Assembly (NCBI RefSeq): GCF_000214375.1
Contig: NC_015578.1
Location: 2,914,001 to 2,978,000, forward strand
Direction: 5' to 3'
DNA from: Treponema primitia ZAS-2
GTDB lineage: Bacteria; Spirochaetota; Spirochaetia; Treponematales; Breznakiellaceae
DNA: 64,000 nucleotides
The notes under the pieces were generated by a model. It did not search any database and had not been told where the DNA came from. It saw only the letters and a program-made list of their open reading frames with translations. Positions 1-64,000 of this stretch are shown here, piece by piece; positions within the stretch are counted from its first letter, which is position 1, and each line of letters starts with the position of its first letter. The translations under genes and the position numbers were made by a program.

Positions 1-702
1 TACAATATTACTTTTTTCTTCCGTGATGATCCGAACCTTGGCGAACATCCCCGCCTTGAGCTTGGCACCGGGGTTCTCCACATTGACCCGTACCTCCATG
101 GTTCGGGAAGCGGCGTCCACTACCGGGGATATTTCGGTAACACTGCCCCGGAAAACATCTCCGGGCCAGGCGTCCAGGCTAATCTGGCAGGGCTGCCGCA
201 GGGCTATCTTGGAAATAAACCGTTCCGCCACATACAACTTGATCTCCAGGGCATTCCCCCCGGCGATCCGGGCCAATGGCACCGCCTGGCTTATGGTCAT
301 CCCCACCTGGGCGGGCAGGGCGGTGATGGTCCCGGCAATAGGCGCCCGGACTATATTAGCCTGGTAGGTCATCCCGGGCCGGGAAGGGTCAACCGCTGCC
401 ACAGGATCATTCCGGGCAACCCGGTCGCCGACGGACACATAGACCCGGGTTATCTTCCCCGCGGCGTCCGAAAAGGTATCCACCGAGGTACCGGAAACAA
501 TGTCCCCCGAAAGGGCGAGGTAGTCCAGGATTTGCCCCTGAACCGCAAGGGTGGTGTTCACCGCAAATACCGGCACAGCCGGCGCTTCGGCGGCCCCTTT
601 ATTCTGGCCCGGAGAGGCCTTGGCTTGATTGCAGCCCGAAAGAACCGCCCCTATAAGTACTGCCGCAAAAACTCCGGCGGCCCTATGATGTATCCTTTTC
701 AT
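1..702 (-). CDS. RND efflux periplasmic adaptor (membrane fusion protein) lipoprotein, C-terminus outside window
   Basis: The reading frame is open from the ATG at 702 to the window edge, giving 234 residues and no stop. The N-terminus is a lipoprotein signal (LIGAVLSGC, Cys about residue 23). Next comes a biotinyl-lipoyl-like half (DAAGKITRVYVSVGDRVARND), the second hairpin half (VRAPIAGTITALPAQVG) and a beta-barrel segment (EISPVVDAASRTMEVRVNV), the usual order in HlyD/AcrA-type adaptors. The coiled-coil hairpin between the lipoyl halves is very short. The start overlaps the stop of the TolC-like gene by 4 nt (ATGA), so the two are translationally coupled. The inner-membrane RND pump is expected just outside the window. 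The adaptor family is clear, the substrate unknown. Confidence 0.88.
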   Translation of the reverse strand, partial: MKRIHHRAAGVFAAVLIGAVLSGCNQAKASPGQNKGAAEAPAVPVFAVNTTLAVQGQILDYLALSGDIVSGTSVDTFSDAAGKITRVYVSVGDRVARNDPVAAVDPSRPGMTYQANIVRAPIAGTITALPAQVGMTISQAVPLARIAGGNALEIKLYVAERFISKIALRQPCQISLDAWPGDVFRGSVTEISPVVDAASRTMEVRVNVENPGAKLKAGMFAKVRIITEEKSNIV

Positions 703-2159
703 TTGACGCTCCCTGCATCACCCTGGGAATCCGAGCTTCCCTGGGAACTCAGGGTTCCGAAGGGAACCCCTATAGAATATTCCAGGTCAATAAGACCTGT
801 ACGATAGTTAAACTGCTGTTCCAGCATCTGCACCCTGGCCTGACGCCGGGAAAGATCCGCGTTCTGCACCTGCAACAGGTCCTGGAGCCCCGCCTGGAAT
901 GCCTCTAGGGTAAGCCGATAAGTACGCTCCGCCAATTCCACGGTCTGGGACTGGGCCTCTGCGGTAACCTGGGCTTTTTCCAGGGTGAACACAGTATTGT
1001 AGATTTCCAGCTCCGTTCCCCGAATAGCCTGGGCAAGGCCATTGTTCAGGGTGCGCAGGCCATTGTCCACATCCTTAAGCCCCTGGCCCTGCTTGGTAAA
1101 GGGGAAAAGACTGTTCAGGCTCATCCCCAGAGTTATGGAGAAATTCCCCCGGTCCATCCAGTTGTCCCCATCGCCCCAGCTATCCTTCCAGGGGTCTCGG
1201 GTAAAAGTAGGAGTATAAGCCCATGCAAAATTAAGATATGGAGTATGCATCTGTAAAGCCTGGGATTTCCGGGCGCTGGTGGTATAAAGAATACTTTGCC
1301 GCAATTCTATAATATCCGGTTTTCCCCGGGAGGCTTTGGAAATTAAGTCCTTTAGCTCCAAGGAAATATAATTAAGCTCACCCTCCACCGGGACCAGTTC
1401 AAACTGGGTGTCGTAATCCAACCCCAGGGTCATGGCAAAATTTGCCATTAACATCTTCAAGCCGTTTTCCGCCTGATCGATATTGGGCTTCATGTTATCC
1501 CTGGCGACCTGTGCCTGGAGCAGGGTGAGCTGGGGGGCAAGCCCTGCATTGTAATTTGCCCGGGCCATGGTAACCTGCCGTTCCGCAGCGGCATAGCTTT
1601 CCCTAAGGAGGCCGACATTTTCCTGGAGCAAGAGCATCTGGTAGTAGGATTTCCGTATATCCCGTTCCATCTGGGCCTTAGCCTTGGCATAGGTCAGCAA
1701 CCCGGTCTGGTATTCCAGCTTGAAGGTCTTTATCCCTTCTAACAGTGCAAAGCTGAACATAAGGGATGCGGAAAAATTACCCGAGACATTCCACTGGGAC
1801 GCGGAAGGAGAAACCTCGTTGGTCCGCGCCAGGGTCCCCCTCACATCAAACTCCGGAAGGAACTGATTCCACACCAGATCATATTTCCGCTTTTTAGTAT
1901 CCAGGGCGATGCGGGAAGATTCTAGGCTGAGGTTGTTCCGTATGGCCAGTTCCACCGCCTCATCCGGGGTAATGCGCCGGGCCGTCTGAGTTTCGGCTTG
2001 GGCTTCAGTCTGCCCGAAAGCCGCCGCAGCGCAGAGGAAAAAGGCCAAGACCAAACCGGGAGGATACAAATCCCGCACGGCAATGCCTGTGCATTGCCCG
2101 GTTCCGGGAGGGGAATCATGGGACTTCCGGCCCCATGGTCCACGCAGAGAATGTTTCAT
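699..2159 (-). CDS. TolC-family outer-membrane efflux channel
   Basis: This 486-residue protein has two homologous halves rich in long amphipathic helices (around RITPDEAVELAIRNNLSLESSRIAL and, near the C-terminus, a LAERTYRLTLEAFQAGLQDLLQ stretch), as in TolC/OprM channels. The ATG at 2159 is preferred over the in-frame ATG at 2177 because GGAG lies 7 nt before it. The N-terminal ~25 residues are polar, followed by a hydrophobic stretch ending FFLCAAAAFGQ, so the signal peptide is unusually far in. It precedes and overlaps the adaptor gene, and both lie downstream of a double TetR regulator reading the same way. The role is export of toxic or hydrophobic compounds with the adaptor and an unseen pump; the substrate cannot be inferred. 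Confidence 0.87.
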   Translation of the reverse strand: MKHSLRGPWGRKSHDSPPGTGQCTGIAVRDLYPPGLVLAFFLCAAAAFGQTEAQAETQTARRITPDEAVELAIRNNLSLESSRIALDTKKRKYDLVWNQFLPEFDVRGTLARTNEVSPSASQWNVSGNFSASLMFSFALLEGIKTFKLEYQTGLLTYAKAKAQMERDIRKSYYQMLLLQENVGLLRESYAAAERQVTMARANYNAGLAPQLTLLQAQVARDNMKPNIDQAENGLKMLMANFAMTLGLDYDTQFELVPVEGELNYISLELKDLISKASRGKPDIIELRQSILYTTSARKSQALQMHTPYLNFAWAYTPTFTRDPWKDSWGDGDNWMDRGNFSITLGMSLNSLFPFTKQGQGLKDVDNGLRTLNNGLAQAIRGTELEIYNTVFTLEKAQVTAEAQSQTVELAERTYRLTLEAFQAGLQDLLQVQNADLSRRQARVQMLEQQFNYRTGLIDLEYSIGVPFGTLSSQGSSDSQGDAGSVK

Positions 2160-2313
2160 GTTAGACTCCTTCTCCATCGGCCCCGGGAACGTGTTTTACC
2201 ACCGAATCCGCAGGGTCAACCATTATAATAGGCCCGCAATCAGCGCGGCCCTTTACGGCTTCTTGCCGTTTATTAACATATACTTGAATATACTGAATTT
2301 TTTCCATACAACG

Positions 2314-3519
2314 CTACCCTTCTATTCCTAAAACAATAAATTTATATAAAATTCGAAAGCTTATATTACTAACATCCGAAAAAGAGCTTCCCTCTGGCCG
2401 CCTCATCAGGGTATTGACGATAAGAAAGAGCACCCATTGGGCAAAGGGTTCCCCGGTCAGTTCCAGCCCCCCCTCCTCATGCTCCCGGGTAGGGTCTAAT
2501 TGGATATCCGCAAAGATCCGAAAAATCCGGGGGGGCATGGAAATTTCCAGGTCCAGCCGCCGGGTCCTGATCCAATCCAGGGTGATGAGAATCTCCGGCC
2601 GGGATCGCAGGTAATTGGCAATGCCCACAATGGCCAGGTAAAGCTGTTCCTCCGTCACCGCGGACTGGCTTTTTCCCAACTCAGCGTAATTCATGATCCG
2701 GTCAAATTCGGTGAGAAACATCTGGCCAAGCATATCCGCCTTACTCTTAAAGTGGGCATAGAGGCCGCTCTTAGAAATTCCCGATCTCCGGGCAACCATG
2801 TCCATAGTGGCGTTCCATGGCCCGGCCTGGGCTACTGCCCCGGCCACTGACTTGAGCAAACTCTCATTTTCCCCCTCCGGGGGAATCTGATGGCTGCCTG
2901 ACTTTTCTAATTCCTCAAAGTCCATTGCTTCCACCAGCTTTTTATTGAACCCCAGCCCATGGGAAATGATCCCCTCGGCAAAGGAGACAAACTGCTGAAC
3001 CTCCTCCTCCGTAAGATCCTCATGCTTTTCAAACCTGCTTTTATGGAACCAAGCAACCAAAAAGGTTATGGTGCTCACGATCAACTGGGCACGGCTGGGA
3101 TACCCATCCCCAGCCTCAAGGAAAGACCAATACTTCTTTACATCTATTCCCCGGATCGCAAACTGTTTCAGAATATCCATGGCCCGGATATTGTCGCCAT
3201 AGACCTCGATCAGGGAAAAAATGAAGATATACTTATACCGGGCAGTATATTCGGCGATAGTCCGGGCCATGAGGAGTATCCTCTGGTTGTTATCCCGGCT
3301 TTCTCCCGCCTTTTCATAGCTTGCCTTCATATAATTCACATAATGATCGCAATAATACCCGTACATAGCGTCCAGTATGGCGTCCTTGTTTCTAAAATGG
3401 CGGTACAAAGCCGGCTTGGTAACCCCCAGGGCTTGCGCAATTTGAGAAAGGCTGGTAGTTTTATACAACGTCCGGCCCCAGGCCAGAAACGCCGCTTCTA
3501 TAATATCCTGCTTTGTCAT
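2314..3519 (-). CDS. Regulator with two fused TetR-type units
   Basis: The 401-residue protein is about twice the usual TetR length (~190-210). Residues ~1-60 form one TetR DNA-binding domain (QIAQALGVTKPALYRHFRNKDAIL). A second helix-turn-helix appears at ~225-265 (MVARRSGISKSGLYAHFKSKADML), each followed by an all-helical ligand/dimerisation-like region. The sequence is continuous with no internal stop. It is encoded upstream of, and on the same strand as, the TolC/adaptor operon, and a 24-bp palindrome lies 22 bp upstream of its start, so autorepression plus control of the efflux genes is the likely job. It could act as an intramolecular pseudo-dimer. Fold assignment is firm, regulatory targets are inferred. 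Confidence 0.88.
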   Translation of the reverse strand: MTKQDIIEAAFLAWGRTLYKTTSLSQIAQALGVTKPALYRHFRNKDAILDAMYGYYCDHYVNYMKASYEKAGESRDNNQRILLMARTIAEYTARYKYIFIFSLIEVYGDNIRAMDILKQFAIRGIDVKKYWSFLEAGDGYPSRAQLIVSTITFLVAWFHKSRFEKHEDLTEEEVQQFVSFAEGIISHGLGFNKKLVEAMDFEELEKSGSHQIPPEGENESLLKSVAGAVAQAGPWNATMDMVARRSGISKSGLYAHFKSKADMLGQMFLTEFDRIMNYAELGKSQSAVTEEQLYLAIVGIANYLRSRPEILITLDWIRTRRLDLEISMPPRIFRIFADIQLDPTREHEEGGLELTGEPFAQWVLFLIVNTLMRRPEGSSFSDVSNISFRILYKFIVLGIEG

Positions 3520-3540
3520 ATCTTTTTATGGCCCTCCGGT

Positions 3541-3564
3541 ATGTTACCGAACGGTCGTTAACAT
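3541..3564. promoter_or_regulatory. Putative TetR operator palindrome
   Basis: ATGTTA and TAACAT arms enclose CCGAACGGTCGT, itself partly symmetric (CGA..CG.T.CG), an interrupted palindrome typical of TetR operators. It lies 22 bp upstream of the double-TetR start. The right-hand segment TTAACATATAC recurs at 2273-2283 in the leader of the TolC-like gene, as if a half-site were shared by both promoters. Confidence 0.6.
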
Positions 3565-4379
3565 ATACAATAACAAGTTACAAATGAAAAGGCAACAGGG
3601 TGGGGAGGAAAAATCGCTATTCTTAGCTTATTATAGATGTTCTGTGGTAGTGATCGGGGCGGGCGGGAAATACCCTCGCCCCCCTAACCTGTAGAATTCC
3701 CCTCCGTCAGCCCGCTGCGCGGTCTGCTACGGGGAGGAAGGGGGCTTGATGCCTTATTCCAAATAGCGGCCATTATTGAGCCCCACGCCAGGCGGCCTTT
3801 ATTATTTAACAACCTAGCGGTTGCATTTTCAGGCGTCCAGAGACGGGGGGCAAGGGTATTTCCCGCCCGCCCTGGCCTCTGTCCCTGTATATTTACCTTA
3901 AAATCGCGGTTTTTACTCTGGTATGGGGTACCTTGGAACTTTGCTATAATAAGGGGTTAGGGTGGCAGAGAATTTACCCCCGCTCTGTAGAATTCCCCTC
4001 CCTGCCTTTATCCCAATATATTTACCTAAAATTGCGGTTTTTACTCTGGTATGGGTACCTTGGAACTTTGCTATACATAACGGGTTAGGGTGGCAGAGAA
4101 TTTCCCCCCTGCCCTGTAGAATTCTCCTCCCTCCCCGGCCTCTGTCCCTGTATATTTACCAAAAATTGCGGTTTTTACTCTGGTATGGGGTACCTTAAAC
4201 TAGGGTTATACATAACGGGACGGGTTGGGAAATTTTACTCATATTTGCGGCCCTAAAAAAGGGTGATTACGAATGAAGCTGTTAGGAAAAGGAGGGGGCT
4301 CCTTTTCCTGATTCACCTTTGTGTCCCTTCGTGGTGAAATTCTCTCTACTGCTCGGTTTGGGCCTTGGGCCGGCCTACC
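3565..4379. other. 815-bp non-coding region between the double-TetR promoter and the ABC exporter 3' end
   Basis: No convincing gene was found; the only longer reading frame (3962-4198) runs through tandem repeats and translates the repeat itself. The region contains a GC-rich imperfect inverted repeat around 3696-3740 (CCCCTCCGTC ... ACGGGGAGG) and three tandem units (separate entry). Around 4310-4345 there is a segment resembling the dispersed CTTCGTGGTGAAA words that recur beside other genes. Confidence 0.6.
3872..4240. repeat. Three imperfect ~130-bp tandem repeats
   Basis: The core GCGGTTTTTACTCTGG recurs at 3906, 4034 and 4168 (spacing 128 and 134 bp). Flanking blocks repeat in the same order: CTGTATATTTACC, GGTACCTTGGAACTTTGCTATA, GGGTTAGGGTGGCAGAGAA, CTGTAGAATTC. 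The third copy is cut short. The CTGTAGAATTCCCCTCC block also occurs alone at 3690. The units carry no coding signal and their function is unknown. Confidence 0.85.
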
Positions 4380-6251
4380 CTATTCCCCGGCTTCGAACTG
4401 GCTGTTGTAGAGCTCTGCGTAGAAGCCGCTGCGGTTGATAAGGTCACTGTGGGTGCCCTGTTCTACAATGTCACCGTCACGGATAACCAGGATGAGGTCT
4501 GCGTTGCGGATGGTGGAAAGACGGTGGGCTATGACAAAACTGGTTCGCCCGGTCATCAGGTTGTCCATGGCTTTCTGGATCAGTAGTTCTGTGCGAGTAT
4601 CAACGCTGCTGGTGGCTTCATCCAGGATCAGTATCTTGGGGTTCGCCAGTACGGCCCGGGCAATGGTGAGAAGCTGTTTCTGACCCTGGGAAATATTCGC
4701 GGTTTCCTCATTCAAAACCATTTTATAGCCGTCGGGCCAGGTGTGGACAAAATGATCCACCTGGGCTGCCCGGGCGGCCTCTTCCACATCCTCATCCGAG
4801 GCGCCGGGTTTTCCGTAGCGGATATTATCGGCAATGGTCCCGCTGAACAGCCAGGTGTCCTGGAGAACCATACCAAAGAGGGAGCGGAGCTCATCCCGTT
4901 TAAAGGACCTGATATCCTTGCCGTCAATGCGTATGGCCCCGCTGCTCACATCGTAAAACCGCATCAGCAGTTTTACTATCGTCGTCTTGCCTGCCCCGGT
5001 GGGGCCTACAATGGCGATTTTTTGCCCCGGCTCGATGAGCGCGTCAAGGTCCCGGATGACTAATGTTTCAGGATTATACCCAAAGGCCACATGATCAAAC
5101 CATACCTGCCCCCGGCTCCCTTCCACGGACACCGGTTGGATAGAGTCGGGTATCTCCTCTTCTTCGGCGAGGAATTCAAACACCCGCTCTGCCGCAGCGG
5201 CGGTCTGCTGGAGTATGTTGGAAATGTTAGCAATCTGGGTGATGGGCTGGTTGAAGGAATGGACATACTGGATAAATGCCTGAATACCCCCGATGCTTAT
5301 TCCGCCCCGGACCGCCAGAAGGCTCCCCAGGATAACAATGATCACATAGGCAATATTACTGATAAGCATGTTTATGGGCATCAAAAGCCCTGACAGAAAA
5401 TTTGCCCGCCAGGCGGAATGGTACAGGGCATTGTTGTATTCATCAAAGGTGCGGATTGAATCGGCTTCCCCGGAAAAGGCCTTGACCACCGTATGGCTGC
5501 TAAACATCTCTTCGATATGGCCGTTTACATTCCCCAGGTAACGCTGCTGATCCTTAAAATAACCCTGGGAAGAACGGATAATCCAGGCAATAGAGAGGAA
5601 AAACAGGGGGATGACGCAAAGCGCCACCAGGGTGAGCTGCCAGCTGATGGTGAACATCATTATTACTATTCCGATTACCGAAGCTATAGAGCTGATAATC
5701 TGGGTGAGCCCCTGATTCAGGGTCTGGTTCACCGTATCCACATCATTGGTGATCCGGGAGAGTACCTCCCCGTGGGTGGTACCGTCAAAAAACCGAAAAG
5801 GCAAGCGGTGAATTTTCAGGTTAATGTCATCCCGCAGTTTATAGCTTATTTTGTTGCTCACCCCGGACATGACATAGCCCTGGATGTACTGGCAGAAGGC
5901 GCTGAAAGCATATAGGCCTGCGCAGATCAGGATAATCCGGCCTATACGCACAAAATCTATGCCACCAGTCCCCGCAGCCTGGCGCAGAAATCCTGCGGCC
6001 AGCTCGTCGGTGATCATCCCCATGATCCGGGGACCCAGGATCATGAAGGCGGTGGAAATTAAGGCAATGATCCATACAGCAATGAAGGTGGGCAGATGAT
6101 CCTTGAGGTAGCCCATGAGCTGCTTCATGGTGGCCTTGAAATTTTTCGCCTTCTCTCCCCGCATCATGGCCCTGGGCCCTCCCCTGCCCATGGGCCCCCG
6201 CCCGGGTCCCATAAGGCCCGGACCCCTGCGTGGCAATCCGCGGTCGCTCAT
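4380..6251 (-). CDS. ABC exporter half-transporter, subunit with the catalytic Walker B glutamate
   Basis: The 623-residue protein fuses a transmembrane domain (~50-345) to a nucleotide-binding domain. Motifs are Walker A GPTGAGKT (~416-423), a degenerate signature ISQGQ (~520-524) instead of LSGGQ, Walker B LILDE with catalytic Glu (~540-545), and H-loop IAHR (~575). The first ~35 residues are Gly/Arg/Pro-rich and cytoplasmic. It overlaps the upstream partner gene by 4 nt. The pattern matches the consensus-Walker subunit of heterodimeric exporters such as TM288/LmrD: its Walker motifs pair with the partner's intact signature. The substrate (drug, lipid or peptide) is unknown. It is not a lone MsbA, because the partner carries complementary degeneracies. 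Confidence 0.92.
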   Translation of the reverse strand: MSDRGLPRRGPGLMGPGRGPMGRGGPRAMMRGEKAKNFKATMKQLMGYLKDHLPTFIAVWIIALISTAFMILGPRIMGMITDELAAGFLRQAAGTGGIDFVRIGRIILICAGLYAFSAFCQYIQGYVMSGVSNKISYKLRDDINLKIHRLPFRFFDGTTHGEVLSRITNDVDTVNQTLNQGLTQIISSIASVIGIVIMMFTISWQLTLVALCVIPLFFLSIAWIIRSSQGYFKDQQRYLGNVNGHIEEMFSSHTVVKAFSGEADSIRTFDEYNNALYHSAWRANFLSGLLMPINMLISNIAYVIIVILGSLLAVRGGISIGGIQAFIQYVHSFNQPITQIANISNILQQTAAAAERVFEFLAEEEEIPDSIQPVSVEGSRGQVWFDHVAFGYNPETLVIRDLDALIEPGQKIAIVGPTGAGKTTIVKLLMRFYDVSSGAIRIDGKDIRSFKRDELRSLFGMVLQDTWLFSGTIADNIRYGKPGASDEDVEEAARAAQVDHFVHTWPDGYKMVLNEETANISQGQKQLLTIARAVLANPKILILDEATSSVDTRTELLIQKAMDNLMTGRTSFVIAHRLSTIRNADLILVIRDGDIVEQGTHSDLINRSGFYAELYNSQFEAGE

Positions 6252-7987
6252 GCTAATTCCTCCATGGCAAGCTGGGATGAGGCAATTTCATAATACGCCG
6301 GGCAGCTTTTAAGGAGCTCCCGGTGGGTACCCCTGCCAATAATCTGCCCCTTATCCATCACCAGGATCTGCTCGGCCTGCATGATGGTCCCCACCCGCTG
6401 GGCGATCACAATCCGGGTGACGCCCTGCCGTTTTTCCCGGAGGGCCCTGCGGAGCTGAGCATCGGTCTTAAAGTCCAGCGCAGAAAAACTGTCGTCAAAG
6501 ATGAGTATCTCCGGTTCTTTAACCAGGGCCCGGGCAATGGACAGCCGCTGCTTTTGGCCGCCGGAAACATTGGCTCCCCCCTGAGCCAGGGCCGCCTCGA
6601 ACTGTTCCGGTTTTTCGCCGATAAATTCCCAGGCCTGGGCGATTTCCGCAGCCTCCCGTATCTCCGCCTCGGCGGCTTCCTTTTTTCCGTATTTCATATT
6701 GAAGCCAATAGTCCCCGAAAGGAGCACGCTTCGCTGGGGCACATAGCCGATTTTACTTCGTAAATTTTGCTGGGCAAGCTTCCGGATATCCACCCCGCCC
6801 ACGGTAATGGCCCCCTCTGTCACATCGTAGAAGCGCAGGATGAGGCTGGCGACGGTGGACTTCCCGGAACCTGTGGAACCGATGATAGCCGTGGTGAGGC
6901 CGCTTTCCGCAGTAAAACTGATATCCCTCAGGGCATCCGTATCCGCACCGGGGTAGCGGAAGGAAACATGATCAAACACCACCTGCCCCCTGGCATTCCC
7001 GGGAAAACTCCGGGGATCTTCGGGATCACGGATGGACAGCTCAGAGTCCAGTACTTCTGCGATACGATCCGCCGAAACCGCCGTCCGGGGGATGATCATA
7101 AACATCATGGAAAGCATGAGGAAGGACATGATTATATGGGTGGTATATTGCATAAAGGCCATCATATCCCCGATCTCCATGGACATGGCCGCCACCTGAT
7201 GGGTCCCCACCCAGAGTATGAGCAGGGTAACCCCGTTCATGATCATGGTCATCACCGGGCCCATGAAAATCATAACCCGGTTCACAAAGAGGTTTACCCT
7301 AGCGAGCTCCGTATTGACCCCATCAAACCGGGCTTTTTCATACTTCTGGGTCCCGAAGGCCCGGATGACCATGAGACCATTCAGGGTTTCCCGGACCGTG
7401 CGGTTCAGTTTGTCCACCAGGGCCTGGATGATCTTGAATTTGGGGGTAGCGATGGACATGATTACCATCACCAGACTGAGCAGGACAATCACCGCCAGGG
7501 CTATCATCCAGCTCATGCTGACCGAGGTCCGCAGGGCCATGATCACCCCCCCGATGCCCATTATTGGGGCAAAACAGATCAGCCGTATGCCCATGCCCAG
7601 AAGTATCTGGACCTGGGTGATATCGTTGGTACACCGGGTGATGAGGGATGCGGTAGAAAAGGCGTCAAATTCTTTGCTTGAGAAGCTCTCGACCTTGGTG
7701 AACACATCGTGCCGCAGGTTCCGGGCCACCCCGGCGGCAATCCGGGTTGAAAGAAACCCCACCGCAACCGATGCAGAGCCGCTTAGCAGGGTTATCCCCA
7801 GCATAAAAATTCCGGTTCTGATAATAAAAGCCATTGAGTCCGGATCCCGGTGGATCAAGCCCCGGTTAACGATCTGGGACATGAGGTAAGGAAGGTTGAG
7901 ATTGCACATAGCCTGGATAAAAAGGGCTACCAAGGCTATGACCAAGGTCAAAAGAAAGGGCTTTAGATATTTTGCCAGCTTGACCAT
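6248..7987 (-). CDS. ABC exporter half-transporter, subunit with degenerate ATP site
   Basis: The 579-residue protein has a transmembrane domain (~1-300) and a nucleotide-binding domain with Walker A GSTGSGKS (~370-377) and intact signature VSGGQ (~474-478). Walker B ends in FDD, with Asp where the catalytic Glu should be, and the H-loop His is replaced by Gln (IAQR, ~529). These two substitutions are the hallmark of the degenerate subunit in TM287/288-type heterodimers. It is first in a two-gene operon (ATGA overlap with the partner). No ribosome-binding site precedes the ATG; a -10-like TACTAT ends 6 nt upstream, suggesting a leaderless transcript. Confidence 0.92.
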   Translation of the reverse strand: MVKLAKYLKPFLLTLVIALVALFIQAMCNLNLPYLMSQIVNRGLIHRDPDSMAFIIRTGIFMLGITLLSGSASVAVGFLSTRIAAGVARNLRHDVFTKVESFSSKEFDAFSTASLITRCTNDITQVQILLGMGIRLICFAPIMGIGGVIMALRTSVSMSWMIALAVIVLLSLVMVIMSIATPKFKIIQALVDKLNRTVRETLNGLMVIRAFGTQKYEKARFDGVNTELARVNLFVNRVMIFMGPVMTMIMNGVTLLILWVGTHQVAAMSMEIGDMMAFMQYTTHIIMSFLMLSMMFMIIPRTAVSADRIAEVLDSELSIRDPEDPRSFPGNARGQVVFDHVSFRYPGADTDALRDISFTAESGLTTAIIGSTGSGKSTVASLILRFYDVTEGAITVGGVDIRKLAQQNLRSKIGYVPQRSVLLSGTIGFNMKYGKKEAAEAEIREAAEIAQAWEFIGEKPEQFEAALAQGGANVSGGQKQRLSIARALVKEPEILIFDDSFSALDFKTDAQLRRALREKRQGVTRIVIAQRVGTIMQAEQILVMDKGQIIGRGTHRELLKSCPAYYEIASSQLAMEELA

Positions 7988-7993
7988 TCGTGT

Positions 7994-8022
7994 ATAGTAT
8001 TACGGAACCCCCGGCAGGGCAA
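7994..8022 (-). promoter_or_regulatory. Promoter for the ABC exporter, leaderless arrangement
   Basis: On the minus strand, TTGCCC (8022-8017), a 17-bp spacer and TACTAT (7999-7994) are followed by only 6 nt before the ATG at 7987. Transcription would begin at or next to the start codon. No Shine-Dalgarno sequence is present. Confidence 0.5.
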
Positions 8023-8070
8023 GCGGATAATGCAGGATTAGCAAAAAGTCTCACCGCCACCCATGCCCCT

Positions 8071-8099
8071 TTGACAGGGAGCTAAAATAATGGTAAAGT
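8071..8099 (+). promoter_or_regulatory. Promoter for the oligopeptide transporter operon
   Basis: TTGACA (8071-8076), a 17-bp spacer and TAAAGT (8094-8099) lie 87 bp upstream of the binding-protein start. It is the best -35 in the intergenic region. Confidence 0.55.
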
Positions 8100-8112
8100 T
8101 CGCTGTCTTAAT

Positions 8113-8150
8113 GAGGAAATCCTTAAAAACTGAAGTGTTGAGGGATCCTC
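8113..8150. repeat. Degenerate CTAAAAAC-type hairpin in the leader of the peptide-binding protein
   Basis: Left arm GAGGAAATCCTTAAAAACT and right arm AGTGTTGAGGGATCCTC resemble the family of hairpins found at 16217, 21237, 29401 and 29481, but with several unpaired bases. It lies in the 5' leader rather than at a gene end, so membership is tentative. Confidence 0.3.
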
Positions 8151-8186
8151 TTAAGGCTTATTTTGTTTTTTAAAATGGAGGAAAAA

Positions 8187-9764
8187 ATGAAACAAACAAA
8201 GAAGATCGTGGCCCTGATTATGGGCCTGACCCTTTTCACAGGGTCCCTTTTTGCCGGCGGGAGCCAGCAAAACAGTGGGCAAAGCTCGGGGAAAAAGGTG
8301 TTAACCATTGCGTCCCAGGACCCCCAGGTGCCCCTGGATATGCAGCTTAATACCTATTCACTGATTTCCAGGATCACCGACAGTACCAGTGAAACCCTTT
8401 TATACGGTACTGCAGACGGCGGCATTAAGCCCCTGCTCCTTACCGGTATGCCCACGGCCTCCGCGGATGGCCTGACCTTTAGCTTTGAACTGAAAAAGGG
8501 TGTCACCTTTCATAACGGGGCGCCCCTGACCAGCAAGGATGTCAAATACTCCTACGAGCGCTTAATCAAAAAAATAAAAATGGCCAGCCTCCTGGAACAG
8601 GTGGCAGGTTACCAGGCTTTTGCGGACGGGAAAGCCGCGGATCTTTCGGGGTTCAAAATCATCGACGATCTGCATTTTTCCATCACCCTGTCGGAAACCT
8701 ATACCCCCTTTGTATCGGTACTTTCCACCGCTTACTGCGCCATATACCCCGCCGAAGCCTGTGAAGCCGCTGGGGATGAATGGGGGCTGTCGGTACTGTA
8801 CGGAACCGGCCCTTTCAAATTTGTGCGCTACGTCATGGGTGAAGAGGCGGTTATCGAAAAATATCCCGCCTACCACGGTTCCCCCGCCAAGATAGACGAA
8901 ATCGTCTACAAATTTATCCCTTCCGCAAATACCCAGGTTTTGGAATATGAAAAGGGCAACGTCGATATCGTATATCTGGATACCACCCTCTATCCCACCT
9001 ATGCCAACGGCCCCTTAAAGGGCGAAATCCAGGACTACCCCCGGGTGGGCGGCTGGTTCATGTCCATGAATGTCAAAAAAATTGCGGATGTCCGGATCCG
9101 CCAGGCGATTTCCCTGTCCATTGACCGGGAAGCGATCTGTAAGGGCATCATGTACGGCACTGCAAAGCCCGCCACGGGCTTTATCCCCGCCGGGCTAATC
9201 GGTTATAACGACAAATTGCCGGTGCTGGAATACAATCCCACCAAGGCAAAACAGCTTCTGGCGGACGCCGGGTATCCCAACGGCTACGATTTAACCGTGG
9301 CAATTAATACCCGTTATACCGCCGGGGTTGCCCTGGCCACTGCATTCCAGGCCCAGGCAAAGGCCAGCGGTATAAACGTGACCATCAATTCCATGGACAG
9401 CGCCGGCTGGACGGATATGCGGTCAAGCGGTGCCCTGGTTACCGGTTTCGGCAACTGGTATGTGGACTACAACGATCCCGACAGTATGCTCTACCCCGTC
9501 AAGGATTCCCGTACGGATCTGTCTTCCACCTTCTGGCATAATGCGGAATTTAAAAGCCTTATGGAACAGGGGGTAAAAACCTCGGATACCGCAGCCAGGC
9601 AGAAGATATACGAGCGGGCGAATGAAATTCTTTCCCGGGAGGAATATCCGGTGGCCATGGTTTACAATGAAATGTCCTTCTACCTGCAGAAGCCCTACGT
9701 TTCAGGGTATTCCATGGGCGCGGACGGTCGTTTCTCCTTCGCGGATACCGTAATAAACAAATAG
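8187..9764 (+). CDS. Oligopeptide ABC transporter substrate-binding protein (family 5)
   Basis: The 525-residue exported protein begins with a signal peptide (MKQTKKIVALIMGLTLFTG then SLFAGGS) without a lipobox Cys. The mature part shows the SBP_bac_5 hallmarks: LTFSFELKKGVTFHNGAPLTSKDVKYSYERL, GTGPFKFVRY and RIRQAISLSIDREAI. The ATG at 8187 is chosen over one at 8163 because GGAGG sits 5 nt before it. It heads a transporter operon but is separated from the permeases by a strong terminator hairpin, consistent with making excess binding protein. Downstream enzymes (dipeptide epimerase, transglutaminase fold) suggest peptides, perhaps murein-derived. Confidence 0.92.
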   Translation: MKQTKKIVALIMGLTLFTGSLFAGGSQQNSGQSSGKKVLTIASQDPQVPLDMQLNTYSLISRITDSTSETLLYGTADGGIKPLLLTGMPTASADGLTFSFELKKGVTFHNGAPLTSKDVKYSYERLIKKIKMASLLEQVAGYQAFADGKAADLSGFKIIDDLHFSITLSETYTPFVSVLSTAYCAIYPAEACEAAGDEWGLSVLYGTGPFKFVRYVMGEEAVIEKYPAYHGSPAKIDEIVYKFIPSANTQVLEYEKGNVDIVYLDTTLYPTYANGPLKGEIQDYPRVGGWFMSMNVKKIADVRIRQAISLSIDREAICKGIMYGTAKPATGFIPAGLIGYNDKLPVLEYNPTKAKQLLADAGYPNGYDLTVAINTRYTAGVALATAFQAQAKASGINVTINSMDSAGWTDMRSSGALVTGFGNWYVDYNDPDSMLYPVKDSRTDLSSTFWHNAEFKSLMEQGVKTSDTAARQKIYERANEILSREEYPVAMVYNEMSFYLQKPYVSGYSMGADGRFSFADTVINK

Positions 9765-9811
9765 CGGCTTTCCGGAACGGATACGTCATGGACCGCTGGT
9801 AATGCCGTAAT

Positions 9812-9855
9812 CCGGGGTGGTTTCAAAACTTTCGTTTTGAAACCACCCGGTTTTT
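9812..9855 (+). terminator. Intrinsic terminator/attenuator between binding-protein and permease genes
   Basis: A 15-bp perfect stem GGGTGGTTTCAAAAC / GTTTTGAAACCACCC with a TTTC loop is followed by GGTTTTTG. Placed inside the operon, it should lower permease and ATPase expression relative to the binding protein. Confidence 0.85.
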
Positions 9856-9879
9856 GTTTATATTTTTCGGGAGGCGGCT

Positions 9880-10812
9880 TTGGCCCAGTATATACTACGC
9901 CGTATTGCGCAAACATTTTTGGTGCTTATCGGCATTACCCTGATTACGTTCATTTTACTGAACGTAGTCCCTGGGGACCCCGTAGCATTGATGCTGGAAA
10001 AACGAGCAGATGCCGAATCCATGGCCAAGGTGCGCCATGAACTGGGGCTTGATGTGCCCCTGCACCTACAGTATTTTAACTTTATAAAGAACGCCATCCG
10101 CATGGATTTTGGAAAATCCTACTTTACCCATAAAAATGTCACCGAAGTACTGCTCAAATCCTTCGGCATTACCCTTCGTTTGGCGGGGACTTCTTTTTTC
10201 TTTGCGGTACTGCTTGGAATATCCGGGGGGATCACCGCCGCTATAAACCGGGGGAAAAAGCGGGACTCCATAATCATGATGCTTTCCATGGCGGGAATTT
10301 CAGCGCCCGTATTCTGGGTAGCGATTATTCTACAGATTGTGTTTGGGCTTAAACTGGACTGGTTTCCCATTTCCGGTTACGGGACGCCGATTTCTTTTGT
10401 GTTGCCCGGAATAGCCCTGGGAACCCGGTATGCGGCGAGCATTGCCCGGATAACCAGAACCAGTATGCTTGATGTGGTGAAACAGGATTATATCAGAACC
10501 GCCCGGGCCAAGGGGGCCAGCAAGGCCCTGGTTCTTTTCAAGCACGCCTTAAAAAACGCCCTGATCCCTATCATCACCATGATGGGAACCCAGTTGGGCA
10601 ATATGCTGGCCGGCTCCATGCTGGTGGAAACTATTTTTTCCATCCCCGGAATCGGCAAGCTCATGGTAGACAGCATGGGGTCCCGGGACATACCCCTTAT
10701 CCAGGGAACCGTTGTCTACATTGCCGCAGTTTTTGTATTTATCAACCTGATAGTCGATGTTTCCTATGCCTTTATTGATCCCCGTATCAGAATCGGGCAG
10801 GGGGCAAAATAG
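9880..10812 (+). CDS. Peptide ABC transporter permease, DppB/OppB family
   Basis: The 310-residue protein has about six membrane segments and the typical N-terminus (YILRRIAQTFLVLIGITLITFILLNVVPGDP), an EAA loop (DYIRTARAKGASKALVLFKHALKNALIPI) and the C-terminal VETIFSIPGIGKLMVDS motif. The start is TTG at 9880, supported by GGGAGG 6 nt upstream; no ATG is suitably placed. It forms the transmembrane pore with the next permease. It ends 1 nt before the next start, so translation is coupled. Confidence 0.93.
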   Translation: MAQYILRRIAQTFLVLIGITLITFILLNVVPGDPVALMLEKRADAESMAKVRHELGLDVPLHLQYFNFIKNAIRMDFGKSYFTHKNVTEVLLKSFGITLRLAGTSFFFAVLLGISGGITAAINRGKKRDSIIMMLSMAGISAPVFWVAIILQIVFGLKLDWFPISGYGTPISFVLPGIALGTRYAASIARITRTSMLDVVKQDYIRTARAKGASKALVLFKHALKNALIPIITMMGTQLGNMLAGSMLVETIFSIPGIGKLMVDSMGSRDIPLIQGTVVYIAAVFVFINLIVDVSYAFIDPRIRIGQGAK

Positions 10813-10813
10813 G

Positions 10814-11713
10814 ATGTTTTTTATGAAACGAAAAAAATTGGAAGAGCAGATCCTGGCCGGGGATATTCAGCATACCGGTTATTATAAAGATGCCTTTATG
10901 AGGCTGAAGAAAAACAAAATAGTAATGGCCTGCCTCATCTTCATTGGCTTGCTTGTTCTGTCCGCCCTGCTGGCGCCGGTAATTGCCCCCCATGATCCGG
11001 ATGAACAGAATTACGAAGCGGTTCTACAAAAGGCTTCCCCAAGGTACCTCCTGGGCGCCGATGAATTTGGCAGGGATATTCTTTCCCGGATTATTTACGG
11101 CGGGCGGGTATCCTTTTCCGTGGGCCTACTGACCCAATTATTCGCAAGCCTTATCGGGATCACCCTGGGCGCGATTGCGGGGTACAACGGCGGCTGGATC
11201 GACGCGGTCATTTCCCGAATCATGGAAATATTTTCCGCCTTTCCGGATCTGCTCCTGGCCATGGGTATCATGTTTGTAATCGGTCCCGGGGTAGCCAATG
11301 TGTTTATCGCCCTGGCCCTGCTCTCCTGGGTAAGCATCGCCCGGCTCATCCGGGGACAGGTGCTGCAGCTTAAAGAAACCGAGTACATCGAAGCGGCCAG
11401 GGTATGCGGGGCCAGCGGTTTTTGGATCATCCTGAAACATATGCTGCCCAACTGTGTTTCTACTATTATTGTGATGGTCACCCTGGGCATTCCCAATGCC
11501 ATTATGTCAGAAGCGTCCCTAAGCTTTCTGGGACTGGGAATTCAACCCCCCATCGCAAGCTGGGGGGCCATGATAAGCGCCGCCCAACCCTATATCGGAT
11601 ACCGTCCCTGGTACAGTATTTTCCCCGGGATCGCAATTATCCTGACGGTGATTGCCTTTAATATTTTCGGCGACGGCCTTCGGGACGCCCTGGATCCAAA
11701 ATTAAGGAACTAA
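10814..11713 (+). CDS. Peptide ABC transporter permease, DppC/OppC family
   Basis: This is a 299-residue permease with a cytoplasmic N-terminus, a first membrane helix (IVMACLIFIGLLVLSALLAPVIAPHDP), the LGADEFGRDILSRIIYGGR motif of DppC proteins and an EAA loop (EYIEAARVCGASGFWIILKHMLPN). The ATG at 10814 follows the previous stop by 1 nt and has a G-rich ribosome-binding site (AGGGGG) overlapping the end of that gene. An earlier in-frame ATG (10757) would overlap the upstream gene by 56 nt and is less likely. It pairs with the DppB-type permease. Confidence 0.93.
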   Translation: MFFMKRKKLEEQILAGDIQHTGYYKDAFMRLKKNKIVMACLIFIGLLVLSALLAPVIAPHDPDEQNYEAVLQKASPRYLLGADEFGRDILSRIIYGGRVSFSVGLLTQLFASLIGITLGAIAGYNGGWIDAVISRIMEIFSAFPDLLLAMGIMFVIGPGVANVFIALALLSWVSIARLIRGQVLQLKETEYIEAARVCGASGFWIILKHMLPNCVSTIIVMVTLGIPNAIMSEASLSFLGLGIQPPIASWGAMISAAQPYIGYRPWYSIFPGIAIILTVIAFNIFGDGLRDALDPKLRN

Positions 11714-11717
11714 GGAT

Positions 11718-12713
11718 ATGTCAGAGCCGCAAAATTTATTGGACGTTACAGGATTAAAAACCTATTTTTACATAGGCGATTCGGTAATTAAATCCGTGGA
11801 TGATGTCTCCTTTTCCTTACAAAAGGGAAAAACCTTAGGGATAGTCGGCGAATCGGGCTGTGGAAAAAGCGTAACATCCCTGTCTATACTCCGTTTGGTT
11901 GAAGGCCCCGCAGGCAGGATTGTTGGCGGGACTGTCTGTTTTCACGGTACGGATCTGCTGGAAAAAACCGAAAAGGAAATGGAAAATATCCGGGGAGGCA
12001 AAATCGCCATGGTTTTTCAGGAACCCATGACTTCCCTCAATCCGGTTTATACCATCGGCAACCAACTCATTGAGGCTATACGGCTGCACAACAGGGTATC
12101 CCGCCAAAAGGCCCGGAAACAGGCCCTGGAGATGCTGGAGCTGGTAAAGATTCCCCTGCCGGAAAAGAGGATTGACGAATATCCCCATGAACTTTCCGGG
12201 GGAATGCGCCAGCGGGTGATGATTGCCATGGCCCTGTGCTGCAAACCGGATCTCCTTATCTGCGACGAGCCTACCACGGCCCTGGATGTTACTATCCAGG
12301 CCCAGATACTCGAACTGATCCGGGAATTACAGAAAGAAACCGAAACCGCAGTAATGATGATAACCCACGACTTGGGGGTGATCGCCGAGATCGCCGACGA
12401 TGTAATGGTAATGTATGCGGGAAAAATTGTTGAATATTCCGATGCGGATACGCTTTTTGAAAATCCCCGGCATCCCTATACCATAGGGCTTCTGGAATGT
12501 ATCCCCCGGGTAGATCGGGACCAGGAAGCTCTCAGGGTTATTCCCGGCATGGTGCCCAGTCACGAGGATATGCCCCGGGGCTGCGCTTTTTCTCCCCGCT
12601 GCGGACATGCCAGGGATATCTGCCGGCAGCAGATGCCGGACTTGATACACAAGGATGGATACCAGGTCCGCTGTTTTAAATACGGCGATCAATGGGAAGG
12701 AGCTGAGCCATGA
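11718..12713 (+). CDS. Peptide ABC transporter ATP-binding protein, DppD/OppD family
   Basis: The 331-residue ATPase has Walker A GESGCGKS (~41-48), signature LSGGMRQR, Walker B LLICDEPTTALD and the H-loop ITHDLGVIAEI. The C-terminal oligopeptide-transporter extension is Cys-rich (GCAFSPRCGHARDICRQQMPDL), a region that binds an iron-sulphur cluster in some family members. It overlaps the next ATPase gene by 4 nt. The two ATPases form the heterodimer energising the two permeases. Confidence 0.94.
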   Translation: MSEPQNLLDVTGLKTYFYIGDSVIKSVDDVSFSLQKGKTLGIVGESGCGKSVTSLSILRLVEGPAGRIVGGTVCFHGTDLLEKTEKEMENIRGGKIAMVFQEPMTSLNPVYTIGNQLIEAIRLHNRVSRQKARKQALEMLELVKIPLPEKRIDEYPHELSGGMRQRVMIAMALCCKPDLLICDEPTTALDVTIQAQILELIRELQKETETAVMMITHDLGVIAEIADDVMVMYAGKIVEYSDADTLFENPRHPYTIGLLECIPRVDRDQEALRVIPGMVPSHEDMPRGCAFSPRCGHARDICRQQMPDLIHKDGYQVRCFKYGDQWEGAEP

Positions 12714-13717
12714 GCGGTGAAAATACCGCAGCAGAAACTCTACTGCAGGTTGAACATCTCCGGAAATGGTTTTTAGCCAAAGGCGCCGGATCCCTTTTCC
12801 GAACTTCCTATATCAAAGCGGTGAATGATGTATCCTTTACCCTCAATAAATATGAAACCCTGGGGGTAGTCGGGGAATCGGGCTGCGGGAAGTCCACCAT
12901 GGGGCGGGTAATACTCCGGCTCCTGGCGCCCTCAGGCGGAAAGGTATTATTTGAAGGAAAAGACCTGGGGACCCTTTCGGGCAGCAAATTCCGGAAGCTC
13001 CGGGCTGATATGCAGATTATTTTCCAGGACCCCTACGCATCCCTAGACCCCCGGTTTACTGTCGGGGATGCCATAGCCGAACCCCTGAACATTCAACGCC
13101 ATCTGGATATGAAAACAAAACTGCGGATGGTGGCGGATATGATGGAACGGGTCGGTTTAAACCCCCGGCACATCGGCCGGTATCCCCATGAATTTTCCGG
13201 AGGTCAGCGCCAGCGTATCGGCATCGCCCGGGCAATGATACTAAAACCAAAACTCGTGGTATGCGACGAACCGGTTTCAGCCCTGGACGTATCCATTCAG
13301 GGGCAGGTAATAAATCTGCTTAAGGATCTGCAAAAAGAACTCGGCATGGCCTATATCTTTATCTCCCATGACCTGAGTGTAATACGGCATATTTCGGATC
13401 GGGTGCTGGTTATGTATTTGGGCAATGTGGTTGAACTGGCCCCGAAGGAAGCGCTCTACGCCCGTAAGCTGCATCCCTATACCCAGGCCCTGCTTTCGGC
13501 CATCCCCATACCGGGAAGACGGGTAAAGCGGGAAAAGATCATCCTCCAGGGGGATCTGCCAAGTCCGGCGAATCCGCCGCCGGGATGCTGTTTTCATACC
13601 CGGTGTTTTATGGCCCGGGATATATGCAAAATCCAAACGCCGCAGCTTGAGGAATATATGCCCGCTCATTATTGTGCCTGTCATTTTGCGGAGAAAAACA
13701 AAGAAGCCACGCTATGA
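12710..13717 (+). CDS. Peptide ABC transporter ATP-binding protein, DppF/OppF family
   Basis: The 335-residue ATPase has Walker A GESGCGKS, signature FSGGQRQR, Walker B LVVCDEPVSALD and H-loop ISHDLSVIRHI. Its C-terminal extension again has the Cys motif (GCCFHTRCFMARDICKIQTPQL). It is the last transporter gene. A 49-nt gap with its own AAGGAG site leads to the epimerase, so the enzymes are probably on the same transcript. Confidence 0.94.
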   Translation: MSGENTAAETLLQVEHLRKWFLAKGAGSLFRTSYIKAVNDVSFTLNKYETLGVVGESGCGKSTMGRVILRLLAPSGGKVLFEGKDLGTLSGSKFRKLRADMQIIFQDPYASLDPRFTVGDAIAEPLNIQRHLDMKTKLRMVADMMERVGLNPRHIGRYPHEFSGGQRQRIGIARAMILKPKLVVCDEPVSALDVSIQGQVINLLKDLQKELGMAYIFISHDLSVIRHISDRVLVMYLGNVVELAPKEALYARKLHPYTQALLSAIPIPGRRVKREKIILQGDLPSPANPPPGCCFHTRCFMARDICKIQTPQLEEYMPAHYCACHFAEKNKEATL

Positions 13718-13766
13718 AATTTTTTATAGCTTACAAAACAGATTTTCTATTAAGGAGTAAATTACT

Positions 13767-14831
13767 ATGAAGATTACGAAAATTAACGTCAAGCCCGTTT
13801 CGGTGGCGCTTCAGGAACCCCTGCGTATTTCCCTGGGGCTCATTACCCATTCCATCAGCGCTGTTACCTCCATTGAGACCGACGAGGGGCTCACTGGTTA
13901 TGGGGAAGGGTCCCCGGGGATACTCATCACCGGGGAAACCCTGGCGGGCGCCGTGGAAGCCATAGGGATCTTTGAAAAGGACCTAATCGGTACGGACCCC
14001 CTGGATATTGAAAAGGTGCACTACATCATGAACCGCATCGCCGCCCACGCCCCTTCCGCAAAGACCGCCATAGACATAGCCTGTTACGATCTGCTGGGCA
14101 AAAAAGCCGGCCTGCCGGTGTACAAGCTCCTGGGGGGAAATGAGGATCATCTCATCACCGATATTACCATCGGCATCGGGGATCCTGAACAATCCGCTGG
14201 GAAGGCAAAGAAATATATTGAAGCCGGCTTTGATACCATAAAAACAAAGGTCGGCACGGGCTTCGAAGAAGACATTGCCCGGGTTAAGGCTATCAGAAAC
14301 GCTGTGGGGCCGACGGTTAAAATACGGCTTGATGCGAATCAGGGCTGGTCGCCGAAAACTGCGATCAGGATGATCAACCGCCTTGCGGAATATGACATAG
14401 AACTGGTAGAACAACCCGTGCCCTATTACAATATCGACGGCCTGGCCTATGTGACCAAACACTCTCCGATCCCCATCATGTCCGACGAAAGCGCTTTTGA
14501 TTCCAAGGATGTCCTCCGGCTAATCAGGGAACATGCAGTAGATCTGGTCAATATTAAACTTATGAAATGCGGCGGTATCCACGAGGCCCTCAAGATAAAC
14601 AGTATCTGTGAAGCCGCAGGGGTTGAATGTATGCTGGGCTGCATGGTTGAAGAATCGAATATCGGCATTACCGCCGCCGCCAGCCTGGGCGCTGCGGTAC
14701 GGAACATTACCCGCTTTGATCTGGATGCAGCCTTTGGTTTGAAGGAACTGCCCATTGAAGGGGGGGTTGATTTAAGCAAAAACAAACTACTGACCCTGTC
14801 GGCGGCGCCGGGCTTCGGCTTCAAAAAATGA
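13767..14831 (+). CDS. Dipeptide epimerase of the enolase superfamily (L-Ala-D/L-Glu epimerase type)
   Basis: The 354-residue protein carries all muconate-lactonizing-subgroup residues: acid/base Lys159 and Lys161 (KTK), metal ligands Asp189 (DANQGW), Glu215 (VEQP) and Asp240 (SDES), and Lys264 (NIKLMK). The Asp318-x-Asp320 pair near the end is the signature by which dipeptide epimerases grip the substrate ammonium group. The reaction is epimerisation of the second residue of a dipeptide, classically L-Ala-D-Glu from peptidoglycan to L-Ala-L-Glu. The position after a peptide transporter and before a transglutaminase-fold gene fits murein-peptide salvage. The exact dipeptide is not predictable from this alone. 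Confidence 0.88.
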   Translation: MKITKINVKPVSVALQEPLRISLGLITHSISAVTSIETDEGLTGYGEGSPGILITGETLAGAVEAIGIFEKDLIGTDPLDIEKVHYIMNRIAAHAPSAKTAIDIACYDLLGKKAGLPVYKLLGGNEDHLITDITIGIGDPEQSAGKAKKYIEAGFDTIKTKVGTGFEEDIARVKAIRNAVGPTVKIRLDANQGWSPKTAIRMINRLAEYDIELVEQPVPYYNIDGLAYVTKHSPIPIMSDESAFDSKDVLRLIREHAVDLVNIKLMKCGGIHEALKINSICEAAGVECMLGCMVEESNIGITAAASLGAAVRNITRFDLDAAFGLKELPIEGGVDLSKNKLLTLSAAPGFGFKK

Positions 14832-14843
14832 GGAAGGATTATT

Positions 14844-16211
14844 ATGGCTATTGATCTATCGTTTCAGAGCGTACCCCTGCCGGAGGATCTGCAAAAACTC
14901 AAATTCTACGGGGATTTTTCAGGCGCAGAAAAACTAATCACCTTTCTTCTGAACAAAAAGATACCCGAAGCCCTGCGCCGGCGGCTGGAAATTGAAAGGG
15001 CTGTCCTTGAGTGTATGTCTCTGGATGAATATCCCTATACCTTTGAGGAAGCGTCGGCCATGATGCAGGAGCGGATTCGGGATTATTCCGAGGGAGAGCT
15101 GACAGGGCTTAAAGAAACAGGACTTGCGGATTGGATCTTTATTGACGGGAAGGTCCGATTTCAGCGGCGTTTCTTCGAAAATCTGACCAAGACCCGCCCT
15201 GAATACGAGAGCCGTTTACTCAAAAGGGAGCCTCAGGAGATTACCGCCCGGAAGCAGCAGGTTCTTAACGATAATGTGAGGCTTATGAAGGAAAAGGGGG
15301 GGAGGACCGTTGAAATTACCCTCAGGACTTCAATTAAGATAAAAAAGGAATTTGAAGAAATCGGAAAAGAAGTTACGGTTCACCTTCCCCTTCCCCGGGA
15401 ATGCCGTCAGGTATCGGGTTTTTCGCTCTTGAAAACCACCCCGGAAGGCGCAAGTATCGCCCCCCCGGAAGCCCCCCAGCGTACCGCCTGTTTTAAGACC
15501 ATCCTGAAGGGGGATGATCGTTTCTCCCTTGAATACCGCTTCCTGAACCACCTGGATTATATCAACCCCGATCCCGGCCAGGCGGTACAAACCGGGGTTT
15601 CCTTTGACCTGGGAGAACAGCTTCCCCATATACAATTTACCCCCTACCTGCAGTTCCTGCTTAAAGAAATTGTGGGGGATGAAAAAAACCCCGTGAACAC
15701 GGCCCGGCGCATCTATGATTTTATAACTACCACGGTGGACTATTCCTATATGCGCGCCTATTTTACCATAGACAACATTTCCCAGTACGCTGCGGTGAAC
15801 CTTAAGGGGGACTGCGGGGTCCAGGCAATACTCTTTATTACCCTGTGCCGCATGGCAGGAATTCCCGCGCGGTGGCAGTCAGGTCTGTTTACCGCCGAAT
15901 ATTATACCGGCTGCCATGACTGGGCCGAATATTACATAGAACCCTGGGGCTGGATATTTGCGGATCTGTCCTTCGGGGGCAGTTCCTGGCGGGCCGGAGA
16001 AACTGAACGGTGGAATTACTATTTCAGCAACCTGGATGTTTTCAGAATGCCCGCCAATGGTTCCATGCAGGATGACTTCACGCCTCCCAAAAAACAGCTC
16101 CGTTCCGATCCCGTGGATAACCAGAGAGGGGAGATTGAATATGGGGACAGGGGCCTGCCCATGGCAAGCCTTGAGACAGAGCAGGTACTTCTTTCCATCA
16201 GGGATGTTTAA
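14844..16211 (+). CDS. Transglutaminase-like (papain-fold) protein, probably a cytoplasmic peptidase
   Basis: The 455-residue protein has a transglutaminase-core domain with catalytic triad Cys324 (GDCGVQ), His358 (HDWAEYY) and Asp374 (FADLSFG). The N-terminal ~280 residues are helical then beta-rich, without a recognised family. No signal peptide is evident, so it is probably cytoplasmic. It starts 12 nt after the epimerase stop with AGGAAGG upstream, so it is the operon's last gene. Bacterial members are usually hydrolases rather than crosslinkers; cleavage of imported peptides is the simplest role given its neighbours, but this is inference. Confidence 0.8.
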   Translation: MAIDLSFQSVPLPEDLQKLKFYGDFSGAEKLITFLLNKKIPEALRRRLEIERAVLECMSLDEYPYTFEEASAMMQERIRDYSEGELTGLKETGLADWIFIDGKVRFQRRFFENLTKTRPEYESRLLKREPQEITARKQQVLNDNVRLMKEKGGRTVEITLRTSIKIKKEFEEIGKEVTVHLPLPRECRQVSGFSLLKTTPEGASIAPPEAPQRTACFKTILKGDDRFSLEYRFLNHLDYINPDPGQAVQTGVSFDLGEQLPHIQFTPYLQFLLKEIVGDEKNPVNTARRIYDFITTTVDYSYMRAYFTIDNISQYAAVNLKGDCGVQAILFITLCRMAGIPARWQSGLFTAEYYTGCHDWAEYYIEPWGWIFADLSFGGSSWRAGETERWNYYFSNLDVFRMPANGSMQDDFTPPKKQLRSDPVDNQRGEIEYGDRGLPMASLETEQVLLSIRDV

Positions 16212-16216
16212 CAAAA

Positions 16217-16254
16217 GGGAATCTCTAAAAACCAAGCGGGTTTTTAGAGGCCCC
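16217..16254. repeat. CTAAAAACC hairpin, 3' end of the peptide-salvage operon
   Basis: CTCTAAAAACC (16223-16233) pairs with GGTTTTTAGAG (16239-16249) around the loop AAGCG. The outer GGGAAT/GCCCC bases pair only partly. It begins 6 nt after the transglutaminase stop. Same family as the elements at 21237, 29401 and 29481. A T7 run follows at 16260, so it may act as a terminator. Confidence 0.7.
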
Positions 16255-16266
16255 ACAAGTTTTTTT

Positions 16267-16288
16267 AGGCCCGGATTAACCCGGGCCT
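16267..16288. terminator. Perfect hairpin overlapping the adenosyltransferase stop codon
   Basis: AGGCCCGG (16267-16274) and CCGGGCCT (16281-16288) pair around ATTAAC. The minus-strand gene's stop codon occupies 16289-16287, i.e. inside the right arm. On the minus strand it is followed by an A-run rather than a T-run, so termination efficiency is uncertain. Confidence 0.5.
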
Positions 16289-16823
16289 AGGCTTCCCCGT
16301 CCCCCTCTTCCGATCGGGCCAGGATGAACAGTAAATCTGACAGGCGGTTCATATACCGCAGTACCTTGGGGGACACCGTCTCCTGCCTGGCCACAGTAAC
16401 CAGTCGGCGTTCAGCCCGGCGGCACACTGTGCGGGCTATATCGAGTTTTGCAGACACCGGATTTGCCCCGGGGATGATAAACCCCCGCATGGGATGCTTT
16501 TCCTCAATTTCGTGGAGCCACGCGGTAAGCCGCTCAGGCTCCACAGCGCCGCCCCCGGGCAGTATGGAAGCCTCCTTCCCGGCTGACGCCCCGGCGCCAT
16601 CCGGAACATCCAGGGCCGTCGCCAGTACAAAAAGGTCCCGCTGTACCGAGTCGATAATCGTCTTAGTCCGTTCCAATAGGGCTGCGGCTTTCGCATCCCC
16701 TAAAAAAGAGTTGAGCTCGTCCAGGGTACCGATAAATTCAACCCGGGGGTGATCCTTAGGGACCCATGTCCCGGCAAGAAGTTCCGTGCTGCCGTCATCG
16801 CCAAGACCGGTAGAAATACTCAT
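16287..16823 (-). CDS. Cob(I)alamin adenosyltransferase, PduO/MMAB type
   Basis: The 178-residue protein shows the family features: an N-terminal nucleotide segment (TGLGDDGSTELLAG), VEFIGTLDELNSFLGDAKA, the IVQ-like helix DSVQRDLFVLATALDVP, FIIPGANPVSAKLDIARTVCRRAERR, and a C-terminal YMNRLSDLLFILAR helix. It transfers adenosyl from ATP to cob(I)alamin, making coenzyme B12. Ornithine 4,5-aminomutase, encoded 9 kb away at 25413-28001, needs exactly this coenzyme, so a supply role is likely. It is downstream in a minus-strand gene set with AlaX (8-nt gap), RluA and LarA homologues. Confidence 0.92.
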   Translation of the reverse strand: MSISTGLGDDGSTELLAGTWVPKDHPRVEFIGTLDELNSFLGDAKAAALLERTKTIIDSVQRDLFVLATALDVPDGAGASAGKEASILPGGGAVEPERLTAWLHEIEEKHPMRGFIIPGANPVSAKLDIARTVCRRAERRLVTVARQETVSPKVLRYMNRLSDLLFILARSEEGDGEA

Positions 16824-16831
16824 AGTTTACC

Positions 16832-18097
16832 TCACAGTGTTTGGGGAAGGGATTTTAAAAAGGCGTCCAGGCTTCCGGCTTCCGAAAATTGTCCCTGAAA
16901 GAAGGAAGGCCCCCCGCCCCCCTTGCCGCCAAATTTTTCCATAGGCTCCTTTAACAGGGGCCGTATATCAAATGTTTTTACCGAACAGAGGCCGGCGAAT
17001 TTTCCGTCCCCCGGGGATGCCGCCACTAATACTGCGGCGGTGAATTTTTGTGCTGCCCTGGCTATGCGTAAAACCTCTTCCATGTCTGCGCCGGGGAAAG
17101 ATTCAACCAGCACCCGCCCTTCCCCGGTATTTCCGGCGCCGGCTTCAGCCCCTCCTAGGGACCGGGCAGCCGGGTCACCCAGAAGCCCGGCCTTGCGGAG
17201 CCATTCTTCAGCCCGGCCCAGGGCGGCCTCCTCTTCCAAAGCCTTAAGCCGCCGCTCAAGGGCGGCAGTCCGTTCCAGTAACGCCAGGCTTGCTAGGCCG
17301 GTTTCCGCAAGCGGAACCTTGAGGGCCCGGGAAACGATCTCCCCATTGCGCCGCAGTATACGGCTGTCCCGGAGCACCCGCCGGCCCGCAATAAAACTAA
17401 CCCGGATCATGCCCTTGTACTTTTCAGCCCCCAGGATGCGGAGCATCCCGATTTTCCCGGTGGATCCCAGGTGGGTTCCACAGCAGGGCGAAAAATCGTT
17501 CCCCTGAATCTCCACCACCCGGATCACTTCTTCCCCCTTGGGCGGAACCTTCCGCAGGGGGAAGTCTTCCACCTGTTCCGGGGGACAGCAGTGGATGATC
17601 ACCGGATGGTCTTCTTCAATGGCGTCCGCTACCGCCTCTTCAACCTTAACCAGGGTTTCCTCAGACAGTTCTTTGGTATCCACATCGATGGTACACGGAT
17701 GGGACTCACCCGCAGCCTCATCCCCCAAGTGCATGGACACCGTGTACGCCCCGGTTAGCCTGAGTATGGTCCCGGACAGGAGGTGCTGGGCAGTATGGAG
17801 TACCGTAAAATCCCTGCGCCGCACCCTGTCAACACACAATTCCGCTGGGCCCGGGTTTAGCCGCTCTGCATCCGCGGCATTTATTATATGGAAGATTTCT
17901 TCGTTTTTTTCCAGCACATCCAGTACGGGAAACCCATTAATGGTTCCCCGGTCGCCGGGCTGCCCTCCCCCCTCGGGGTAAAAAACCGTGGCGTCCAGAA
18001 TGAGCGCCGCCTTGTCCTCATAGGGCCGGATTTCCAGAATAGTTGCGGTAAAGGAATCCCCAGGGGGGACATCGTAATAAGCCTTTCGGGTTTCCAT
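16832..18097 (-). CDS. Alanyl-tRNA editing protein, long AlaX type with DHHA1 domain
   Basis: The 421-residue protein resembles the C-terminal half of alanyl-tRNA synthetase. It has a beta-barrel start (FYPEGGGQPGDRG), zinc-binding editing motifs HxxxH (His101, His105 in HTAQHLLSG) and CxxxH (Cys205, His209 in CCGTHLG), then a coiled segment and a DHHA1-like end (FGGKGGGGPSFFQGQF, a Gly-rich stretch). It lacks the synthetase catalytic core, so it should hydrolyse mischarged Ser- or Gly-tRNA(Ala) in trans. ATG at 18097 is preferred (AGGAG 5 nt upstream) over the in-frame GTG at 18103. Confidence 0.9.
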   Translation of the reverse strand: METRKAYYDVPPGDSFTATILEIRPYEDKAALILDATVFYPEGGGQPGDRGTINGFPVLDVLEKNEEIFHIINAADAERLNPGPAELCVDRVRRRDFTVLHTAQHLLSGTILRLTGAYTVSMHLGDEAAGESHPCTIDVDTKELSEETLVKVEEAVADAIEEDHPVIIHCCPPEQVEDFPLRKVPPKGEEVIRVVEIQGNDFSPCCGTHLGSTGKIGMLRILGAEKYKGMIRVSFIAGRRVLRDSRILRRNGEIVSRALKVPLAETGLASLALLERTAALERRLKALEEEAALGRAEEWLRKAGLLGDPAARSLGGAEAGAGNTGEGRVLVESFPGADMEEVLRIARAAQKFTAAVLVAASPGDGKFAGLCSVKTFDIRPLLKEPMEKFGGKGGGGPSFFQGQFSEAGSLDAFLKSLPQTL

Positions 18098-18155
18098 GGG
18101 CACTCCTGTTGGCTTCCACTTTTTACTGTAATACCCAGAATGTCAAGAAGCAAAT

Positions 18156-18869
18156 TCACCGGCTGCGGGGCCCTAAAACCTGAAAAAATCCCCCCGGCAC
18201 CTTCACCTCAAATTCCATGAGCTTCCCGTCATGGGGGTGGTGAAATACCAGCACTTCCGCGTGGAGGCAAAGCCGTTTCAGGGGATTTGTCTTTGCCCCG
18301 TATTTAGGGTCCCCCGCCACAGGATGACCCAGATGGGCCAGGTGGGCGCGGATCTGGTTGCGGCGGCCGGTTTCCAGTTCCAGGGACAGGAGGGAAAAAC
18401 CGTTGCCCGCCTTCAGGAGCTTCCAATGGGTAATGGCCCGCCATGTTTTCGATGCAGCTCCGTTTTGCTGCCCACCCCGGACCACCACAACCCGACCCCG
18501 GCTATCCTCACCCAAGGGCGCGTCGATGATCCCCTGGGCTTCGGCAAACTCACCCTCAGCCAGGGCAAGGTAGCGCCGTTCCTCTACCGTCTCATCCCAG
18601 TGTTCCATAAGTTTCCGCTTGACCGCTTCGGACTTGGCAAAAAGCATGACCCCCGAAGTATCCCGGTCCAGCCGGTGAACCACCGCAGCCCTGCGCTTTT
18701 CCCCCTTTTTGCGGAGGTATTCCGAGAGTATCCAGTAGGCGGTTTTTTCCCGTTCCGATCCTGTGGCAATGGAGAGCAGTCCCGGGGGCTTATCTGCCAC
18801 CAGGATATCCCGATCCTCGTAGATGAGAACCAGGCCCTGGGCCAGAGTGCGGGGATAGGCAGGTTTCAT
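18156..18869 (-). CDS. RluA-family 23S/tRNA pseudouridine synthase
   Basis: The 237-residue protein has the RluA catalytic motif HRLDRDTSGVMLFAKS (Asp nucleophile in the LDRDTSG core), an N-terminal VLIYEDRDILVADKPPGLLS stretch and the later GRRNQIRAHLAHLGHPVAGDPKYG block. There is no S4 domain, so it is a short form like RluC-independent or TruC-type members. The substrate uridine cannot be assigned. It starts 6 nt after the LarA-like stop, with a weak ribosome-binding site. Confidence 0.9.
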   Translation of the reverse strand: MKPAYPRTLAQGLVLIYEDRDILVADKPPGLLSIATGSEREKTAYWILSEYLRKKGEKRRAAVVHRLDRDTSGVMLFAKSEAVKRKLMEHWDETVEERRYLALAEGEFAEAQGIIDAPLGEDSRGRVVVVRGGQQNGAASKTWRAITHWKLLKAGNGFSLLSLELETGRRNQIRAHLAHLGHPVAGDPKYGAKTNPLKRLCLHAEVLVFHHPHDGKLMEFEVKVPGGFFQVLGPRSR

Positions 18870-18875
18870 GACAGC

Positions 18876-20120
18876 CTAAGCACAGGTCCAGAGACCCAGC
18901 GCAGGATTGCTGATATAGTAGATTTCCTCTCCGTCAATTGTATTGTAACCTTCTTTTAGTTTTGCTGTGTCATAACAGGCAGCAGCTTCATTATAGGGCA
19001 TATAGTCAAAGGCTGCGCCCCGCACTTCTTCTTCACTCAGTAATGCCGTGCAGTACACCACACGGAATTTACCCTCGGAAGAACCGTGGATAAGGTGGGC
19101 CGCCACAGACATATTGTTCTGTAGATCTTCTTCGGTCTCCATGAGGGCCAGCACTTTTTCCCGGCCAATGTAGCCATATTTGCGGATCAGGGCGTCATTC
19201 CCCTGATCCTCCCCAAATTTCCGCACCCCCGGCGCAAGGATGATGAGTTCCCCGCCCTCCGCCATGGCCATCCTGGCCCGGTATATAGCCTTGTTCCCCA
19301 GCCAGGTACTTTTAAATTCCCGGGGGTCAAGGAAAACAATCGCTTTTTTGATGGGCCGCTCCAGCACGGTAAGGTTCTTTTCCCGGGAAAGGCTTACCGC
19401 CTGCTCAAAGAGACTGCGGTCCCGGCCTATATAAAGGCCGTGGATGCGGGCAATATCATGCTCAACCGTAGTAACGGTAAGCACATAAAGCACAGGAATG
19501 TTTTTCAGAAAACGTTCATCCGCATAGTCAAACACCTTGCGAACCGGGGAAAAATCCTTTCCCATAAGACGCTCCATACCCCAGCGCACCCCGAGCATGT
19601 GGGATGAATTGATCATACTGTAACCGCCGCAGCCGACAAAAATATTCTTGGAATAGTTTGCCATACCCACAACCTCATGGGGCACCACCTGGCCCACAGA
19701 AATGATGCAGTCGTAGGAAGGATCAACGATGTGGGTATTCACCTCCACATCGATCTTAGTGGTAAACAGCCCGTCGGATACTTCGGACACAAAGGACGCC
19801 GGAACTTCCCCAAGCTTAACCACATCGGTACGCCAATTATGGACTATCAGCTTTTCATGGGGGATGGCCCCTTCAAAAAAGGCCTCGCACTCCGCGGGGC
19901 TCATAGGCTCATGGGTACCCAGGGCGGGCATGACATCAACTTCAGAGCGATCCTTTAAAAGCCTATAGTACAGGGCGGTGATTTTTCCCGCCCCGGAATA
20001 CATCCGGGTATAATCCGGGGGCAACAACAGTACCCTGCGAAGTTGCTTCCCCTCAAGGGACTTTTCAAGCGCATTTCGCAGGGCCCCTTCATCCAGTCCT
20101 TCATCGCTCAGTAGTACCAT
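18876..20120 (-). CDS. LarA-family nickel-pincer racemase/epimerase
   Basis: The 414-residue protein is related to lactate racemase LarA (DUF2088 N-terminal domain). The active-site residues align by spacing: His70 (GTHEP), His148 (VPHEV), Lys158 (NYSKN) and His174 (SSHML). The 10- and 16-residue intervals between the last three equal those of His174, Lys184 and His200 in Lactobacillus LarA, where Lys184 carries the nickel-pincer cofactor and His200 binds nickel. No larB, larC or larE lies in the window, so cofactor supply must come from elsewhere. The substrate is an alpha-hydroxy acid in characterised members; here it is unknown. An amino-acid racemase lies nearby but is unrelated. Confidence 0.82.
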   Translation of the reverse strand: MVLLSDEGLDEGALRNALEKSLEGKQLRRVLLLPPDYTRMYSGAGKITALYYRLLKDRSEVDVMPALGTHEPMSPAECEAFFEGAIPHEKLIVHNWRTDVVKLGEVPASFVSEVSDGLFTTKIDVEVNTHIVDPSYDCIISVGQVVPHEVVGMANYSKNIFVGCGGYSMINSSHMLGVRWGMERLMGKDFSPVRKVFDYADERFLKNIPVLYVLTVTTVEHDIARIHGLYIGRDRSLFEQAVSLSREKNLTVLERPIKKAIVFLDPREFKSTWLGNKAIYRARMAMAEGGELIILAPGVRKFGEDQGNDALIRKYGYIGREKVLALMETEEDLQNNMSVAAHLIHGSSEGKFRVVYCTALLSEEEVRGAAFDYMPYNEAAACYDTAKLKEGYNTIDGEEIYYISNPALGLWTCA

Positions 20121-20229
20121 TAGCGTTCCACCCTCTGTTTTACTTAGCCCGATTTTTGGAGGCGTCTATCAGTATAGGGTGAATTTCCGGAACCTTCAAG
20201 CTACATTAATTGCCTCCGGCTTCTGCGCG

Positions 20230-20259
20230 TTGACAAACAGCCCTAAAACCCCCTATCAT
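20230..20259 (+). promoter_or_regulatory. argF promoter immediately before the start codon
   Basis: TTGACA (20230-20235), an 18-bp spacer and TATCAT (20254-20259). The ATG is at 20269, 9 nt after the -10, so the transcript would carry at most a few untranslated nucleotides. No Shine-Dalgarno is present. Confidence 0.65.
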
Positions 20260-20268
20260 TAAGCTATT

Positions 20269-21216
20269 ATGGATAAAAATACATTAAAGGGACGATCCCT
20301 GCTCACCTGGCTTGATTATTCCGAAGAGGAAATTCGCTATTTTCTTGATTTGTCAAAGCAAGTCAAGGAAGAAAAAAAGCGGGGGGAACTTCATCAGCGT
20401 TTTACTGGGAAAACAATTGCCCTGCTTTTTGAAAAGCGCTCTACCCGGACCCGCTGTGCCTTTGAAACATCCATAGGGGAGGAAGGGGGGCATCCGGTGT
20501 TCCTTTCCACTGCGGACATACAGCTGGGGGAAAAGGAATCCGTGGAAGATACCTCCCGTGTCCTGGGCCGTATGTTCAGCGCCATCCAATTCCGGGGCTT
20601 CAAACAGTCCACCGTGGAGACCCTGGCTAAATTTTCCGGGGTGCCGGTGTACAACGGGCTTACCGACAATTTTCACCCCACCCAAGTCCTGGCGGACATC
20701 ATGACTATCGAAGAAAATTTTGGTTCCTCCAGGGGAAAGAAACTCTGCTTTGTGGGGGACGGGAGAAACAATGTGGCCCGTTCCCTGATGGTGATTTGTG
20801 CAAAACTGGGGGTCCACTTTACCATTGTCACCCCCCCTGCCCTCATGCCCGATCCGGCGCTGGTCAAAACCTGCGAAACCCTGGCCGCTGCCGCCGGTTC
20901 AAAAATACTGATCACCGCCGATACTGCGGCGGTCGAAGGGGCCCATGCCCTATACACCGATGTATGGGCATCCATGGGGGAAGAGGCGGTAAAGGCGGAA
21001 CGGGTTAAACAGCTCAGCCCCTTCCAGGTTAACCAGGACCTTATGGCTAAGACCGGCCTCAAGGAAACTATCTTCCTCCATTGCCTGCCGGCCATACGGG
21101 GCGAAGAGGTTACTGCCGCCGTCATTGACGGAAATCAAACCCGGGTTTGGGATGAGGCGGAAAACCGCAAACACACTATCAAAGCAATAATGCTGGGGAC
21201 CCTCGGCCTGGCCTGA
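20269..21216 (+). CDS. argF: Ornithine carbamoyltransferase
   Basis: The 315-residue enzyme is of normal length. It has the carbamoyl-phosphate loop STRTR (~57-61), the FRGF and HPTQVLAD segments, the ornithine-loop region DVWASMGEE and the catalytic HCLPA (Cys ~273). It interconverts ornithine plus carbamoyl phosphate with citrulline. Placed next to the ornithine-degrading genes and with no other arginine-biosynthetic gene in the window, a catabolic role (citrulline to ornithine plus carbamoyl phosphate for ATP) is attractive, but a biosynthetic role is not excluded. Its mRNA appears leaderless. It converges on orr, with a perfect hairpin between them. Confidence 0.95.
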   Translation: MDKNTLKGRSLLTWLDYSEEEIRYFLDLSKQVKEEKKRGELHQRFTGKTIALLFEKRSTRTRCAFETSIGEEGGHPVFLSTADIQLGEKESVEDTSRVLGRMFSAIQFRGFKQSTVETLAKFSGVPVYNGLTDNFHPTQVLADIMTIEENFGSSRGKKLCFVGDGRNNVARSLMVICAKLGVHFTIVTPPALMPDPALVKTCETLAAAAGSKILITADTAAVEGAHALYTDVWASMGEEAVKAERVKQLSPFQVNQDLMAKTGLKETIFLHCLPAIRGEEVTAAVIDGNQTRVWDEAENRKHTIKAIMLGTLGLA

Positions 21217-21236
21217 GGTTTCCGTAAAACTAAGCC

Positions 21237-21277
21237 AGGGAATCCCTAAAAATTAACCGGGCTTTTAGGGATTCCCT
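21237..21277. repeat. CTAAAA hairpin between argF and orr, containing the orr stop codon
   Basis: A 15-bp perfect stem, AGGGAATCCCTAAAA (21237-21251) with TTTTAGGGATTCCCT (21263-21277), and an 11-nt loop. It lies 20 nt after argF. On the minus strand the orr codons for its last residues (PVNF) and stop are inside loop and arm. It may terminate both converging genes. Family member with elements at 16217, 29401 and 29481. Confidence 0.85.
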
Positions 21278-22379
21278 CTATGTATCTGCGCTGCACATAG
21301 CCTGAGCTAAAAGCCCGGAGCAGGGCGCTGTATTTAAGGGTAAAGGCCACCACATCACCTACCTGATAATGTTTTTCAGAAGCGCTTATATCCAGTATGA
21401 GGTGATCCGAACTGGCGCCGAGTATGGCTATACTTAAGTCCTCTGGAAACATATTTTCAGTGTCCACATCCTGTTTACCCACTGCGAGTATGGCCCGTTT
21501 GATCAGCCCCAGGTCCTTAAAAACGGGGCATTTCCCAAAGGCGTCCTTTCCGCTTTCCCCCTCAGGCAGGGAAGGTTTTGTCTGCACTTCGATAATCTGG
21601 GCTTCCAGCTTTACCCCATCACTATAAGTGTTTTCAATCCGGGAGCCGTAGGCGGTTTCAGTTCCCAGGACAAAGGATTCCCCCAAACGTAAATTGTTTA
21701 TCCCCTGGGGAATTTCTCCCTTTTCGATCAGGTAATAAGAACTGGAATTACCCCCGGAAACTATTGCCGGCTTAATACCAAAGTGTTCATGGATACGGTC
21801 TGCCCAGGATACCAGAATAGAAAGGTTATCCATTTTCGGAATAATGGCCCCATAACAGGTCAAGTTGGTTCCCAGGCCTAACAGTTCCAGGTGTTTCATC
21901 CGGCTGATTTCATCAACTGTCCTGAGTATCTTTTCCTCCTCCTTATAAAAAAGCCCCTCTCGAAGATCCCCCAAATCGATCATCAGCAGGGCCTGATGAA
22001 TTTTCCCCTGCCTCGCAGCCTCGTCATTCAGAAGCCCCAGGGTTTCTATTTCCGAATTCATGCTTACATCCGTACAACGGATTACATCGGGTATCTCACA
22101 TTTCTGGGGAAGCCGGAGAAGTACCGTTTTTTTACCACTTCCGGCATAGGTTTTTATGTTTTTAATCCGGGAATCCGCAAGATAATCCACAGCGGAGTGG
22201 GAGAGCAGCATTTCCGTGATCTCAGGATCCGCGCAGAATGACTTTGTCACAATCATTAACGAACAGCCTGAGCCTTTTACCGAAGCGGAAAGGGTTTCCA
22301 GGTTTTGTCGTAATTTTCCTATATTAATAGAAAGGAGGGGGTACGCTGCCTGATCCATAGGAGTACTATCAAATGCCAT
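21246..22379 (-). CDS. orr: Ornithine racemase
   Basis: The 377-residue PLP enzyme is of the alanine-racemase N-terminal fold. PLP Lys is in MIVTKSFCAD (~45). Orr-type motifs follow: YLADSRIKNIKTY, MNSEIETLGLLN, MIDLGDLREGLFY, LGLGTNLTCYGAIIPKMDNLS, VSGGNSSSYYLI, LRLGESFVLGTETAYG, and LGASSDHLILD. These resemble clostridial ornithine racemase rather than Alr. It converts L- to D-ornithine, the substrate of OraSE. It is divergent from ord across a 251-bp region. The C-terminus (PVNF, stop) is encoded by a mobile-looking hairpin, so the last residues may have been replaced by its insertion. Confidence 0.9.
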   Translation of the reverse strand: MAFDSTPMDQAAYPLLSINIGKLRQNLETLSASVKGSGCSLMIVTKSFCADPEITEMLLSHSAVDYLADSRIKNIKTYAGSGKKTVLLRLPQKCEIPDVIRCTDVSMNSEIETLGLLNDEAARQGKIHQALLMIDLGDLREGLFYKEEEKILRTVDEISRMKHLELLGLGTNLTCYGAIIPKMDNLSILVSWADRIHEHFGIKPAIVSGGNSSSYYLIEKGEIPQGINNLRLGESFVLGTETAYGSRIENTYSDGVKLEAQIIEVQTKPSLPEGESGKDAFGKCPVFKDLGLIKRAILAVGKQDVDTENMFPEDLSIAILGASSDHLILDISASEKHYQVGDVVAFTLKYSALLRAFSSGYVQRRYIEGIPKSPVNF

Positions 22380-22630
22380 TAAAATACCTCTTGTTTGAAA
22401 TATACAAAAAAACCCGTAAAATTTCCATGCGATGTTTGTAAAAAATTACGAATTTATGAAAAATTACACAACAGTATTATTAATAATTATTTTTCTTGAC
22501 TTCGCAGAAAAGATGTAAGAAGATTACTAATAAGTATGCGAGGCGATTCCAAAATACAAAAATATTTTACCCGTAAGGGAAAGCTCTTAGGAAATTAACC
22601 TAAAGAGAAAAAGAAAATAGGAAGGCAAAA
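22380..22630. promoter_or_regulatory. Divergent orr / ord control region
   Basis: The 251-bp AT-rich spacer separates the two divergent parts of the ornithine pathway. A TTGACT at 22496-22501 is the best plus-strand -35, but its -10 is weak. A small hairpin, CTCTTAGG (22584-22591) with CCTAAAGAG (22599-22607), sits just before the AGGAAGG ribosome-binding site of ord and could affect its translation. No known riboswitch was recognised. Confidence 0.45.
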
Positions 22631-23689
22631 ATGCAAAATGTGAAGGTTATTATCTGGGGACTGGGGGCCATGGGCTCCGGTATGGCGGAAATGCTTTTGG
22701 GGAAGAAAGGGGTGGACATTGTCGGCGTAGTCGGCAGGCCCGATAAAGAAGGCAAGAGTATGTATGATTTTCTTTCGATAAAAAGAGGAAATCTGCCTGA
22801 TGTGATCATCGGCTCTCCTGAAGCGGTGATTACCGAAAAAGCCGCAGATGTGGTGCTGCTCTGTACCGATTCATTCACCGCAAAAGCTTTTGAACGAATA
22901 CAGTTCATTCTGGAAAAAAATATCAACTGTATTACCAGCGCAGAAGAAATGTCCTATCCCAAGGCTAAGGAACCGGAGCTGGCTAAAAAAATTGACGAAA
23001 TTGCCAGGGCCAACGGCGTATCGGTCCTCGGCACAGGGATCAACCCCGGGCTGATCATGGACCTCCTGGTTATCACCATGACCGGTTGTTGCAAAGAAGT
23101 GGAGCATATCACATCCCGGCGGATCAACAGCCTGTCCCCCTTTGGGCCAGCGGTTATGGAAGAGCAGGGCATAGGTATCACCCCTGAGTCATTCCGGGCC
23201 AATGTTAAGACCGGGGAGCTTTCCGGGCACGTAGGATTTTCCGAATCCATCAGCATGATTGCCGATGCCATAGGCTGGAAGCTGAACGATATTAAGCAAT
23301 CCATGGAACCCATTGTTACAAGTGTTGACCGCAAGTCCCCCTACGGATTCGCCAAAGCAGGAAATGTAGCGGGCTGCGCTATGAAGGGTTACGGGTACGT
23401 TGATGGGGATATGAAAATCGAAATGGATCATCCCCAGCAAATCGAACCGGAACAGGTGGGGGTCAAGACCGGGGACTATGTGATCATCCGGGGTACCCCA
23501 AATATCAACATGATCAATTCTCCGGAAGTTCCCGGGGGCATAGGTACCATCGCCATGTGCGTCAACATGATTCCCCAAATCATCAACGCCAGGCCCGGGC
23601 TCCAGACCATGATCACCCTGCCTGTTCCCCGGGCTATCATGGGGGATATGAGGGATATGATATCCGAAGAGGCAAAAATCGTAAAATGA
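22631..23689 (+). CDS. ord: 2,4-diaminopentanoate dehydrogenase
   Basis: The 352-residue protein begins with an NAD(P)-binding Rossmann motif (IIWGLGAMGSGMAEMLLGKKGVDIVGVVGRPDKEG), followed by a dihydrodipicolinate-reductase-like fold (GTGINPGLIMDLLV). It oxidatively deaminates (2R,4S)-2,4-diaminopentanoate to 2-amino-4-oxopentanoate, releasing ammonia and NAD(P)H. It heads the operon, with AGGAAGG 5 nt before the ATG. Its stop overlaps the ortA start (ATGA). Identification rests on sequence features plus the complete set of pathway neighbours. Confidence 0.93.
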   Translation: MQNVKVIIWGLGAMGSGMAEMLLGKKGVDIVGVVGRPDKEGKSMYDFLSIKRGNLPDVIIGSPEAVITEKAADVVLLCTDSFTAKAFERIQFILEKNINCITSAEEMSYPKAKEPELAKKIDEIARANGVSVLGTGINPGLIMDLLVITMTGCCKEVEHITSRRINSLSPFGPAVMEEQGIGITPESFRANVKTGELSGHVGFSESISMIADAIGWKLNDIKQSMEPIVTSVDRKSPYGFAKAGNVAGCAMKGYGYVDGDMKIEMDHPQQIEPEQVGVKTGDYVIIRGTPNINMINSPEVPGGIGTIAMCVNMIPQIINARPGLQTMITLPVPRAIMGDMRDMISEEAKIVK

Positions 23690-23997
23690 GAAAAAATATG
23701 GTTAATAAAGGTACCTGGGTTCTGATTCACAAGGTTGTTCTTGAACCCCGGGAGCGGGCTTCCCAGATTCCTGCAGATACTAAAAAGGTACCCCTGGAAA
23801 TGTGGATAAAAGGCCGGCTCCAAAAAGACACAATGATAAGAAAAGAAGCGGAAATACTAACACGGACAGGCCGTAAAGAGACAGGAACACTGCTGGAAGA
23901 AAACCCCACTTACTGGCATGATTTCGGCGAATTTATGCCCGAACTGCTGGCTATAAGCGATCAGGTGCGGGAACTGGTATTCGGAGGGAAAAAATAG
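23686..23997 (+). CDS. ortA: 2-amino-4-oxopentanoate thiolase, small (alpha) subunit
   Basis: The 103-residue protein has the OrtA-type sequence: VNKGTWVLIHKVVLEPRER near the start, VPLEMWIKGRL, and a C-terminal YWHDFGEFMPELL. The ATG at 23686 overlaps the ord stop as ATGA; an ATG at 23698 (MVNKG) is the alternative and is not clearly worse. With OrtB it cleaves 2-amino-4-oxopentanoate with CoA to alanine and acetyl-CoA. Its stop overlaps the GTG of ortB by one base, suggesting equimolar synthesis. Confidence 0.9.
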   Translation: MRKNMVNKGTWVLIHKVVLEPRERASQIPADTKKVPLEMWIKGRLQKDTMIRKEAEILTRTGRKETGTLLEENPTYWHDFGEFMPELLAISDQVRELVFGGKK

Positions 23998-25403
23998 TGG
24001 TAGGAAACAGAGATTATACATCGGTCATGGCGAGGAAAGGAGAGATAATGAAACGGTCTGTGGGCATAGACTACAGCGCCTTTGAAAGCGGATCCATTGC
24101 CTTTGACTATGAAGGGATGATGCGGGAAACGGGGTATACCTTGGAGGAAATAATAAAAATTCAGTCCCGTGCCCATGTAGGAAACACCCCTATTATCGAG
24201 CTCCGGAATTTGACCGCCCTGGCCAGAAAATGCGCCAAGCCCGGTTTCGGCGCACGGATACTGATCAAGGACGAGGCCGCCAACCCCTCGGGAAGCTTCA
24301 AGGCCCGGCGGGCTGCCACCGCCATCTACCATGCTAAAAAGCACGGCTTTAAGGGGGTTATTTCCGCCACCAGCGGAAACTACGGCGCCGCCGTGGCCTC
24401 CCAGGCGGCTATGGCCGGGCTCAAGTGCATCGTAGTGCAGGAATGCTATGACTCCAAGGGACTCGGGCAGCCTGAGATTATCGAGAAGGCCCGGAAGTGC
24501 GAAGCCCTGGGAGCCGAGGTGGTTCAGCTTTCCGTGGGGCCGGAACTGTTTTACAAGTTCCTCCTGCTGCTGGAAGATACGGGTTACTTCAACGCGTCCC
24601 TGTACACCCCCTTCGGCATTGCGGGGATAGAAACCCTGGGTTACGAAATCGCCACTCAGTTTCAGGAAAAATACGGCCGCTGCCCGGACATGGTGGTCTG
24701 TACCAACGCCGGTGGGGGCAATGTAACTGGTACTGCCCGGGGTCTCCTGAAAGCACGAGCCGACAGTATTGTTGTGGGGGCCAGTGTAAATTTGGCAGGA
24801 CTGCACATGGCCTCGGACAGGCAGTTTAACAGAAAGTCCTTTACCACCGGCCATACCGGGTTCGGGGTACCCTTTGCCTCCTGGCCTGACCGCTCTGATG
24901 TGCCCCGCTCGGCGGCCCGGCCCCTGCGTTACATGGATCGCTACGTGACCATCACCCAGGGCTCGGTATTCTACATAACCGAAGCCCTAGCAAGCCTTGA
25001 GGGGCTGGAAAAGGGACCCGCAGGAAACACTTCCCTGGCGGCGGCTTTTGCCCTGGCCCAGCACATGCTCAAGGACCAGCTGATCCTGGTACAGGAAACC
25101 GAGTACACCGGGGCGGGCAAACATGTACAGCCCCAGCTTTCCTTTGCCCGGGAAAACGGGATCGAGGTGGCATTCGGGGACCCCAAGGACGAGGTGCCCG
25201 GGGAAAACCTGATCCTCCCCTCCCACCCCGCCCTGATCAAGGCCACCGATGTGGACCTGGATCATATACGCAGTTCCTTGATCAAAACTGCCCTGGCCGG
25301 CGGGAAGGTCCCCACTGAAGGGGATATAAAGTTCCTGGCAGAGGAAACCAGAAAGGACGAAGCCTTTGTCAAGGCAATCATTGCGAAATTACAGGAAGAT
25401 TAG
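23997..25403 (+). CDS. ortB: 2-amino-4-oxopentanoate thiolase, large PLP-dependent (beta) subunit
   Basis: The 468-residue fold-type-II PLP enzyme is related to threonine synthase. The PLP Lys is in NPSGSFKARRA (~101), with ATSGNYGAAVA, the phosphate-binding TNAGGGNVTGTARG, and SFTTGHTGFGVPF downstream. The GTG start at 23997 is kept rather than the ATG at 24048: the residues between (DYTSVMARKGEIMKR) resemble the conserved OrtB N-terminus, and GGAGGG precedes the GTG. However, the ATG also has a strong AAAGGAG, so an internal start is possible. The product acetyl-CoA can yield ATP through acetate kinase. Confidence 0.93.
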   Translation: MVGNRDYTSVMARKGEIMKRSVGIDYSAFESGSIAFDYEGMMRETGYTLEEIIKIQSRAHVGNTPIIELRNLTALARKCAKPGFGARILIKDEAANPSGSFKARRAATAIYHAKKHGFKGVISATSGNYGAAVASQAAMAGLKCIVVQECYDSKGLGQPEIIEKARKCEALGAEVVQLSVGPELFYKFLLLLEDTGYFNASLYTPFGIAGIETLGYEIATQFQEKYGRCPDMVVCTNAGGGNVTGTARGLLKARADSIVVGASVNLAGLHMASDRQFNRKSFTTGHTGFGVPFASWPDRSDVPRSAARPLRYMDRYVTITQGSVFYITEALASLEGLEKGPAGNTSLAAAFALAQHMLKDQLILVQETEYTGAGKHVQPQLSFARENGIEVAFGDPKDEVPGENLILPSHPALIKATDVDLDHIRSSLIKTALAGGKVPTEGDIKFLAEETRKDEAFVKAIIAKLQED

Positions 25404-25412
25404 GGAGTAAAT

Positions 25413-25769
25413 ATGAAACGACAGGATGATTTCACTGAAAGGCGAAAGCACTTAGCCACTCTTAATGATGAAGAACTGTACCGGCATTTCTGGGAACTGA
25501 CTGCCAAAGTGGTGGACCCCCTTCTGGAATTGGGTAAAAAAAATACCTCCCCTTCTATAGAACGATCAGTATTACTGCGCATGGGATTTTCATCCCCAGA
25601 CACTAAGGCTATCGTGGAGGGGTGCATAGACCAGGAGCTTTTGGGGAAAGGGGCCGGCCATGTAGTCTATAGGCTTTCCAAATTAAAAAATATTTCCATA
25701 AATGAAGCCGGCGCTATGCTGGCTGCGGGGCAGGGCTGGAATGATGCTGTTGCCCTGTTTAAGGCATAA
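25413..25769 (+). CDS. oraS: D-ornithine 4,5-aminomutase, small subunit
   Basis: The 118-residue helical protein (FTERRKHLATLNDEELYRHFWELTAKVVDPLLEL near the start, ending EAGAMLAAGQGWNDAVALF) has the size and sequence of OraS. It stabilises the large B12/PLP subunit. GGGAG lies 6 nt before the ATG. It ends 12 nt before oraE in the same operon, so the subunits are made together. Confidence 0.93.
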   Translation: MKRQDDFTERRKHLATLNDEELYRHFWELTAKVVDPLLELGKKNTSPSIERSVLLRMGFSSPDTKAIVEGCIDQELLGKGAGHVVYRLSKLKNISINEAGAMLAAGQGWNDAVALFKA

Positions 25770-25781
25770 AGGAGCGGCGGA

Positions 25782-28001
25782 ATGGAGAAAAACACTTTAA
25801 AACCTAACAAAAAACTGGACATAGAAAACCTGCTCCATGACCTGGACAAATACCAGCCCAGGCGCAGGGGCTGGACCTGGCGGAAAAGCGCGCCTGACCT
25901 TGAGATGGGCCCCTTCAAATACCGGGACGCCTCCGCCCCTTTAACAAACGGAGTATCCCTGCCCTCAGCAAAATACTTCGGCGCTATTGATCCCCAGCCC
26001 CTGCCGGTGATCACCACGGAAATTGCCTCAGGGCGCTTTGAGGATGATATACGCAGGATGAGGATGGCGGCCTGGCATGGAGCGGACCACATCATGGTTA
26101 TCCGCACCGCCGGGCAGTCCCACATTGACGGGCTCATGGAAGGCACACCCCAGGGGGTAGGGGGGGTGCCCATCACCCGGAAACAGGTCCGGGCCCAGAG
26201 AAAGGCCCTGGACCTTATTGAAGATGAGGTGGGCCGGCCCATCAATTACCATTCCTACGTGTCCGGTGTTGCAGGGCCGGAAGTGGCAGTTATGTTCGCC
26301 GAAGAAGGGATCAACGGCGCCCACCAGGACCCCCAGTACAATGTGCTATACAGAAATATTAACATGGTCCGATCCTTTGTGGATGCCTGCGAATCGAAAA
26401 AGATCATGGCCTGGGCGAACATGGCCCAGATCGACGGGGCCCACAACGCCAACGCTACTGCCCGGGAAGCCTGGAAGGTGATGCCGGAACTCATTGTGCA
26501 GCACGCCATCAACAGCCTTTTCTCCGCGAAGGTGGGTATTGAAAAATCCAATATCTGCCTATCCACGGTTCCCCCTACAGCGCCCCCGGCGCCCTGTGTG
26601 TTCATGGACCTGCCCTATGCGGTGGCACTTCGGGATCTCTGCGGGGAATACCGCATGAGGGCCCAGATGAACACTAAATATATGGAAGCCTCCGCCCGGG
26701 AGAACACGGTGACCCATGTGCTGAACATGCTGGTCTCCAAATTGACCAGCGCGGATATACAGTCCACCATCACCCCCGACGAGGGCCGGAACGTACCCTG
26801 GCACATCTACAACATCGAAGCCTGCGATACGGCGAAACAAACCTTCATGGGCCTGGATGGCCTCATGGACATGGTGGAGCTGAAAAAAGACGGGCCCCTG
26901 ACAGAAAAAGCCCGGGAGATCAAAGAGCGGGCCTGCCTCTTTATGGAAGAAATTCTGGAAGCCGGGGGCTACTTCAAGGCGGTGGAAGGGGGATTCTTCG
27001 TGGATTCAGGCTGCTACCCCGAACGGAACGGGGACGCCATCATCCGCAAGGCCGACGCCGGGGTCGGAGAAGGGACCATCTACGAACGGGACGAAGACTA
27101 CTTCGCCCCGGTGACCGCCCACTACGGGTACAATAACGTTGCCCAGTACGATCCTGCAGCTGTTAGTAATCCTGCACTCCTTATCGGCGGCTGTACCTTT
27201 GAGAACCCGGAAAAGATCGTCTATATCGACGAACTGGACCCCACGGACAACGTTAGTGTCAGGATGGCGGAAAACGCCAAATACCGGAATACCAATCTGC
27301 TCAAGCCGGAAATGGAATGGTCCGCCGACGGCGTTGTGATGGTCAATTTGTTCCTCCCCGCAGAACGGCGGGTCGCAGAAGCGGCGGCCCTGGAATTTGC
27401 CGCCGGAATGAACCTCATGGACCCTGAGATAATCAACCTGGAGGTCCTGCAGGAAGCGGAGGGGGTCCGCATTGAGCTCAAGGGCAAACTGCCCTTTGAT
27501 GTTGATATCAGCAAGCTCCATATCCCCCCGGTACAGGAGGTACTGTCCAGAGAGGAGATCCGCGCCGATGTGGCCACTCATCCCCTCAGGGTGGTCTGCG
27601 GAACCGTGGGGGAGGACGAACATTCCGTAGGTATGCGGGAGATCATCGACATCAAGCACGGGGGCATCGAAGGTTTCGGCATAGAGGTCCACTATCTGGG
27701 AACTTCGGTGCCCGTAGAAAAACTGGTGGATGCCGCCATTGAGCTGAATGCAGAGGCACTGCTGGCTTCTACCATCATCAGCCACGATGATATTCACTAC
27801 AAGAGCATGAAGCGCATCCACGAACTGGCGGTGGAAAAGGGGATCCGTGACAAGATAGCCCTGATAGCCGGGGGTACCCAGGTGGTTCCCAAACTGGCGG
27901 TAAACGCCGGAATGGACGCCGGTTTCGGCAGGGGCTGTCACGGCATTGATGTGGCAACTTTTCTGATCAAACACCGCCGTGAAAAACGGCAGAAAAACTA
28001 A
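25782..28001 (+). CDS. oraE: D-ornithine 4,5-aminomutase, large B12- and PLP-dependent subunit
   Basis: The 739-residue enzyme has an N-terminal TIM-barrel part and a C-terminal Rossmann B12 domain. The cobalt-coordinating motif is DEHSVG (His ~614), and Lys in DIKHGG (~625) should hold PLP. The 11-residue His-to-Lys spacing equals that of His618 and Lys629 in the clostridial enzyme. The region AGGTQVVPKLAVNAGMDAGFGRG completes the B12 domain. It shifts the terminal amino group of D-ornithine to C4, giving 2,4-diaminopentanoate through adenosyl and PLP radicals. AAGGAG precedes the ATG. Adenosylcobalamin would come from a PduO-type enzyme such as that at 16287. Confidence 0.95.
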   Translation: MEKNTLKPNKKLDIENLLHDLDKYQPRRRGWTWRKSAPDLEMGPFKYRDASAPLTNGVSLPSAKYFGAIDPQPLPVITTEIASGRFEDDIRRMRMAAWHGADHIMVIRTAGQSHIDGLMEGTPQGVGGVPITRKQVRAQRKALDLIEDEVGRPINYHSYVSGVAGPEVAVMFAEEGINGAHQDPQYNVLYRNINMVRSFVDACESKKIMAWANMAQIDGAHNANATAREAWKVMPELIVQHAINSLFSAKVGIEKSNICLSTVPPTAPPAPCVFMDLPYAVALRDLCGEYRMRAQMNTKYMEASARENTVTHVLNMLVSKLTSADIQSTITPDEGRNVPWHIYNIEACDTAKQTFMGLDGLMDMVELKKDGPLTEKAREIKERACLFMEEILEAGGYFKAVEGGFFVDSGCYPERNGDAIIRKADAGVGEGTIYERDEDYFAPVTAHYGYNNVAQYDPAAVSNPALLIGGCTFENPEKIVYIDELDPTDNVSVRMAENAKYRNTNLLKPEMEWSADGVVMVNLFLPAERRVAEAAALEFAAGMNLMDPEIINLEVLQEAEGVRIELKGKLPFDVDISKLHIPPVQEVLSREEIRADVATHPLRVVCGTVGEDEHSVGMREIIDIKHGGIEGFGIEVHYLGTSVPVEKLVDAAIELNAEALLASTIISHDDIHYKSMKRIHELAVEKGIRDKIALIAGGTQVVPKLAVNAGMDAGFGRGCHGIDVATFLIKHRREKRQKN

Positions 28002-28014
28002 GAGCGGGATCACC

Positions 28015-29409
28015 ATGCTCGTAGATGTTTTGGTAGCAGAAATCGGATCCACCACCACCCTGGTGAATGCATTTCAGGGCATTGACAGCCCGGACGCTGA
28101 ACAGGACCCCCGGGACCCTCTCCGCTACCCCGTCCACTGGGGCCAGGGCCAGGCGCCGACTTCGGTCCTGGAAGGGGACGTCAGGGTCGGGCTCCGGAGA
28201 GCGGTGGCGGACCTGTGCCGGAACAAGGGGATAGCATCCCTGGAATACCGGGATATGCTGGCCACTTCCAGCGCCGCCGGGGGCCTTAAAATGACCGTCC
28301 ACGGCCTGGTCTACGACATGACCGCCAGAGCTGCCAAGGAAGCGGCCCTGGGAGCCGGCGCCATCATTCACATGGTGAGCGCAGGAAAACTGCGCGACAG
28401 GGATATTGAGAAGATACGGGAAATACAGCCAAACCTTATCATGCTGGCCGGGGGGGTGGATCACGGGGAACGGGATACGGCCCTGGAAAATGCAGAAGCC
28501 CTTTGCAGGCTCGGCCTTCCAATCCCGGTGATCTACGCGGGGAACATGGACAGCCAGGATGAGATACGGAGCATACTGCAAGACAGCCCCATGCCCCTCT
28601 ACCTGACAGAAAATGTGTACCCCCGGATTGACGATCTCAATGTGGAACCGGCCCGCCGGCTTATTCAGGCGGCCTTTGAAGAGCATATCGTACAGGCTCC
28701 GGGAATGGAGCATATACGGGATATGGTGAGCGGTCCCATCATCCCCACCCCGGGGGCGGTGATGGAATGCGCAAAACTCCTGTATGAGGATATGGGAGAC
28801 CTGATGGTGTTGGATGTCGGCGGGGCAACCACGGACATCCATTCTGTAACTGCGGGATCCGAGGAAATCTCCCGCATTTCGGTCAGTCCCGAACCCCTGG
28901 CCAAGCGCACCGTAGAGGGGGACCTGGGGGTTTATGTGAACATGAAAAACCTGGTCGCACTTATTGGCGCAGAAAAGCTGTCGGAAGAATTGGGATTTCC
29001 GCCGGAAGAGGCCATGGCCGCTTACCGGTCTATACCGAAGACTGAAAAGGAGTTTCAATTTGTTGAACGATTGACCCGGGAAGCGGTCCTGCGGGCAACG
29101 GAACGGCACGCCGGACATATCCGGTACATCTACGGCCCAGGCGGCCGCAGTATCCTGGCGGAAGGAAAGGATCTGACCCAGGTAAAGCACATCATCGGTA
29201 CCGGCGGCGCCTTGACCAGGCTGCCATGCCGCGTAGAAATAATGGAAGCCATTGCAAAGCACAACCAGGCAGGGACATGGCTCTTCCCGCCGGAAACAGC
29301 GTCAATCCTGGTGGATAACGACTATATCATGGCATCCCTGGGGGTGCTCGCCAGGAAATATCCCAAGGCGGCCTTGCAACTGCTGAAAAAAAGTTTAGGG
29401 AATTTCTAA
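28015..29409 (+). CDS. MutL/GlmL-type ASKHA protein, putative aminomutase reactivator
   Basis: The 464-residue protein has the ASKHA/MutL pattern: an N-terminal phosphate loop (LVAEIGSTTTLVNAF), LIMLAGGVDHGE, a second phosphate motif (MVLDVGGATTDIHSV) and an adenosine motif (IIGTGGALTRL). It is not the DNA-repair MutL; the name comes from genes beside glutamate mutase. Family members often accompany B12 aminomutases and are thought to reactivate or protect them. ATG at 28015 (GCGGGAT upstream) is preferred over 27979, which overlaps oraE. The stop TAA lies within a CTAAAAAC hairpin. Confidence 0.87.
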   Translation: MLVDVLVAEIGSTTTLVNAFQGIDSPDAEQDPRDPLRYPVHWGQGQAPTSVLEGDVRVGLRRAVADLCRNKGIASLEYRDMLATSSAAGGLKMTVHGLVYDMTARAAKEAALGAGAIIHMVSAGKLRDRDIEKIREIQPNLIMLAGGVDHGERDTALENAEALCRLGLPIPVIYAGNMDSQDEIRSILQDSPMPLYLTENVYPRIDDLNVEPARRLIQAAFEEHIVQAPGMEHIRDMVSGPIIPTPGAVMECAKLLYEDMGDLMVLDVGGATTDIHSVTAGSEEISRISVSPEPLAKRTVEGDLGVYVNMKNLVALIGAEKLSEELGFPPEEAMAAYRSIPKTEKEFQFVERLTREAVLRATERHAGHIRYIYGPGGRSILAEGKDLTQVKHIIGTGGALTRLPCRVEIMEAIAKHNQAGTWLFPPETASILVDNDYIMASLGVLARKYPKAALQLLKKSLGNF

Positions 29410-29516
29410 AAACTTCAGTTTTTAGAAATTTACCGCTTAAAAAAGCATTCGCGCAGTCTTTAGACTGAGCAAATGCGGGACATCGCTAAAAACTAACCGA
29501 GTTTTTAGCGATGCCC
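29399..29516. repeat. Three consecutive hairpins after the ornithine operon
   Basis: Hairpin 1: AATTTCTAAAAACT (29401-29414) with AGTTTTTAGAAATT (29417-29430), 14 perfect pairs and including the upstream stop codon. Hairpin 2: GCATT.GC.CAGTCT with AGACTG.GC.AATGC (29445-29476), symmetric internal loops. Hairpin 3: CATCGCTAAAAACT (29481-29494) with AGTTTTTAGCGATG (29500-29513). Hairpins 1 and 3 share the CTAAAAACT core but have different, still paired, outer stems. Confidence 0.88.
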
Positions 29517-29590
29517 TTACATCTGTCACATGCGTTTTAGTGGTATATTGAACCGGCGAGTATTTGTCGGTATTTAATGAGGAGAATGAG

Positions 29591-31042
29591 ATGAGTAAAG
29601 AAGTAAAAAAACGGACGCCTCGGGCGCCCAAAATCTGGGAGGCCCTGCTCTCCTTCGTCGTATTGATCGCGGTAATGTCCGTGGGTATTGCGGTGTTCAA
29701 AGTGGACCCCCATATCCCCATGATCATCGGTACCGCCTTTGCCGCCATCATGGCCCTATGGCTCGGCTTTGATTGGAAGTACATCGAAAAATCCATGTTC
29801 GACGGTATTTACCAGGCCCTCCAGGCGGTACTTATTCTGGCGGTCATCGGTGTACTGATCGGGGTATGGCTTGTAGCCGGTGTGGTTCCTACCATGATCT
29901 ACTACGGCCTGCAGATCATCACCCCCTCACTATTCCTGGTGGCGAGCCTGCTGACCTGTTCCATCACATCCCTGGCAACCGGCACATCCTGGGGCACCTG
30001 TGGCACCATCGGTATTGCCCTCATGGGCGTGGCTTCGGGCCTGGGCATCCCCCTGCCCATGGCTGCGGGGGCGATAATCAGCGGCGCCTACTTCGGTGAT
30101 AAGATGTCCCCCCTGAGCGATACCACCAACCTGGCCCCTGCCATGGCCGGCACCGACGTGTTCACCCACGTCAAATTCATGCTCCGGTCTACTATTCCGG
30201 TATACACCATCGTTATCATCATCTACCTGATTCTGGGTTTCCGCTTTGCCAGGGGCAACATGGATGTAAGCAACCTCGTAATCATCACCGAAGGCATCCG
30301 GGACAACTTTGTTATCTCACCGGTGCTGCTCATTCCCCCGCTGGTAGTAATACTCTCCATTGCCAAAAAGATGCCCGCCATCCCGGGTATCTTCCTGGGA
30401 ATAATCTCAGGGGGCATACTGGGCGCCCTGGTCCAGGGCAACAACTTTGGCCACCTGCTTTCCAGCGCCTACAGCGGCTTTGTCTGTGAAACCGGCGTAC
30501 CTGCCATTGATGAACTCCTGACCGCTGGGGGCCTGGAAAACATGATGTTCTCCATCTCCCTTACAATACTAGCCATGACCTTCGGCGGCATTATGGAAAA
30601 AACCGGCCAGTTGGAAGTATTGGTAAACCAGCTCATCAAACTTGCCCGGGGCAACACCTCCCTGGTGGGGCTTACCATGCTCACCTGCGTAGCCAGCAAC
30701 GCTACCATGCCCGAACAGTATATCTCCCTGGTAGTACCCGGCCGTATGTACAATAGCACCTACCGCCGGCGCAACCTGCACCCCAAGATGCTGAGTAATG
30801 CCTTGGAAGGGTCGGGAACGGTCACCAGCGCCCTAATCCCCTGGAACACCTGCGGGGTATTTCTCACCGGCGTATTGGGGGTTTCCACCCTGGAGTACCT
30901 GCCCTGGGCCTTCTTTAACTACCTGATGCCCATAGCAGTTCTGTTCATGACCGCATTAGGCCTGCTCACAGTTAAAACTACCGACGACCCGGGTACTATT
31001 ATTACCCCGGATACAGATGATCCGGTGAAACTGAGCGCATAG
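29591..31042 (+). CDS. NhaC-family sodium/proton antiporter
   Basis: The 483-residue protein has about 11-12 membrane segments and NhaC-type sequence (ATGTSWGTCGTIGIALMG; GAIISGAYFGDKMSPLSDTTNLAPA, both conserved in the family). ATG at 29591 follows AGGAGA; an in-frame ATG at 29564 lacks a site. NhaC homologues commonly sit in ornithine or arginine fermentation loci. It may exchange Na+ and H+ to balance ammonia-generating metabolism, or carry an amino-acid-related substrate. A triple hairpin and a weak -10 TATATT (29544-29549) suggest separate transcription from the pathway genes. Confidence 0.9.
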   Translation: MSKEVKKRTPRAPKIWEALLSFVVLIAVMSVGIAVFKVDPHIPMIIGTAFAAIMALWLGFDWKYIEKSMFDGIYQALQAVLILAVIGVLIGVWLVAGVVPTMIYYGLQIITPSLFLVASLLTCSITSLATGTSWGTCGTIGIALMGVASGLGIPLPMAAGAIISGAYFGDKMSPLSDTTNLAPAMAGTDVFTHVKFMLRSTIPVYTIVIIIYLILGFRFARGNMDVSNLVIITEGIRDNFVISPVLLIPPLVVILSIAKKMPAIPGIFLGIISGGILGALVQGNNFGHLLSSAYSGFVCETGVPAIDELLTAGGLENMMFSISLTILAMTFGGIMEKTGQLEVLVNQLIKLARGNTSLVGLTMLTCVASNATMPEQYISLVVPGRMYNSTYRRRNLHPKMLSNALEGSGTVTSALIPWNTCGVFLTGVLGVSTLEYLPWAFFNYLMPIAVLFMTALGLLTVKTTDDPGTIITPDTDDPVKLSA

Positions 31043-31053
31043 CGCAGAGAGTG

Positions 31054-31091
31054 TGGGGTAGAGGGGAGCAAAAACGCCTCCCCCTACCCCA
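31054..31091 (+). terminator. GC-rich hairpin after the antiporter gene
   Basis: TGGGGTAGAGGGGAG and CCTCCCCCTACCCCA pair with two irregularities around CAAAAACG. No T-run follows, so it may be a weak terminator or RNA-end stabiliser. Confidence 0.5.
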
Positions 31092-31207
31092 TTACCAAGC
31101 AGTAGGAATAATTTCACCACGAAGCAAGTCGCCTAAAGACAAAACCCTCCCCTTCCTGTATACTCACAAATATTTCTATATAATATATCGTTTTAAGGAG
31201 GAATATG

Positions 31208-32779
31208 ATGAAATTCATAAAACGACTCAGCGGGGTGGTGCTTTCCCTGTTTATCACCGCCCTGCCCCTGATGGCAAATGGCGTGGCGGAAGACGGCGCG
31301 GCTTCCCGGAGCGGGGATGATGGGAAAACCTATGAACTGGTGTTACTCCATACCAATGACCATCACGGGTCGATACTCCCCACTGGGGGTAAGGGCGGCC
31401 TGGCGGAACAGGCTGCGTTCATCAAGGCAATGCGGGCCCTGAACCCCCAGGTGCTCCTGGTTGACGCCGGGGACATTAACACCGGCAGCGCCCTGTCCAA
31501 CATGTTCGCCGCGGAGCCGGACATCAAGGCCTATAACCTGATGGGCTACGATGCAGGCATTTTCGGCAACCATGAATTTGACGGCACCTATGCAAAACTC
31601 CTGGGCCAGGTACAGCTTGCCCAGTTCCCCTTTTTATCCGCCAACATTAAAACCCCCGATGGCGGCTACCTGGGGAATAACCCCTACCTGATAAAACGCT
31701 ACGATGGATTTACCGTGGGCATCTTCGGTATCACTACCTTGCGCACAAAGATTATCGCCAGCCCTGACAGCAGCCTCAGCTTCGTCAACGAAATTGAGGC
31801 TGCCGCCGAAATAGTGGACATACTGCGGAACCGCGAAAAGGTAGACATTGTGATCGCCGTAACCCACATCGGAAATATTAAGGAAGCTCCGGACCATATC
31901 ACTTCCCCGGAACTGGCCGAAGCGGTACCGGGCATCGACATCATCGTTGATGGCCATTCCCATTCCCTCATTGATGTCCCCATAACCGTGGGCAGCACTT
32001 ATATTGTGACCGCCAATGAATGGGGAAAATATATAGGCGCAGGAAAACTAAGTGTTCAGAACGGGCGGCTTGTCAAATTTGACTGGAAGCCCATAGAAGT
32101 AAGCCCGGCACAGGAAGTAAGCGCCATGCTGACCCCCTACATTGAAAAAGCTAACAAGAGCCTTAAAGACGTAGTTGGGGAAGCATCGGCGGATTTTGTC
32201 TTTGGTGATCGGCTTACCCGGAAAATCGAAACCGCCCTGGGGGACCTGGTCTGCGACGCCAATGTCTGGTACTTCCAAACCCAGTACAACCAGCAGATCG
32301 ACTTTGCCTTCCACAACGGTGGCAACATACGGGCGGCGCTCCCCAAAGGGCCCATCACCCAGGAGGCGATCCTGACCCTGCTCCCCTTTGAAAATTACCT
32401 TTATGTGGTATCCCTCAAGGGATCCGATATAACGGAACTGTTTAATTTTATCGCTACTATACCCCAGGGCGCCGGGGGTTTCCCTCAGGTTTCCAAGGAA
32501 GTGCGGTATACCGTTGACTACTCAGGGGGCACAGGAAAACTGCTTGACCTGACCATACACGGGGAACCAGTGGACCCGAATAAGCTCTACCGGCTCAGCA
32601 CCAATGACTACCTGCTCAGGGGCGGGGATGGCTACACAGTACTTACCCGTTCCCAAGACCCCTTCAACACATCATTGCTGCTTTCGTATGTGGTGGTGGA
32701 ATACATCAGGGCCAATGAGGGCATCATCAGCCCTGCAACCGACGGGCGCATCCGGGTAATCGGCGGAGTCACAGAGTAG
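31208..32779 (+). CDS. Secreted 5'-nucleotidase / UshA-family metallophosphatase
   Basis: The 523-residue exported protein has a signal peptide ending near LPLMANG. The N-terminal calcineurin-like domain carries the dimetal motifs LLHTNDHHG, LVDAGDINTG, GNHEFDG, AVTHIG and VDGHSH. The C-terminal 5'-nucleotidase domain shows FHNGGNIRAALPKG and LRGGDGY. It should remove phosphate from extracellular nucleotides or related esters in the periplasm. AAGGAGG fits the ATG at 31208 better than the one at 31205. It is followed 10 nt later by a HAD phosphatase. Confidence 0.9.
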   Translation: MKFIKRLSGVVLSLFITALPLMANGVAEDGAASRSGDDGKTYELVLLHTNDHHGSILPTGGKGGLAEQAAFIKAMRALNPQVLLVDAGDINTGSALSNMFAAEPDIKAYNLMGYDAGIFGNHEFDGTYAKLLGQVQLAQFPFLSANIKTPDGGYLGNNPYLIKRYDGFTVGIFGITTLRTKIIASPDSSLSFVNEIEAAAEIVDILRNREKVDIVIAVTHIGNIKEAPDHITSPELAEAVPGIDIIVDGHSHSLIDVPITVGSTYIVTANEWGKYIGAGKLSVQNGRLVKFDWKPIEVSPAQEVSAMLTPYIEKANKSLKDVVGEASADFVFGDRLTRKIETALGDLVCDANVWYFQTQYNQQIDFAFHNGGNIRAALPKGPITQEAILTLLPFENYLYVVSLKGSDITELFNFIATIPQGAGGFPQVSKEVRYTVDYSGGTGKLLDLTIHGEPVDPNKLYRLSTNDYLLRGGDGYTVLTRSQDPFNTSLLLSYVVVEYIRANEGIISPATDGRIRVIGGVTE

Positions 32780-32788
32780 GAATATACA

Positions 32789-33562
32789 ATGCCGCATACG
32801 CAGAAAGCAGTATTTCTGGACATAGATGGGACCCTGATTCTAGGGAAGAGGGGTCCTTTTAACGAAGACATTGAAGCGATTGAAGAGGCCAGAAAACAGG
32901 GACACCTGTTTTTTCTTAACACCGGCCGGGGCTTTGGAAATCTTCCCCCGGTCCTGCGGGACGCCCCCTGGATAGACGGCATGGTATGCGGCGCCGGCGC
33001 ACAAATCCTATTCAGGGGGAAAACCGTCCATTGCAGGGCTATACCGGAAAAAGCCCTCCTCGAAATCAGCGCCTTTTATCTGAACAGCAAAAAGTGGTGT
33101 GTCTTTGAGGGGGAAACCGCCCTCTACGGCATAAACGAAAACAACTCCGACCTTTTTGTCACAGATATTCTGTCTGTCAAAAACAAAGATGATTTCCTCA
33201 CCCGGTACAAGGACGCCCAGGTAACCAAACTGAGCATAGACGGAAGCGCTTCCGCTGAGGAACAGGCCCTGCTTGAAGATTACTTTGACCTCAACCCATT
33301 CCCGGATTATTTTGAAGGCATCCTCAAGGGCGAAAGCAAATCCCATGGCATGGAATTAATATTGAAGGAACTCGGTATAGCCCGGGAAAACAGCGTCGCC
33401 ATGGGGGACAGTTTCAACGACATGAGTATGATCCGCTACGCCGGCCTGGGCATAGCCATGGGTAACGCCTGCGACGAGCTGAAGCAGATGGCAGGGGCCA
33501 TCACCGCCGACTGCGGACAGGGCGGGATCGCCCAAGCGGTGAAAAAGTGGGTGCTGACTTAG
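32789..33562 (+). CDS. HAD-superfamily phosphatase, Cof/type IIB
   Basis: The 257-residue protein has HAD motif I FLDIDGTL (Asp nucleophile, Asp+2 acid), motif II LNTGRG, a IIB-type cap, motif III Lys (GESKSHGM) and motif IV GDSFNDMSMI. It should dephosphorylate small sugar or nucleotide phosphates in the cytoplasm. It starts 10 nt after the 5'-nucleotidase with AGGAAT upstream, so the two probably form one transcript. The substrate is not predictable. Confidence 0.9.
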   Translation: MPHTQKAVFLDIDGTLILGKRGPFNEDIEAIEEARKQGHLFFLNTGRGFGNLPPVLRDAPWIDGMVCGAGAQILFRGKTVHCRAIPEKALLEISAFYLNSKKWCVFEGETALYGINENNSDLFVTDILSVKNKDDFLTRYKDAQVTKLSIDGSASAEEQALLEDYFDLNPFPDYFEGILKGESKSHGMELILKELGIARENSVAMGDSFNDMSMIRYAGLGIAMGNACDELKQMAGAITADCGQGGIAQAVKKWVLT

Positions 33563-33582
33563 CTTACCGATTTCCGAAAAAA

Positions 33583-33625
33583 CCATGAAAAAGTCTCTTG
33601 ACACTTTTTCATGGTAAGTTATATT
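33583..33625 (+). promoter_or_regulatory. Promoter with palindrome overlapping the -35, amino-acid transporter operon
   Basis: CCATGAAAAAGT (33583-33594) and ACTTTTTCATGG (33603-33614) form a 12-bp perfect inverted repeat. TTGACA (33598-33603) sits in its loop and overlaps the right arm; after a 16-bp spacer comes TATATT (33620-33625). The arrangement suggests an operator at the -35, or a terminator of the upstream gene doubling as promoter. Confidence 0.6.
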
Positions 33626-33693
33626 ATCTTATCATATAATCCCGATTGATATAATATGTTATACAACGGGAAACATAAAAAAGGAGAAATATC

Positions 33694-34527
33694 ATGAAAA
33701 AGTATGCAATTGTGACTATCCTGCTTGTTTTAGCCGGATCCGTCCTGTTTGCCGGGGGCAGCAAGGACACAAAAAGCAGTCCCGGGGCAAAGACCATCGT
33801 CAGGGTCGGCACCGAAGGAGCCTATCCGCCCTATAACTTCGTGACCGCCACCGGGGAAGCCGACGGGTACGACGTGGCAGTGGTAAAGGCCATTGGGGAA
33901 CTGCTGCCCCAATACCAATTTGTCTTTGTCCCCACCGCCTGGGACGGGATCTTTGTCGCCCTGGAGGGGGGGGATTTTGATCTTATCGCCAGCAACCTGG
34001 GGTGGCGCAAGGAGCGGGAGGAAAAATATTACCTCTCCACGGTACCCTATCTTTGGGGCGCCTCGGAGATCGTCTTTAAGTCGGGCCGGACGGACATCCA
34101 TTCCCTGAGCGACCTGAAGGGGAAGAAGGTGGCTGCCGGGGTCGGAACCTCCACCACTACCTGGCTTGAGGAGTACATCAAAACCACAAACAGCAATATT
34201 GAAATCGTCTACACCGATGGCAACATCGTTAACGCCCTTACGGAAATTGAAACCGGCCGAGTGGACGCTACAATTACCAGTTTTATTACCACCCAGCTTA
34301 CCGCTGAATCCCTGGGGTACAAGATCACGGGGATCACCACACCGGAGCTGACTGTCAGTTCTATACATTTACTGTTTCCGAAAACCGAAACAGGCAAAAC
34401 CTATCAGGATGCATTTGACGGGGCCCTGAAACAGCTCCTGGCCAACGGCAAATTAGCAGAGCTGTCCCGCAAATACTTCTTCGGTAAGAATTATACCACC
34501 CAGGAAGCTGTCGCGGCAGGACTTTAG
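33694..34527 (+). CDS. Amino-acid ABC transporter substrate-binding protein (family 3)
   Basis: The 277-residue exported protein has a signal peptide (LLVLAGSVLFAGGSKD) without lipobox Cys. Family-3 features follow: VGTEGAYPPYNFVTATGEADGYDVAVVKAIG, WDGIFVALEGGDFDLIASNLGWRKEREEKYYLS and GKKVAAGVGTSTTTWLEEYI. The operon partners most resemble cystine/polar amino-acid systems. GGAG precedes the ATG. Together with the downstream dehydratase-like enzyme this points to import of cystine, cysteine or serine. Confidence 0.9.
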   Translation: MKKYAIVTILLVLAGSVLFAGGSKDTKSSPGAKTIVRVGTEGAYPPYNFVTATGEADGYDVAVVKAIGELLPQYQFVFVPTAWDGIFVALEGGDFDLIASNLGWRKEREEKYYLSTVPYLWGASEIVFKSGRTDIHSLSDLKGKKVAAGVGTSTTTWLEEYIKTTNSNIEIVYTDGNIVNALTEIETGRVDATITSFITTQLTAESLGYKITGITTPELTVSSIHLLFPKTETGKTYQDAFDGALKQLLANGKLAELSRKYFFGKNYTTQEAVAAGL

Positions 34528-34545
34528 AAAAAATCGGAGAGTGGT

Positions 34546-35262
34546 ATGGGGAAGATATTCGACATAGGGTTCATGATACAATCGGTACCGGAAATTCTGA
34601 CCGCCCTTCCCCTTACCCTCCTCCTGGCCCTCATATCCGCGGTTATTGGGCTGGTCATCGCACTTTTTGTAGCCTTGATCCGCTACTTTAATATCCGCGG
34701 TCTCTCCCAGATCTGTCAGGTCTATGTGTCCTATATCCGGGGCACCCCCATGCTGGTACAGATTATGCTGGTCTATTTCGGGATACCCCTGTTTCTCAGG
34801 GCCCTGAATGTCTATTTGGGCACCAATTTTAATATAAACGGTGTGCCCCGGCTGGTCTTCGCCATCATTGCCCTGGGTTTCAATGCCGGGGCCTATATGT
34901 CGGAAACCATCAGAAGCTCACTCCTGGCGGTGGATGTGGGCCAGCTTGAGGCCGCGTACAGTGTGAACATGACTGTGGGGCAAACCCTCATGCGCATCGT
35001 CATTCCCCAGGCCTTCAGCATCGCTATTCCGCCCCTGGCAAACACCCTGGTATCCCTTATCAAGGAAACTTCCCTGGTGTTTACTATTTCTATTATCGAT
35101 TTAATGGCCCGGGCAAAGATTGTCGGCGCCCGGGGATACCGGTTCTTTGAAATCTATGTGGTTGTGTCCATCATCTACTGGGTTATCTGTACCTTTATTT
35201 CCCGGCTCCTCGCTGCTGCCGAAAAGGGTTCCCGAAAACATGAAAGGACGATAAACCCATGA
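34546..35262 (+). CDS. Amino-acid ABC transporter permease (HisM/GlnP family)
   Basis: The 238-residue permease has about five membrane segments and the family motifs YVSYIRGTPMLVQIMLVYFG and the EAA loop (GQLEAAYSVNMTVGQTLMRIVIPQAF). It starts 18 nt after the binding protein (GGAGAG upstream) and overlaps the ATPase gene by 4 nt. It presumably works as a homodimer, since no second permease is present. Confidence 0.92.
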   Translation: MGKIFDIGFMIQSVPEILTALPLTLLLALISAVIGLVIALFVALIRYFNIRGLSQICQVYVSYIRGTPMLVQIMLVYFGIPLFLRALNVYLGTNFNINGVPRLVFAIIALGFNAGAYMSETIRSSLLAVDVGQLEAAYSVNMTVGQTLMRIVIPQAFSIAIPPLANTLVSLIKETSLVFTISIIDLMARAKIVGARGYRFFEIYVVVSIIYWVICTFISRLLAAAEKGSRKHERTINP

Positions 35263-36029
35263 GCCCCATCCAGGAACAGGTAATAACCCTGAAGGATATC
35301 ACCAAATCTTTTGGCACAAATCAGGTACTCAAGGGGGTGAGCCTTTCGGTTAAAAAGGGGGAGATCCTTTCGATCATCGGGCCCAGCGGCGCGGGAAAAA
35401 CAACCCTGCTGCGCACCCTGAACTGGCTTGAAAAGCCCGATACAGGTTCCATTACCATTGATGGGGAAACAGTTAACGTGGCTTCGGTAAAAAAAACAGA
35501 TATTCTGCGCCTACGTTCAAAAACGTCTATGGTGTTTCAGCACTACAATCTTTTCAAAAACAAGACGGTACTGCAGAATGTCACCGAAAGTCTTGTGGTA
35601 GTAAAAAAACTGGAAAAGGCTGCGGCCGAAGAAAAGGCCCTGGCCATTCTCAGGTCCGTGGGGATGGAAGATAAACTAAAGGAATACCCATCCCGGCTTT
35701 CCGGGGGGCAGCAGCAGCGGGTTGGCATCGCCCGGGCCCTGGCAGTAGATCCCCAGGTGATGCTCTTTGACGAACCCACCAGCGCCCTGGACCCCGAATG
35801 GGTAGCAGAGGTACTGGATGTGATCAAAGGCATAGCCCGGCAGGGACTGACCATGATCCTGGTCTCCCACGAGATGCGTTTTGTCAATGAAGTAGCATCC
35901 CGGGTTATCCTCCTGGATGATGGGCTTATCGTTGAAGACGGCAGCCCCGATCAGGTGTTTAACCACCCCACCCAGGAACGCACCAGGCAGTTTCTTAAAA
36001 AAAACCGTGATTTTGAAGTAGTTTGGTAA
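35259..36029 (+). CDS. Amino-acid ABC transporter ATP-binding protein, closest in style to cystine TcyC/TcyN
   Basis: The 256-residue ATPase has Walker A GPSGAGKT, Q-loop MVFQHYNLF, signature LSGGQQQR, Walker B VMLFDEPTSALD and H-loop VSHEMRF. The phrase SMVFQHYNLFKNKTVLQNVTE is characteristic of the cystine subgroup, although this is a recollection of family patterns and was not searched. It ends 45 nt before the dehydratase-like gene with no terminator between, so co-transcription is likely. Confidence 0.92.
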   Translation: MSPIQEQVITLKDITKSFGTNQVLKGVSLSVKKGEILSIIGPSGAGKTTLLRTLNWLEKPDTGSITIDGETVNVASVKKTDILRLRSKTSMVFQHYNLFKNKTVLQNVTESLVVVKKLEKAAAEEKALAILRSVGMEDKLKEYPSRLSGGQQQRVGIARALAVDPQVMLFDEPTSALDPEWVAEVLDVIKGIARQGLTMILVSHEMRFVNEVASRVILLDDGLIVEDGSPDQVFNHPTQERTRQFLKKNRDFEVVW

Positions 36030-36074
36030 GACCACCGTAGTTTGATAGAAATACTACCTGTATGGAGGAATGAT

Positions 36075-37688
36075 ATGAGCAAAATTTTTTATCCCGATTT
36101 TTTTAACGATGTTTTCGGGCCCATCATGCAGCCCGGATCGAGCAGCAGCTTTGCCGGCAACAGCCGGGTTGGGCGGGCCGCTTCTTTTACGGTAAGCCAG
36201 GAGCCAAAGCGGGTCAAAATATCCTTTAACCCCAGCGAGAAGGGCTATTTTGGCAAACTGGGCAACATGATGGAGGACCGGGCTTTTCTGGGAGGCCTCC
36301 AGGGCTTTGCCACTGACGATGAGCGGCTCTTCCGGGCCCATGATTTGGCCCGGGAAAAGGGCATATCATATGAATTTGGGTTTCTGCCCGAAGACAATGC
36401 CTATCCCGGCTCGGTTACCTTTGATGTAGAAAACAGTAACGGTGAAAAAGGCCGCTTTATCGGGGCTTCCATAGGGGGAGGCATGATTAGCTCCTATGAG
36501 ATAAACCATTTCCCCATTGTCTGGCAAGGGGACACCCACGGGATACTGTTGAAAAAAACACCCGGCACAGAAGGGCGCCGCACAGCATTCCTGCAGGAGC
36601 ACCAATCAATACTGGTTGATTCTAAGCCCTACCGGAATGCCCGGGGCGAAGAGGCCTGGTTCATAGAGCTTTCCAGTCCCCTGGAGGATAGGGAACTGGA
36701 AAAATATTTTGAAAAACCCGACTACCTTGTTTTCACTGCCCTGCTGCCTGTGGTAAGTTTCAATGGCCGGCAGGAACAGCTTTTCAAAACCGTGGACGAA
36801 TGGATAGCCTATGCGGAAAAAGAGGGCATTAGTTTTGTTGACGCCGCCATTGCCTACGAAAAAGCCTTTTCCGGATGGACAGAAAAGCAGATATGGGATT
36901 ATTTTGAGCAGATCAGGGATATTCTTTTCCATCAGATCCATGCGTTAGAAGACCTGGGGGTCGACAATGTTTCTGACACCCCCCTCCTTCCGGTATATGG
37001 AAAAAATTGGAACCGCTATAAACAGGCCGGCAAGGTCCTGCAGGATCCCCTTACTTCCCGGATCATGGATTACGCTTTTTCGGTGAACGCCAAGATACCG
37101 GGGGTCAAAATTGTCCCGGGCCCCATGGGCACAGGCGGTGGTTACCTTTTCTCCGCCCTGGAAGGGGTGCGGGAAGCCCGGGGCCTGAGCCGGGAAAAGC
37201 AGCTTGAAGGCCTGGTGATCGCCGCCCAACTGGGGGCCATTGCCTTTACCCTGGCCCACAGTTCCGGTGTTTCAGGCTGTGTGGGAGAATCCGGTGTCTG
37301 CTGCGCCATGGCTTCCGGAGCCATCACCTGGATGGCCGGGGGCACGGGACAACAGGTGCAATACGCTGCTTCCATGGCCCTGCAGGCCAATATCGGCATA
37401 CCCTGCGATCCCATCCCCGGGGGCCTGGAATTCCCCTGCCTGACCCGCACAGTACGGGCGGCCCTCACTGCCCCCCTCTACGCCGACATGGCCCTCTGCG
37501 GCATAAACCCCCTAATACCCTACCACGAGATGCTCTACGTCATTGAGCACACCCGCCAGCAATACCCACAGGCAGTCAGCGGATCTTCCTGCGGGGTTAA
37601 CTGTACTGCCACCGCCGCCGGCTGCCAGCAGTTTTTGTCACAGGATGTAATGAAGGGCAAGCTCAAGTGGGAGGCGGTTACGGGGTGA
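36075..37688 (+). CDS. Fused beta-alpha Fe-S L-serine dehydratase-like enzyme
   Basis: The 537-residue protein joins an N-terminal serine-dehydratase-beta-like part (GPIMQPGSSSSFAGNSRVGRAA, a variant of the usual GPSSSHT) to an alpha-like part. The alpha part has GCVGESGVCCAMASG (~400-412), CDPIPGGLEFPC (~443-455) and a Cys-rich end (SCGVNCTATAAGC, ~504-517), matching the conserved Cys-containing blocks of [4Fe-4S] dehydratases. It should deaminate L-serine, or release H2S from L-cysteine like the related CyuA group. Position after a cystine-type transporter favours the second, but neither is proven. ATG at 36075 is supported by GGAGG. Confidence 0.75.
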   Translation: MSKIFYPDFFNDVFGPIMQPGSSSSFAGNSRVGRAASFTVSQEPKRVKISFNPSEKGYFGKLGNMMEDRAFLGGLQGFATDDERLFRAHDLAREKGISYEFGFLPEDNAYPGSVTFDVENSNGEKGRFIGASIGGGMISSYEINHFPIVWQGDTHGILLKKTPGTEGRRTAFLQEHQSILVDSKPYRNARGEEAWFIELSSPLEDRELEKYFEKPDYLVFTALLPVVSFNGRQEQLFKTVDEWIAYAEKEGISFVDAAIAYEKAFSGWTEKQIWDYFEQIRDILFHQIHALEDLGVDNVSDTPLLPVYGKNWNRYKQAGKVLQDPLTSRIMDYAFSVNAKIPGVKIVPGPMGTGGGYLFSALEGVREARGLSREKQLEGLVIAAQLGAIAFTLAHSSGVSGCVGESGVCCAMASGAITWMAGGTGQQVQYAASMALQANIGIPCDPIPGGLEFPCLTRTVRAALTAPLYADMALCGINPLIPYHEMLYVIEHTRQQYPQAVSGSSCGVNCTATAAGCQQFLSQDVMKGKLKWEAVTG

Positions 37689-37816
37689 TCAACCTGCACG
37701 CAATTACTTGTTTATGCATAGCACTACTCCCAAGGCATCCCCCACTAAAATATTTAACAATGGTTCCAAGGCATCCCCACCCGATCACTACCCCAATACA
37801 TTATCATAACCCATTG

Positions 37817-38803
37817 TCAAATAATTTTACTAAAGTGATCATCCTCCACAGTTTTCCTCCACCTAACCGAAGCAGATATTCTCTGTGGCTCAAAATTGTT
37901 TTTCCCATTGATATTCTCGATAAGCGTCCGAGCCGCCAAGTAGCCCCGCTCGTAATTAGGGACCGCTACCGTGGTAAGCCCCAGGGCCTCGGACCGCTCG
38001 CTGTTGTCAAAGCCCGTAACCGCCACATCCTCGGGCACCCGGTAGCCCCGCTCTTCCAGGGCGCGGATCACCCCGGCGGCCATGTTGTCGTTGGCGCAGA
38101 CCAGGATTTCAGGCAGCTTTCCCCCCAGGAGTAGTATGGTAAGGGCCTGGTAGCCGTTTCCTTCCTGGTAGTCTCCGGAAAAGTAGTTTTCCTTGAGATG
38201 GGAAAGACCGTGGGTGGTCAGCACATCCGTATAGGCCTGGAAGCGCTCCCGTGTATCCCCTAAGTATTCCGGGCCGCCCACAAAGGCGAAATTCCGGTAC
38301 CCCCGTTTGACCAGCCCCTCCATCAGTTCGGTCATAACCTCATAGTTGTTTACCACCAGACTCTTGATATTGGAATCCGGCAGGATGCGGTCCAGGAGCA
38401 CCAGGGGATAGCCGTTCCGGGCGGCTCGGCGTATGATGTCGTTCCCCATGCGGCTGTCCAGGATGATGCAGCCGTCAGTGAGGCCGTTATGGAGGTACTT
38501 CTCACAGGTCCGGGTGGTACAGGTCAGGAGGTCGTAGCCATTGTCCCCTGCGTAATCGTTGATCCCTTCTATTACTTTCAAATAAAAGCACCGATCAAAA
38601 TCGCTGAAATTGAAAAGAATCGTCCGGTTTCTTCCGGATTGGTATTTTCCTGACGCGGCCTTGGAGACATAGTTCATCTCCTGGCAGAGTTTCAGCACCT
38701 GGCTCCGGGTCACGGCCCCCACATTCGGTTTGTTGTTCAGCACATTGGAAACCGTGGAGACCGAAACTCCCGCAGCTGCCGCTATATCCTTAATCCCACT
38801 CAT
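37817..38803 (-). CDS. LacI-family transcriptional regulator
   Basis: The 328-residue protein has an N-terminal LacI helix-turn-helix (IKDIAAAAGVSVSTVSNVLNNKPNVGAVTR) and a periplasmic-binding-like sugar-sensing domain (GGPEYLGDTRERFQAYTDVL, and AVTGFDNSERSEALGLTTV). ATG at 38803 gives the standard length; the longer frame to 38869 would add an atypical hydrophobic leader. It is divergent from nadE across 121 bp. No carbohydrate operon adjoins it, so its targets are elsewhere or include the neighbouring operons. Confidence 0.92.
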   Translation of the reverse strand: MSGIKDIAAAAGVSVSTVSNVLNNKPNVGAVTRSQVLKLCQEMNYVSKAASGKYQSGRNRTILFNFSDFDRCFYLKVIEGINDYAGDNGYDLLTCTTRTCEKYLHNGLTDGCIILDSRMGNDIIRRAARNGYPLVLLDRILPDSNIKSLVVNNYEVMTELMEGLVKRGYRNFAFVGGPEYLGDTRERFQAYTDVLTTHGLSHLKENYFSGDYQEGNGYQALTILLLGGKLPEILVCANDNMAAGVIRALEERGYRVPEDVAVTGFDNSERSEALGLTTVAVPNYERGYLAARTLIENINGKNNFEPQRISASVRWRKTVEDDHFSKII

Positions 38804-38889
38804 AATCCCACTCACTGATGCTTCATTAATTATTACTATTTTACATATATATAAAATACTCAATTTCATCTGTAAATGTCTATCCTCTA

Positions 38890-38918
38890 TTCACTCTTAC
38901 GGGTATTTGTATTAAAAT
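38890..38918 (+). promoter_or_regulatory. nadE promoter, leaderless arrangement
   Basis: TTCACT (38890-38895), a 17-bp spacer and TAAAAT (38913-38918), then 6 nt before the ATG at 38925. No ribosome-binding site precedes the gene. Confidence 0.45.
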
Positions 38919-38924
38919 TCTTAT

Positions 38925-40661
38925 ATGCGTATATCAATAGCTCAAATCAATTCTACCATCGGGGACTTTTCCGGCAACCGGGAAAAAATCCTAGGCTTTA
39001 CAAAAAAAGCTCTGGAGGAACATTCGGACCTGATCCTGTTTCCGGAGTTGGCGGTTTGCGGGTACCCCCCCATGGATCTCCTGGATCAGGACAGTTTTGT
39101 GGAAATGAACATCCGTTCCATCCATATACTTCAGCGGGAGCTGCCCCCTGGCATAGCCGTGGGGATAGGCTATGTGAACCGGAATCCCTATGCCGGGGGC
39201 AAGTCCCTGGTCAATGAATACGGGGTGCTGCTGGACGGGAAAATAGCCTTTAGCCAGCTCAAGACCCTGCTCCCCACCTACGACGTGTTTGACGAGGCAC
39301 GGAATTTTGAGCCCTGTCGGGAATGGTCCGCCTTTGAGTACAAAGGGGAGCGAATCGGCATTGCCATTTGCGAGGATGTGTGGCGGGAAACCAGTATCCC
39401 GGGGACCCACTATATCCGGGACCCCGTGGGGGAACTGCTGGACCAGGGCATCAGCCTGCTCTGCGTCCCCTCGGCCTCCCCCTACATGGCGGGAAAACTG
39501 AAGGTCCGCCAGGCCCTGGCTGAACGGATCGCCATCCGGGGCAATATCCCCTTTGTCTACATTAACTCCGTAGGGGCCAACGACTCCATCCTCTTTGACG
39601 GCCGCTCCTTCATCATAGCCCCCACGAAAGATGCCTCCAGGGATGCCTCCCGGAGAAACTACCCAGTGCAGGTCCTGGCCAAAGGCTTTGAGGAAGACCT
39701 GGTAAGCTGGGAAACCGGCACCTCCCTGCAAAACCAAATGCCCGATTTAACCGGGGATGACCCCTTCAAGGTGGGCCTTACCCGGTACGAACTGGACATG
39801 CTGGAGGAAGCCCTTGTAATGGGCATCCGGGATTACATGGACAAGTGCGGCTTCAAGCGGGCTCACCTGGGGCTTTCAGGGGGCATAGACTCCGCCCTGG
39901 TAGCCTACCTGGGGGTCAGGGCAGCGGGCAAGGACAATATCGCCTGTTTCAGCATGCCCTCCCGGTATTCCTCCCAGGGTTCCAAGGACGACGCCAAGGA
40001 GCTGGCGGAAAACCTGGGCTGCCGCTACGAAGTTCTCCCCATAGAAACGGTGTTCACCAGTTTTCTTGGCACCTTGGAGGGGGTTTTTGAAAAACGCCCC
40101 TTTGATATCGCCGAAGAAAACCTCCAGGCCCGTATCCGGGGTACCCTGATGATGGCCTTTTCCAACAAATTCGATTCCATGCTCCTCACCACGGGCAATA
40201 AAAGCGAGCTTGCCATGGGCTACTGCACCCTCTACGGGGACACCAACGGTTCCGTAGGCCCCATCGGCGACCTTTTCAAGACCGAGGTCTTTGCCCTCTG
40301 CAAGCGCATCAACGAGCGGTCCCTTGAGGCGGGAGGCAAGCCCATCATCCCCGAGGCGATCATCGACAAGCCCCCCTCAGCGGAACTGCGGCCCAACCAA
40401 AAGGACCAGGACAGCCTCCCCCCCTACGAAGTGCTGGACGAGATCCTCAAGCTCTACCTGTTCCAGAACCTCTCCAAGGACGAGATCGTCAAGCGGGGCT
40501 GGGATGAGGAACTGGCAGGCCGGATCATCGGCGCCGTGGCCAAGGCGGAGTTCAAGCGCCGCCAGGCCCCGCCGGTACTCAAGGTAAGCCCCCGGGCCTT
40601 CGGCATGGGACGGCGTATGCCCATTGCGCGGCGGGTATACGAGATTGGGGAGGGGAACTGA
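38925..40661 (+). CDS. nadE: Glutamine-dependent NAD+ synthetase
   Basis: The 578-residue enzyme has an N-terminal nitrilase-type glutaminase domain with Glu in LFPELAVCGYPP (~42), Lys in FSQLKTLLPTYDVFDE (~111) and Cys in GIAICEDVW (~148). The C-terminal synthetase domain has the P-loop HLGLSGGIDSALVAYLGV and GTLMMAFSNKFDSMLLTTGNKSELAMGY. Ammonia from glutamine converts deamido-NAD to NAD+. The last ~75 codons are duplicated, with deletions, at 47068-47274. The gene is followed by an inverted repeat and the first surface-protein cassette. Confidence 0.96.
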   Translation: MRISIAQINSTIGDFSGNREKILGFTKKALEEHSDLILFPELAVCGYPPMDLLDQDSFVEMNIRSIHILQRELPPGIAVGIGYVNRNPYAGGKSLVNEYGVLLDGKIAFSQLKTLLPTYDVFDEARNFEPCREWSAFEYKGERIGIAICEDVWRETSIPGTHYIRDPVGELLDQGISLLCVPSASPYMAGKLKVRQALAERIAIRGNIPFVYINSVGANDSILFDGRSFIIAPTKDASRDASRRNYPVQVLAKGFEEDLVSWETGTSLQNQMPDLTGDDPFKVGLTRYELDMLEEALVMGIRDYMDKCGFKRAHLGLSGGIDSALVAYLGVRAAGKDNIACFSMPSRYSSQGSKDDAKELAENLGCRYEVLPIETVFTSFLGTLEGVFEKRPFDIAEENLQARIRGTLMMAFSNKFDSMLLTTGNKSELAMGYCTLYGDTNGSVGPIGDLFKTEVFALCKRINERSLEAGGKPIIPEAIIDKPPSAELRPNQKDQDSLPPYEVLDEILKLYLFQNLSKDEIVKRGWDEELAGRIIGAVAKAEFKRRQAPPVLKVSPRAFGMGRRMPIARRVYEIGEGN

Positions 40662-40685
40662 GGGGGGATCGCGGAATTGAAGAAT

Positions 40686-40815
40686 GAAGATTTACCACAG
40701 AGATAGCAGAAGAGGCACAGAGGACACAGAGGGAAGAAAGGAATAAGCGCACCCCCCTCCCCTCTTCCTCCGTGAGCTCTGCGTTCTTCCTCTGCGCCTC
40801 TGCGGTAAATCTTCC
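40686..40815. repeat. Large imperfect inverted repeat of the TTTACC(A/G)CAGAG type
   Basis: The left arm (GAAGATTTACCACAGAG..GCAGAAGAGGCACAGAGG) is matched in reverse complement by the right arm (CCTCTGCGCCTCTGCGGTAAATCTTC). The arms are ~50 nt with mismatches around a pyrimidine-rich centre. Such CACAGAGG-rich palindromes are dispersed in many bacterial genomes. RNA from it could fold into one long stem after nadE. Confidence 0.8.
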
Positions 40816-40975
40816 ATTTTACCAGTCTACTAAAAAAGCGCAGTAAAAAAACCTCTTTTTTACTAAACCTCCTATTCCTCCTTTCTCGCTCCCTGTGGTA
40901 TACTCAAACCAGATTACCGTCCAAGGGCTAATAGAAAAAACCAGGAGTATAATAAAATTGTATAATTCTTTGTAC

Positions 40976-41005
40976 TGTAACGAATTACCCCCCCCCCCCC
41001 CCCCC
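40976..41005 (+). promoter_or_regulatory. Poly-C promoter of surface cassette 1 (C18)
   Basis: The word TTGTACTGTAACGAATTA precedes 18 consecutive C (40988-41005). Aligned with the second cassette, TGTAAC (40976-40981) corresponds to its TATAAT -10, so the tract covers the presumed transcription start. Tract length is likely to vary by slippage. The OMP gene starts 73 nt downstream. Confidence 0.65.
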
Positions 41006-41077
41006 ATTTTTTATGCAATAAAAAAGTTTGCCCTAGCAAGTCCGATTCTCCCGGTGTTTCCGAAGGGGGAAACGGTC

Positions 41078-42145
41078 ATGCGTAAAATCCTATTGGGGTG
41101 CCTTATCCTGTTGAATACCGGCCTTTTCTGTTTTGCCCAGGAAGCGGTGCCCTTCGATGAGGCCCTGCAGGATACCCTGCATTATTTAAGCGCCAAGATA
41201 CCGGACAATTCCACTGTCGTAGCCCTAAACGTCCAGTCCGATTCTCCCGACCTGGCTGAATATGTGATCGACGAAATACACGCCTATACGGTGGATACGG
41301 ATCTCTTTACCATGGTGGACCCCCAGCATTTAGCCCCCCCATTATCCGGAGAACTGAGCGATGAAATGGTTCAAACCATTGGCGAAAAACTAGGCGCCCA
41401 GACCATACTGTCCGTGACCATTTCCTATACCGATAGTTTTTACCGGCTCCGGGTCCAGGCCATTGATGTTCAGTCCGCCAAGATTCAGGGCAGCCGGACT
41501 GTAACTATCGTCCCAAACCAACTCTTGGATTCCTTAACAGGGAAGAGCCATAATACTGCCACTCCGGGGGAATTAAAGCTATTGTATCTGGGGGTACGGG
41601 GGGGCCTTTCCACCCATTTCTATACCCTGGATAAATCCTATTGGGGAGACGGCCGGGAAGCTTCGGTTTCCTGGTCCGGGGATTTTGCAGCCCAGCTATC
41701 GTACCAGTTTTTTACCCACTTTGCCCTGCAAACGGAAGCAGTTTTTATGGGGGATATGCTGGTTACAAAAAATGGCACCCTGGCATCCTTCAGCAACGCT
41801 ACGGTGATGCTCCCCCTGTTGGCAAAATTCACCTTCTATCCCCGGCTCTTTTCCTTCTCCGTCTTTGGGGGAGCTTATTGTTCTATTCCCCTGCAAGCAA
41901 TGACCTTTCGTATTGCAGACAGTGACTACGAATATAATTACTCGGCGCCCTTTGGGTTGATCCTCGGCGGGACCATGGGCATAAAACTGGGGCCCGGAAC
42001 CCTGTTTGGGGATATCCGGTTTGCTACGGACCTGCAGGCCACCGGGCTTTCCGGCCCCTGGGGCGACCTGGATGTATATAAACGAAATATGCTTTTTTAT
42101 TCCCTTGGTTATGAACTGGGGTTTATCAAGCGGGGAAGGAAATAG
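41078..42145 (+). CDS. Outer-membrane protein: CsgG/LpoB-like N-terminal domain plus small beta-barrel
   Basis: The 355-residue protein begins with a signal peptide (MRKILLGCLILLNTGLFCFAQ). Residues ~25-150 resemble the lipoprotein-type domain common in treponemes (IPDNSTVVALNVQSDSPDLAEYVIDEI, GELSDEMVQTIGEKLGAQTILSVTI). The C-terminal ~180 residues alternate hydrophobic and aromatic strands (LYLGVRGGLSTHFYTL ... YSLGYELGFIKRG), consistent with an eight-strand OMP barrel. ATG at 41078 follows GGGGG. It lies 4 nt before the first lipoprotein gene and directly downstream of the C18 tract. It may anchor or present the lipoproteins; function is otherwise unknown. Confidence 0.7.
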   Translation: MRKILLGCLILLNTGLFCFAQEAVPFDEALQDTLHYLSAKIPDNSTVVALNVQSDSPDLAEYVIDEIHAYTVDTDLFTMVDPQHLAPPLSGELSDEMVQTIGEKLGAQTILSVTISYTDSFYRLRVQAIDVQSAKIQGSRTVTIVPNQLLDSLTGKSHNTATPGELKLLYLGVRGGLSTHFYTLDKSYWGDGREASVSWSGDFAAQLSYQFFTHFALQTEAVFMGDMLVTKNGTLASFSNATVMLPLLAKFTFYPRLFSFSVFGGAYCSIPLQAMTFRIADSDYEYNYSAPFGLILGGTMGIKLGPGTLFGDIRFATDLQATGLSGPWGDLDVYKRNMLFYSLGYELGFIKRGRK

Positions 42146-42148
42146 ATT

Positions 42149-43771
42149 ATGAAAATGAAATTGAATCAATTACTGCCGTTCGTTGTACTGCCGGCACTAT
42201 TGTTGCTGCATTCCTGCATAGGCACGCTTGACAGTACGGATCCCAAACACCTGTTGGACCAGAGCGGCCCCCAGGCGCCAAGCTTGGCGGCCATTAGCAT
42301 TTCCAAGATGCCGACTAAGCTCCAATACGCTTTAAACGAAGCTTTTGACCGATCCGGCCTTGAGGTCACCGGCGCCTATACCGACAGCACTACACAGGCC
42401 GAAACCATAGAGGATTCCGATATTACCGGCTTTGATTCTACCAGCCCGGGAACTAAAACCATTACGGTTACTAAAGGCGGAAAAACCGCCACCTTTACGC
42501 TTATCGTCAGCCCCCAGGCGGCGGATCCTGTTCTGGTGGCTATTACCATTTCTACACTCCCGGCAAAGTTGCAGTACAACATTGGTGAGCTTTTTGTCTG
42601 GACCGGCCTTACCGTAACCGGGACCTACAGCGACGGCAGAACCCAGGCCGAGACCATAGAAGATTCCGATATTACCGGCTTTGATTCTACCAGCCCGGGG
42701 ACTAAAACCATTACGGTTACTAAGGGCGAAAAAACCGCCACCTTTGCCGTTATCGTCAGCCCTCAGGCGGCAAATCCTGTTCTGGCGGCTATTACCATTT
42801 CTACACTCCCGGCAAAGCTGCAGTACAACATTGGTGAATCTTTTGCCCGGACCGGCCTTACCGTAAGCGGGATCTATACCAACGGCAGCACCCTGGCCGA
42901 AACCATAGAGGATGCCGATATTACCGGCTTTGATTCTACCAGCCCGGGGACTAAAACCATTACGGTTACTAAGGGCGAAAAAACCGCCACCTTTGCAGTT
43001 ATTGTCAGCCCCCAGGCGGGATCTCCCGTCCTGGCAGCTATTACCATTTCCAAACTCCCGGCAAAGCTGCAGTACAACATTGGCGAAGCTTTTGTCCGGA
43101 CCGGCCTTACCGTTATCGGTACCTATACCGACGGCAGGACACAAACCGAAACCATAGAGGATGCCGATATTACCGGCTTTGATTCCACAAGCGCCGGAAC
43201 AAAAATGATTACCATTACTAAAGGCGGAAAAACTGCTATCTTCGCGGTTACCATTAACACGCCTATACCGGCAGCAACTTTGGCGGCTATTACCATTTCC
43301 TCCCTGCCTAGGATATTACGGTACAATATTGGCGATCCTTTTAACCCAGACGGCCTTATCGTTACCGGTACCTATACCGGTGGCATCACAAAGACCGAAG
43401 CCATAAACAGCTTGAATATTACCGGCTTCGATTCCACAAGCCCCGGAACAAAACCGATTACCATTACTAAAGGCGGAAAAACCGCCGTGTTTGCAGTTAT
43501 CGTGAACCCCAATACCGGGTCCGGAGGTATCACCCTGATACCCCCGCCTGCAACAACAGAAATAAGCATCACTAAATTTTCGGCAGACCAACTGGAAGCA
43601 TCCTTTGGTTTTAACAACTATCAATGGTTTGTGGATGGCCATGCTGCCGCCTTAGTCGACCTTAGCAGTGGTGACAGAACCCTTACCTTAAGCCCGGGGA
43701 AACATCAAGTATGGATAACAGCCTATAAACAGGGCGTACCCTATTCAGCGGCAATTACCATTGAACTATAG
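42149..43771 (+). CDS. Surface lipoprotein with five Big_3-type Ig-like repeats (cassette 1, gene A)
   Basis: The 540-residue protein has a lipobox LLLLHSC (Cys ~23). Five repeats of 83 residues follow at an exact 249-bp DNA period: each contains KLQYNIGE.F..TGL.V.GTY.DG and DITGFDSTSPGTK.ITVTKG..TA.FAVIV, the pattern of bacterial Ig-like group 3 domains. The last ~85 residues form a separate domain (YQWFVDG ... KHQVWITAYKQGVPYSAAITIEL), shared with the lipoprotein at 47721. Repeats 1-3 are almost identical in DNA, so copy number may change by recombination. It is likely exported to the cell surface for adhesion or binding. Confidence 0.85.
   Translation: MKMKLNQLLPFVVLPALLLLHSCIGTLDSTDPKHLLDQSGPQAPSLAAISISKMPTKLQYALNEAFDRSGLEVTGAYTDSTTQAETIEDSDITGFDSTSPGTKTITVTKGGKTATFTLIVSPQAADPVLVAITISTLPAKLQYNIGELFVWTGLTVTGTYSDGRTQAETIEDSDITGFDSTSPGTKTITVTKGEKTATFAVIVSPQAANPVLAAITISTLPAKLQYNIGESFARTGLTVSGIYTNGSTLAETIEDADITGFDSTSPGTKTITVTKGEKTATFAVIVSPQAGSPVLAAITISKLPAKLQYNIGEAFVRTGLTVIGTYTDGRTQTETIEDADITGFDSTSAGTKMITITKGGKTAIFAVTINTPIPAATLAAITISSLPRILRYNIGDPFNPDGLIVTGTYTGGITKTEAINSLNITGFDSTSPGTKPITITKGGKTAVFAVIVNPNTGSGGITLIPPPATTEISITKFSADQLEASFGFNNYQWFVDGHAAALVDLSSGDRTLTLSPGKHQVWITAYKQGVPYSAAITIEL
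42290..43507 (+). repeat. Five 249-bp direct repeats coding Ig-like units
   Basis: The word GATATTACCGGCTTTGATTC recurs at 42419, 42668, 42917 and 43166, and as AATATTACCGGCTTCG at 43415, each 249 bp apart. The first three copies are nearly identical over long stretches. The fifth is most diverged. Confidence 0.95.
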
Positions 43772-43780
43772 GAGAAAAAA

Positions 43781-46700
43781 ATGAAACCGAATACAGCGCA
43801 CCCAACAGGATTATTCCTTATCACAGTCTTTTTTATAAGCACTCTCTACATGGGCTGTAACAACCCCATACAGGGAACATACAACAGCCCCGGGCCTGAC
43901 AAGGGGATAGTGCTGGTAAACATCGGCGCTAACCAGCGCACCTTAATGCCCATTGCCCTGGAGACTTACAAATTTATCTTTGTGTCTGCGGGGAAGGCGG
44001 ATGTTATTGCGTATGCCAATGGCACGTCCCTGCAGATTGAACTGGAGACCGGCGCCTGGGACCTTACGGTAGTTGGGCTGGCGGAAGGGGCACCTGACGA
44101 GGAAGAACCATTGCTCCGGGGTGAAAAAACTCGTATTAATGTAACTGCGGGCGGTATAAGCGCTGTAACAATAAACCTAACGCCCCAGATCCTTGAAGGA
44201 GAGGGGACTTTACAGTATACAATTAGTTTTCCGGATACCGTAACTGAGGCATCACTGAAACTTTCCCCACTGACAAACAAGGCTAGTGATCCACCTATTG
44301 ATCCGATTAATTTATTATCCGGCGCCAATTCTTCCGAGGGTTTTTATACAATAGAAGGAACCCAGGATTTTGCCACAGGGTATTACTATCTAACCATTGA
44401 CCTCTATGACGGCGCTATCGGGGCCTCAGGCTGGACCACAAAAACTGAGGTGGTACATATTTACAAGGACCGGAAAACAAGCACTGGGGATGAGTATAAT
44501 TTTACCGGGGATGATTTTACCTCAACCGAAGCCGCTAGCGTGAATGACGACAGAAGTCTTAAAGATGTGTTAAATTACATTAGGGCAGCCGGTGGTACGG
44601 ATTTTACGATAATTATGAAGAAGGACGAATCGGGATTTGAACCTTACGACCTGGATTATTCTTTTGCAGGTACAAGTAAGCGTATAACCATACGGGGGAA
44701 CGGGAATACCATAACCCTTGCGGATGAGCCCCATGATGGTGCAATCTTTTCCTTAAGTACTCCCAACATTACACTGATTTTAAAAAATATTATCCTTGAA
44801 GGCCGGGGGACAGAAAAAGATAATAACCAGGCCCTCATTTACATTTCCAACGGTAATCTTATTGTGGAAAATGGAATTATTACGGGTAATAAAAACTGCG
44901 GCGGGAGTGGCGGCGGCGTACGTGTAGGCGGCGGAACCTTTCTTCTGCGGGGCGGGCAAATCAGCGGCAATACAGCCTCCACCGTTTCAGGCCCTTCCTG
45001 TGGCGGCGGGGTGTATGTAGATAGCAGCGGCAGTTTCATCATGCAAGGTGGGCAAATCAGCGGCAATACAGCCTCCGCCAATACAGGTCTTTCCTATGGT
45101 GGTGGGCTGTATGTAGCTAGCAGCAATGGTTTCATCCTGCGGGGTGGGCAAATCAGCGACAACACAACCTCCGCCGTTTCAGGCCCTTCCTCTGGCGGCG
45201 GGGTATATGTAGCCAACGGCAACTTCTCCATGCAGGGCGGACAAATCAATGGTAACAAAGTCTCCTCCGATTTAGCTGATTCTCACGGTGGCGGGGTATA
45301 TGTAGCCAACGGATCCTTTGTCATAGTCAATGGCATAATCAGTGAAAACGAAATCGTCAGTTCAAGTACTACTTCTTCCGGCGGCGGAGTGCATGTAGGT
45401 AGCGCTTTCTCCATGCAGGGCGGACAAATCAGCGACAACATAATCTCCGCCGATACAAATACCTTCGGTGGCGGAGTATTCGTAGGCAACGGATCCTTTG
45501 CCATAGTCGATGGCATAATCAGTGGCAACACAGCCTCCGCCAATACAGGTTCTTCCGACGGCGGCGGGGTGTATGTAGCCAACGGTAATTTCAATATGCC
45601 GGGTGGACAAATCAATAAAAACGAAGCCTCCTCCACTTCAGGTCAGTCCCGCGGCGGTGGGGTATTTGTAGATAGCTCCGGTGAGTTCACTATGCGGGGC
45701 GGAGAGATCAGTGGCAACGAAGCCTCCTCCAATTCAAATACTTCCGACGGCGGGGGGGTGTATGTACAAGGCGGCATTTTTATCATACAGGGCGGAGAGA
45801 TCAATACCAACAAAGCCTCCTCCACCGCCAGTCCAGCCTTCGGCGGTGGGGTATATGTAGGTAGCGGTGAGTTCACCATGCGAGGCGGACAGATCAATGG
45901 AAACACAGCTTCCAGTTCAGGAAGTACTTCCCACGGTGGTGGAGTATATTTAGAAAGCGGTGATTTCACTATACATAGTGGAAAGATCAATACTAACAAT
46001 GCCTTGGCATATTCAAGTTCTTCCTCCGGCGGCGGGGTGCATGTAGGTTTCACCGGTGATTTCACCATGCTGAACGGGGAAATCAGCGGCAACCAAGCCT
46101 TGGCCGATTCAGGCCCCCTCGGCGGAGGGGTATTCGTAAACGGCGGAGCCTTTCGTATGGAAGATGGAATAATCAGCGGCAATACAGTCTCCGCCAATTC
46201 AAATTCCTCCGGTGGCGGAGTATATGCAAATTCTTTCGCGGAAAGTATTACTATGCAGGGTGGGGAAATCAGCGACAATACAGTTCGCGCAAATTCAGGT
46301 TATTCCAACGGTGGCGGAATATTTGTAATATCTTCCTCTGATTTCACCATGCTGGGCGGACAAATCAATGGCAACACAGCCTCCGCTGATTCAGGCAATT
46401 CCTATGGCGGCGGGGTGTATACAAATTCTAACACACCCTTCAACATGGTGTATGGAATAATCAACGGTAACACAGCATCCTTCGGCGGCGGGGTGCATCT
46501 AGACTACAACAGCACTTTCGCCATGCAAAATGGAGTAATCAGCGGCAACAGTGCGTCCCATCGCGGCGGCGGGGTGTCTTCATTATCCGGAACTTTCACT
46601 ATGCAGGACGGGCAAATTAAAAGCAACACGGCGCCCATCGGTAGCGGAGTGTATGTTTCGGCCTACGCAACCTTCATCATGAAAGATGCGCGGATCGATT

Positions 46701-46996
46701 TTTCTAATGCAGTTTGTTTAGATTTCGACAGTGCAATTCCTGCCTACTTCTCAAGTATTACTACAAGGGACTTCACCGACATCGATCCTATTGCCGTGAT
46801 TGATCTTGCTGTGTATCCCGAGGCTGATTATCATTATTGGGAAAATAAAGAAATACTGAAACAAGTCCCAGGATACGGAGAGATTCCAAATGACCGGTTC
46901 ATCCTGGGAAATTTTGTTTCAGCATACCCCGATTACACTAAGACACCCATTGTAGAATACAAAATACATACCGATGGAACACTGGTAACGGAATAG
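43781..46996 (+). CDS. Giant lipoprotein with ~20 GGGVYV beta-helix repeats (cassette 1, gene B)
   Basis: The 1071-residue protein has a lipobox-like LYMGC (Cys ~27). Residues ~40-245 form an N-terminal module (RTLMPIALETYKFIF, AWDLTVVGLAE, GYYYLTIDLYDG, TEVVHIYKD) shared with the protein at 49577. Residues ~300-400 lead into about 20 units of ~31-34 residues with consensus GGGVYV..G.FTM.GGQISGNTAS, as in polymorphic outer-membrane/right-handed beta-helix proteins. Units 1-19 have GGG, the last GSG. The C-terminal ~100 residues are not repetitive. It has no obvious autotransporter barrel, so lipid anchoring is the likely attachment. GGAG precedes the ATG. Confidence 0.85.
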   Translation: MKPNTAHPTGLFLITVFFISTLYMGCNNPIQGTYNSPGPDKGIVLVNIGANQRTLMPIALETYKFIFVSAGKADVIAYANGTSLQIELETGAWDLTVVGLAEGAPDEEEPLLRGEKTRINVTAGGISAVTINLTPQILEGEGTLQYTISFPDTVTEASLKLSPLTNKASDPPIDPINLLSGANSSEGFYTIEGTQDFATGYYYLTIDLYDGAIGASGWTTKTEVVHIYKDRKTSTGDEYNFTGDDFTSTEAASVNDDRSLKDVLNYIRAAGGTDFTIIMKKDESGFEPYDLDYSFAGTSKRITIRGNGNTITLADEPHDGAIFSLSTPNITLILKNIILEGRGTEKDNNQALIYISNGNLIVENGIITGNKNCGGSGGGVRVGGGTFLLRGGQISGNTASTVSGPSCGGGVYVDSSGSFIMQGGQISGNTASANTGLSYGGGLYVASSNGFILRGGQISDNTTSAVSGPSSGGGVYVANGNFSMQGGQINGNKVSSDLADSHGGGVYVANGSFVIVNGIISENEIVSSSTTSSGGGVHVGSAFSMQGGQISDNIISADTNTFGGGVFVGNGSFAIVDGIISGNTASANTGSSDGGGVYVANGNFNMPGGQINKNEASSTSGQSRGGGVFVDSSGEFTMRGGEISGNEASSNSNTSDGGGVYVQGGIFIIQGGEINTNKASSTASPAFGGGVYVGSGEFTMRGGQINGNTASSSGSTSHGGGVYLESGDFTIHSGKINTNNALAYSSSSSGGGVHVGFTGDFTMLNGEISGNQALADSGPLGGGVFVNGGAFRMEDGIISGNTVSANSNSSGGGVYANSFAESITMQGGEISDNTVRANSGYSNGGGIFVISSSDFTMLGGQINGNTASADSGNSYGGGVYTNSNTPFNMVYGIINGNTASFGGGVHLDYNSTFAMQNGVISGNSASHRGGGVSSLSGTFTMQDGQIKSNTAPIGSGVYVSAYATFIMKDARIDFSNAVCLDFDSAIPAYFSSITTRDFTDIDPIAVIDLAVYPEADYHYWENKEILKQVPGYGEIPNDRFILGNFVSAYPDYTKTPIVEYKIHTDGTLVTE
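44900..46700 (+). repeat. ~20 tandem 93-105-bp coding repeats (GGGVYV beta-helix units)
   Basis: Units contain GGCGGCGGGGT(A/G)TATGTA and CAAATCAGCGGCAATACAGCCTCC-like words at ~100-bp intervals, with many third-position differences. They are protein repeats and not a CRISPR array, because they continue one open frame of 1071 codons. Confidence 0.9.
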
Positions 46997-47006
46997 TAAA
47001 ATTAAC

Positions 47007-47067
47007 ACCCCCGCTGCTTGCATGCGGCGGGGCTGGTTAAAAAAAGGTGACTGTCACCACTTTTTCG
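47007..47067 (+). terminator. Two hairpins after cassette 1
   Basis: CCCCGCTGC with GCGGCGGGG (47011-47034) is followed by GGTGACTGTCACC (47047-47059) and ACTTTTTC. The second, with its T-run, is terminator-like. The nadE-derived fragment begins directly after it at 47068. Confidence 0.6.
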
Positions 47068-47274
47068 GTGCTGGACGAGATCCTCAAGCTCTACCTATTC
47101 CAGAACCTCTCCAAGGACGAGATCGTCAAGCGGGCTGGGATGAGGAACTTGGCCAAGGCGGAATTCAAGCGCCGCCAGGCCCCGCCGGTGCTCAAGGTAA
47201 GCCCCCGGGCCTTCGGCATGGGCCGGCGTATGCCCATAGCGCGGCGGGTGTACGAGATTGGGGAGGGGAATTAG
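47068..47274 (+). pseudogene. nadE: Duplicated, internally deleted 3' end of nadE
   Basis: The sequence from GTGCTGGACGAGATCC to GAGATTGGGGAGGGGAA matches 40431-40659 nearly base for base. Differences include loss of one G in the AAGCGGGGCTGGG region and an in-frame-restoring loss of ~23 nt, so VKRGWDEELAGRIIGAVAKAEF becomes VKRAGMRNLAKAEF. No start codon with a ribosome-binding site or upstream nadE sequence is present. It is a remnant of a segmental duplication marking the start of cassette 2. Confidence 0.92.
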
Positions 47275-47554
47275 GGGGAAGATGAATAACCACTAAGGAT
47301 ACAAGAGGGGGGAAAGTAACAAGCGCACCGTTCTCAATTTCATTCGCATATTGTCGCAAAATGTGAATGATCGGAATGGCAGTCAATTTAGGGTTAATAT
47401 CAGCAGCGGTAAATCTTCCCCAAAATATTTTACCTTTTTTCATAAAATTCTACCCGTTTTTCCCTTCTCTGTGGTATACTCCTACACAAGCTGTTATCCA
47501 ACGGCTGGCAGGGGAACAAGCAGGACAATGATAGATTTGTGTAATTCCTTGTAT

Positions 47555-47582
47555 TATAATGAATTAGCACCCCCCCCCCCCC
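47555..47582 (+). promoter_or_regulatory. Poly-C promoter of surface cassette 2 (C13)
   Basis: TATAAT (47555-47560) is followed by GAATTAGCA and 13 C (47570-47582). The preceding TTGTGTAATTCCTTGTAT aligns with TTGTATAATTCTTTGTAC at cassette 1. The tract begins 9 nt after the -10, i.e. in the first transcribed bases. A convincing -35 is missing. Confidence 0.7.
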
Positions 47583-47637
47583 ATTTATGGGCGTGTAAAT
47601 ACTTCTTTCTTAGACAGTTTATATCATCATTTAACGG

Positions 47638-47660
47638 TACCTGGAAACAGGTATTTTTTT
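47638..47660 (+). terminator. Attenuator-like terminator in the cassette 2 leader
   Basis: TACCTG, GAAA loop, CAGGTA, then seven T (47654-47660). It lies between the poly-C promoter and the start of the lipoprotein gene at 47721, so it could stop transcripts before the gene unless relieved. Confidence 0.75.
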
Positions 47661-47720
47661 GTCTCTTTTATCCCAGATGCCGGATCGAATATTCCGGATT
47701 AACTATATAAGGAGAAACGA

Positions 47721-49562
47721 ATGAAGAAAAAGAGAATTTTGGAAGCGAAAAACGCCTTTTTGCCGGCCCTTGGGTTGTTGGTATTAGGCGGCCTTCTGGT
47801 TCTGGCCGGGTGTGATTCCTCAACGAATCCTACCCCAACCCCACTAATCGGCTTCTATACGGTCACCGTAGTGCAATCCACCGGTGGAACCATTTCGGCA
47901 AGCCCCAATACCGCCGTGGCGGCGGGAACCACCGTTACCGTCACGGTGACCCCTGATACAGAGTATGTGTTTACCGAGGGAAGTCTGGCATACAATGGCA
48001 TACCAATAGCTGCCGGGGTCTACACGTTTCCCATGCCCGCAGCAAATGTAACGGTTACCGGGTCATTCACCCACACTTATACGATCACTCCAAGCGCCGG
48101 CATTCAACACGGAAGTATTTCGGCGGATTCCCCTGCGAAAGTGGGAGATACCGTTACCATCACGGTGACCCCTGATCCGGGGTATGTGTTGGGAACCCTG
48201 ACATACAACGACGGGACAGACCATACCATCACCGGGACTTCCTTTACCATGCCCGCAGCCAATGTGACCATCACCGGGACATTCATCTCTGATGGAACAC
48301 CCCTGTTTGCAGTTACCATAGCCTCCGGCATTACCAATGGAACCATTACGGCAAGCCACTCAACCGGCGTAGCAGCGACAACCACCGTTACCGTCACCGC
48401 TGCCCCTGCTACTGGGTATGAGTTGACAAGCCTGGTATACAACGATGGGACAGACCATGCCATCACCGGAACTTCCTTTACCATGCCCGCAGCCAATGTG
48501 ACAATTACCGGGACATTCAGCTTAAGTAGCGAGACCAACCACTCAGTCACCGTAGCTTCCGGCATTACCAATGGAACCATTTCGGCAAGCCCCTTCCAAG
48601 ATGTGGCAGCAGGAACCACTGTTACCGTCACCGTTACCCCTGCTACTAAGTATGAGTTGACGCCGGGATCCCTGAAATACAACGACGGGACAGACCATAC
48701 CATCACCGGTAATTCCTTTACCATGCCCGCAGCCAATGTGACAATCACCGGGGCATTCCGCTTAATTAGCGGGACCAACACCTATTCAGTCATCCTGCTC
48801 CAAGTCACCGGCGGAACCATTTCGGCAAGCCCCAATACCGCCGTGACAGAAGGTACATCTGTTACCGTTACTGCGAACCCTTATTCGGGATATGAGTTGA
48901 AATCGGGAACCCTGAAATACAACAATGGGACGACAGCCACTCTCATCACCGATAATTCCTTTACCATGCCCGCAGCCGATGTGACGATTACCGGGGAATT
49001 CAGCTTAATTCCCATACCCGTCCAATCAATAAGCCTCCCTGCAAACATTGAGCTTATCCCCACCGGTACATTGCAGCTAAACGCTATCGTATCCCCGGAT
49101 ACCGCCACCAACAAAACCCTTACCTGGACATCCAGTGACAGCAGCAAAGCTACGGTTACCACCAACGGGTTGGTGAAAGGCGTAAGCGTAGGTACAGCAA
49201 TAATCACCGCCACAGCCGCAGACGGCAGCGGAAAAAAGGCTGAGTGCACAGTAACGGTTAAAGACGGCAAGCAGTTGTCCTTTACCTTTGAAGGGTTTAA
49301 TAACCAAACCATTGATCTCACCAAAAGTACAAATAACGATATTTCCCTAAGCAATACCAGCCAAAGTCCGCTCCAAATAACCTTAGTGGGGGACTGGAAT
49401 TCTATAGGCTGGTACGTGGATGGGGAGCAGCGCGGGTCTGGCAGCAGCTCTTTTGTTTTCGATCTTTACAACTCTGCCGTCGGAGAGCATACGGTTACCG
49501 TGGTTGTGTATAAGGGCATTGTTCCGTATTCAAAGGAACTGAAATTCCGGGTAGTTAAATAA
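47721..49562 (+). CDS. Surface lipoprotein with five InlB-B-type repeats and a Big_2 domain (cassette 2, gene A)
   Basis: The 613-residue protein has a lipobox LLVLAGC (Cys ~31). Five repeats of ~70-78 residues follow (T.GTISASP...AGTTVTVTVTP..GYEL..L.YNDGT, ending SFTMPAANVTITGTF), the divergent InlB B-repeat pattern. After them comes one Big_2-type Ig-like domain (SISLPANIELIPTGTLQLNAIVSP ... ATVTTNGLVKGVSVGTAIITATA). The final ~90 residues (IGWYVDG ... GEHTVTVVVYKGIVPYSKELKF) match the C-terminal domain of the protein at 42149. So the body differs but the end is the same. AAGGAG precedes the ATG. Confidence 0.87.
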   Translation: MKKKRILEAKNAFLPALGLLVLGGLLVLAGCDSSTNPTPTPLIGFYTVTVVQSTGGTISASPNTAVAAGTTVTVTVTPDTEYVFTEGSLAYNGIPIAAGVYTFPMPAANVTVTGSFTHTYTITPSAGIQHGSISADSPAKVGDTVTITVTPDPGYVLGTLTYNDGTDHTITGTSFTMPAANVTITGTFISDGTPLFAVTIASGITNGTITASHSTGVAATTTVTVTAAPATGYELTSLVYNDGTDHAITGTSFTMPAANVTITGTFSLSSETNHSVTVASGITNGTISASPFQDVAAGTTVTVTVTPATKYELTPGSLKYNDGTDHTITGNSFTMPAANVTITGAFRLISGTNTYSVILLQVTGGTISASPNTAVTEGTSVTVTANPYSGYELKSGTLKYNNGTTATLITDNSFTMPAADVTITGEFSLIPIPVQSISLPANIELIPTGTLQLNAIVSPDTATNKTLTWTSSDSSKATVTTNGLVKGVSVGTAIITATAADGSGKKAECTVTVKDGKQLSFTFEGFNNQTIDLTKSTNNDISLSNTSQSPLQITLVGDWNSIGWYVDGEQRGSGSSSFVFDLYNSAVGEHTVTVVVYKGIVPYSKELKFRVVK

Positions 49563-49576
49563 GGAGGAATGGAAAC

Positions 49577-51778
49577 ATGAAAAGAAACAATTCACTATTT
49601 GCGGTAGTTTCCGCAGTAAGCCTTTGGGGTCTCCTCTTCCTTGGGGGATGCTCCAATCTATTAACCCCTTCCCAACAGGATACCAGCACAGGGAAGGTGA
49701 CCATCAGCGTGATCGGGGAGGATGCGGCAGCCCGTACCCTCTACCCGGATGCTCAATTTTCAAAATATGAACTCATCTTCAAGCAGGGCGGCGAAGTGAA
49801 AAGAATAGAAACCCTGCTGAACGGGAAAGCATCTGTGGTCATTACGGGCCTTGCGGCTGAGGTTTGGGATATCACGGCTGTAGGCTATGTAGAAATACTG
49901 GTCGAAAGGGAAGGTAAAAAAGAATTCGCCGCTGCCGAGGGAACACAGACAGTGGACATCGCTACAAATTCATCCATCTCCATTCCCATAAGCGCAACCC
50001 AGGAAGGCCCCGACGGGTATTTATCCTGGAACATAAGCTTTCCGGAAGAAAAGGTTGATAGCGCCTATTTGCAGCTCACTCTGATGGACGGCTCTTGGGG
50101 GGGGACGGATATATACCTGAATCTTATTTCAGCGCCAGAGAACCGTTCCGGCCAGACGTCGCTCCCCCCGGGGTATTATCTTGCCCAGGTCCGCCTGGAA
50201 AATGGATACCAGGAAGCCGGCCATACCGAGGTGATCCATATCTATTCCAATATGGAAACCAGGGCAGACTATACCTACACCGCCGGGGACTTCGCCGATT
50301 TTATCACCCTAAGCGGTACGGCGACTGTTAAGCTTAACAATGTAACACCCGATTTCACACAAATATCTCTCTTTGCCAATGAAAACCGTAACGGCAATCC
50401 ACTGGGCTCTAGCCGGATCAATCCTGATGGAACATGGTCCATAAACTTGCTGCCCTTTGCATCATCAACCACCCTGTACGCTTGGGTAAGTGCAAACATC
50501 TACACCATCGGCGGCCCCAGCATTTCCCAATGGAAATACGTCGGACCAATAGACAATATTTACAATGCAAACAAAACCATTCCTCTGGGCAATATTGATA
50601 TCAATACCATCACCCTGGGCGGCACAGCGAATGTAACGGTTACTGGCGCCACGCTCCAGTATTTACAAGTAACCGCCTACAGTCAAAGCGGCAACTATAG
50701 TTCCTGGTTAGGGAGCGGCCCTGTGGATAGTTCGGGGCACTGGTCCATAAACGTCTCCCCCCTGAATGCTTCCACAGAGGTACGCTTTGACATAAGTGTA
50801 AATGCCCTTGGAGGCGGTTATTTCGAGCGGGAAACCGAAATTACAAGATCCGTCTCTACTACCAGTATACTCGACATTGATTTAGGTTCCATTCCGCTGA
50901 ACCTTATCACCCTGAGCGGCACGGCGAATGTCACCTATAACGGTTTTCCGCCAGCCAATGCGCAGCTATCTCTCTATGCCAATGAAAACCGTAATGGCGA
51001 TCAGTTGGGCAGGGGCCAGATCAATACTTCTACCAGAACCTGGTCCATACTCATGGAAGCCCAGTCTTCACCAACCACCCTGTATCCCTGGGTATATGTA
51101 AGCAGCGGCGGCAGCAGCCCTGGGCAGGAGAAATACATCGGAACACCCATCACTGGCGGTAATGTAACCCAAGACGGTTTTACCCTGGGCAACATTGATA
51201 TTAGTTCTGTCACCCTGAGCGGTACCATATCAGGCACAGTGGACGGCAAGTCCCCTGACGGAGCTACGGTGTTGGCTTTTGCTGCGGATAATACCTTTAT
51301 AGGAGAAGCCGGGGTTCAAGCAAGCGGCAACTGGTCCATGTCGGTCGAAGCCATCAATACTACCGTACATTTCAGCGTTTTGATAGAGCAAGGTTATTCT
51401 CAGGTCCTCATACCCCTGGACTCAAGTTACAACAGGACGATTACTGTCAGCAGCGGTGCTTCCGGTATCAACATGAACGGATTGTCCTTTACAACCAAAT
51501 CATTGACCGTTACGGTTCCGGTGATCGGGATGGTAATTGTTACGAATTCCAAAATCCTCAGCTCCGATATTAGCCAAGAAGCGCCTTATTCGAAAATAAT
51601 CGCCATGGCCCAAGGAGTGAATTCCTTCGCACTGAGGGTTCCCCAGGATACATCTTCGGTTTACTTCACTGTTATGACTGAAAGCAATGATGTTTATATG
51701 AGCAGTTCAGCTGTTAATTATGCTGCCAGTATAACCCTGAACCTTTCGCAGATGGAAAAACTGTCCATGCCATGGTAA
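49577..51778 (+). CDS. Surface lipoprotein with shared N-terminal module and four ~100-residue beta repeats (cassette 2, gene B)
   Basis: The 733-residue protein has a lipobox LLFLGGC (Cys ~25). Residues ~35-235 (RTLYPDAQFSKYELIF, VWDITAVGYVE, LSWNISFPEEKVDSAYLQL, GYYLAQVRLENG, TEVIHIYSN) correspond to the N-terminal module of the protein at 43781. Four repeats then follow with I(T/S)LSGTANVT, LSLYANENRNG..LG, INPDGTWSI and KYIG..LGNIDI patterns. The last ~110 residues are unique. GGAGG lies 9 nt before the ATG at 49577 and 14 nt after the previous stop, so the two genes are one operon ended by a strong terminator. Confidence 0.87.
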   Translation: MKRNNSLFAVVSAVSLWGLLFLGGCSNLLTPSQQDTSTGKVTISVIGEDAAARTLYPDAQFSKYELIFKQGGEVKRIETLLNGKASVVITGLAAEVWDITAVGYVEILVEREGKKEFAAAEGTQTVDIATNSSISIPISATQEGPDGYLSWNISFPEEKVDSAYLQLTLMDGSWGGTDIYLNLISAPENRSGQTSLPPGYYLAQVRLENGYQEAGHTEVIHIYSNMETRADYTYTAGDFADFITLSGTATVKLNNVTPDFTQISLFANENRNGNPLGSSRINPDGTWSINLLPFASSTTLYAWVSANIYTIGGPSISQWKYVGPIDNIYNANKTIPLGNIDINTITLGGTANVTVTGATLQYLQVTAYSQSGNYSSWLGSGPVDSSGHWSINVSPLNASTEVRFDISVNALGGGYFERETEITRSVSTTSILDIDLGSIPLNLITLSGTANVTYNGFPPANAQLSLYANENRNGDQLGRGQINTSTRTWSILMEAQSSPTTLYPWVYVSSGGSSPGQEKYIGTPITGGNVTQDGFTLGNIDISSVTLSGTISGTVDGKSPDGATVLAFAADNTFIGEAGVQASGNWSMSVEAINTTVHFSVLIEQGYSQVLIPLDSSYNRTITVSSGASGINMNGLSFTTKSLTVTVPVIGMVIVTNSKILSSDISQEAPYSKIIAMAQGVNSFALRVPQDTSSVYFTVMTESNDVYMSSSAVNYAASITLNLSQMEKLSMPW

Positions 51779-51805
51779 AGTAACAAGGTTTAGTTAAGAA
51801 ACCGC

Positions 51806-51838
51806 AGCCCGGGGGCTTCCGCTTCCCGGGCTTTTTTT
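51806..51838 (+). terminator. Strong intrinsic terminator after cassette 2
   Basis: AGCCCGGG (51806-51813) pairs with CCCGGGCT (51825-51832), an inner GC/GC extends the stem, and seven T follow. Confidence 0.92.
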
Positions 51839-51859
51839 ACGCCTATCCCCGCCCCGCCC

Positions 51860-51888
51860 TTTTCAATTCCCCCGCTTTCAGCCATACT
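51860..51888 (+). promoter_or_regulatory. Promoter of the PhnP-like gene, leaderless arrangement
   Basis: TTTTCA (51860-51865), a 17-bp spacer and CATACT (51883-51888), then 6 nt before the ATG at 51895. No ribosome-binding site precedes the start. Confidence 0.5.
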
Positions 51889-51894
51889 AAGCCC

Positions 51895-52719
51895 ATGAAG
51901 CTTACGGTCCTCGGTTCCGGCACCTCCCATGGTATACCCGTCATCGGCTGTTCCTGCCCGGTTTGCAGCTCCACAGATCCCCGGGACAAGCGTATGCGGG
52001 CATCCCTGTTCATTCAGGGGGACCGAGGAGAGCAGGTGATCATCGACACGGGGCCGGAATTCCGACTCCAGGCCCTGAGGGCGGGGATCAGCGCCTTGGA
52101 CGCGGTGTTCCTGACCCATGCCCACGCGGATCATGTCCACGGGCTGGATGATGTGCGGCCCCTGAGTTATGAACGGGAAATCCCAATTTACGGGAACTCC
52201 CAGACCATGAAAGAAATTGAGGAGCGTTTCATCTACGCCTTCATCAATACCCAGCGGGGAGGCGGAAAACCCCGGATAAGCCTGAACCCGGTGAGCAGTC
52301 CGGTACGCATAGGTGCCCTTACCCTGACCCCGGTTCCGGTTAAGCACGGAACCCTGGACATCCTGGGCTGGATGATACAGGAAGCTGGAACCCTTGGTCC
52401 CGGGGAGAAAAGCCCCTTCGCGGTGTACCTCACCGATACCAGCGCCATCCCCGCCGAATCCCTGGATCTGATACAGGGGACGGAGATTCTTATCATTGAC
52501 GGGCTGCGGGAACGGGTCCACGAAACCCACTTCAGTTTTGAGCAGGCCCTGGATGCTGCAAGGGCAATAGGCGCCCACCAGACTTACCTTACCCATATCT
52601 GTCACAGCCATTCACATGAAGAAATCGAGGAATACTGCAATCGTTACCAGGAAACACACAGCCTGGGGGCACAGTTTATTGCCCCCGGCTTCGACGGGCT
52701 GGAGCTTTTGCTCCCCTAG
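51895..52719 (+). CDS. Metallo-beta-lactamase-fold hydrolase, PhnP-like
   Basis: The 274-residue protein has the metal-binding motif THAHADHVHG, a second His site (VKHGTLDILG), Asp in YLTDTSAIP and a final HICHSHSH. The N-terminal CxCxxC cluster (GCSCPVCSS, ~18-26) is the extra zinc/structural site seen in PhnP-type phosphodiesterases. Likely a cyclic phosphodiesterase or housekeeping nuclease-like hydrolase; no phosphonate genes are nearby to support a PhnP role. Its transcript appears leaderless. Confidence 0.85.
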   Translation: MKLTVLGSGTSHGIPVIGCSCPVCSSTDPRDKRMRASLFIQGDRGEQVIIDTGPEFRLQALRAGISALDAVFLTHAHADHVHGLDDVRPLSYEREIPIYGNSQTMKEIEERFIYAFINTQRGGGKPRISLNPVSSPVRIGALTLTPVPVKHGTLDILGWMIQEAGTLGPGEKSPFAVYLTDTSAIPAESLDLIQGTEILIIDGLRERVHETHFSFEQALDAARAIGAHQTYLTHICHSHSHEEIEEYCNRYQETHSLGAQFIAPGFDGLELLLP

Positions 52720-52729
52720 AAAGCGGACC

Positions 52730-52758
52730 TTGCAGGGAAGGGCTTTCCTGCGCATAAT
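52730..52758 (+). promoter_or_regulatory. Hexokinase promoter with palindromic spacer
   Basis: TTGCAG (52730-52735), a 17-bp spacer and CATAAT (52753-52758). The -35 and spacer contain an inverted repeat (GCAGGGAA / TTTCCTGC), a possible operator. Confidence 0.5.
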
Positions 52759-52775
52759 TAGAACGGAGGTACATT

Positions 52776-54131
52776 GTGAGTTCATCCTTTAAGCCCGGAG
52801 AATTGGCGGATTTTGCCCGTTACCATGGGTTTCATTACGATATTATTGATCCCGTGCAGTTGGTGCAGGAAATCCGCGTTGACCTGGAGCGGGGTCTGCG
52901 GGGACAGAGTTCCAGTCTCCCCATGATCCCTACCTATATAAGCCCTATCGCCAGGGTACCTGCGGGCCGGACCGTCCTGGCCCTGGACGCCGGGGGCACC
53001 AATCTCCGGGCAGCCCGGGTCCGTTTTGACGAAAGCGGCAAAGCCATCGCCGAAGGTACCCGGAAGGCCCCTATGCCGGGCACCAAAGGCCAGGTAACGG
53101 CGGACCAGTTTTTTGACCAAATCGCCGAAATCGCCGCCCCCCTACTGGACAAATCTGGGAACATCGAAGGCATCGGCTTTTGTTTTTCCTACCCCATGGA
53201 AGTCACCAAAGAAGCAGACGGGATACTCCTGGCTTTCAGTAAGGAAGTGGACGCCCCGGCAGTGATCGGCAAATCCATAGGCCAAGGGCTGCGGGACGCC
53301 TTGGCCCGGTGCAAGGTCAAGGCTCCGGAGAAGATCATCCTCCTCAATGATACGGTGTCCACCCTGCTCTGCGGCCTGGTAGATATCCCCGTTGACGGGA
53401 GGCGGGAAGGCCCGGACAAGTACGGCATACCCGGGGGGCCCATGATCGGCTTTATCCTGGGAACCGGGTTCAACACTGCCTACCCGGAGAAGAGCATCCC
53501 AAAAATAGGCTTTGAATCCGAAACGGCGCCTCAGATCGTGGTCTGCGAGACCGGCGGGTTTATGCCCCGCTACCTGGGCTACCTGGACAAGGAGTACGAT
53601 AACACAACAAAAAACCCCGGCACCTACGCCCAGGAAAAGGCCTCCGCCGGAGCCTACCTGGGTCCCCTCAGCTTCCACATATTAAAACAGGCTGTCCGTG
53701 AGGGGGTCTTGAGCTTTAATCGCTCCGATGAATTCCTCGCCTGGCCTACCCTGCAAACCAAGGACCTAAATTCATTCCTCCGCGCCCCCCTGGCCATGGA
53801 GGGCCCCATAGGGGAACTCTTCGGCAAGGATGAACGGGATGCCCTGGCTTCCTTTGTCTACCTGTGTTCCATTGTAACCGAACGAGGGGCACTGCTCTCC
53901 GCCGCCATCCTCGCCGCCACGGTGGAACGGATGGATGCGGGTTACGATCCCTTTGCGCCGATCCGTATCGCCGTGGAAGGGACCACCTATGTGCGGTACA
54001 AGGGTATGCGGGAAGCCCTGGAATCCTACCTGCATGTCATGCTGAATGCCGGCAAGCCCCGATCCTACGTGATATCCCCGGTGGAACAGGCCTCCCTCTT
54101 CGGCGCCGCTGTGGCTGCATTAACCGAGTAA
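52776..54131 (+). CDS. Eukaryote-like hexokinase
   Basis: The 451-residue enzyme has the hexokinase type of ASKHA fold: phosphate-1 loop LALDAGGTNLRAARV, sugar-binding FCFSYPME, catalytic Asp in LLNDTVSTLL, and phosphate-2 GFILGTGFNTAY, plus the adenosine motif near VAVEGTTY. It is about the length of single-unit eukaryotic hexokinases rather than bacterial glucokinases; treponemes are known for this type. GTG at 52776 is the start, with GGAGGT 6 nt before it. It phosphorylates glucose or other hexoses on entry to glycolysis. Confidence 0.92.
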   Translation: MSSSFKPGELADFARYHGFHYDIIDPVQLVQEIRVDLERGLRGQSSSLPMIPTYISPIARVPAGRTVLALDAGGTNLRAARVRFDESGKAIAEGTRKAPMPGTKGQVTADQFFDQIAEIAAPLLDKSGNIEGIGFCFSYPMEVTKEADGILLAFSKEVDAPAVIGKSIGQGLRDALARCKVKAPEKIILLNDTVSTLLCGLVDIPVDGRREGPDKYGIPGGPMIGFILGTGFNTAYPEKSIPKIGFESETAPQIVVCETGGFMPRYLGYLDKEYDNTTKNPGTYAQEKASAGAYLGPLSFHILKQAVREGVLSFNRSDEFLAWPTLQTKDLNSFLRAPLAMEGPIGELFGKDERDALASFVYLCSIVTERGALLSAAILAATVERMDAGYDPFAPIRIAVEGTTYVRYKGMREALESYLHVMLNAGKPRSYVISPVEQASLFGAAVAALTE

Positions 54132-54140
54132 AGCCGCATT

Positions 54141-54176
54141 AGAGGAAAATAAGAATATCAAAGTATTCCTCTTTTT
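54141..54176 (+). terminator. Intrinsic terminator after hexokinase
   Basis: AGAGGAA (54141-54147) and TTCCTCT (54166-54172) form the stem, and a T-run follows. Confidence 0.7.
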
Positions 54177-54240
54177 GGGAGCATAACACCCGCAGGATAG
54201 ATTATTCCCCTTTTTAGTAAATACTTTACTATATCAGAAA

Positions 54241-54268
54241 TTGAAAAACGATGAGAAAATAATATATC
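54241..54268 (+). promoter_or_regulatory. Promoter of the esterase pair
   Basis: TTGAAA (54241-54246), a 16-bp spacer and TATATC (54263-54268), then AGGAGGAT and the ATG at 54291. Confidence 0.5.
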
Positions 54269-54290
54269 AAGTATTCTATAGGAGGATAGT

Positions 54291-55916
54291 ATGATAATAA
54301 AGAAATTGCTGATCCTATGTGTAATTCTCGTAGCGGTGGGTACCTTTGCGTTCGCCAAAGGCAACGCACAACAGGGCAGCGCACCACAGGAAAGGGCTCT
54401 CCCCACAGCGGCCCCTGAGGCGCCGATTGTCAAGGTAGCCGGCGGTCAGCTCAAGGGATTCGTTGAAGGGGACGGGACCTTGGCTTTTACCGGTATCCAG
54501 TACGCGGTGGCCGAGCGCTTTGGCAAACCCCAGCCCGTACCGGCTTGGCAGGGGGTTAAACCCGCCCAGGTGTACGGCAATACTGCCATGATCCCGGTCC
54601 AGACTGCAGTCGGCTACGATGAATTTGCGTGGCCCCACAGGTATTATATTCAGAGCGAGGACTGTCTGAATCTCAATGTATGGACCCAGTCCCTCTCTAC
54701 CGGCGCAAAGAAGCCAGTTCTGTTTTTCATTCACGGCGGCGGATTCAACAATGGTTCTTCCATTGAGGCCGTTGCCTACGAAGGCGGAAACCTGAGCAAG
54801 TATGGTGACGTGGTGGTAGTAACCGTGAACCACCGGCTCAACGCCCTGGGGTATCTGGATCTTTCATCCTTTGGGGATGCCTACAAAGAGTCCGCCAACC
54901 TCGGCATGCTGGACCTAGTAGCCGCCCTTCAATGGGTCAAGGACAATATCGCTCAGTTCGGCGGAGACCCCAGCCGGGTGGCCATTTTTGGTCAGTCCGG
55001 CGGTTCCACCAAGGTGCACACCCTGTATCACATGCCCTCTGCAAAGGGCCTTTTTTCCGCAGGAGTGGGCCAGAGCTCCGGTGTCTTTAATGCCCTGCCC
55101 AAAGAACAAGCCAATCGGGTCGGTCAGTTGACCGTACAGAAACTTGGCCTTACCCAGGCCACTATCGGCCAGATTAAAACCATTGACTACCGTACCCTGT
55201 TGGCTGCGGCTGAAGCATCTCTTGCAGATGCCACCAAAGAATTCGGTGTAAACGTCGCCTGGCGTTCAGTGATCGACAACAATGTGGTTCTGGCGGATTA
55301 TCCCGACTGGGCCAACGCCATTCCCTACATGGCCGGACAGGTACTTAGCGAGACTGCCAGCAATAACCTGAATTTGATTGCCCAGGGCATTAACAAAAAT
55401 ACCTGGACCGATACAGAAATCAATTCAAGGCTTACCGAGCGCTTTGGCAGCAATGCCACTGCCGTGAGAGACGAATTCCTCCGGCTCTTCCCCGGTAAGA
55501 AACCCCAGGATGCTCTTTTCTATGACATCAGCCGCAGGCCCCAGACCAAGGGTGCTTTGGCAGACAAGGCCAAAAATGCAACTGCCCCGGTGTACAACTA
55601 TGTGTTTGCTTACGAAGCTCCCGCAAACGGCGGCATCTTGCCCTTCCATTGCTCAGAGCTGCTCTATATATTCCACAATGTGGGGCTCAGGGAACTCACC
55701 AAGGCCACCGGCGGAACGGCTGATGCCTACAAGGTGCAGGATGTTATAGCCCAGGCATGGATTAACTTTGCCGCCACCGGCAATCCGAGCCAGCCCGGCC
55801 TGGAATGGAAGCCCTTTGATCCGGCGACAAAAACCGGCACCATGATTTTTGATGTGAACAGCCGTTTTGCTCCCCATGATGATCAGAAGTTAGAGCAGCT
55901 CATGGCTGCCAAATAA
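54291..55916 (+). CDS. Secreted type-B carboxylesterase, first tandem copy
   Basis: The 541-residue alpha/beta-hydrolase has a signal peptide (LLILCVILVAVGTFAFAKGNA). Family blocks: GTLAFTGIQYAVAERFGKPQP, SEDCLNLNVWTQ, oxyanion-hole HGGGFNNG, nucleophile elbow FGQSGGS (Ser236), and catalytic His in FHCSELLYIFHN (His453). The usual elbow is GESAGG; here it is GQSGGS, retaining G-x-S-x-G. It should hydrolyse esters in the periplasm or outside; the acetyl or feruloyl group it removes is unknown. Followed 99 nt later by a close paralogue. Confidence 0.9.
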   Translation: MIIKKLLILCVILVAVGTFAFAKGNAQQGSAPQERALPTAAPEAPIVKVAGGQLKGFVEGDGTLAFTGIQYAVAERFGKPQPVPAWQGVKPAQVYGNTAMIPVQTAVGYDEFAWPHRYYIQSEDCLNLNVWTQSLSTGAKKPVLFFIHGGGFNNGSSIEAVAYEGGNLSKYGDVVVVTVNHRLNALGYLDLSSFGDAYKESANLGMLDLVAALQWVKDNIAQFGGDPSRVAIFGQSGGSTKVHTLYHMPSAKGLFSAGVGQSSGVFNALPKEQANRVGQLTVQKLGLTQATIGQIKTIDYRTLLAAAEASLADATKEFGVNVAWRSVIDNNVVLADYPDWANAIPYMAGQVLSETASNNLNLIAQGINKNTWTDTEINSRLTERFGSNATAVRDEFLRLFPGKKPQDALFYDISRRPQTKGALADKAKNATAPVYNYVFAYEAPANGGILPFHCSELLYIFHNVGLRELTKATGGTADAYKVQDVIAQAWINFAATGNPSQPGLEWKPFDPATKTGTMIFDVNSRFAPHDDQKLEQLMAAK

Positions 55917-55935
55917 CGTTCTAACCGTAAAAACT

Positions 55936-55984
55936 CATATAGTTTACCGTGAACCCCCCTAAAGGGATCGCGGCAAACTATATG
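55936..55984. terminator. Long hairpin between the two esterase genes
   Basis: CATATAGTTTACCG (55936-55949) pairs with CGGCAAACTATATG (55971-55984) with a single A-C mismatch; the loop contains CCCCCCTAAAGGG. A short AT-rich stretch follows. It may be an attenuator or a terminator separating the paralogues. Confidence 0.6.
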
Positions 55985-56015
55985 GTTATTATTATTCTAC
56001 ATTAGGAGGAATATA

Positions 56016-57620
56016 ATGAAGAAATTGCTAATGCTATGCGTAATTCTCGTAGCAGCGGGTTCTTTTGCGTTTGCCAAGGGCAACGCAGAGCCGGGGAAAA
56101 GTATCCCCACAACGCCCCCTGAGATGCCTATTGTCAAGGTATCCGGCGGACAACTCAAGGGATTTGTTGAAGGGGACGGGACTTTGGCCTTCACCGGTGT
56201 CCGGTATGCGGTGGCCGAGCGCTTTGGCAAACCCCAGCCCGTACCGGCTTGGCAGGGGATAAAACCTGCCCAGGTATACGGACCTATCCCCATGGTTCCG
56301 GAGCAAACTGCGGTCGGTTATGATGAATTTGTCTGGCCTCACCGGTATTATATCCAGAGTGAAGACTGTCAGTATCTCAATTTATGGACCCAGACTCTTT
56401 CTTCCAGTGCAAAGAAACCGGTTATGATCTTTATCCACGGCGGCAGCTTCAATAACGGTTCTGCCATGGAAGCCGTTTCCTACGAAGGCGGAAACCTGAG
56501 TAAGTTCGGCGATGTGGTTGTAATAACCGTAAACCACCGGATCAATGTCTTGGGCTATTTAGACCTTTCCTCCTTTGGGGATGCGTACAAAGATACTACC
56601 AACCTCGGCCAGCTTGACCTGATTGCCGCCCTTCAGTGGGTTCAGGAAAATGTCGCCCAGTTTGGCGGCGACCCCAACAATGTAACCATCTTCGGCCAGT
56701 CCGGCGGATGTCGAAAGGTACAATCCCTTTTGCACATGCCGGCTGCTGAGGGTCTCTTTTCCAAAGCCATTGGTCATAGCAGTATTTATAATCCTATAAC
56801 CCAGGAACAGGCCAACCGGATTGGCCAGCTCACGGTACAAAAACTCGGCCTTACCGCGGCCACCCTGGACCAGATTAAAACAATAGACTACCGGACCCTG
56901 CTGGCTGCCGGTGTATACGCCCTTGGTGAAGCGGGCAAGGAATATGGCATAAGTTTCAGTGGCTGGAATGTATCGATTGACAATGTAACTCTTTTGGCCA
57001 CCTATCCCGAATTTGCCAAGTCCATACCCTTTATTCAGGGCACCGTGTTCAGCGAAGCTGCCAACAACAATCTGAATCTCATCGCCCAGGGCATTAACAA
57101 GAACACCTGGACCGCCGCAGAAACGGACCAGTATCTTGCCAAGCGTTTCGGTTCCGATGCCGCCGCCGTAAAGGCTGCGTTTACAGGGCTCTTCCCCGAG
57201 AAGAAACCCCAGGATGCTTTTTTCTATGATATTGGCCGCCGCGGCCCCACCTTGGACTACTTGGTAGAAAAAGCCCAGAGCGGATCTGCCCCGGTATACA
57301 ACTACCTGTTCGCCTTCGAAGCTCCCGTAAATGGCGGGGTTCTCCCCTTCCATTGTTCTGAACTGACCTATGTGTTTCACAATGTGAACCTCAGGGAAGT
57401 CACGAGAGCCACCGGCGGAACGGTGGATGTTTATAAGATGCAGGATGTTATGGCCCAGGCATGGATTAACTTTGCCCGCACCGGCAATCCGAGCCAGCCC
57501 GGCCTGGAGTGGAAGCCCTTTGATCCCGCGACCAAAACCGGCACCCTGGTCTTTGATACCAACAGCCGCTTTGCCCCGCTGGATGATCAGAACCTGCGGC
57601 AGATCATGGCTGCCAGATAG
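56016..57620 (+). CDS. Secreted type-B carboxylesterase, second tandem copy
   Basis: The 534-residue protein is a close paralogue of the preceding gene, with the same signal peptide (MKKLLMLCVILVAAGSFAFAKGNA), oxyanion HGGSFNNG, nucleophile FGQSGGC (Ser229) and His446 (FHCSELTYVFHN). The oxyanion-hole triplet changes from GGG to GGS and the residues after the nucleophile differ (CRKVQ versus STKVH), so the substrate preference may have changed. AGGAGG precedes the ATG. It is ended by a strong bidirectional terminator. Confidence 0.9.
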   Translation: MKKLLMLCVILVAAGSFAFAKGNAEPGKSIPTTPPEMPIVKVSGGQLKGFVEGDGTLAFTGVRYAVAERFGKPQPVPAWQGIKPAQVYGPIPMVPEQTAVGYDEFVWPHRYYIQSEDCQYLNLWTQTLSSSAKKPVMIFIHGGSFNNGSAMEAVSYEGGNLSKFGDVVVITVNHRINVLGYLDLSSFGDAYKDTTNLGQLDLIAALQWVQENVAQFGGDPNNVTIFGQSGGCRKVQSLLHMPAAEGLFSKAIGHSSIYNPITQEQANRIGQLTVQKLGLTAATLDQIKTIDYRTLLAAGVYALGEAGKEYGISFSGWNVSIDNVTLLATYPEFAKSIPFIQGTVFSEAANNNLNLIAQGINKNTWTAAETDQYLAKRFGSDAAAVKAAFTGLFPEKKPQDAFFYDIGRRGPTLDYLVEKAQSGSAPVYNYLFAFEAPVNGGVLPFHCSELTYVFHNVNLREVTRATGGTVDVYKMQDVMAQAWINFARTGNPSQPGLEWKPFDPATKTGTLVFDTNSRFAPLDDQNLRQIMAAR

Positions 57621-57632
57621 TGTTTTAAATGT

Positions 57633-57675
57633 AAAAAAAACCCAGCCTGGCGTAACCCAGGCTGGGTTTTTTTTT
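57633..57675. terminator. Bidirectional intrinsic terminator
   Basis: CCCAGCCTGG (57641-57650) pairs with CCAGGCTGGG (57657-57666) around a short CGTAAC loop, with eight A before and nine T after. It serves both the esterase gene and the converging peptide-transporter operon. Confidence 0.95.
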
Positions 57676-57692
57676 ACAAACCATGGGACCTC

Positions 57693-58463
57693 TCAGATGG
57701 GGATGCTGGATTCTATAAGCTCTTTTGTGCGGGAATGTTTTGGCGCCGTGATAAGCTCCCGGGTCAGTTCGTCTTCGATTATCTCGCCCCGATCAAGTAC
57801 GATGATCCGCGCAGAAATATCCGCCACCACCGGGAGATCGTGGGAGACCATAATCAGGGTAAAATTTCTATTCTGCTTCAATGTGTGCAGCAATGTGAGT
57901 ATTTCAATTTTAGTAATCATATCCAGGGCACTCACCGGTTCATCGGCGATAAGCACTTCAGGATTGGTAACCAAGGCCCTGGCAATAGAAATGCGCTGCC
58001 GCTGACCGCCTGAAAATTCCCCGGGAAAGCGGTCGAGTATATCCCCTTCCAGACCGACGCTTTGCAGGGCGGCAATAATTTTTGCCCTTTTTTCTTCCCT
58101 GCCCGCTGCCAGTTTTAATGAGTCCAGGGGTTCGCCAATGATGCTCTCAATTTTCTGGGTTGGGTCGAGGGAAAGATAGGGGTCCTGAAAAACCGGCTGA
58201 ACCTTACTTCTGAAATTTTTGACTTCCCCCTTTGTCATATCATTAAGGGGCCTACCGTAAAAAGCAATGTTCCCTATCCGTGCCTTGTAAAGCCGCAGAA
58301 GCAGTGCCAGGAGGGTAGTTTTACCGCTGCCCGATTCCCCGACTATCCCAAGGTTTTCACCCTTTACAATATTCAGGCTGATGTCTTTCAGAATATCTTT
58401 TTTCTTATAAGCAAAACTAACATGGGAAAGCTCATAGATCCTTTCGCCCTTAGTATCTGCCAT
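57693..58463 (-). CDS. Peptide/nickel-type ABC transporter ATP-binding protein, second ATPase
   Basis: The 256-residue ATPase has Walker A GESGSGKT, Q-loop VQPVFQDPYLSLDP, signature FSGGQRQR, Walker B VLIADEPVSALD and H-loop VSHDLPVV. It lacks the Cys-rich C-terminal extension of the DppF protein at 12710, so it is a shorter form. It is the last gene of a minus-strand operon and lies 2 nt after the other ATPase gene. The ending is a bidirectional terminator. Confidence 0.92.
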   Translation of the reverse strand: MADTKGERIYELSHVSFAYKKKDILKDISLNIVKGENLGIVGESGSGKTTLLALLLRLYKARIGNIAFYGRPLNDMTKGEVKNFRSKVQPVFQDPYLSLDPTQKIESIIGEPLDSLKLAAGREEKRAKIIAALQSVGLEGDILDRFPGEFSGGQRQRISIARALVTNPEVLIADEPVSALDMITKIEILTLLHTLKQNRNFTLIMVSHDLPVVADISARIIVLDRGEIIEDELTRELITAPKHSRTKELIESSIPI

Positions 58464-58465
58464 AT

Positions 58466-59332
58466 CTATACACCGGCCTTTGCCGCAGGGGCCTGATCAG
58501 TTTCACCGGAAAGTAACGGCGAAGGGGCCGCGAGGTCCAAGCGCCGGGCACTTTTTATAAGGAGCCTGGTATATTCATTTTGGGGCTTATTCACAATACC
58601 ATCTCCGGTGTTTTCCTCCACAATCAGCCCATCCTTCATAACAATAATTCTGTGGGCAATTTTATGAACCACCGCCACATCATGGGATATAAACAGTACG
58701 GCGATCCCCCGCTTCACTGCCACATCGTAGATCAGATCCACGAGCTGTTTCTGAATTGATGCGTCAATTGCGCTGGTAGGCTCATCGGCGATAAGCAGTT
58801 TTGGTGAACATGCCAGGGCCAGGGCGATAGCTGCCCGCTGCCGCTGGCCTCCTGAAATCTCGTGGGGAAATGAGCGGGCAATACGCTTTATGTCGGTTAA
58901 TTTAACTTCCTCCATCAGGGCAAAAACAGCCTTATCCAGCCCTGCCGGGCCCGGCCTCTCCCCCCTCAGAAACGCGTTCTTTTTGAGGGGGAGCGCAATT
59001 TGCCTGCCTATCCTCATAAGCGGATCCAGGGCGGCGGTGGGTTCCTGGAAAACAATGGCCACATCCCTGCCTCTGATTTTTACCAGGGATGCTTCATCTG
59101 CCCCGATAATTTCCCTGCCCATGAGCAGAACGCTCCCGGCGGCTTGTATGGTTTCCGGTAACAGCCCGGCGATTGCCAGGGAGCTGAGGGATTTTCCGCT
59201 GCCCGACTCACCCAAAAGCCCCAGGACTTCTCCCTCCCGGATACTAAAACTAATACCCCTAATAAGGGGAGTTTGTGTTTCCTTTAAGACAGCGCTTAAT
59301 TGCTTTACTTCCAGTATTACTGTTTCGCTCAT
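58466..59332 (-). CDS. Peptide/nickel-type ABC transporter ATP-binding protein, first ATPase
   Basis: The 288-residue ATPase has Walker A GESGSGKS, VFQEPTAALDPLM, signature ISGGQRQR, Walker B LLIADEPTSAID (Ile for the usual Leu) and H-loop ISHDVAVVHKI. Its C-terminal extension is short and lacks the Cys motif. Its start overlaps the stop of the upstream permease by 4 nt. Confidence 0.92.
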   Translation of the reverse strand: MSETVILEVKQLSAVLKETQTPLIRGISFSIREGEVLGLLGESGSGKSLSSLAIAGLLPETIQAAGSVLLMGREIIGADEASLVKIRGRDVAIVFQEPTAALDPLMRIGRQIALPLKKNAFLRGERPGPAGLDKAVFALMEEVKLTDIKRIARSFPHEISGGQRQRAAIALALACSPKLLIADEPTSAIDASIQKQLVDLIYDVAVKRGIAVLFISHDVAVVHKIAHRIIVMKDGLIVEENTGDGIVNKPQNEYTRLLIKSARRLDLAAPSPLLSGETDQAPAAKAGV

Positions 59333-60159
59333 TGGGAAATACCCCCGGCCACACCATACCGGTCGCGGATGGAGTCTGCCAGCAGGTTCACCCCGATAAC
59401 AATGGCAATGATGACCGCCCCGGGAACAATGGCTCCCAGGGGAGCGATCAGTACCGTTGACTGAGCCCCCTGCATGAGCCTGCCCAATGATGCGTTTGGC
59501 GGGGGTACCCCAAGCCCCAGATATGACAGGCTAGCCTCCGCCAGTATCGATACGCCGAACATAACAGCGATATTCACCGACAACACCTGCCAGATATTCG
59601 GCAATATGTGCCTGAAGGTGATGGCAAGCTTTCCCGTACCTGAGGTTTTTGCGCTGATAAAAAACCACTTGGACATGACCTGCTTTGACAGAATGCGGGT
59701 AAGCCGGGCTATTACCGCAGAACAGGCGATGCCGATGGAAATAACTGCGGTCCAGGTACTTCTGCCCTGGGTAGCGCCGATGAGCATGGCCAGTAATAGT
59801 GTGGGAAAGGCAATCAGGGTATCCAGGATTGAGGAAATTGCGCTATCCGCCCACTGGGGCAGCCATGCCGCAAGGATGCCCGTAAAAATTCCGGTAACCC
59901 CGGCGATTAGAATGGCCCCCAGGCCGACCATGTAGGCTATCCGTGTCCCGATCATGACAAAACTGGCCAAATCCCGCCCCAGCTTGTCGGTTCCAAAGAG
60001 GTGGGCCGGGCTGGGCCCTTCCAGGCGCTCCCCGGAAGTATCATCCAGACTGTAAGGCGTCCAAAACAGGGATACTAAGGCAGTAATAAAAGTAAGGGAC
60101 AAAAGCAGAACAGCAATGTAAAGCCCCAGGGGACTTTTTTTCTTTCTTTTCGCGCTCAT
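59329..60159 (-). CDS. Peptide/nickel-type ABC transporter permease, DppC family
   Basis: The 276-residue permease has five to six membrane segments, the FGTDKLGRDLASFVMIGTR motif and an EAA-type loop (KTSGTGKLAITFRHILPN). It begins 9 nt after the DppB-type gene. It is shorter at the N-terminus than the permease at 10814. Confidence 0.92.
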   Translation of the reverse strand: MSAKRKKKSPLGLYIAVLLLSLTFITALVSLFWTPYSLDDTSGERLEGPSPAHLFGTDKLGRDLASFVMIGTRIAYMVGLGAILIAGVTGIFTGILAAWLPQWADSAISSILDTLIAFPTLLLAMLIGATQGRSTWTAVISIGIACSAVIARLTRILSKQVMSKWFFISAKTSGTGKLAITFRHILPNIWQVLSVNIAVMFGVSILAEASLSYLGLGVPPPNASLGRLMQGAQSTVLIAPLGAIVPGAVIIAIVIGVNLLADSIRDRYGVAGGISQ

Positions 60160-60168
60160 AGGTGCAGA

Positions 60169-61131
60169 TCACCCCCCTCTTTGATTTTGATTCCGGAGTC
60201 GGGGGTCCAGTATCCGTTGCAGCACATCCGCAAAGAACCCGATAACCAGTACCAGGAAGGTTGTGGTGAGTAGGATTCCCTGTATGGCAGGGTAATCATG
60301 CTGGGCAATAGCTTTGGTAAGCATGGACCCAAGTCCCGGCAGAGAGAATATGTTTTCTACCACCACGGCGCCCAAAAGGGTGGAAGAAAGTTCTATGCCT
60401 AAAATAGAAACCACCGGCACATAGGCATTTCTGATACCGTGGAGCAAAAAGGAACGTCCCTGGGAAAACCCCAAAGACCGGGACGTGCGGATATAGCCTG
60501 AATCCAGAATATTCAACACACTTGAGCGTATATACCGGGACAGGCTGGCGGTCATAACAAAAACAATGGTTATAAGCGGCAGAATCAGTGCCTCCACCGC
60601 CTTGCCAAAATTGCTCCACCCGCCGTTAGGCCAGCCTCCGGAGGGCAGGATGTTCAGCCTGAGGGCAAATAACCATACAAAAATAATGCCCACCCAGAAA
60701 GCCGGTATGGCGATTACGGTCTGGGAAAAAACGGTCAATACCGCCGCATACCATGTTCCGTTTTTATACGCCGCAATAAAGCCGATGGCGCTTGCCGCAA
60801 CAAGGGATATCAAGAACGAAAGGATGGTCAGCGGAACAGTTATTCTGAGTCTGCTTGCCACTTCCGGACCAACGGGAATCCCGGAGACCAAGGAGGTGCC
60901 AAAGTCTCCGTGGGTAACCCTGGCAAACCACTGTACAAATTGGCGGCCTAGGCTCTGATCCGATCCGACCTTCGCCCTGGCTTCCATGATTTGTTCCGCC
61001 GTGGCATCCGAGGGCAGCAATGCGTTTGCAGGATCCCCCGGAAGCAGCCGCAGCAGAATAAAGATCACCAGTAAGGCGGCGATAAAGGAGACCAAAAGGA
61101 AAAAAGCCCGGTGTAACAGGTAGTTAATCAT
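60169..61131 (-). CDS. Peptide/nickel-type ABC transporter permease, DppB family
   Basis: The 320-residue permease starts MINYLLHRAFFLLVSFIAALL and continues FILLRLLPGDPANALL, as in DppB proteins. It has an EAA loop (GYIRTSRSLGFSQGRSFLLHGIRNAYVPV) and the C-terminal VENIFSLPGLGSMLTKAI. It lies 60 nt after the binding-protein gene; a small palindromic stretch (CCGCAGGCCC ... TCTGCGG) in that gap could attenuate the permeases. Confidence 0.92.
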   Translation of the reverse strand: MINYLLHRAFFLLVSFIAALLVIFILLRLLPGDPANALLPSDATAEQIMEARAKVGSDQSLGRQFVQWFARVTHGDFGTSLVSGIPVGPEVASRLRITVPLTILSFLISLVAASAIGFIAAYKNGTWYAAVLTVFSQTVIAIPAFWVGIIFVWLFALRLNILPSGGWPNGGWSNFGKAVEALILPLITIVFVMTASLSRYIRSSVLNILDSGYIRTSRSLGFSQGRSFLLHGIRNAYVPVVSILGIELSSTLLGAVVVENIFSLPGLGSMLTKAIAQHDYPAIQGILLTTTFLVLVIGFFADVLQRILDPRLRNQNQRGG

Positions 61132-61191
61132 ATCGGATTATTACCGAAAATCCGCAGGCCCGCCAATATATCGGCAGATCTGCGGATTCTC

Positions 61192-62712
61192 TTAGTTTGT
61201 TTTTACGATATTGTAGGAGTGAAACTGGGAATTTAATCCATTGATCGGATAACCTGAAACATTGGATACCGCGATAACAATCTGGGGATACAGGTAGAGC
61301 CAAACACTGGCGGCTTCCCGGGCAATAGTCCTGTTCACCTCAAGCAGTTTTTGTGTCTGCTCATCGGTGCTGTTCGCCTGCTCCGCTTCACTAACGAGCT
61401 TTACCACATCAGGGTTGTTGTATCCCCAATAAAAGTTAGGATTCCCATACCACACCACATCCCGGTCATTCACGTGCTCCTGGAGCGTAGCGGTGAAATC
61501 ACGGTCACGATATACCTTGGAGTACCATTCGTCTGCGGATATGGAATTAATATTCACGATTATTCCGATTGATGCCAATTCGCTTTTGAGGAATTCCGCC
61601 ACCGTGGGGTGGGGATCGTATGTGGGGGTGTCCAGGGTAAAGGTGAATCCATTGGGAAAACCCGCCTGGGCAAGCAGAGATTTTGCCAAATTAACATCGT
61701 AGGGATTGGCATTAACCAGGGCCGGATCGTACCAGGGATCCGTAGGAGGTACCATGGAACCGATCAGGGAGCCGTAGTTTCCCCAAATTGAATTAAGCAG
61801 CTTTGCCCGGTTAACAGCGGAATAAATAGCCTTGCGGACATTCGTATTATCAAAGGGCGCCACCCTATCATTAAAGGCGAGCAGTTCCTTGGTGGTTGAA
61901 GCACCGTTGTTGATCTTGTACTTAGGGTTATTTTCAAATTGGGCAATCGCATCGGGACTCTGCACCGCAGCAATAATGTCAATTTGCCCGCTTAAAAGGG
62001 CATTACTCAGGGCGCTCGCATCGGTAAAGTAATAGAAAACCACACCGGAATTTTTTGCGGGGGCACCCCAATACCCATCCCATTTTTTAATGCTCAAAGA
62101 ACTGCCCCGGTTCCAAGTATCCAGGGTGTAGGGGCCGGTCCCGTCTTCCTCAATCCTGAAATCCCTTCCGTCATCATTGACAATCCACATCACCGCGAGG
62201 TGGTACAGGAACGAAATTGCAGGATTATTGAGGTGAAACACCACGGTCCTTGCATCCGGGGTATCAATACTTTTTACGTTTCTAAAGCTGGAAATCCGGG
62301 CGCTCAGGGAACCGGGGGCAACAACCCGCTCCAGACTGGCTTTAACATCCGCGGAAGTAAGGAGCTTCCCGGAGTGAAACTTAACCCCATCCCGCAGTAT
62401 TATGGTATAGCTCAGCCCATCCGCACTTTTCGTGTAACTGGCGGCCAGCAGATTTTCCACCTTCCCGTCATCAGTCAGCTTAAAAAGCCCCTCATACACA
62501 TTTCCGCTAAGCGCCTCGTTTACGCCCTGCCCGCCCCCCTGGGTATTTGACAGGTTTGTCGGCTCATAGAGGGAACCGATATTGACAATCGTCGAGTCGG
62601 GGCTTGCCCCGCTCCGGTCATTCTGCCCCTTGGCAAACCCGCTTTGGGCCGCAAAGAGGGAAAAAATCAGCAAGCCCGCAACCCAAAGGGTGGGTTTGTT
62701 TTTAAGCTTCAT
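61192..62712 (-). CDS. Peptide ABC transporter substrate-binding protein (family 5), second system
   Basis: The 506-residue exported protein has a signal peptide ending near LFAAQSGFAKG. Family-5 features: SGNVYEGLFKL, SYTIILRDGVKFHSGKLLTSADVKASLERV, DGTGPYTLDTW and NTNVRKAIYSAVNRAKLL. It heads a five-gene operon (binding protein, two permeases, two ATPases). It is quite different from the binding protein at 8187. Neighbouring secreted esterases may release compatible ligands, but this is speculative. AAGGAG precedes the ATG. Confidence 0.93.
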   Translation of the reverse strand: MKLKNKPTLWVAGLLIFSLFAAQSGFAKGQNDRSGASPDSTIVNIGSLYEPTNLSNTQGGGQGVNEALSGNVYEGLFKLTDDGKVENLLAASYTKSADGLSYTIILRDGVKFHSGKLLTSADVKASLERVVAPGSLSARISSFRNVKSIDTPDARTVVFHLNNPAISFLYHLAVMWIVNDDGRDFRIEEDGTGPYTLDTWNRGSSLSIKKWDGYWGAPAKNSGVVFYYFTDASALSNALLSGQIDIIAAVQSPDAIAQFENNPKYKINNGASTTKELLAFNDRVAPFDNTNVRKAIYSAVNRAKLLNSIWGNYGSLIGSMVPPTDPWYDPALVNANPYDVNLAKSLLAQAGFPNGFTFTLDTPTYDPHPTVAEFLKSELASIGIIVNINSISADEWYSKVYRDRDFTATLQEHVNDRDVVWYGNPNFYWGYNNPDVVKLVSEAEQANSTDEQTQKLLEVNRTIAREAASVWLYLYPQIVIAVSNVSGYPINGLNSQFHSYNIVKTN

Positions 62713-62754
62713 TTCAAACTCCTTTATATCATAGTAATAACATGTGTATTGTAT

Positions 62755-62784
62755 ATATTAATACCGAAGCTTTAATTCCGTCAA
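62755..62784 (-). promoter_or_regulatory. Promoter of the second peptide-transporter operon
   Basis: On the minus strand TTGACG (62784-62779), an 18-bp spacer and TAATAT (62760-62755), 42 bp upstream of the binding-protein ATG. Confidence 0.55.
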
Positions 62785-62872
62785 GGGGGTTTTTAGAATT
62801 TTACGGAAATTGTCCTTTCAGTAGGTCTCGATCCGGTTACCCGAGGGCCCCCAGTAAGGGGATACCCTATAC

Positions 62873-64000
62873 CTATTTTTCTACTGTCGTTTTGGTTTTT
62901 TTCCGTTTAGGGATATACAGCAAGGTACCCATTACCGTCGTAATGGGGGCTACCAGGACAAGGCCGAAACTGCCAACTACGGTTTGGAGTATTTCTGCCG
63001 CCGTATAATTGATGTTTAAGATATTGCTGTTGGATATTCCCTGGCCCATAAAAAGCATCAACATGGCGAGATATCCCCCACTGTACGCAAGGAGGAGGGT
63101 CGTCGTCATGGTACCGATAACCGAGCGCCCGATATTGTTACCCGATAGAAATAGTTTTTTAGCGGAAATATCGGGGTTGAGGCTGACGATTTCGTTCATT
63201 GCCGCCGAAATATCCATGGAAAGATCCATTACCGCTCCTGATGCGGAAAGGACCACTCCGGCGATAAAAATACGGGTAAGGTTGAGGTTGATGAACCCTG
63301 CATAAAGCAGGGTTTCTGAGAAAGGACGTACTGCGCCGTTGATATTGAAAGGTTCGGTAAAGCAAAGGGCCATCACAGAGGTTATCGCAAGCCCGATTGT
63401 CGCACCCAGAAGGGCAACGACTCCTTTTTTATTGAGTCCCGCCACCAGGAATAAAATAGCTGCGGATAAAATAGAGACGGTTATAAAACTCAGGATGATG
63501 GGATCGATGCCCCGCAGCATGGCGGGGATCATCAGTTTCCATACCGTAAGGGCGGTAAAGAAAAAGGAAAGTATCGCTTGGAACCCGAAAAAGCCCCCGT
63601 AAAACAACAGAAAACAGGCAAAAATCACCAGGAGAATTAATTCGACCCGCAGCCGGTAATGGTCTGCCGCATTTGCCCAGGCGACAATATCTCCCTGGGT
63701 GGAAATATTCAGCAGAGTGCGATCCCCAATTTCAAATACCCGATCCAGATCCATCTTGCCCAGAAAATGATTCCCCGTGCTGAGGATTCGCCCTTTCCAA
63801 CGCCCCGCGAGCACCTCAACATCAATACGCTGGGAACCGGAGAGGACTAAACCATATTCTCTAAACTGCGAATTATCGACTGCAACAACTTTTCCTTCAA
63901 CATGTTCAACCCCTGTGGCTTGACGATTTTCAAAACCCGTGGGGATGAACAATAGAATTACACACAAAAGAAGAATACAGCATGAAAAGACAATATCCTT
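62873..64000 (-). CDS. YibE/F-like membrane protein, N-terminus outside window
   Basis: The frame is open to the window edge (376 codons seen) with no convincing start; a TTG at 63967 would cut a hydrophobic segment, so the gene probably begins beyond 64000. The visible part has a membrane anchor, an extracytoplasmic beta-rich region (~35-110, VEHVEGKVVAVDNS, LAGRWKGRIL) and then about seven membrane helices with the family's conserved SGAVMDLSMDISAAMNEI and GTMTTTLLLAYSGGYLAMLM. The molecular function of YibE/F proteins is unknown. Confidence 0.85.
   Translation of the reverse strand, partial: KDIVFSCCILLLCVILLFIPTGFENRQATGVEHVEGKVVAVDNSQFREYGLVLSGSQRIDVEVLAGRWKGRILSTGNHFLGKMDLDRVFEIGDRTLLNISTQGDIVAWANAADHYRLRVELILLVIFACFLLFYGGFFGFQAILSFFFTALTVWKLMIPAMLRGIDPIILSFITVSILSAAILFLVAGLNKKGVVALLGATIGLAITSVMALCFTEPFNINGAVRPFSETLLYAGFINLNLTRIFIAGVVLSASGAVMDLSMDISAAMNEIVSLNPDISAKKLFLSGNNIGRSVIGTMTTTLLLAYSGGYLAMLMLFMGQGISNSNILNINYTAAEILQTVVGSFGLVLVAPITTVMGTLLYIPKRKKTKTTVEK

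Follow-up and report, generated by a model that had tools for sequence, protein, structure and literature searches.

What does a run of 18 cytosines do ahead of a putative surface-protein operon in Treponema primitia ZAS-2? Simple-repeat phase variation is mostly described in pathogens, where it acts in promoters or inside the switched gene. A preliminary description of this DNA had the tract at 40988-41005, 73 nt before the gene and just downstream of a -10-like element, so that it would lie in the first transcribed bases and slippage might also act through reiterative initiation. A direct read of the window (the whole stretch of DNA that was analysed, 64 kb, genome positions 2914001-2978000) gives an uninterrupted C18 at exactly 40988-41005 on the + strand, and the distance is also right, with the ATG of the downstream gene at 41078 and 72 bases between the two. 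No other homopolymer in the window is as long; next comes a C13 at 47570-47582, and all others are at most 9. At 27% C, a C18 would turn up somewhere in 64 kb with a probability of ~4e-6. Homopolymer lengths in assemblies are uncertain and not reliable.

The proposed site of action fares less well. The -10-like element (TACTGT/TGTAAC) is actually the right half of a 25-nt palindrome, TAATTCTTTGTACTGTAACGAATTA, and a consensus scan calls no promoter there; a promoter scan of 40600-52800 was uninformative, finding 12 sites vs 14.5 in shuffles. From its sequence the real promoter of cassette 1 is probably CTGTGGTATACTC at 40893-40905. A start of transcription at the tract itself fits poorly with what lies 5' of tracts of this kind, where Shine-Dalgarno (SD) sequences, start codons and open frames are all enriched, and because of this enrichment the mRNA should normally begin 5' of the tract.

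Layout of the two cassettes

The tract belongs to the first of two cassettes, whose features are collected in Table 1. The upstream regions of the two are paralogous, with the leaders differing by synonymous changes, Tyr/Cys changes and one 3-nt insertion, and the cassette 2 leader has AGGA, 11 nt and then TTG, which matches the arrangement in cassette 1. Initiation at the cassette 1 leader may be weak, as it has a TTG where cassette 2 has an upstream ATG; leader starts made of an SD and a TTG are also found at two other loci (L236 and L284). Cassette 2 probably arose by duplication, since it is preceded by a broken duplicate of the NAD synthase gene's 3' end; this copy (47068-47278, from the gene at 38925-40661) has stretches that are 99% and 94% identical.

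Table 1. Positions of the features of cassettes 1 and 2 within the window; n is the number of C residues in the tract
Feature	Position	Strand	Remark
Promoter-like CTGTGGTATACTC (TATACT 40899-40904), cassette 1	40893..40905	+	13 nt identical to cassette 2 (47469-47481)
Shine-Dalgarno AGGAG of leader	40943..40947	+	10 nt before TTG start
Leader ORF before tract, TTG start, LYNSLYCNEL	40958..40987	+	open into tract; TTG aligned with cassette 2 TTG
25-nt palindrome TAATTCTTTGTACTGTAACGAATTA	40963..40987	+	dispersed repeat overlapping leader
C18 tract	40988..41005	+	read as six prolines in leader frame
TAA, early leader stop at n=17 or 20	41019..41021	+	four codons after tract, 59 nt short of downstream start
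TAA, leader stop at n=19, overlaps downstream start (ATGCGTAA)	41083..41085	+	stop at +5
355-aa exported protein, signal peptide MRKILLGCLILLNTGLFCFAQ, putative outer-membrane protein	41078..42145	+	family-wide homologs
Cassette 1 second gene, bacterial Ig-like (Big_3) repeats	42149..43771	+	
Cassette 1 third gene, 1071-aa repeat protein	43781..46996	+	
Promoter-like CTGTGGTATACTC of cassette 2	47469..47481	+	
Cassette 2 leader before tract (MIDLCNSLYYNELA)	47528..47569	+	ATG 47528 or TTG 47537
Cassette 2 palindrome TAATTCCTTGTATTATAATGAATTA	47542..47566	+	
C13 tract of cassette 2	47570..47582	+	sister of cassette 1 C18
TAA ending cassette 2 leader at n=13	47708..47710	+	over SD region of gene starting 47721
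Cassette 2 first gene, lipoprotein-like InlB B-repeat / Big_2 protein	47721..49562	+	
Cassette 2 second gene, 733-aa protein, Big_6 match	49577..51778	+	

The C18 tract is placed as in a contingency locus, being a long pure repeat in which unit changes give fusion, overlap or an early stop. In cassette 1 the leader is in frame with the 355-aa protein at n=18, stops at +5 of its start at n=19 and at -59 at n=17 or 20, whilst in cassette 2 the stops fall at -13 (n=13), -125 (n=14) and -21 (n=15). The arrangement of a coupled upstream ORF, in which the leader stop lies near or over the downstream start, is found in cassette 1 at n=19 (+5) and in cassette 2 at n=13 (-13). With regard to a frame switch within the coding sequence, the cassette 1 leader is in frame at n=18 and the gene has its own ATG. 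This gene also has a possible SD of its own, AGGGGG, and given this the coupling to the leader may modulate rather than switch.

The 355-aa protein, which would sit in the outer membrane, matched no family in Pfam or NCBIfam, and an AlphaFold model made without an alignment (pLDDT 38.5) gave no usable structure. Its homologs in two other genera are 33-34% identical (tblastn) and have C14 or C18 inside a leader. The homolog in G163 (34% identical, tblastn) has its C14 in the leader MIKTAYPCISCSLYF, and there the signal peptide of the protein lacks any ATG, GTG or TTG start, with the frames joining at n=12 or 15. In two congeners, G008 and G108, C18 comes after AGGAG-ATG leaders (MKNTAHVYAPLAVSLFIIFSP and MKNTIYIYTPLVVSLFIISL), and between these two the sequence 5' of the tract shows substitutions and a single 3-nt gap. 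In both cassettes the surface genes also carry large in-frame tandem repeats at 42274-43510, 44928-46627 and 47855-49049, with units of 249, ~96 and ~240 nt, that are likely a second source of variation.

Tract loci in the genome and family

The genome (4,059,867 bp, one contig) has 19 tracts of at least 10 C. Eleven tracts of at least 12 C are on the sense strand and lie at or shortly 5' of the start of a same-strand ORF, with most of the ORFs behind them having signal peptides, lipoprotein signals or surface-type domains (OmpA, Flg_new, FIVAR, LRR_5, Cadherin-like). Among related leader loci the tracts range from C7 to C29. Two far longer tracts show no leader layout; a C61 (L130, 5760-5820, genome 279759-279819) falls within an acyltransferase ORF, at its end, and a C40 (L136, 6046-6085) is on the other strand between genes.

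When this genome and its family relatives are taken together there are 41 tract loci. An SD of at least 4 bases followed by an ATG, in a frame that stays open into the tract, is found at 16 of these compared with 2.5 (sd 1.6, max 9) in dinucleotide shuffles, and if GTG and TTG starts are also allowed the figures become 24 of 41 vs 8.3; examples are AAGGAG-ATG (L139, L140) and AAAGGGGG-ATG (L132, L134). TATACT occurs 5' of the leader, 59-95 nt before the tract, in 5 of 34 tract loci vs 0.76 in shuffles.

Reading registers and downstream starts

All three frames leaving the tract were traced as far as the downstream start, for the 18 loci that have an SD-preceded start of a long ORF within ~420 nt. 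A frame that is open from the tract and has its stop at -6..+8 of the downstream start was found 16 times, in 15 of the 18 loci, with most being ATGA overlaps. Shuffles which keep the start region give 3.5 such frames (0 of 1000 reached 16) and reverse complements give 5, with open frames in total numbering 25 over the 18 loci vs 10.2 in shuffles. Ordinary starts of this genome have such a frame in 5 of 41 cases (Fisher P = 2e-7 vs the 15 of 18 tract loci), with P values here overstating independence as some of the 18 loci are paralogs.

The outcomes of the three registers are +1, -90 and +8 in L134; -187, -2 and -27 in L138; +1, in frame and -208 in L133; and -53, in frame and -178 in L132, where fusion is the sole register that reaches the gene. 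At a further set of loci (L135, L140, L225, L242) the signal peptide lacks its own start and can be read from the leader alone, in one register. These four, along with L137, have the repeat within the switched ORF and no other start. The C16 of L137 (5978-5993) is in a lipoprotein gene with cadherin-like domains, just past the signal region, and is out of frame as assembled, the frames joining at n=14 or 17. In L139 none of the three registers reaches the downstream gene, and seven more loci (L218, L220, L221, L222, L229, L232, L233) show no clear fit or have no identifiable downstream gene. Leaders with a pure tract are often in an early-stop register as assembled (e.g. L138, L243, L246, L268, L269), which is to be expected if the register is random; assembled homopolymer lengths are, however, unreliable.

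Four leaders that have lost the long pure tract (L270, L276, L284, L289) were also found, and in each the register is fixed and leads to the downstream gene. L270 has 127 codons and its stop at -13, L276 has 72 codons with a stop at +5, L284 has 84 codons after AAAGGAGGTGATT-TTG with a stop at +8, and L289 is an in-frame fusion to a lipoprotein.

The palindrome and the element after the tract

The 25-nt palindrome (TAATTCNTTRTANNNNAANGAATTA) overlaps many of the leaders. It is present in ~20-40 copies per genome in the genus, most of them with no C tract, with about 20 sites in this genome, and has paired changes at positions 4 and 22. A palindrome followed by at least 8 C recurs across genera, being found in 16 of 150 family genomes and 0 times in the reversed control. 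The two are nonetheless separable, as G163, G008 and G108 have the tract at their homologous loci with no palindrome. The palindrome was considered as a necessary cause of the tract and this was rejected, most palindromes having no tract. The conserved peptide NSLYYNEL was likewise rejected as an essential functional unit, as L238 and L240 use a different frame across the palindrome and G163, G008 and G108 do not have it. The palindrome may be a REP/RAYT-type repeat, a possibility raised by the presence of Y1_Tnp (PF01797) genes in the genome, of which there are three, one being ~0.3 kb from a palindrome copy at 2111792.

A second element, GATAGGTTTACTAGGATATA, comes after the tract at several loci and across genera, and also marks loci whose C-rich stretches have decayed. 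With at most 2 mismatches allowed, the first 16 bases of the element match 13 times in this genome and 0 times in the reversed control, with the non-chance matches all coming after a C-rich stretch. The element has a TAG in one frame and often a TAG or TAA at the end of a second.

Comparison with known systems

In T. pallidum poly-G length variation at tprL, tprE/G/J and tp0126 has been reported to affect expression, and at tprL the poly-G is part of the promoter and is not itself transcribed, the first transcribed base being the fourth one past the tract (PMC7864442). The comparison with tpr genes drawn in the preliminary description is sound in that here, as in tpr and tp0126, a homopolymer stands ahead of a surface-protein gene in a treponeme. 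It is not sound as to mechanism. The sense strand carries C here and G there, a putatively translated leader begins 5' of the tract here and, as far as sequence can tell, the tract is neither at nor 5' of the start of transcription as it would be in the promoter poly-G type.

Systems that set a reading frame are closer in some respects. In the opa and pilC type of Neisseria the length of a repeat in the coding or signal-peptide sequence sets the reading frame. For hmbR and hpuAB, poly-G within the ORF has been described (PMC3786947). The four fusion loci (L135, L140, L225, L242) work in the manner of opa and pilC, whereas at most loci here the tract is in a separate leader ORF, the stop of which overlaps the start of an intact gene. 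A short upstream ORF ahead of a coupled gene is also known from E. coli, where translation of iraD is coupled to such an ORF and regulated by CsrA, with no slippery repeat described in the available part of that account (PMC5574718). In H. pylori tlpB a G-repeat in the mRNA leader is, like the tract here, a homopolymer of length-variable type, unlike it in being untranslated and read by the small RNA RepG, and coupling between the two genes of that operon was tested and judged unlikely (PMC8295292). A literature search, made largely outside subscription papers, found phase variation described in no termite spirochete, and nothing that would be a clear precedent for stop/start overlap at the end of a slippery leader.

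Proposed mechanism and its alternatives

The reading that best joins these results, to which a probability of roughly three in four might be given, is that a short leader ORF is translated ahead of the surface-protein operon and has the C tract as its slippery part, with slipped-strand phase variation acting on translation. Transcription would start well 5' of the tract, from the promoter-like TATACT at 40899-40904, and ribosomes would load at the leader SD, start at the TTG at 40958 and read about ten codons before reading the tract as prolines. A C gained or lost in replication would then change the frame in which the ribosome exits the tract. At n=18 it would read on into the surface protein as a fusion, and at n=19 it would stop across the start codon (ATGCGTAA), allowing termination-reinitiation, with both of these registers productive; at n=17 or 20 it would stop four codons past the tract, with 59 nt still to go, and lower expression would be expected. 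We infer that the leader is translated in the cell, that slippage occurs at a useful rate and that expression is lower in the early-stop registers. The earlier idea of a slippage-prone tract controlling a surface-protein cassette is retained, given the wider pattern over loci, with its site of action moved from the start of transcription.

That earlier site of action is the basis of the first alternative, in which phase variation is transcriptional, the tract being at the promoter or in the first transcribed bases so that its length alters promoter strength or reiterative initiation. There are AT-rich, -10-like sequences before the tract, and the promoter poly-G tracts at tprL, tprE/G/J and tp0126 of T. 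pallidum are a parallel (PMC7864442), but the -10-like element belongs to a dispersed palindrome and the promoter-like TATACT is 59-95 nt 5' of the tract at five loci. SD-preceded start codons are also enriched sixfold 5' of the tract, where they would make no sense if transcription began at the tract, and this alternative is unlikely.

Control might instead be at the level of RNA, with the C-rich leader being a length-dependent target of a small RNA or a Rho-binding attenuator. Poly-C RNA is a classic ligand of Rho and such control could act together with translation of the leader; taken as the explanation it is quite improbable, as it does not predict a frame-specific overlap with the downstream start codon. 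The tract could also be a passive microsatellite, a neutral expansion of C or a passenger of the REP-like palindrome whose position has no regulatory meaning. The dispersed nature of the palindrome and the existence of some long tracts (C61, C40) with no obvious leader would be in keeping with this, but neutral repeats would not give stop/start overlap at 15 of 18 loci, nor fixed leaders that are all productive, and this reading is very improbable.

The slippery leader may extend well beyond this operon. It is suggested, tentatively and with some doubt, that one recurring module (SD, start, short leader often over the 25-nt palindrome, poly-C and the frame trap GATAGGTTTACTAGGATATA) switches the surface lipoproteins and outer-membrane-type proteins of a whole regulon in termite-gut spirochetes. 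The frame trap would stop one or two registers and hand the third to a stop that overlaps the start codon of the target, and the leader and tract may have spread as a module from gene to gene. Simple-repeat phase variation would here appear to work through a separate leader, from which ribosomes pass to an intact gene, in a layout that recurs across bacteria resembling gut symbionts of termites. If this is true, many symbiont surface proteins would switch on and off independently, and surface diversity, phage escape and attachment to host protists would become testable by counting tract lengths. Gene predictions for these surface proteins can also miss the true start or the leader.

Some loci differ in kind from the rest. 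L129 and L131 have paired ORFs of ~90 aa ahead of proteins with no Pfam match, and here the tract comes before the palindrome; L129 (C20) is in frame and L131 (C17) out of frame, with the parts upstream and downstream both conserved as coding. At L280 a leader of the kind described above, with interruptions in its C-rich stretch, stands ahead of what by eye appears to be an antitoxin and PIN-domain toxin pair and not a surface protein.

Follow-up and report, generated by a model that had tools for sequence, protein, structure and literature searches.

What do two long runs of cytosines do when they stand behind the same flanking sequence, a few kilobases apart, in the genome of Treponema primitia ZAS-2 (CP001843; 4,059,867 bp, 50.8% GC; PMC5039349)? 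The window, i.e., the whole 64-kb stretch of DNA that was analysed, holds just two C-runs of at least 9 nucleotides, C18 at 40988-41005 (copy 1) and C13 at 47570-47582 (copy 2). The flank reads TTGTATAATTCTTTGTA in copy 1 and TTGTGTAATTCCTTGTA in copy 2, which confirms letter for letter the consensus that the original prediction placed ahead of both tracts; also as described there, copy 2 carries TATAAT at 47555-47560, nine nucleotides (GAATTAGCA) and then the C-run. From these features the original prediction derived a poly-C promoter retained independently at two cassettes, with tract lengths that may reflect different expression states. We consider it more probable, at roughly 0.78, that the feature is a phase-variable leader open reading frame (ORF) switched by its poly-C tract.

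Two features upstream of the tracts bear on their origin.

38925-40661: nadE proper, preceding copy 1
47066-47276, + strand: duplicated 3′-end fragment of the NAD synthase gene upstream of copy 2, near-identical in alignment over about 150 bp

Since the 3′ end of nadE is duplicated upstream of copy 2, the two window copies are not independent and go back to a single origin, the duplicated segment having apparently carried promoter, leader and tract. The intergenic and promoter DNA next to the nadE fragment has diverged strongly although the fragment itself has remained near-identical to the parental gene, a contrast that may reflect recent gene conversion or rapidly changing intergenic DNA. 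The argument from independent retention to function thus loses its premise of independence, although six further copies in T. primitia and about 48 in relatives do speak for function.

Indeed, the genome-wide search for the flank and a C tract that the original prediction proposed showed that the window copies are not the only ones, which clearly removes the absence of other copies, one of the observations that would have refuted it. Eight flank copies adjoin a C-run in this one finished genome; the run (C7 to C21) follows the flank in six of them (the window pair, 1565012, 2111792, 3241792 and 3530621) and precedes a related sequence in the other two (253587 and 427790). The 18-mer TTGTRYWRTAAYGAATTA is found four times, letter for letter, in the 4.06 Mb genome, and GAATTA-N0-4-C9 occurs six times vs. 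none in the reversed control. The latter pattern was present in 10 of the 57 genomes tested, all of one family, with one relative giving three reversed-control matches. A degenerate pattern of flank plus tract retrieved 36 stretches among 84,980 prokaryote genomes, 35 of them from Spirochaetes metagenome-assembled genomes (MAGs) of Treponema or Spirochaetaceae/Spirochaetia, whose sample codes point to termite and cockroach guts; the 36th, at a contig end in one Bacteroidetes MAG, is probably a chance match. In all, 56 copies were collected as the family set, of which 47 distinct ones served for column and pair statistics. When C11+ runs were scanned with the flank unconstrained, many were found in these genomes, often 10-20 codons past a ribosome-binding site (RBS) and ATG. 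Several T. primitia tracts, plus those of genomes G015 and G023, also have a right-hand arm in common (CGATAGGTTTACTAGGATATA), which is read as DRFTR or IGLLGY in two of the registers and brings a stop at once in the third. The shared flank and C tract are therefore supported as a functional-looking, recurrent phase-variation element before surface-protein genes, whose expression state should depend on tract length.

The copy 2 locus is laid out as follows.

47470-47480, + strand: candidate extended -10 promoter TGTGGTATACT, the same 11-mer as in copy 1 within otherwise diverged upstream DNA
47528-47710, + strand: predicted leader ORF at C13, translated as MIDLCNSLYYNELAPPPPHLWACK...GLTI, stop TAA at 47708-47710
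47543-47566, + strand: conserved codons NSLYYNEL (the shared flank and TATAAT of the original prediction), with third-position variation over 56 copies
47570-47582, + strand: C13 tract, in-frame proline codons and putative register switch, judged from the leader stops per register
47636-47662, + strand: intrinsic-terminator-like hairpin GGTACCTGGAAACAGGTATT and T-run within the leader, -9.9 kcal/mol, z -2.8
47721-49562, + strand: putatively controlled gene, a 613-aa lipoprotein with signal peptide ending LVLAGC and its own Shine-Dalgarno (SD) sequence AGGAG
49577-51778, + strand: second gene of the operon, a 733-aa lipoprotein with Big_6

The leader could start at ATG 47528 or at TTG 47537, the latter aligned with the start of copy 1, and an SD-like AGGGGA/AGGA lies upstream. 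TATAAT is here part of the codons TAT-TAT-AAT (Tyr-Tyr-Asn). The predicted leader ends at 47710 with C13, at 47598 with C14 and at 47702 with C15 (native coordinates). The C14 leader stops 38 nt ahead of the hairpin at 47636-47655, which only 2 of 200 shuffles equalled, whereas the C13 and C15 leaders cross it and end 10-18 nt short of the lipoprotein ATG; repeat number thus shifts the stop from before to past a predicted terminator, as in loci of the pil1 type discussed below. All three registers end short of the 613-aa lipoprotein gene itself, which places copy 2 outside the in-ORF class of contingency loci. This protein has InlB-type repeats (Flg_new_2), Big_2 and a BiPBP_C-like end according to Pfam. 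By the register model, copy 2 as sequenced would be in an open register, and one extra C would bring an early stop.

At the copy 1 locus the corresponding features are these.

40894-40904: the same 11-mer TGTGGTATACT, upstream of copy 1
40943-40960, + strand: SD AGGAG (40943-40947) and leader start TTG (40958-40960), read from the sequence
40958-42145, + strand: predicted leader, MYNSLYCNELPPPPPPIFYAIKKF..., which at C18 shares the frame of the outer-membrane-like gene
40988-41005, + strand: C18 tract
41078-42145, + strand: putatively controlled gene, an outer-membrane-like protein with its own ATG at 41078 and signal peptide MRKILLGCLILLNTGLFCFA
42149-43771, + strand: lipoprotein of the same operon with five Big_3 domains (Pfam)
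43781-46996, + strand: 1071-aa lipoprotein of the same operon with GGGVYV-type repeats

A Pfam search gave no match for the outer-membrane-like protein or for the 1071-aa lipoprotein, and hairpin and T-run prediction found no clear terminator between the tract and the gene. With C18 the tract lies near the 5′ end and the register opens the full protein, as at in-ORF contingency loci, so that the leader would read through as an N-terminal extension, which would be an odd one. With C19 the leader stop falls at 41085, overlapping the ATG of the outer-membrane-like gene, to which it would couple, and with C20 it comes early, at 41021. As sequenced, copy 1 would also be in an open register, closed by two extra C; the original suggestion that lengths of 18 and 13 reflect different expression states is thus at odds with the register model, which puts both copies in open registers.

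That the flank is shaped as codons follows from where the copies differ. Its pattern, AAT-TCC-TTR-TAY-NRY-AAN-GAA-TTA, corresponds to the leader peptide consensus start-(N/K)SL(Y/C)x(N/K)EL-poly-Pro, in which the proline run is the C tract. In the set gathered without flank constraint (10 sites), 34% of cells differ at third codon positions and 11% at the first two; the corresponding values are 33% and 11% in the set with GAATTA alone fixed (9 sites), and 35% and 4.5% in a third set when its free columns are taken. In both window copies, and in most of the family, the C tract is traversed by a leader ORF with its own RBS and start, some of the start calls being without a good SD. Strict conservation of the NEL peptide was rejected as a full account: the best start calls fall in the NEL frame in 31 of 53 copies and in a second open (ATT) frame in about 22, the latter including all three copies whose NEL frame contains a stop. 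In our reading, the module began as a leader in the NEL frame and has at times been put to use in a different one; this would be tolerable because the tract can reset the downstream frame. In two paralogous T. primitia loci (L104 at 253559 and L106 at 427767), the C tract (C20 and C17) stands ahead of a related peptide (NCLYSKEL and NCLYHKEL), not behind it. Another T. primitia tract, C19 at 3365979 (L130, G000:C1), follows a good RBS-ATG leader (MKITLDRLIGNTVSL) and has an GATAGGTTTACTAGGATATA arm; all three of its registers end within 28 nt, a misfit to the simple model. T. primitia also has 61 consecutive C followed by an AC repeat (L128, G000:C1:279759-279819), near which the leader stops within 52 nt in all registers.

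What tract length does was addressed by computing the leader stop for n, n+1 and n+2 C's, with dinucleotide shuffles of the downstream DNA as control (n = 46). The longest register reached at least 200 nt in 27/46 loci (9.1±2.6 in shuffles) and the shortest was at most 20 nt in 39/46 (25.8 in shuffles); both counts are somewhat inflated by the presence, among the 46, of a few near-duplicate loci of one genome. Usually, one or two registers are long and the others stop within tens of bases. The long register is fused to a signal peptide that has no start of its own in the 2111792 copy (L020, with +2C), L162, L172, L177, L231 and L233, as well as at two non-NEL tracts (L205 and L246); the 2111792 copy, L172, L177, L205 and L231 are organized as in-ORF contingency loci. 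In the 1565012 copy (L006), L148, L164, L182, L198 and L240, it ends over the downstream ATG. At five loci (L169, L181, L187, L194 and L235) the long register encodes short tandem repeats (e.g., TPDLGVT, SQENKAF, REKSSF), likely a second variable element of these leaders.

These patterns suggest the following mechanism. A short ORF with its own RBS would encode start-...-NSLYYNEL-poly(Pro), and replication slippage, presumed from the type of tract, would alter the tract length and with it the reading frame 3′ of the tract. The long register could then act in three ways: by in-frame fusion to a signal peptide, of lipoprotein or porin-like type, that lacks a start codon (i), by ending over or beside the downstream start codon and thereby allowing translational coupling (ii), or by carrying ribosomes across an intrinsic terminator in the leader so that termination fails (iii). 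Copy 2 would best fit (iii) plus (ii), with C13, the sequenced state, and C15 ON, and with C14 leaving the hairpin free and hence OFF.

The part of this scheme that invites most discussion is termination. The first 220 nt 3′ of each tract were scanned on the sense strand for hairpins followed by a T-run. In the NEL set, 19 were found in 49 leader regions, vs. 3 on the antisense strand, 7.2±2.4 in shuffles and 4.2 in random windows; among the 18 for which a start was called, 16 have one or more registers that end ahead of the hairpin and one or more that run past it. An independent non-NEL set gave 11 vs. 3.7±1.5 in shuffles. It could be argued that in-frame phase variation and translational coupling suffice, the hairpins being incidental or reflecting ordinary termination. 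This narrower form of the leader explanation, which does not exclude it, is rather unlikely in our view. On the one hand, a terminator is unnecessary at fusion-type loci, terminator-like hairpins are absent from most leader regions, and the antisense strand of the non-NEL set has nearly as many (8). On the other hand, sense hairpins of the NEL set exceed both antisense and shuffles, L164 and L198 hold very strong hairpins (-25 to -33 kcal/mol) within the long register, and the T. primitia paralogues at 253587 and 427790 have kept a terminator hairpin through two compensatory double changes, one turning A-U into G-C and the other A-U into C-G. For copy 2 taken alone, we hold the terminator step to be evenly balanced: its hairpin is modest (-9.9 kcal/mol) and lies only about 100 nt from the start codon, and terminators within 100 bp of the beginning of a coding region can be efficient, even under translation (PMC4824070).

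An unlikely alternative returns to the promoter. In Treponema pallidum, a poly-G tract in the promoters of tprE/G/J/L and tp0126 alters transcription initiation (PMC7864442), and the C tracts of T. primitia might likewise tune initiation through their length, as proposed by analogy with tprE/G/J and tp0126. The genus thus offers a precedent for homopolymers by the 5′ ends of outer-membrane protein genes, and also a caution, since the initial annotation of tp0126 made its ORF too long until 5′-RACE redefined it (PMC7864442). Moreover, copy 2 has TATAAT, and a weak sigma-70-like match is present there. However, this is one match vs. 1.3 in shuffles, so that sigma-70 promoters at the tract show no excess, and TATAAT is unconserved, being TGTAAC in copy 1 and T/C-N-A/G-T/C-A-A in flank columns 13-18 over the 47 distinct copies. 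The flank instead carries the codon periodicity described above and usually sits just 3′ of a start codon, register-dependent ORF ends differ strongly from shuffles, and a separate promoter-like TATACT is conserved upstream. The tract of T. primitia would therefore lie in a translated leader, unlike the promoter tract of T. pallidum; the poly-C promoter of the original prediction is improbable, and the true promoter may lie further upstream, the candidate being TGTGGTATACT, conserved in both copies and present just 5 times in the T. primitia genome.

Less probable still is a flank that acts as a palindromic operator or RNA hairpin beside the C tract, bound by a regulator or structural. In T. 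primitia the flank does extend to a 25-bp near-palindrome (TAATTCcTTgTAtTaTAAtGAATTA), its copies being near-perfect 12-1-12 palindromes, and a palindrome search matched 32 sites, against a single one in the reversed control. This reading was rejected by the pair statistics over the 47 distinct copies, which reveal no covariation: pair 7-19 forms in 6% of cells, pair 10-16 forms less often than in shuffles (32 vs. 37), and variable pairs are paired 145 times vs. 152 expected. In addition, several matches without a C tract adjoin tRNA-like sequence and look like ordinary stem-loops. The near-palindrome thus appears incidental to the coding flank. A search of 40500-48000 against Rfam gave no known RNA family. 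AT-rich palindromes such as TAACTCCTTACGTTGTAAGGAATTA also occur at T. primitia 1946913, 1980260, 2171175 and 3414957 (L115, L117, L120 and L124), at least some of them beside tRNA-like sequence; they probably resemble the flank by chance and are stem-loops or terminators. Finally, that the runs are non-functional, as assembly noise or neutral C-runs beside a duplicated segment, is scarcely credible: errors are frequent in long homopolymers and numerous MAG contigs break off at them, but the eight copies in a finished genome, the 35/36 Spirochaetes matches and the register statistics all speak against it.

The leader switch favoured here has its closest counterpart in Streptococcus gallolyticus, where changes in GCAGA repeat number lengthen the leader peptides of pil1 and pil3, and a terminator that would end transcription prematurely is disrupted by the ribosomes (Danne et al., 2014; PMC3894217). 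In both systems a repeat lies in a leader ORF, slippage moves (here, would move) the stop and a terminator is left free or covered, with surface adhesins under control in pil1 and pil3; even the spacing agrees, as the low state of pil1 stops 39-49 bp ahead of the terminator and copy 2 at C14 would stop 38 nt ahead. The attenuation form predicted here thus matches the pil1 mechanism, which is experimentally proven in S. gallolyticus (PMC3894217). Whereas the pil loci use GCAGA pentamers within one species group, the present module uses poly-C over many loci and genera, its tract encodes poly-proline behind a conserved NSLYxNEL flank, and in many copies the leader instead joins a signal peptide or stops at the following start codon. 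Fusion-type copies are of the kind known from in-ORF contingency loci of Neisseria, Helicobacter and Campylobacter, where a 5′-end homopolymer sets the frame by its length modulo 3; that standard scheme, however, has no leader flank and no coupling or attenuator versions such as those met here. The Escherichia coli pyrBI attenuator is another parallel, the pyrL leader ORF also spanning an intrinsic terminator, although control there is by UTP or EF-P and here would be by DNA slippage. A PPPPPP run placed ahead of pyrL raises termination in cells without EF-P (PMC5021804). By analogy, the proline run may slow ribosomes, and tract length could, speculatively, have a graded effect through EF-P.

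We tentatively extend these observations, at somewhat less than even odds, to a lineage-specific, dispersed cassette, RBS-start-NSLYxNEL-polyC, that would have spread in gut treponemes and made many operons of surface lipoproteins and porin-like proteins phase-variable, partly through slippage-controlled attenuation and possibly with an additional graded, EF-P-dependent setting by poly-Pro length. A search of open-access literature returned no report of phase variation in termite spirochaetes. Phase variation has been studied mostly in pathogens. The presence of a common, apparently reusable slippage switch on many surface-protein operons of a symbiont from the termite gut, and of its relatives, points to a role for surface variability in the gut too, and the attenuator form, known experimentally from S. 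gallolyticus, would appear here as a widespread strategy. Since T. primitia is a cultured species, the switch can be tested. Among the proteins concerned, unrelated lipoproteins behind different tracts (42149-43771, 47721-49562 and that of L113) have a common C-terminal segment, W-[FY]-[VI]-D-G ... P-[YW]-[ST], suggesting domain shuffling among switched surface proteins.
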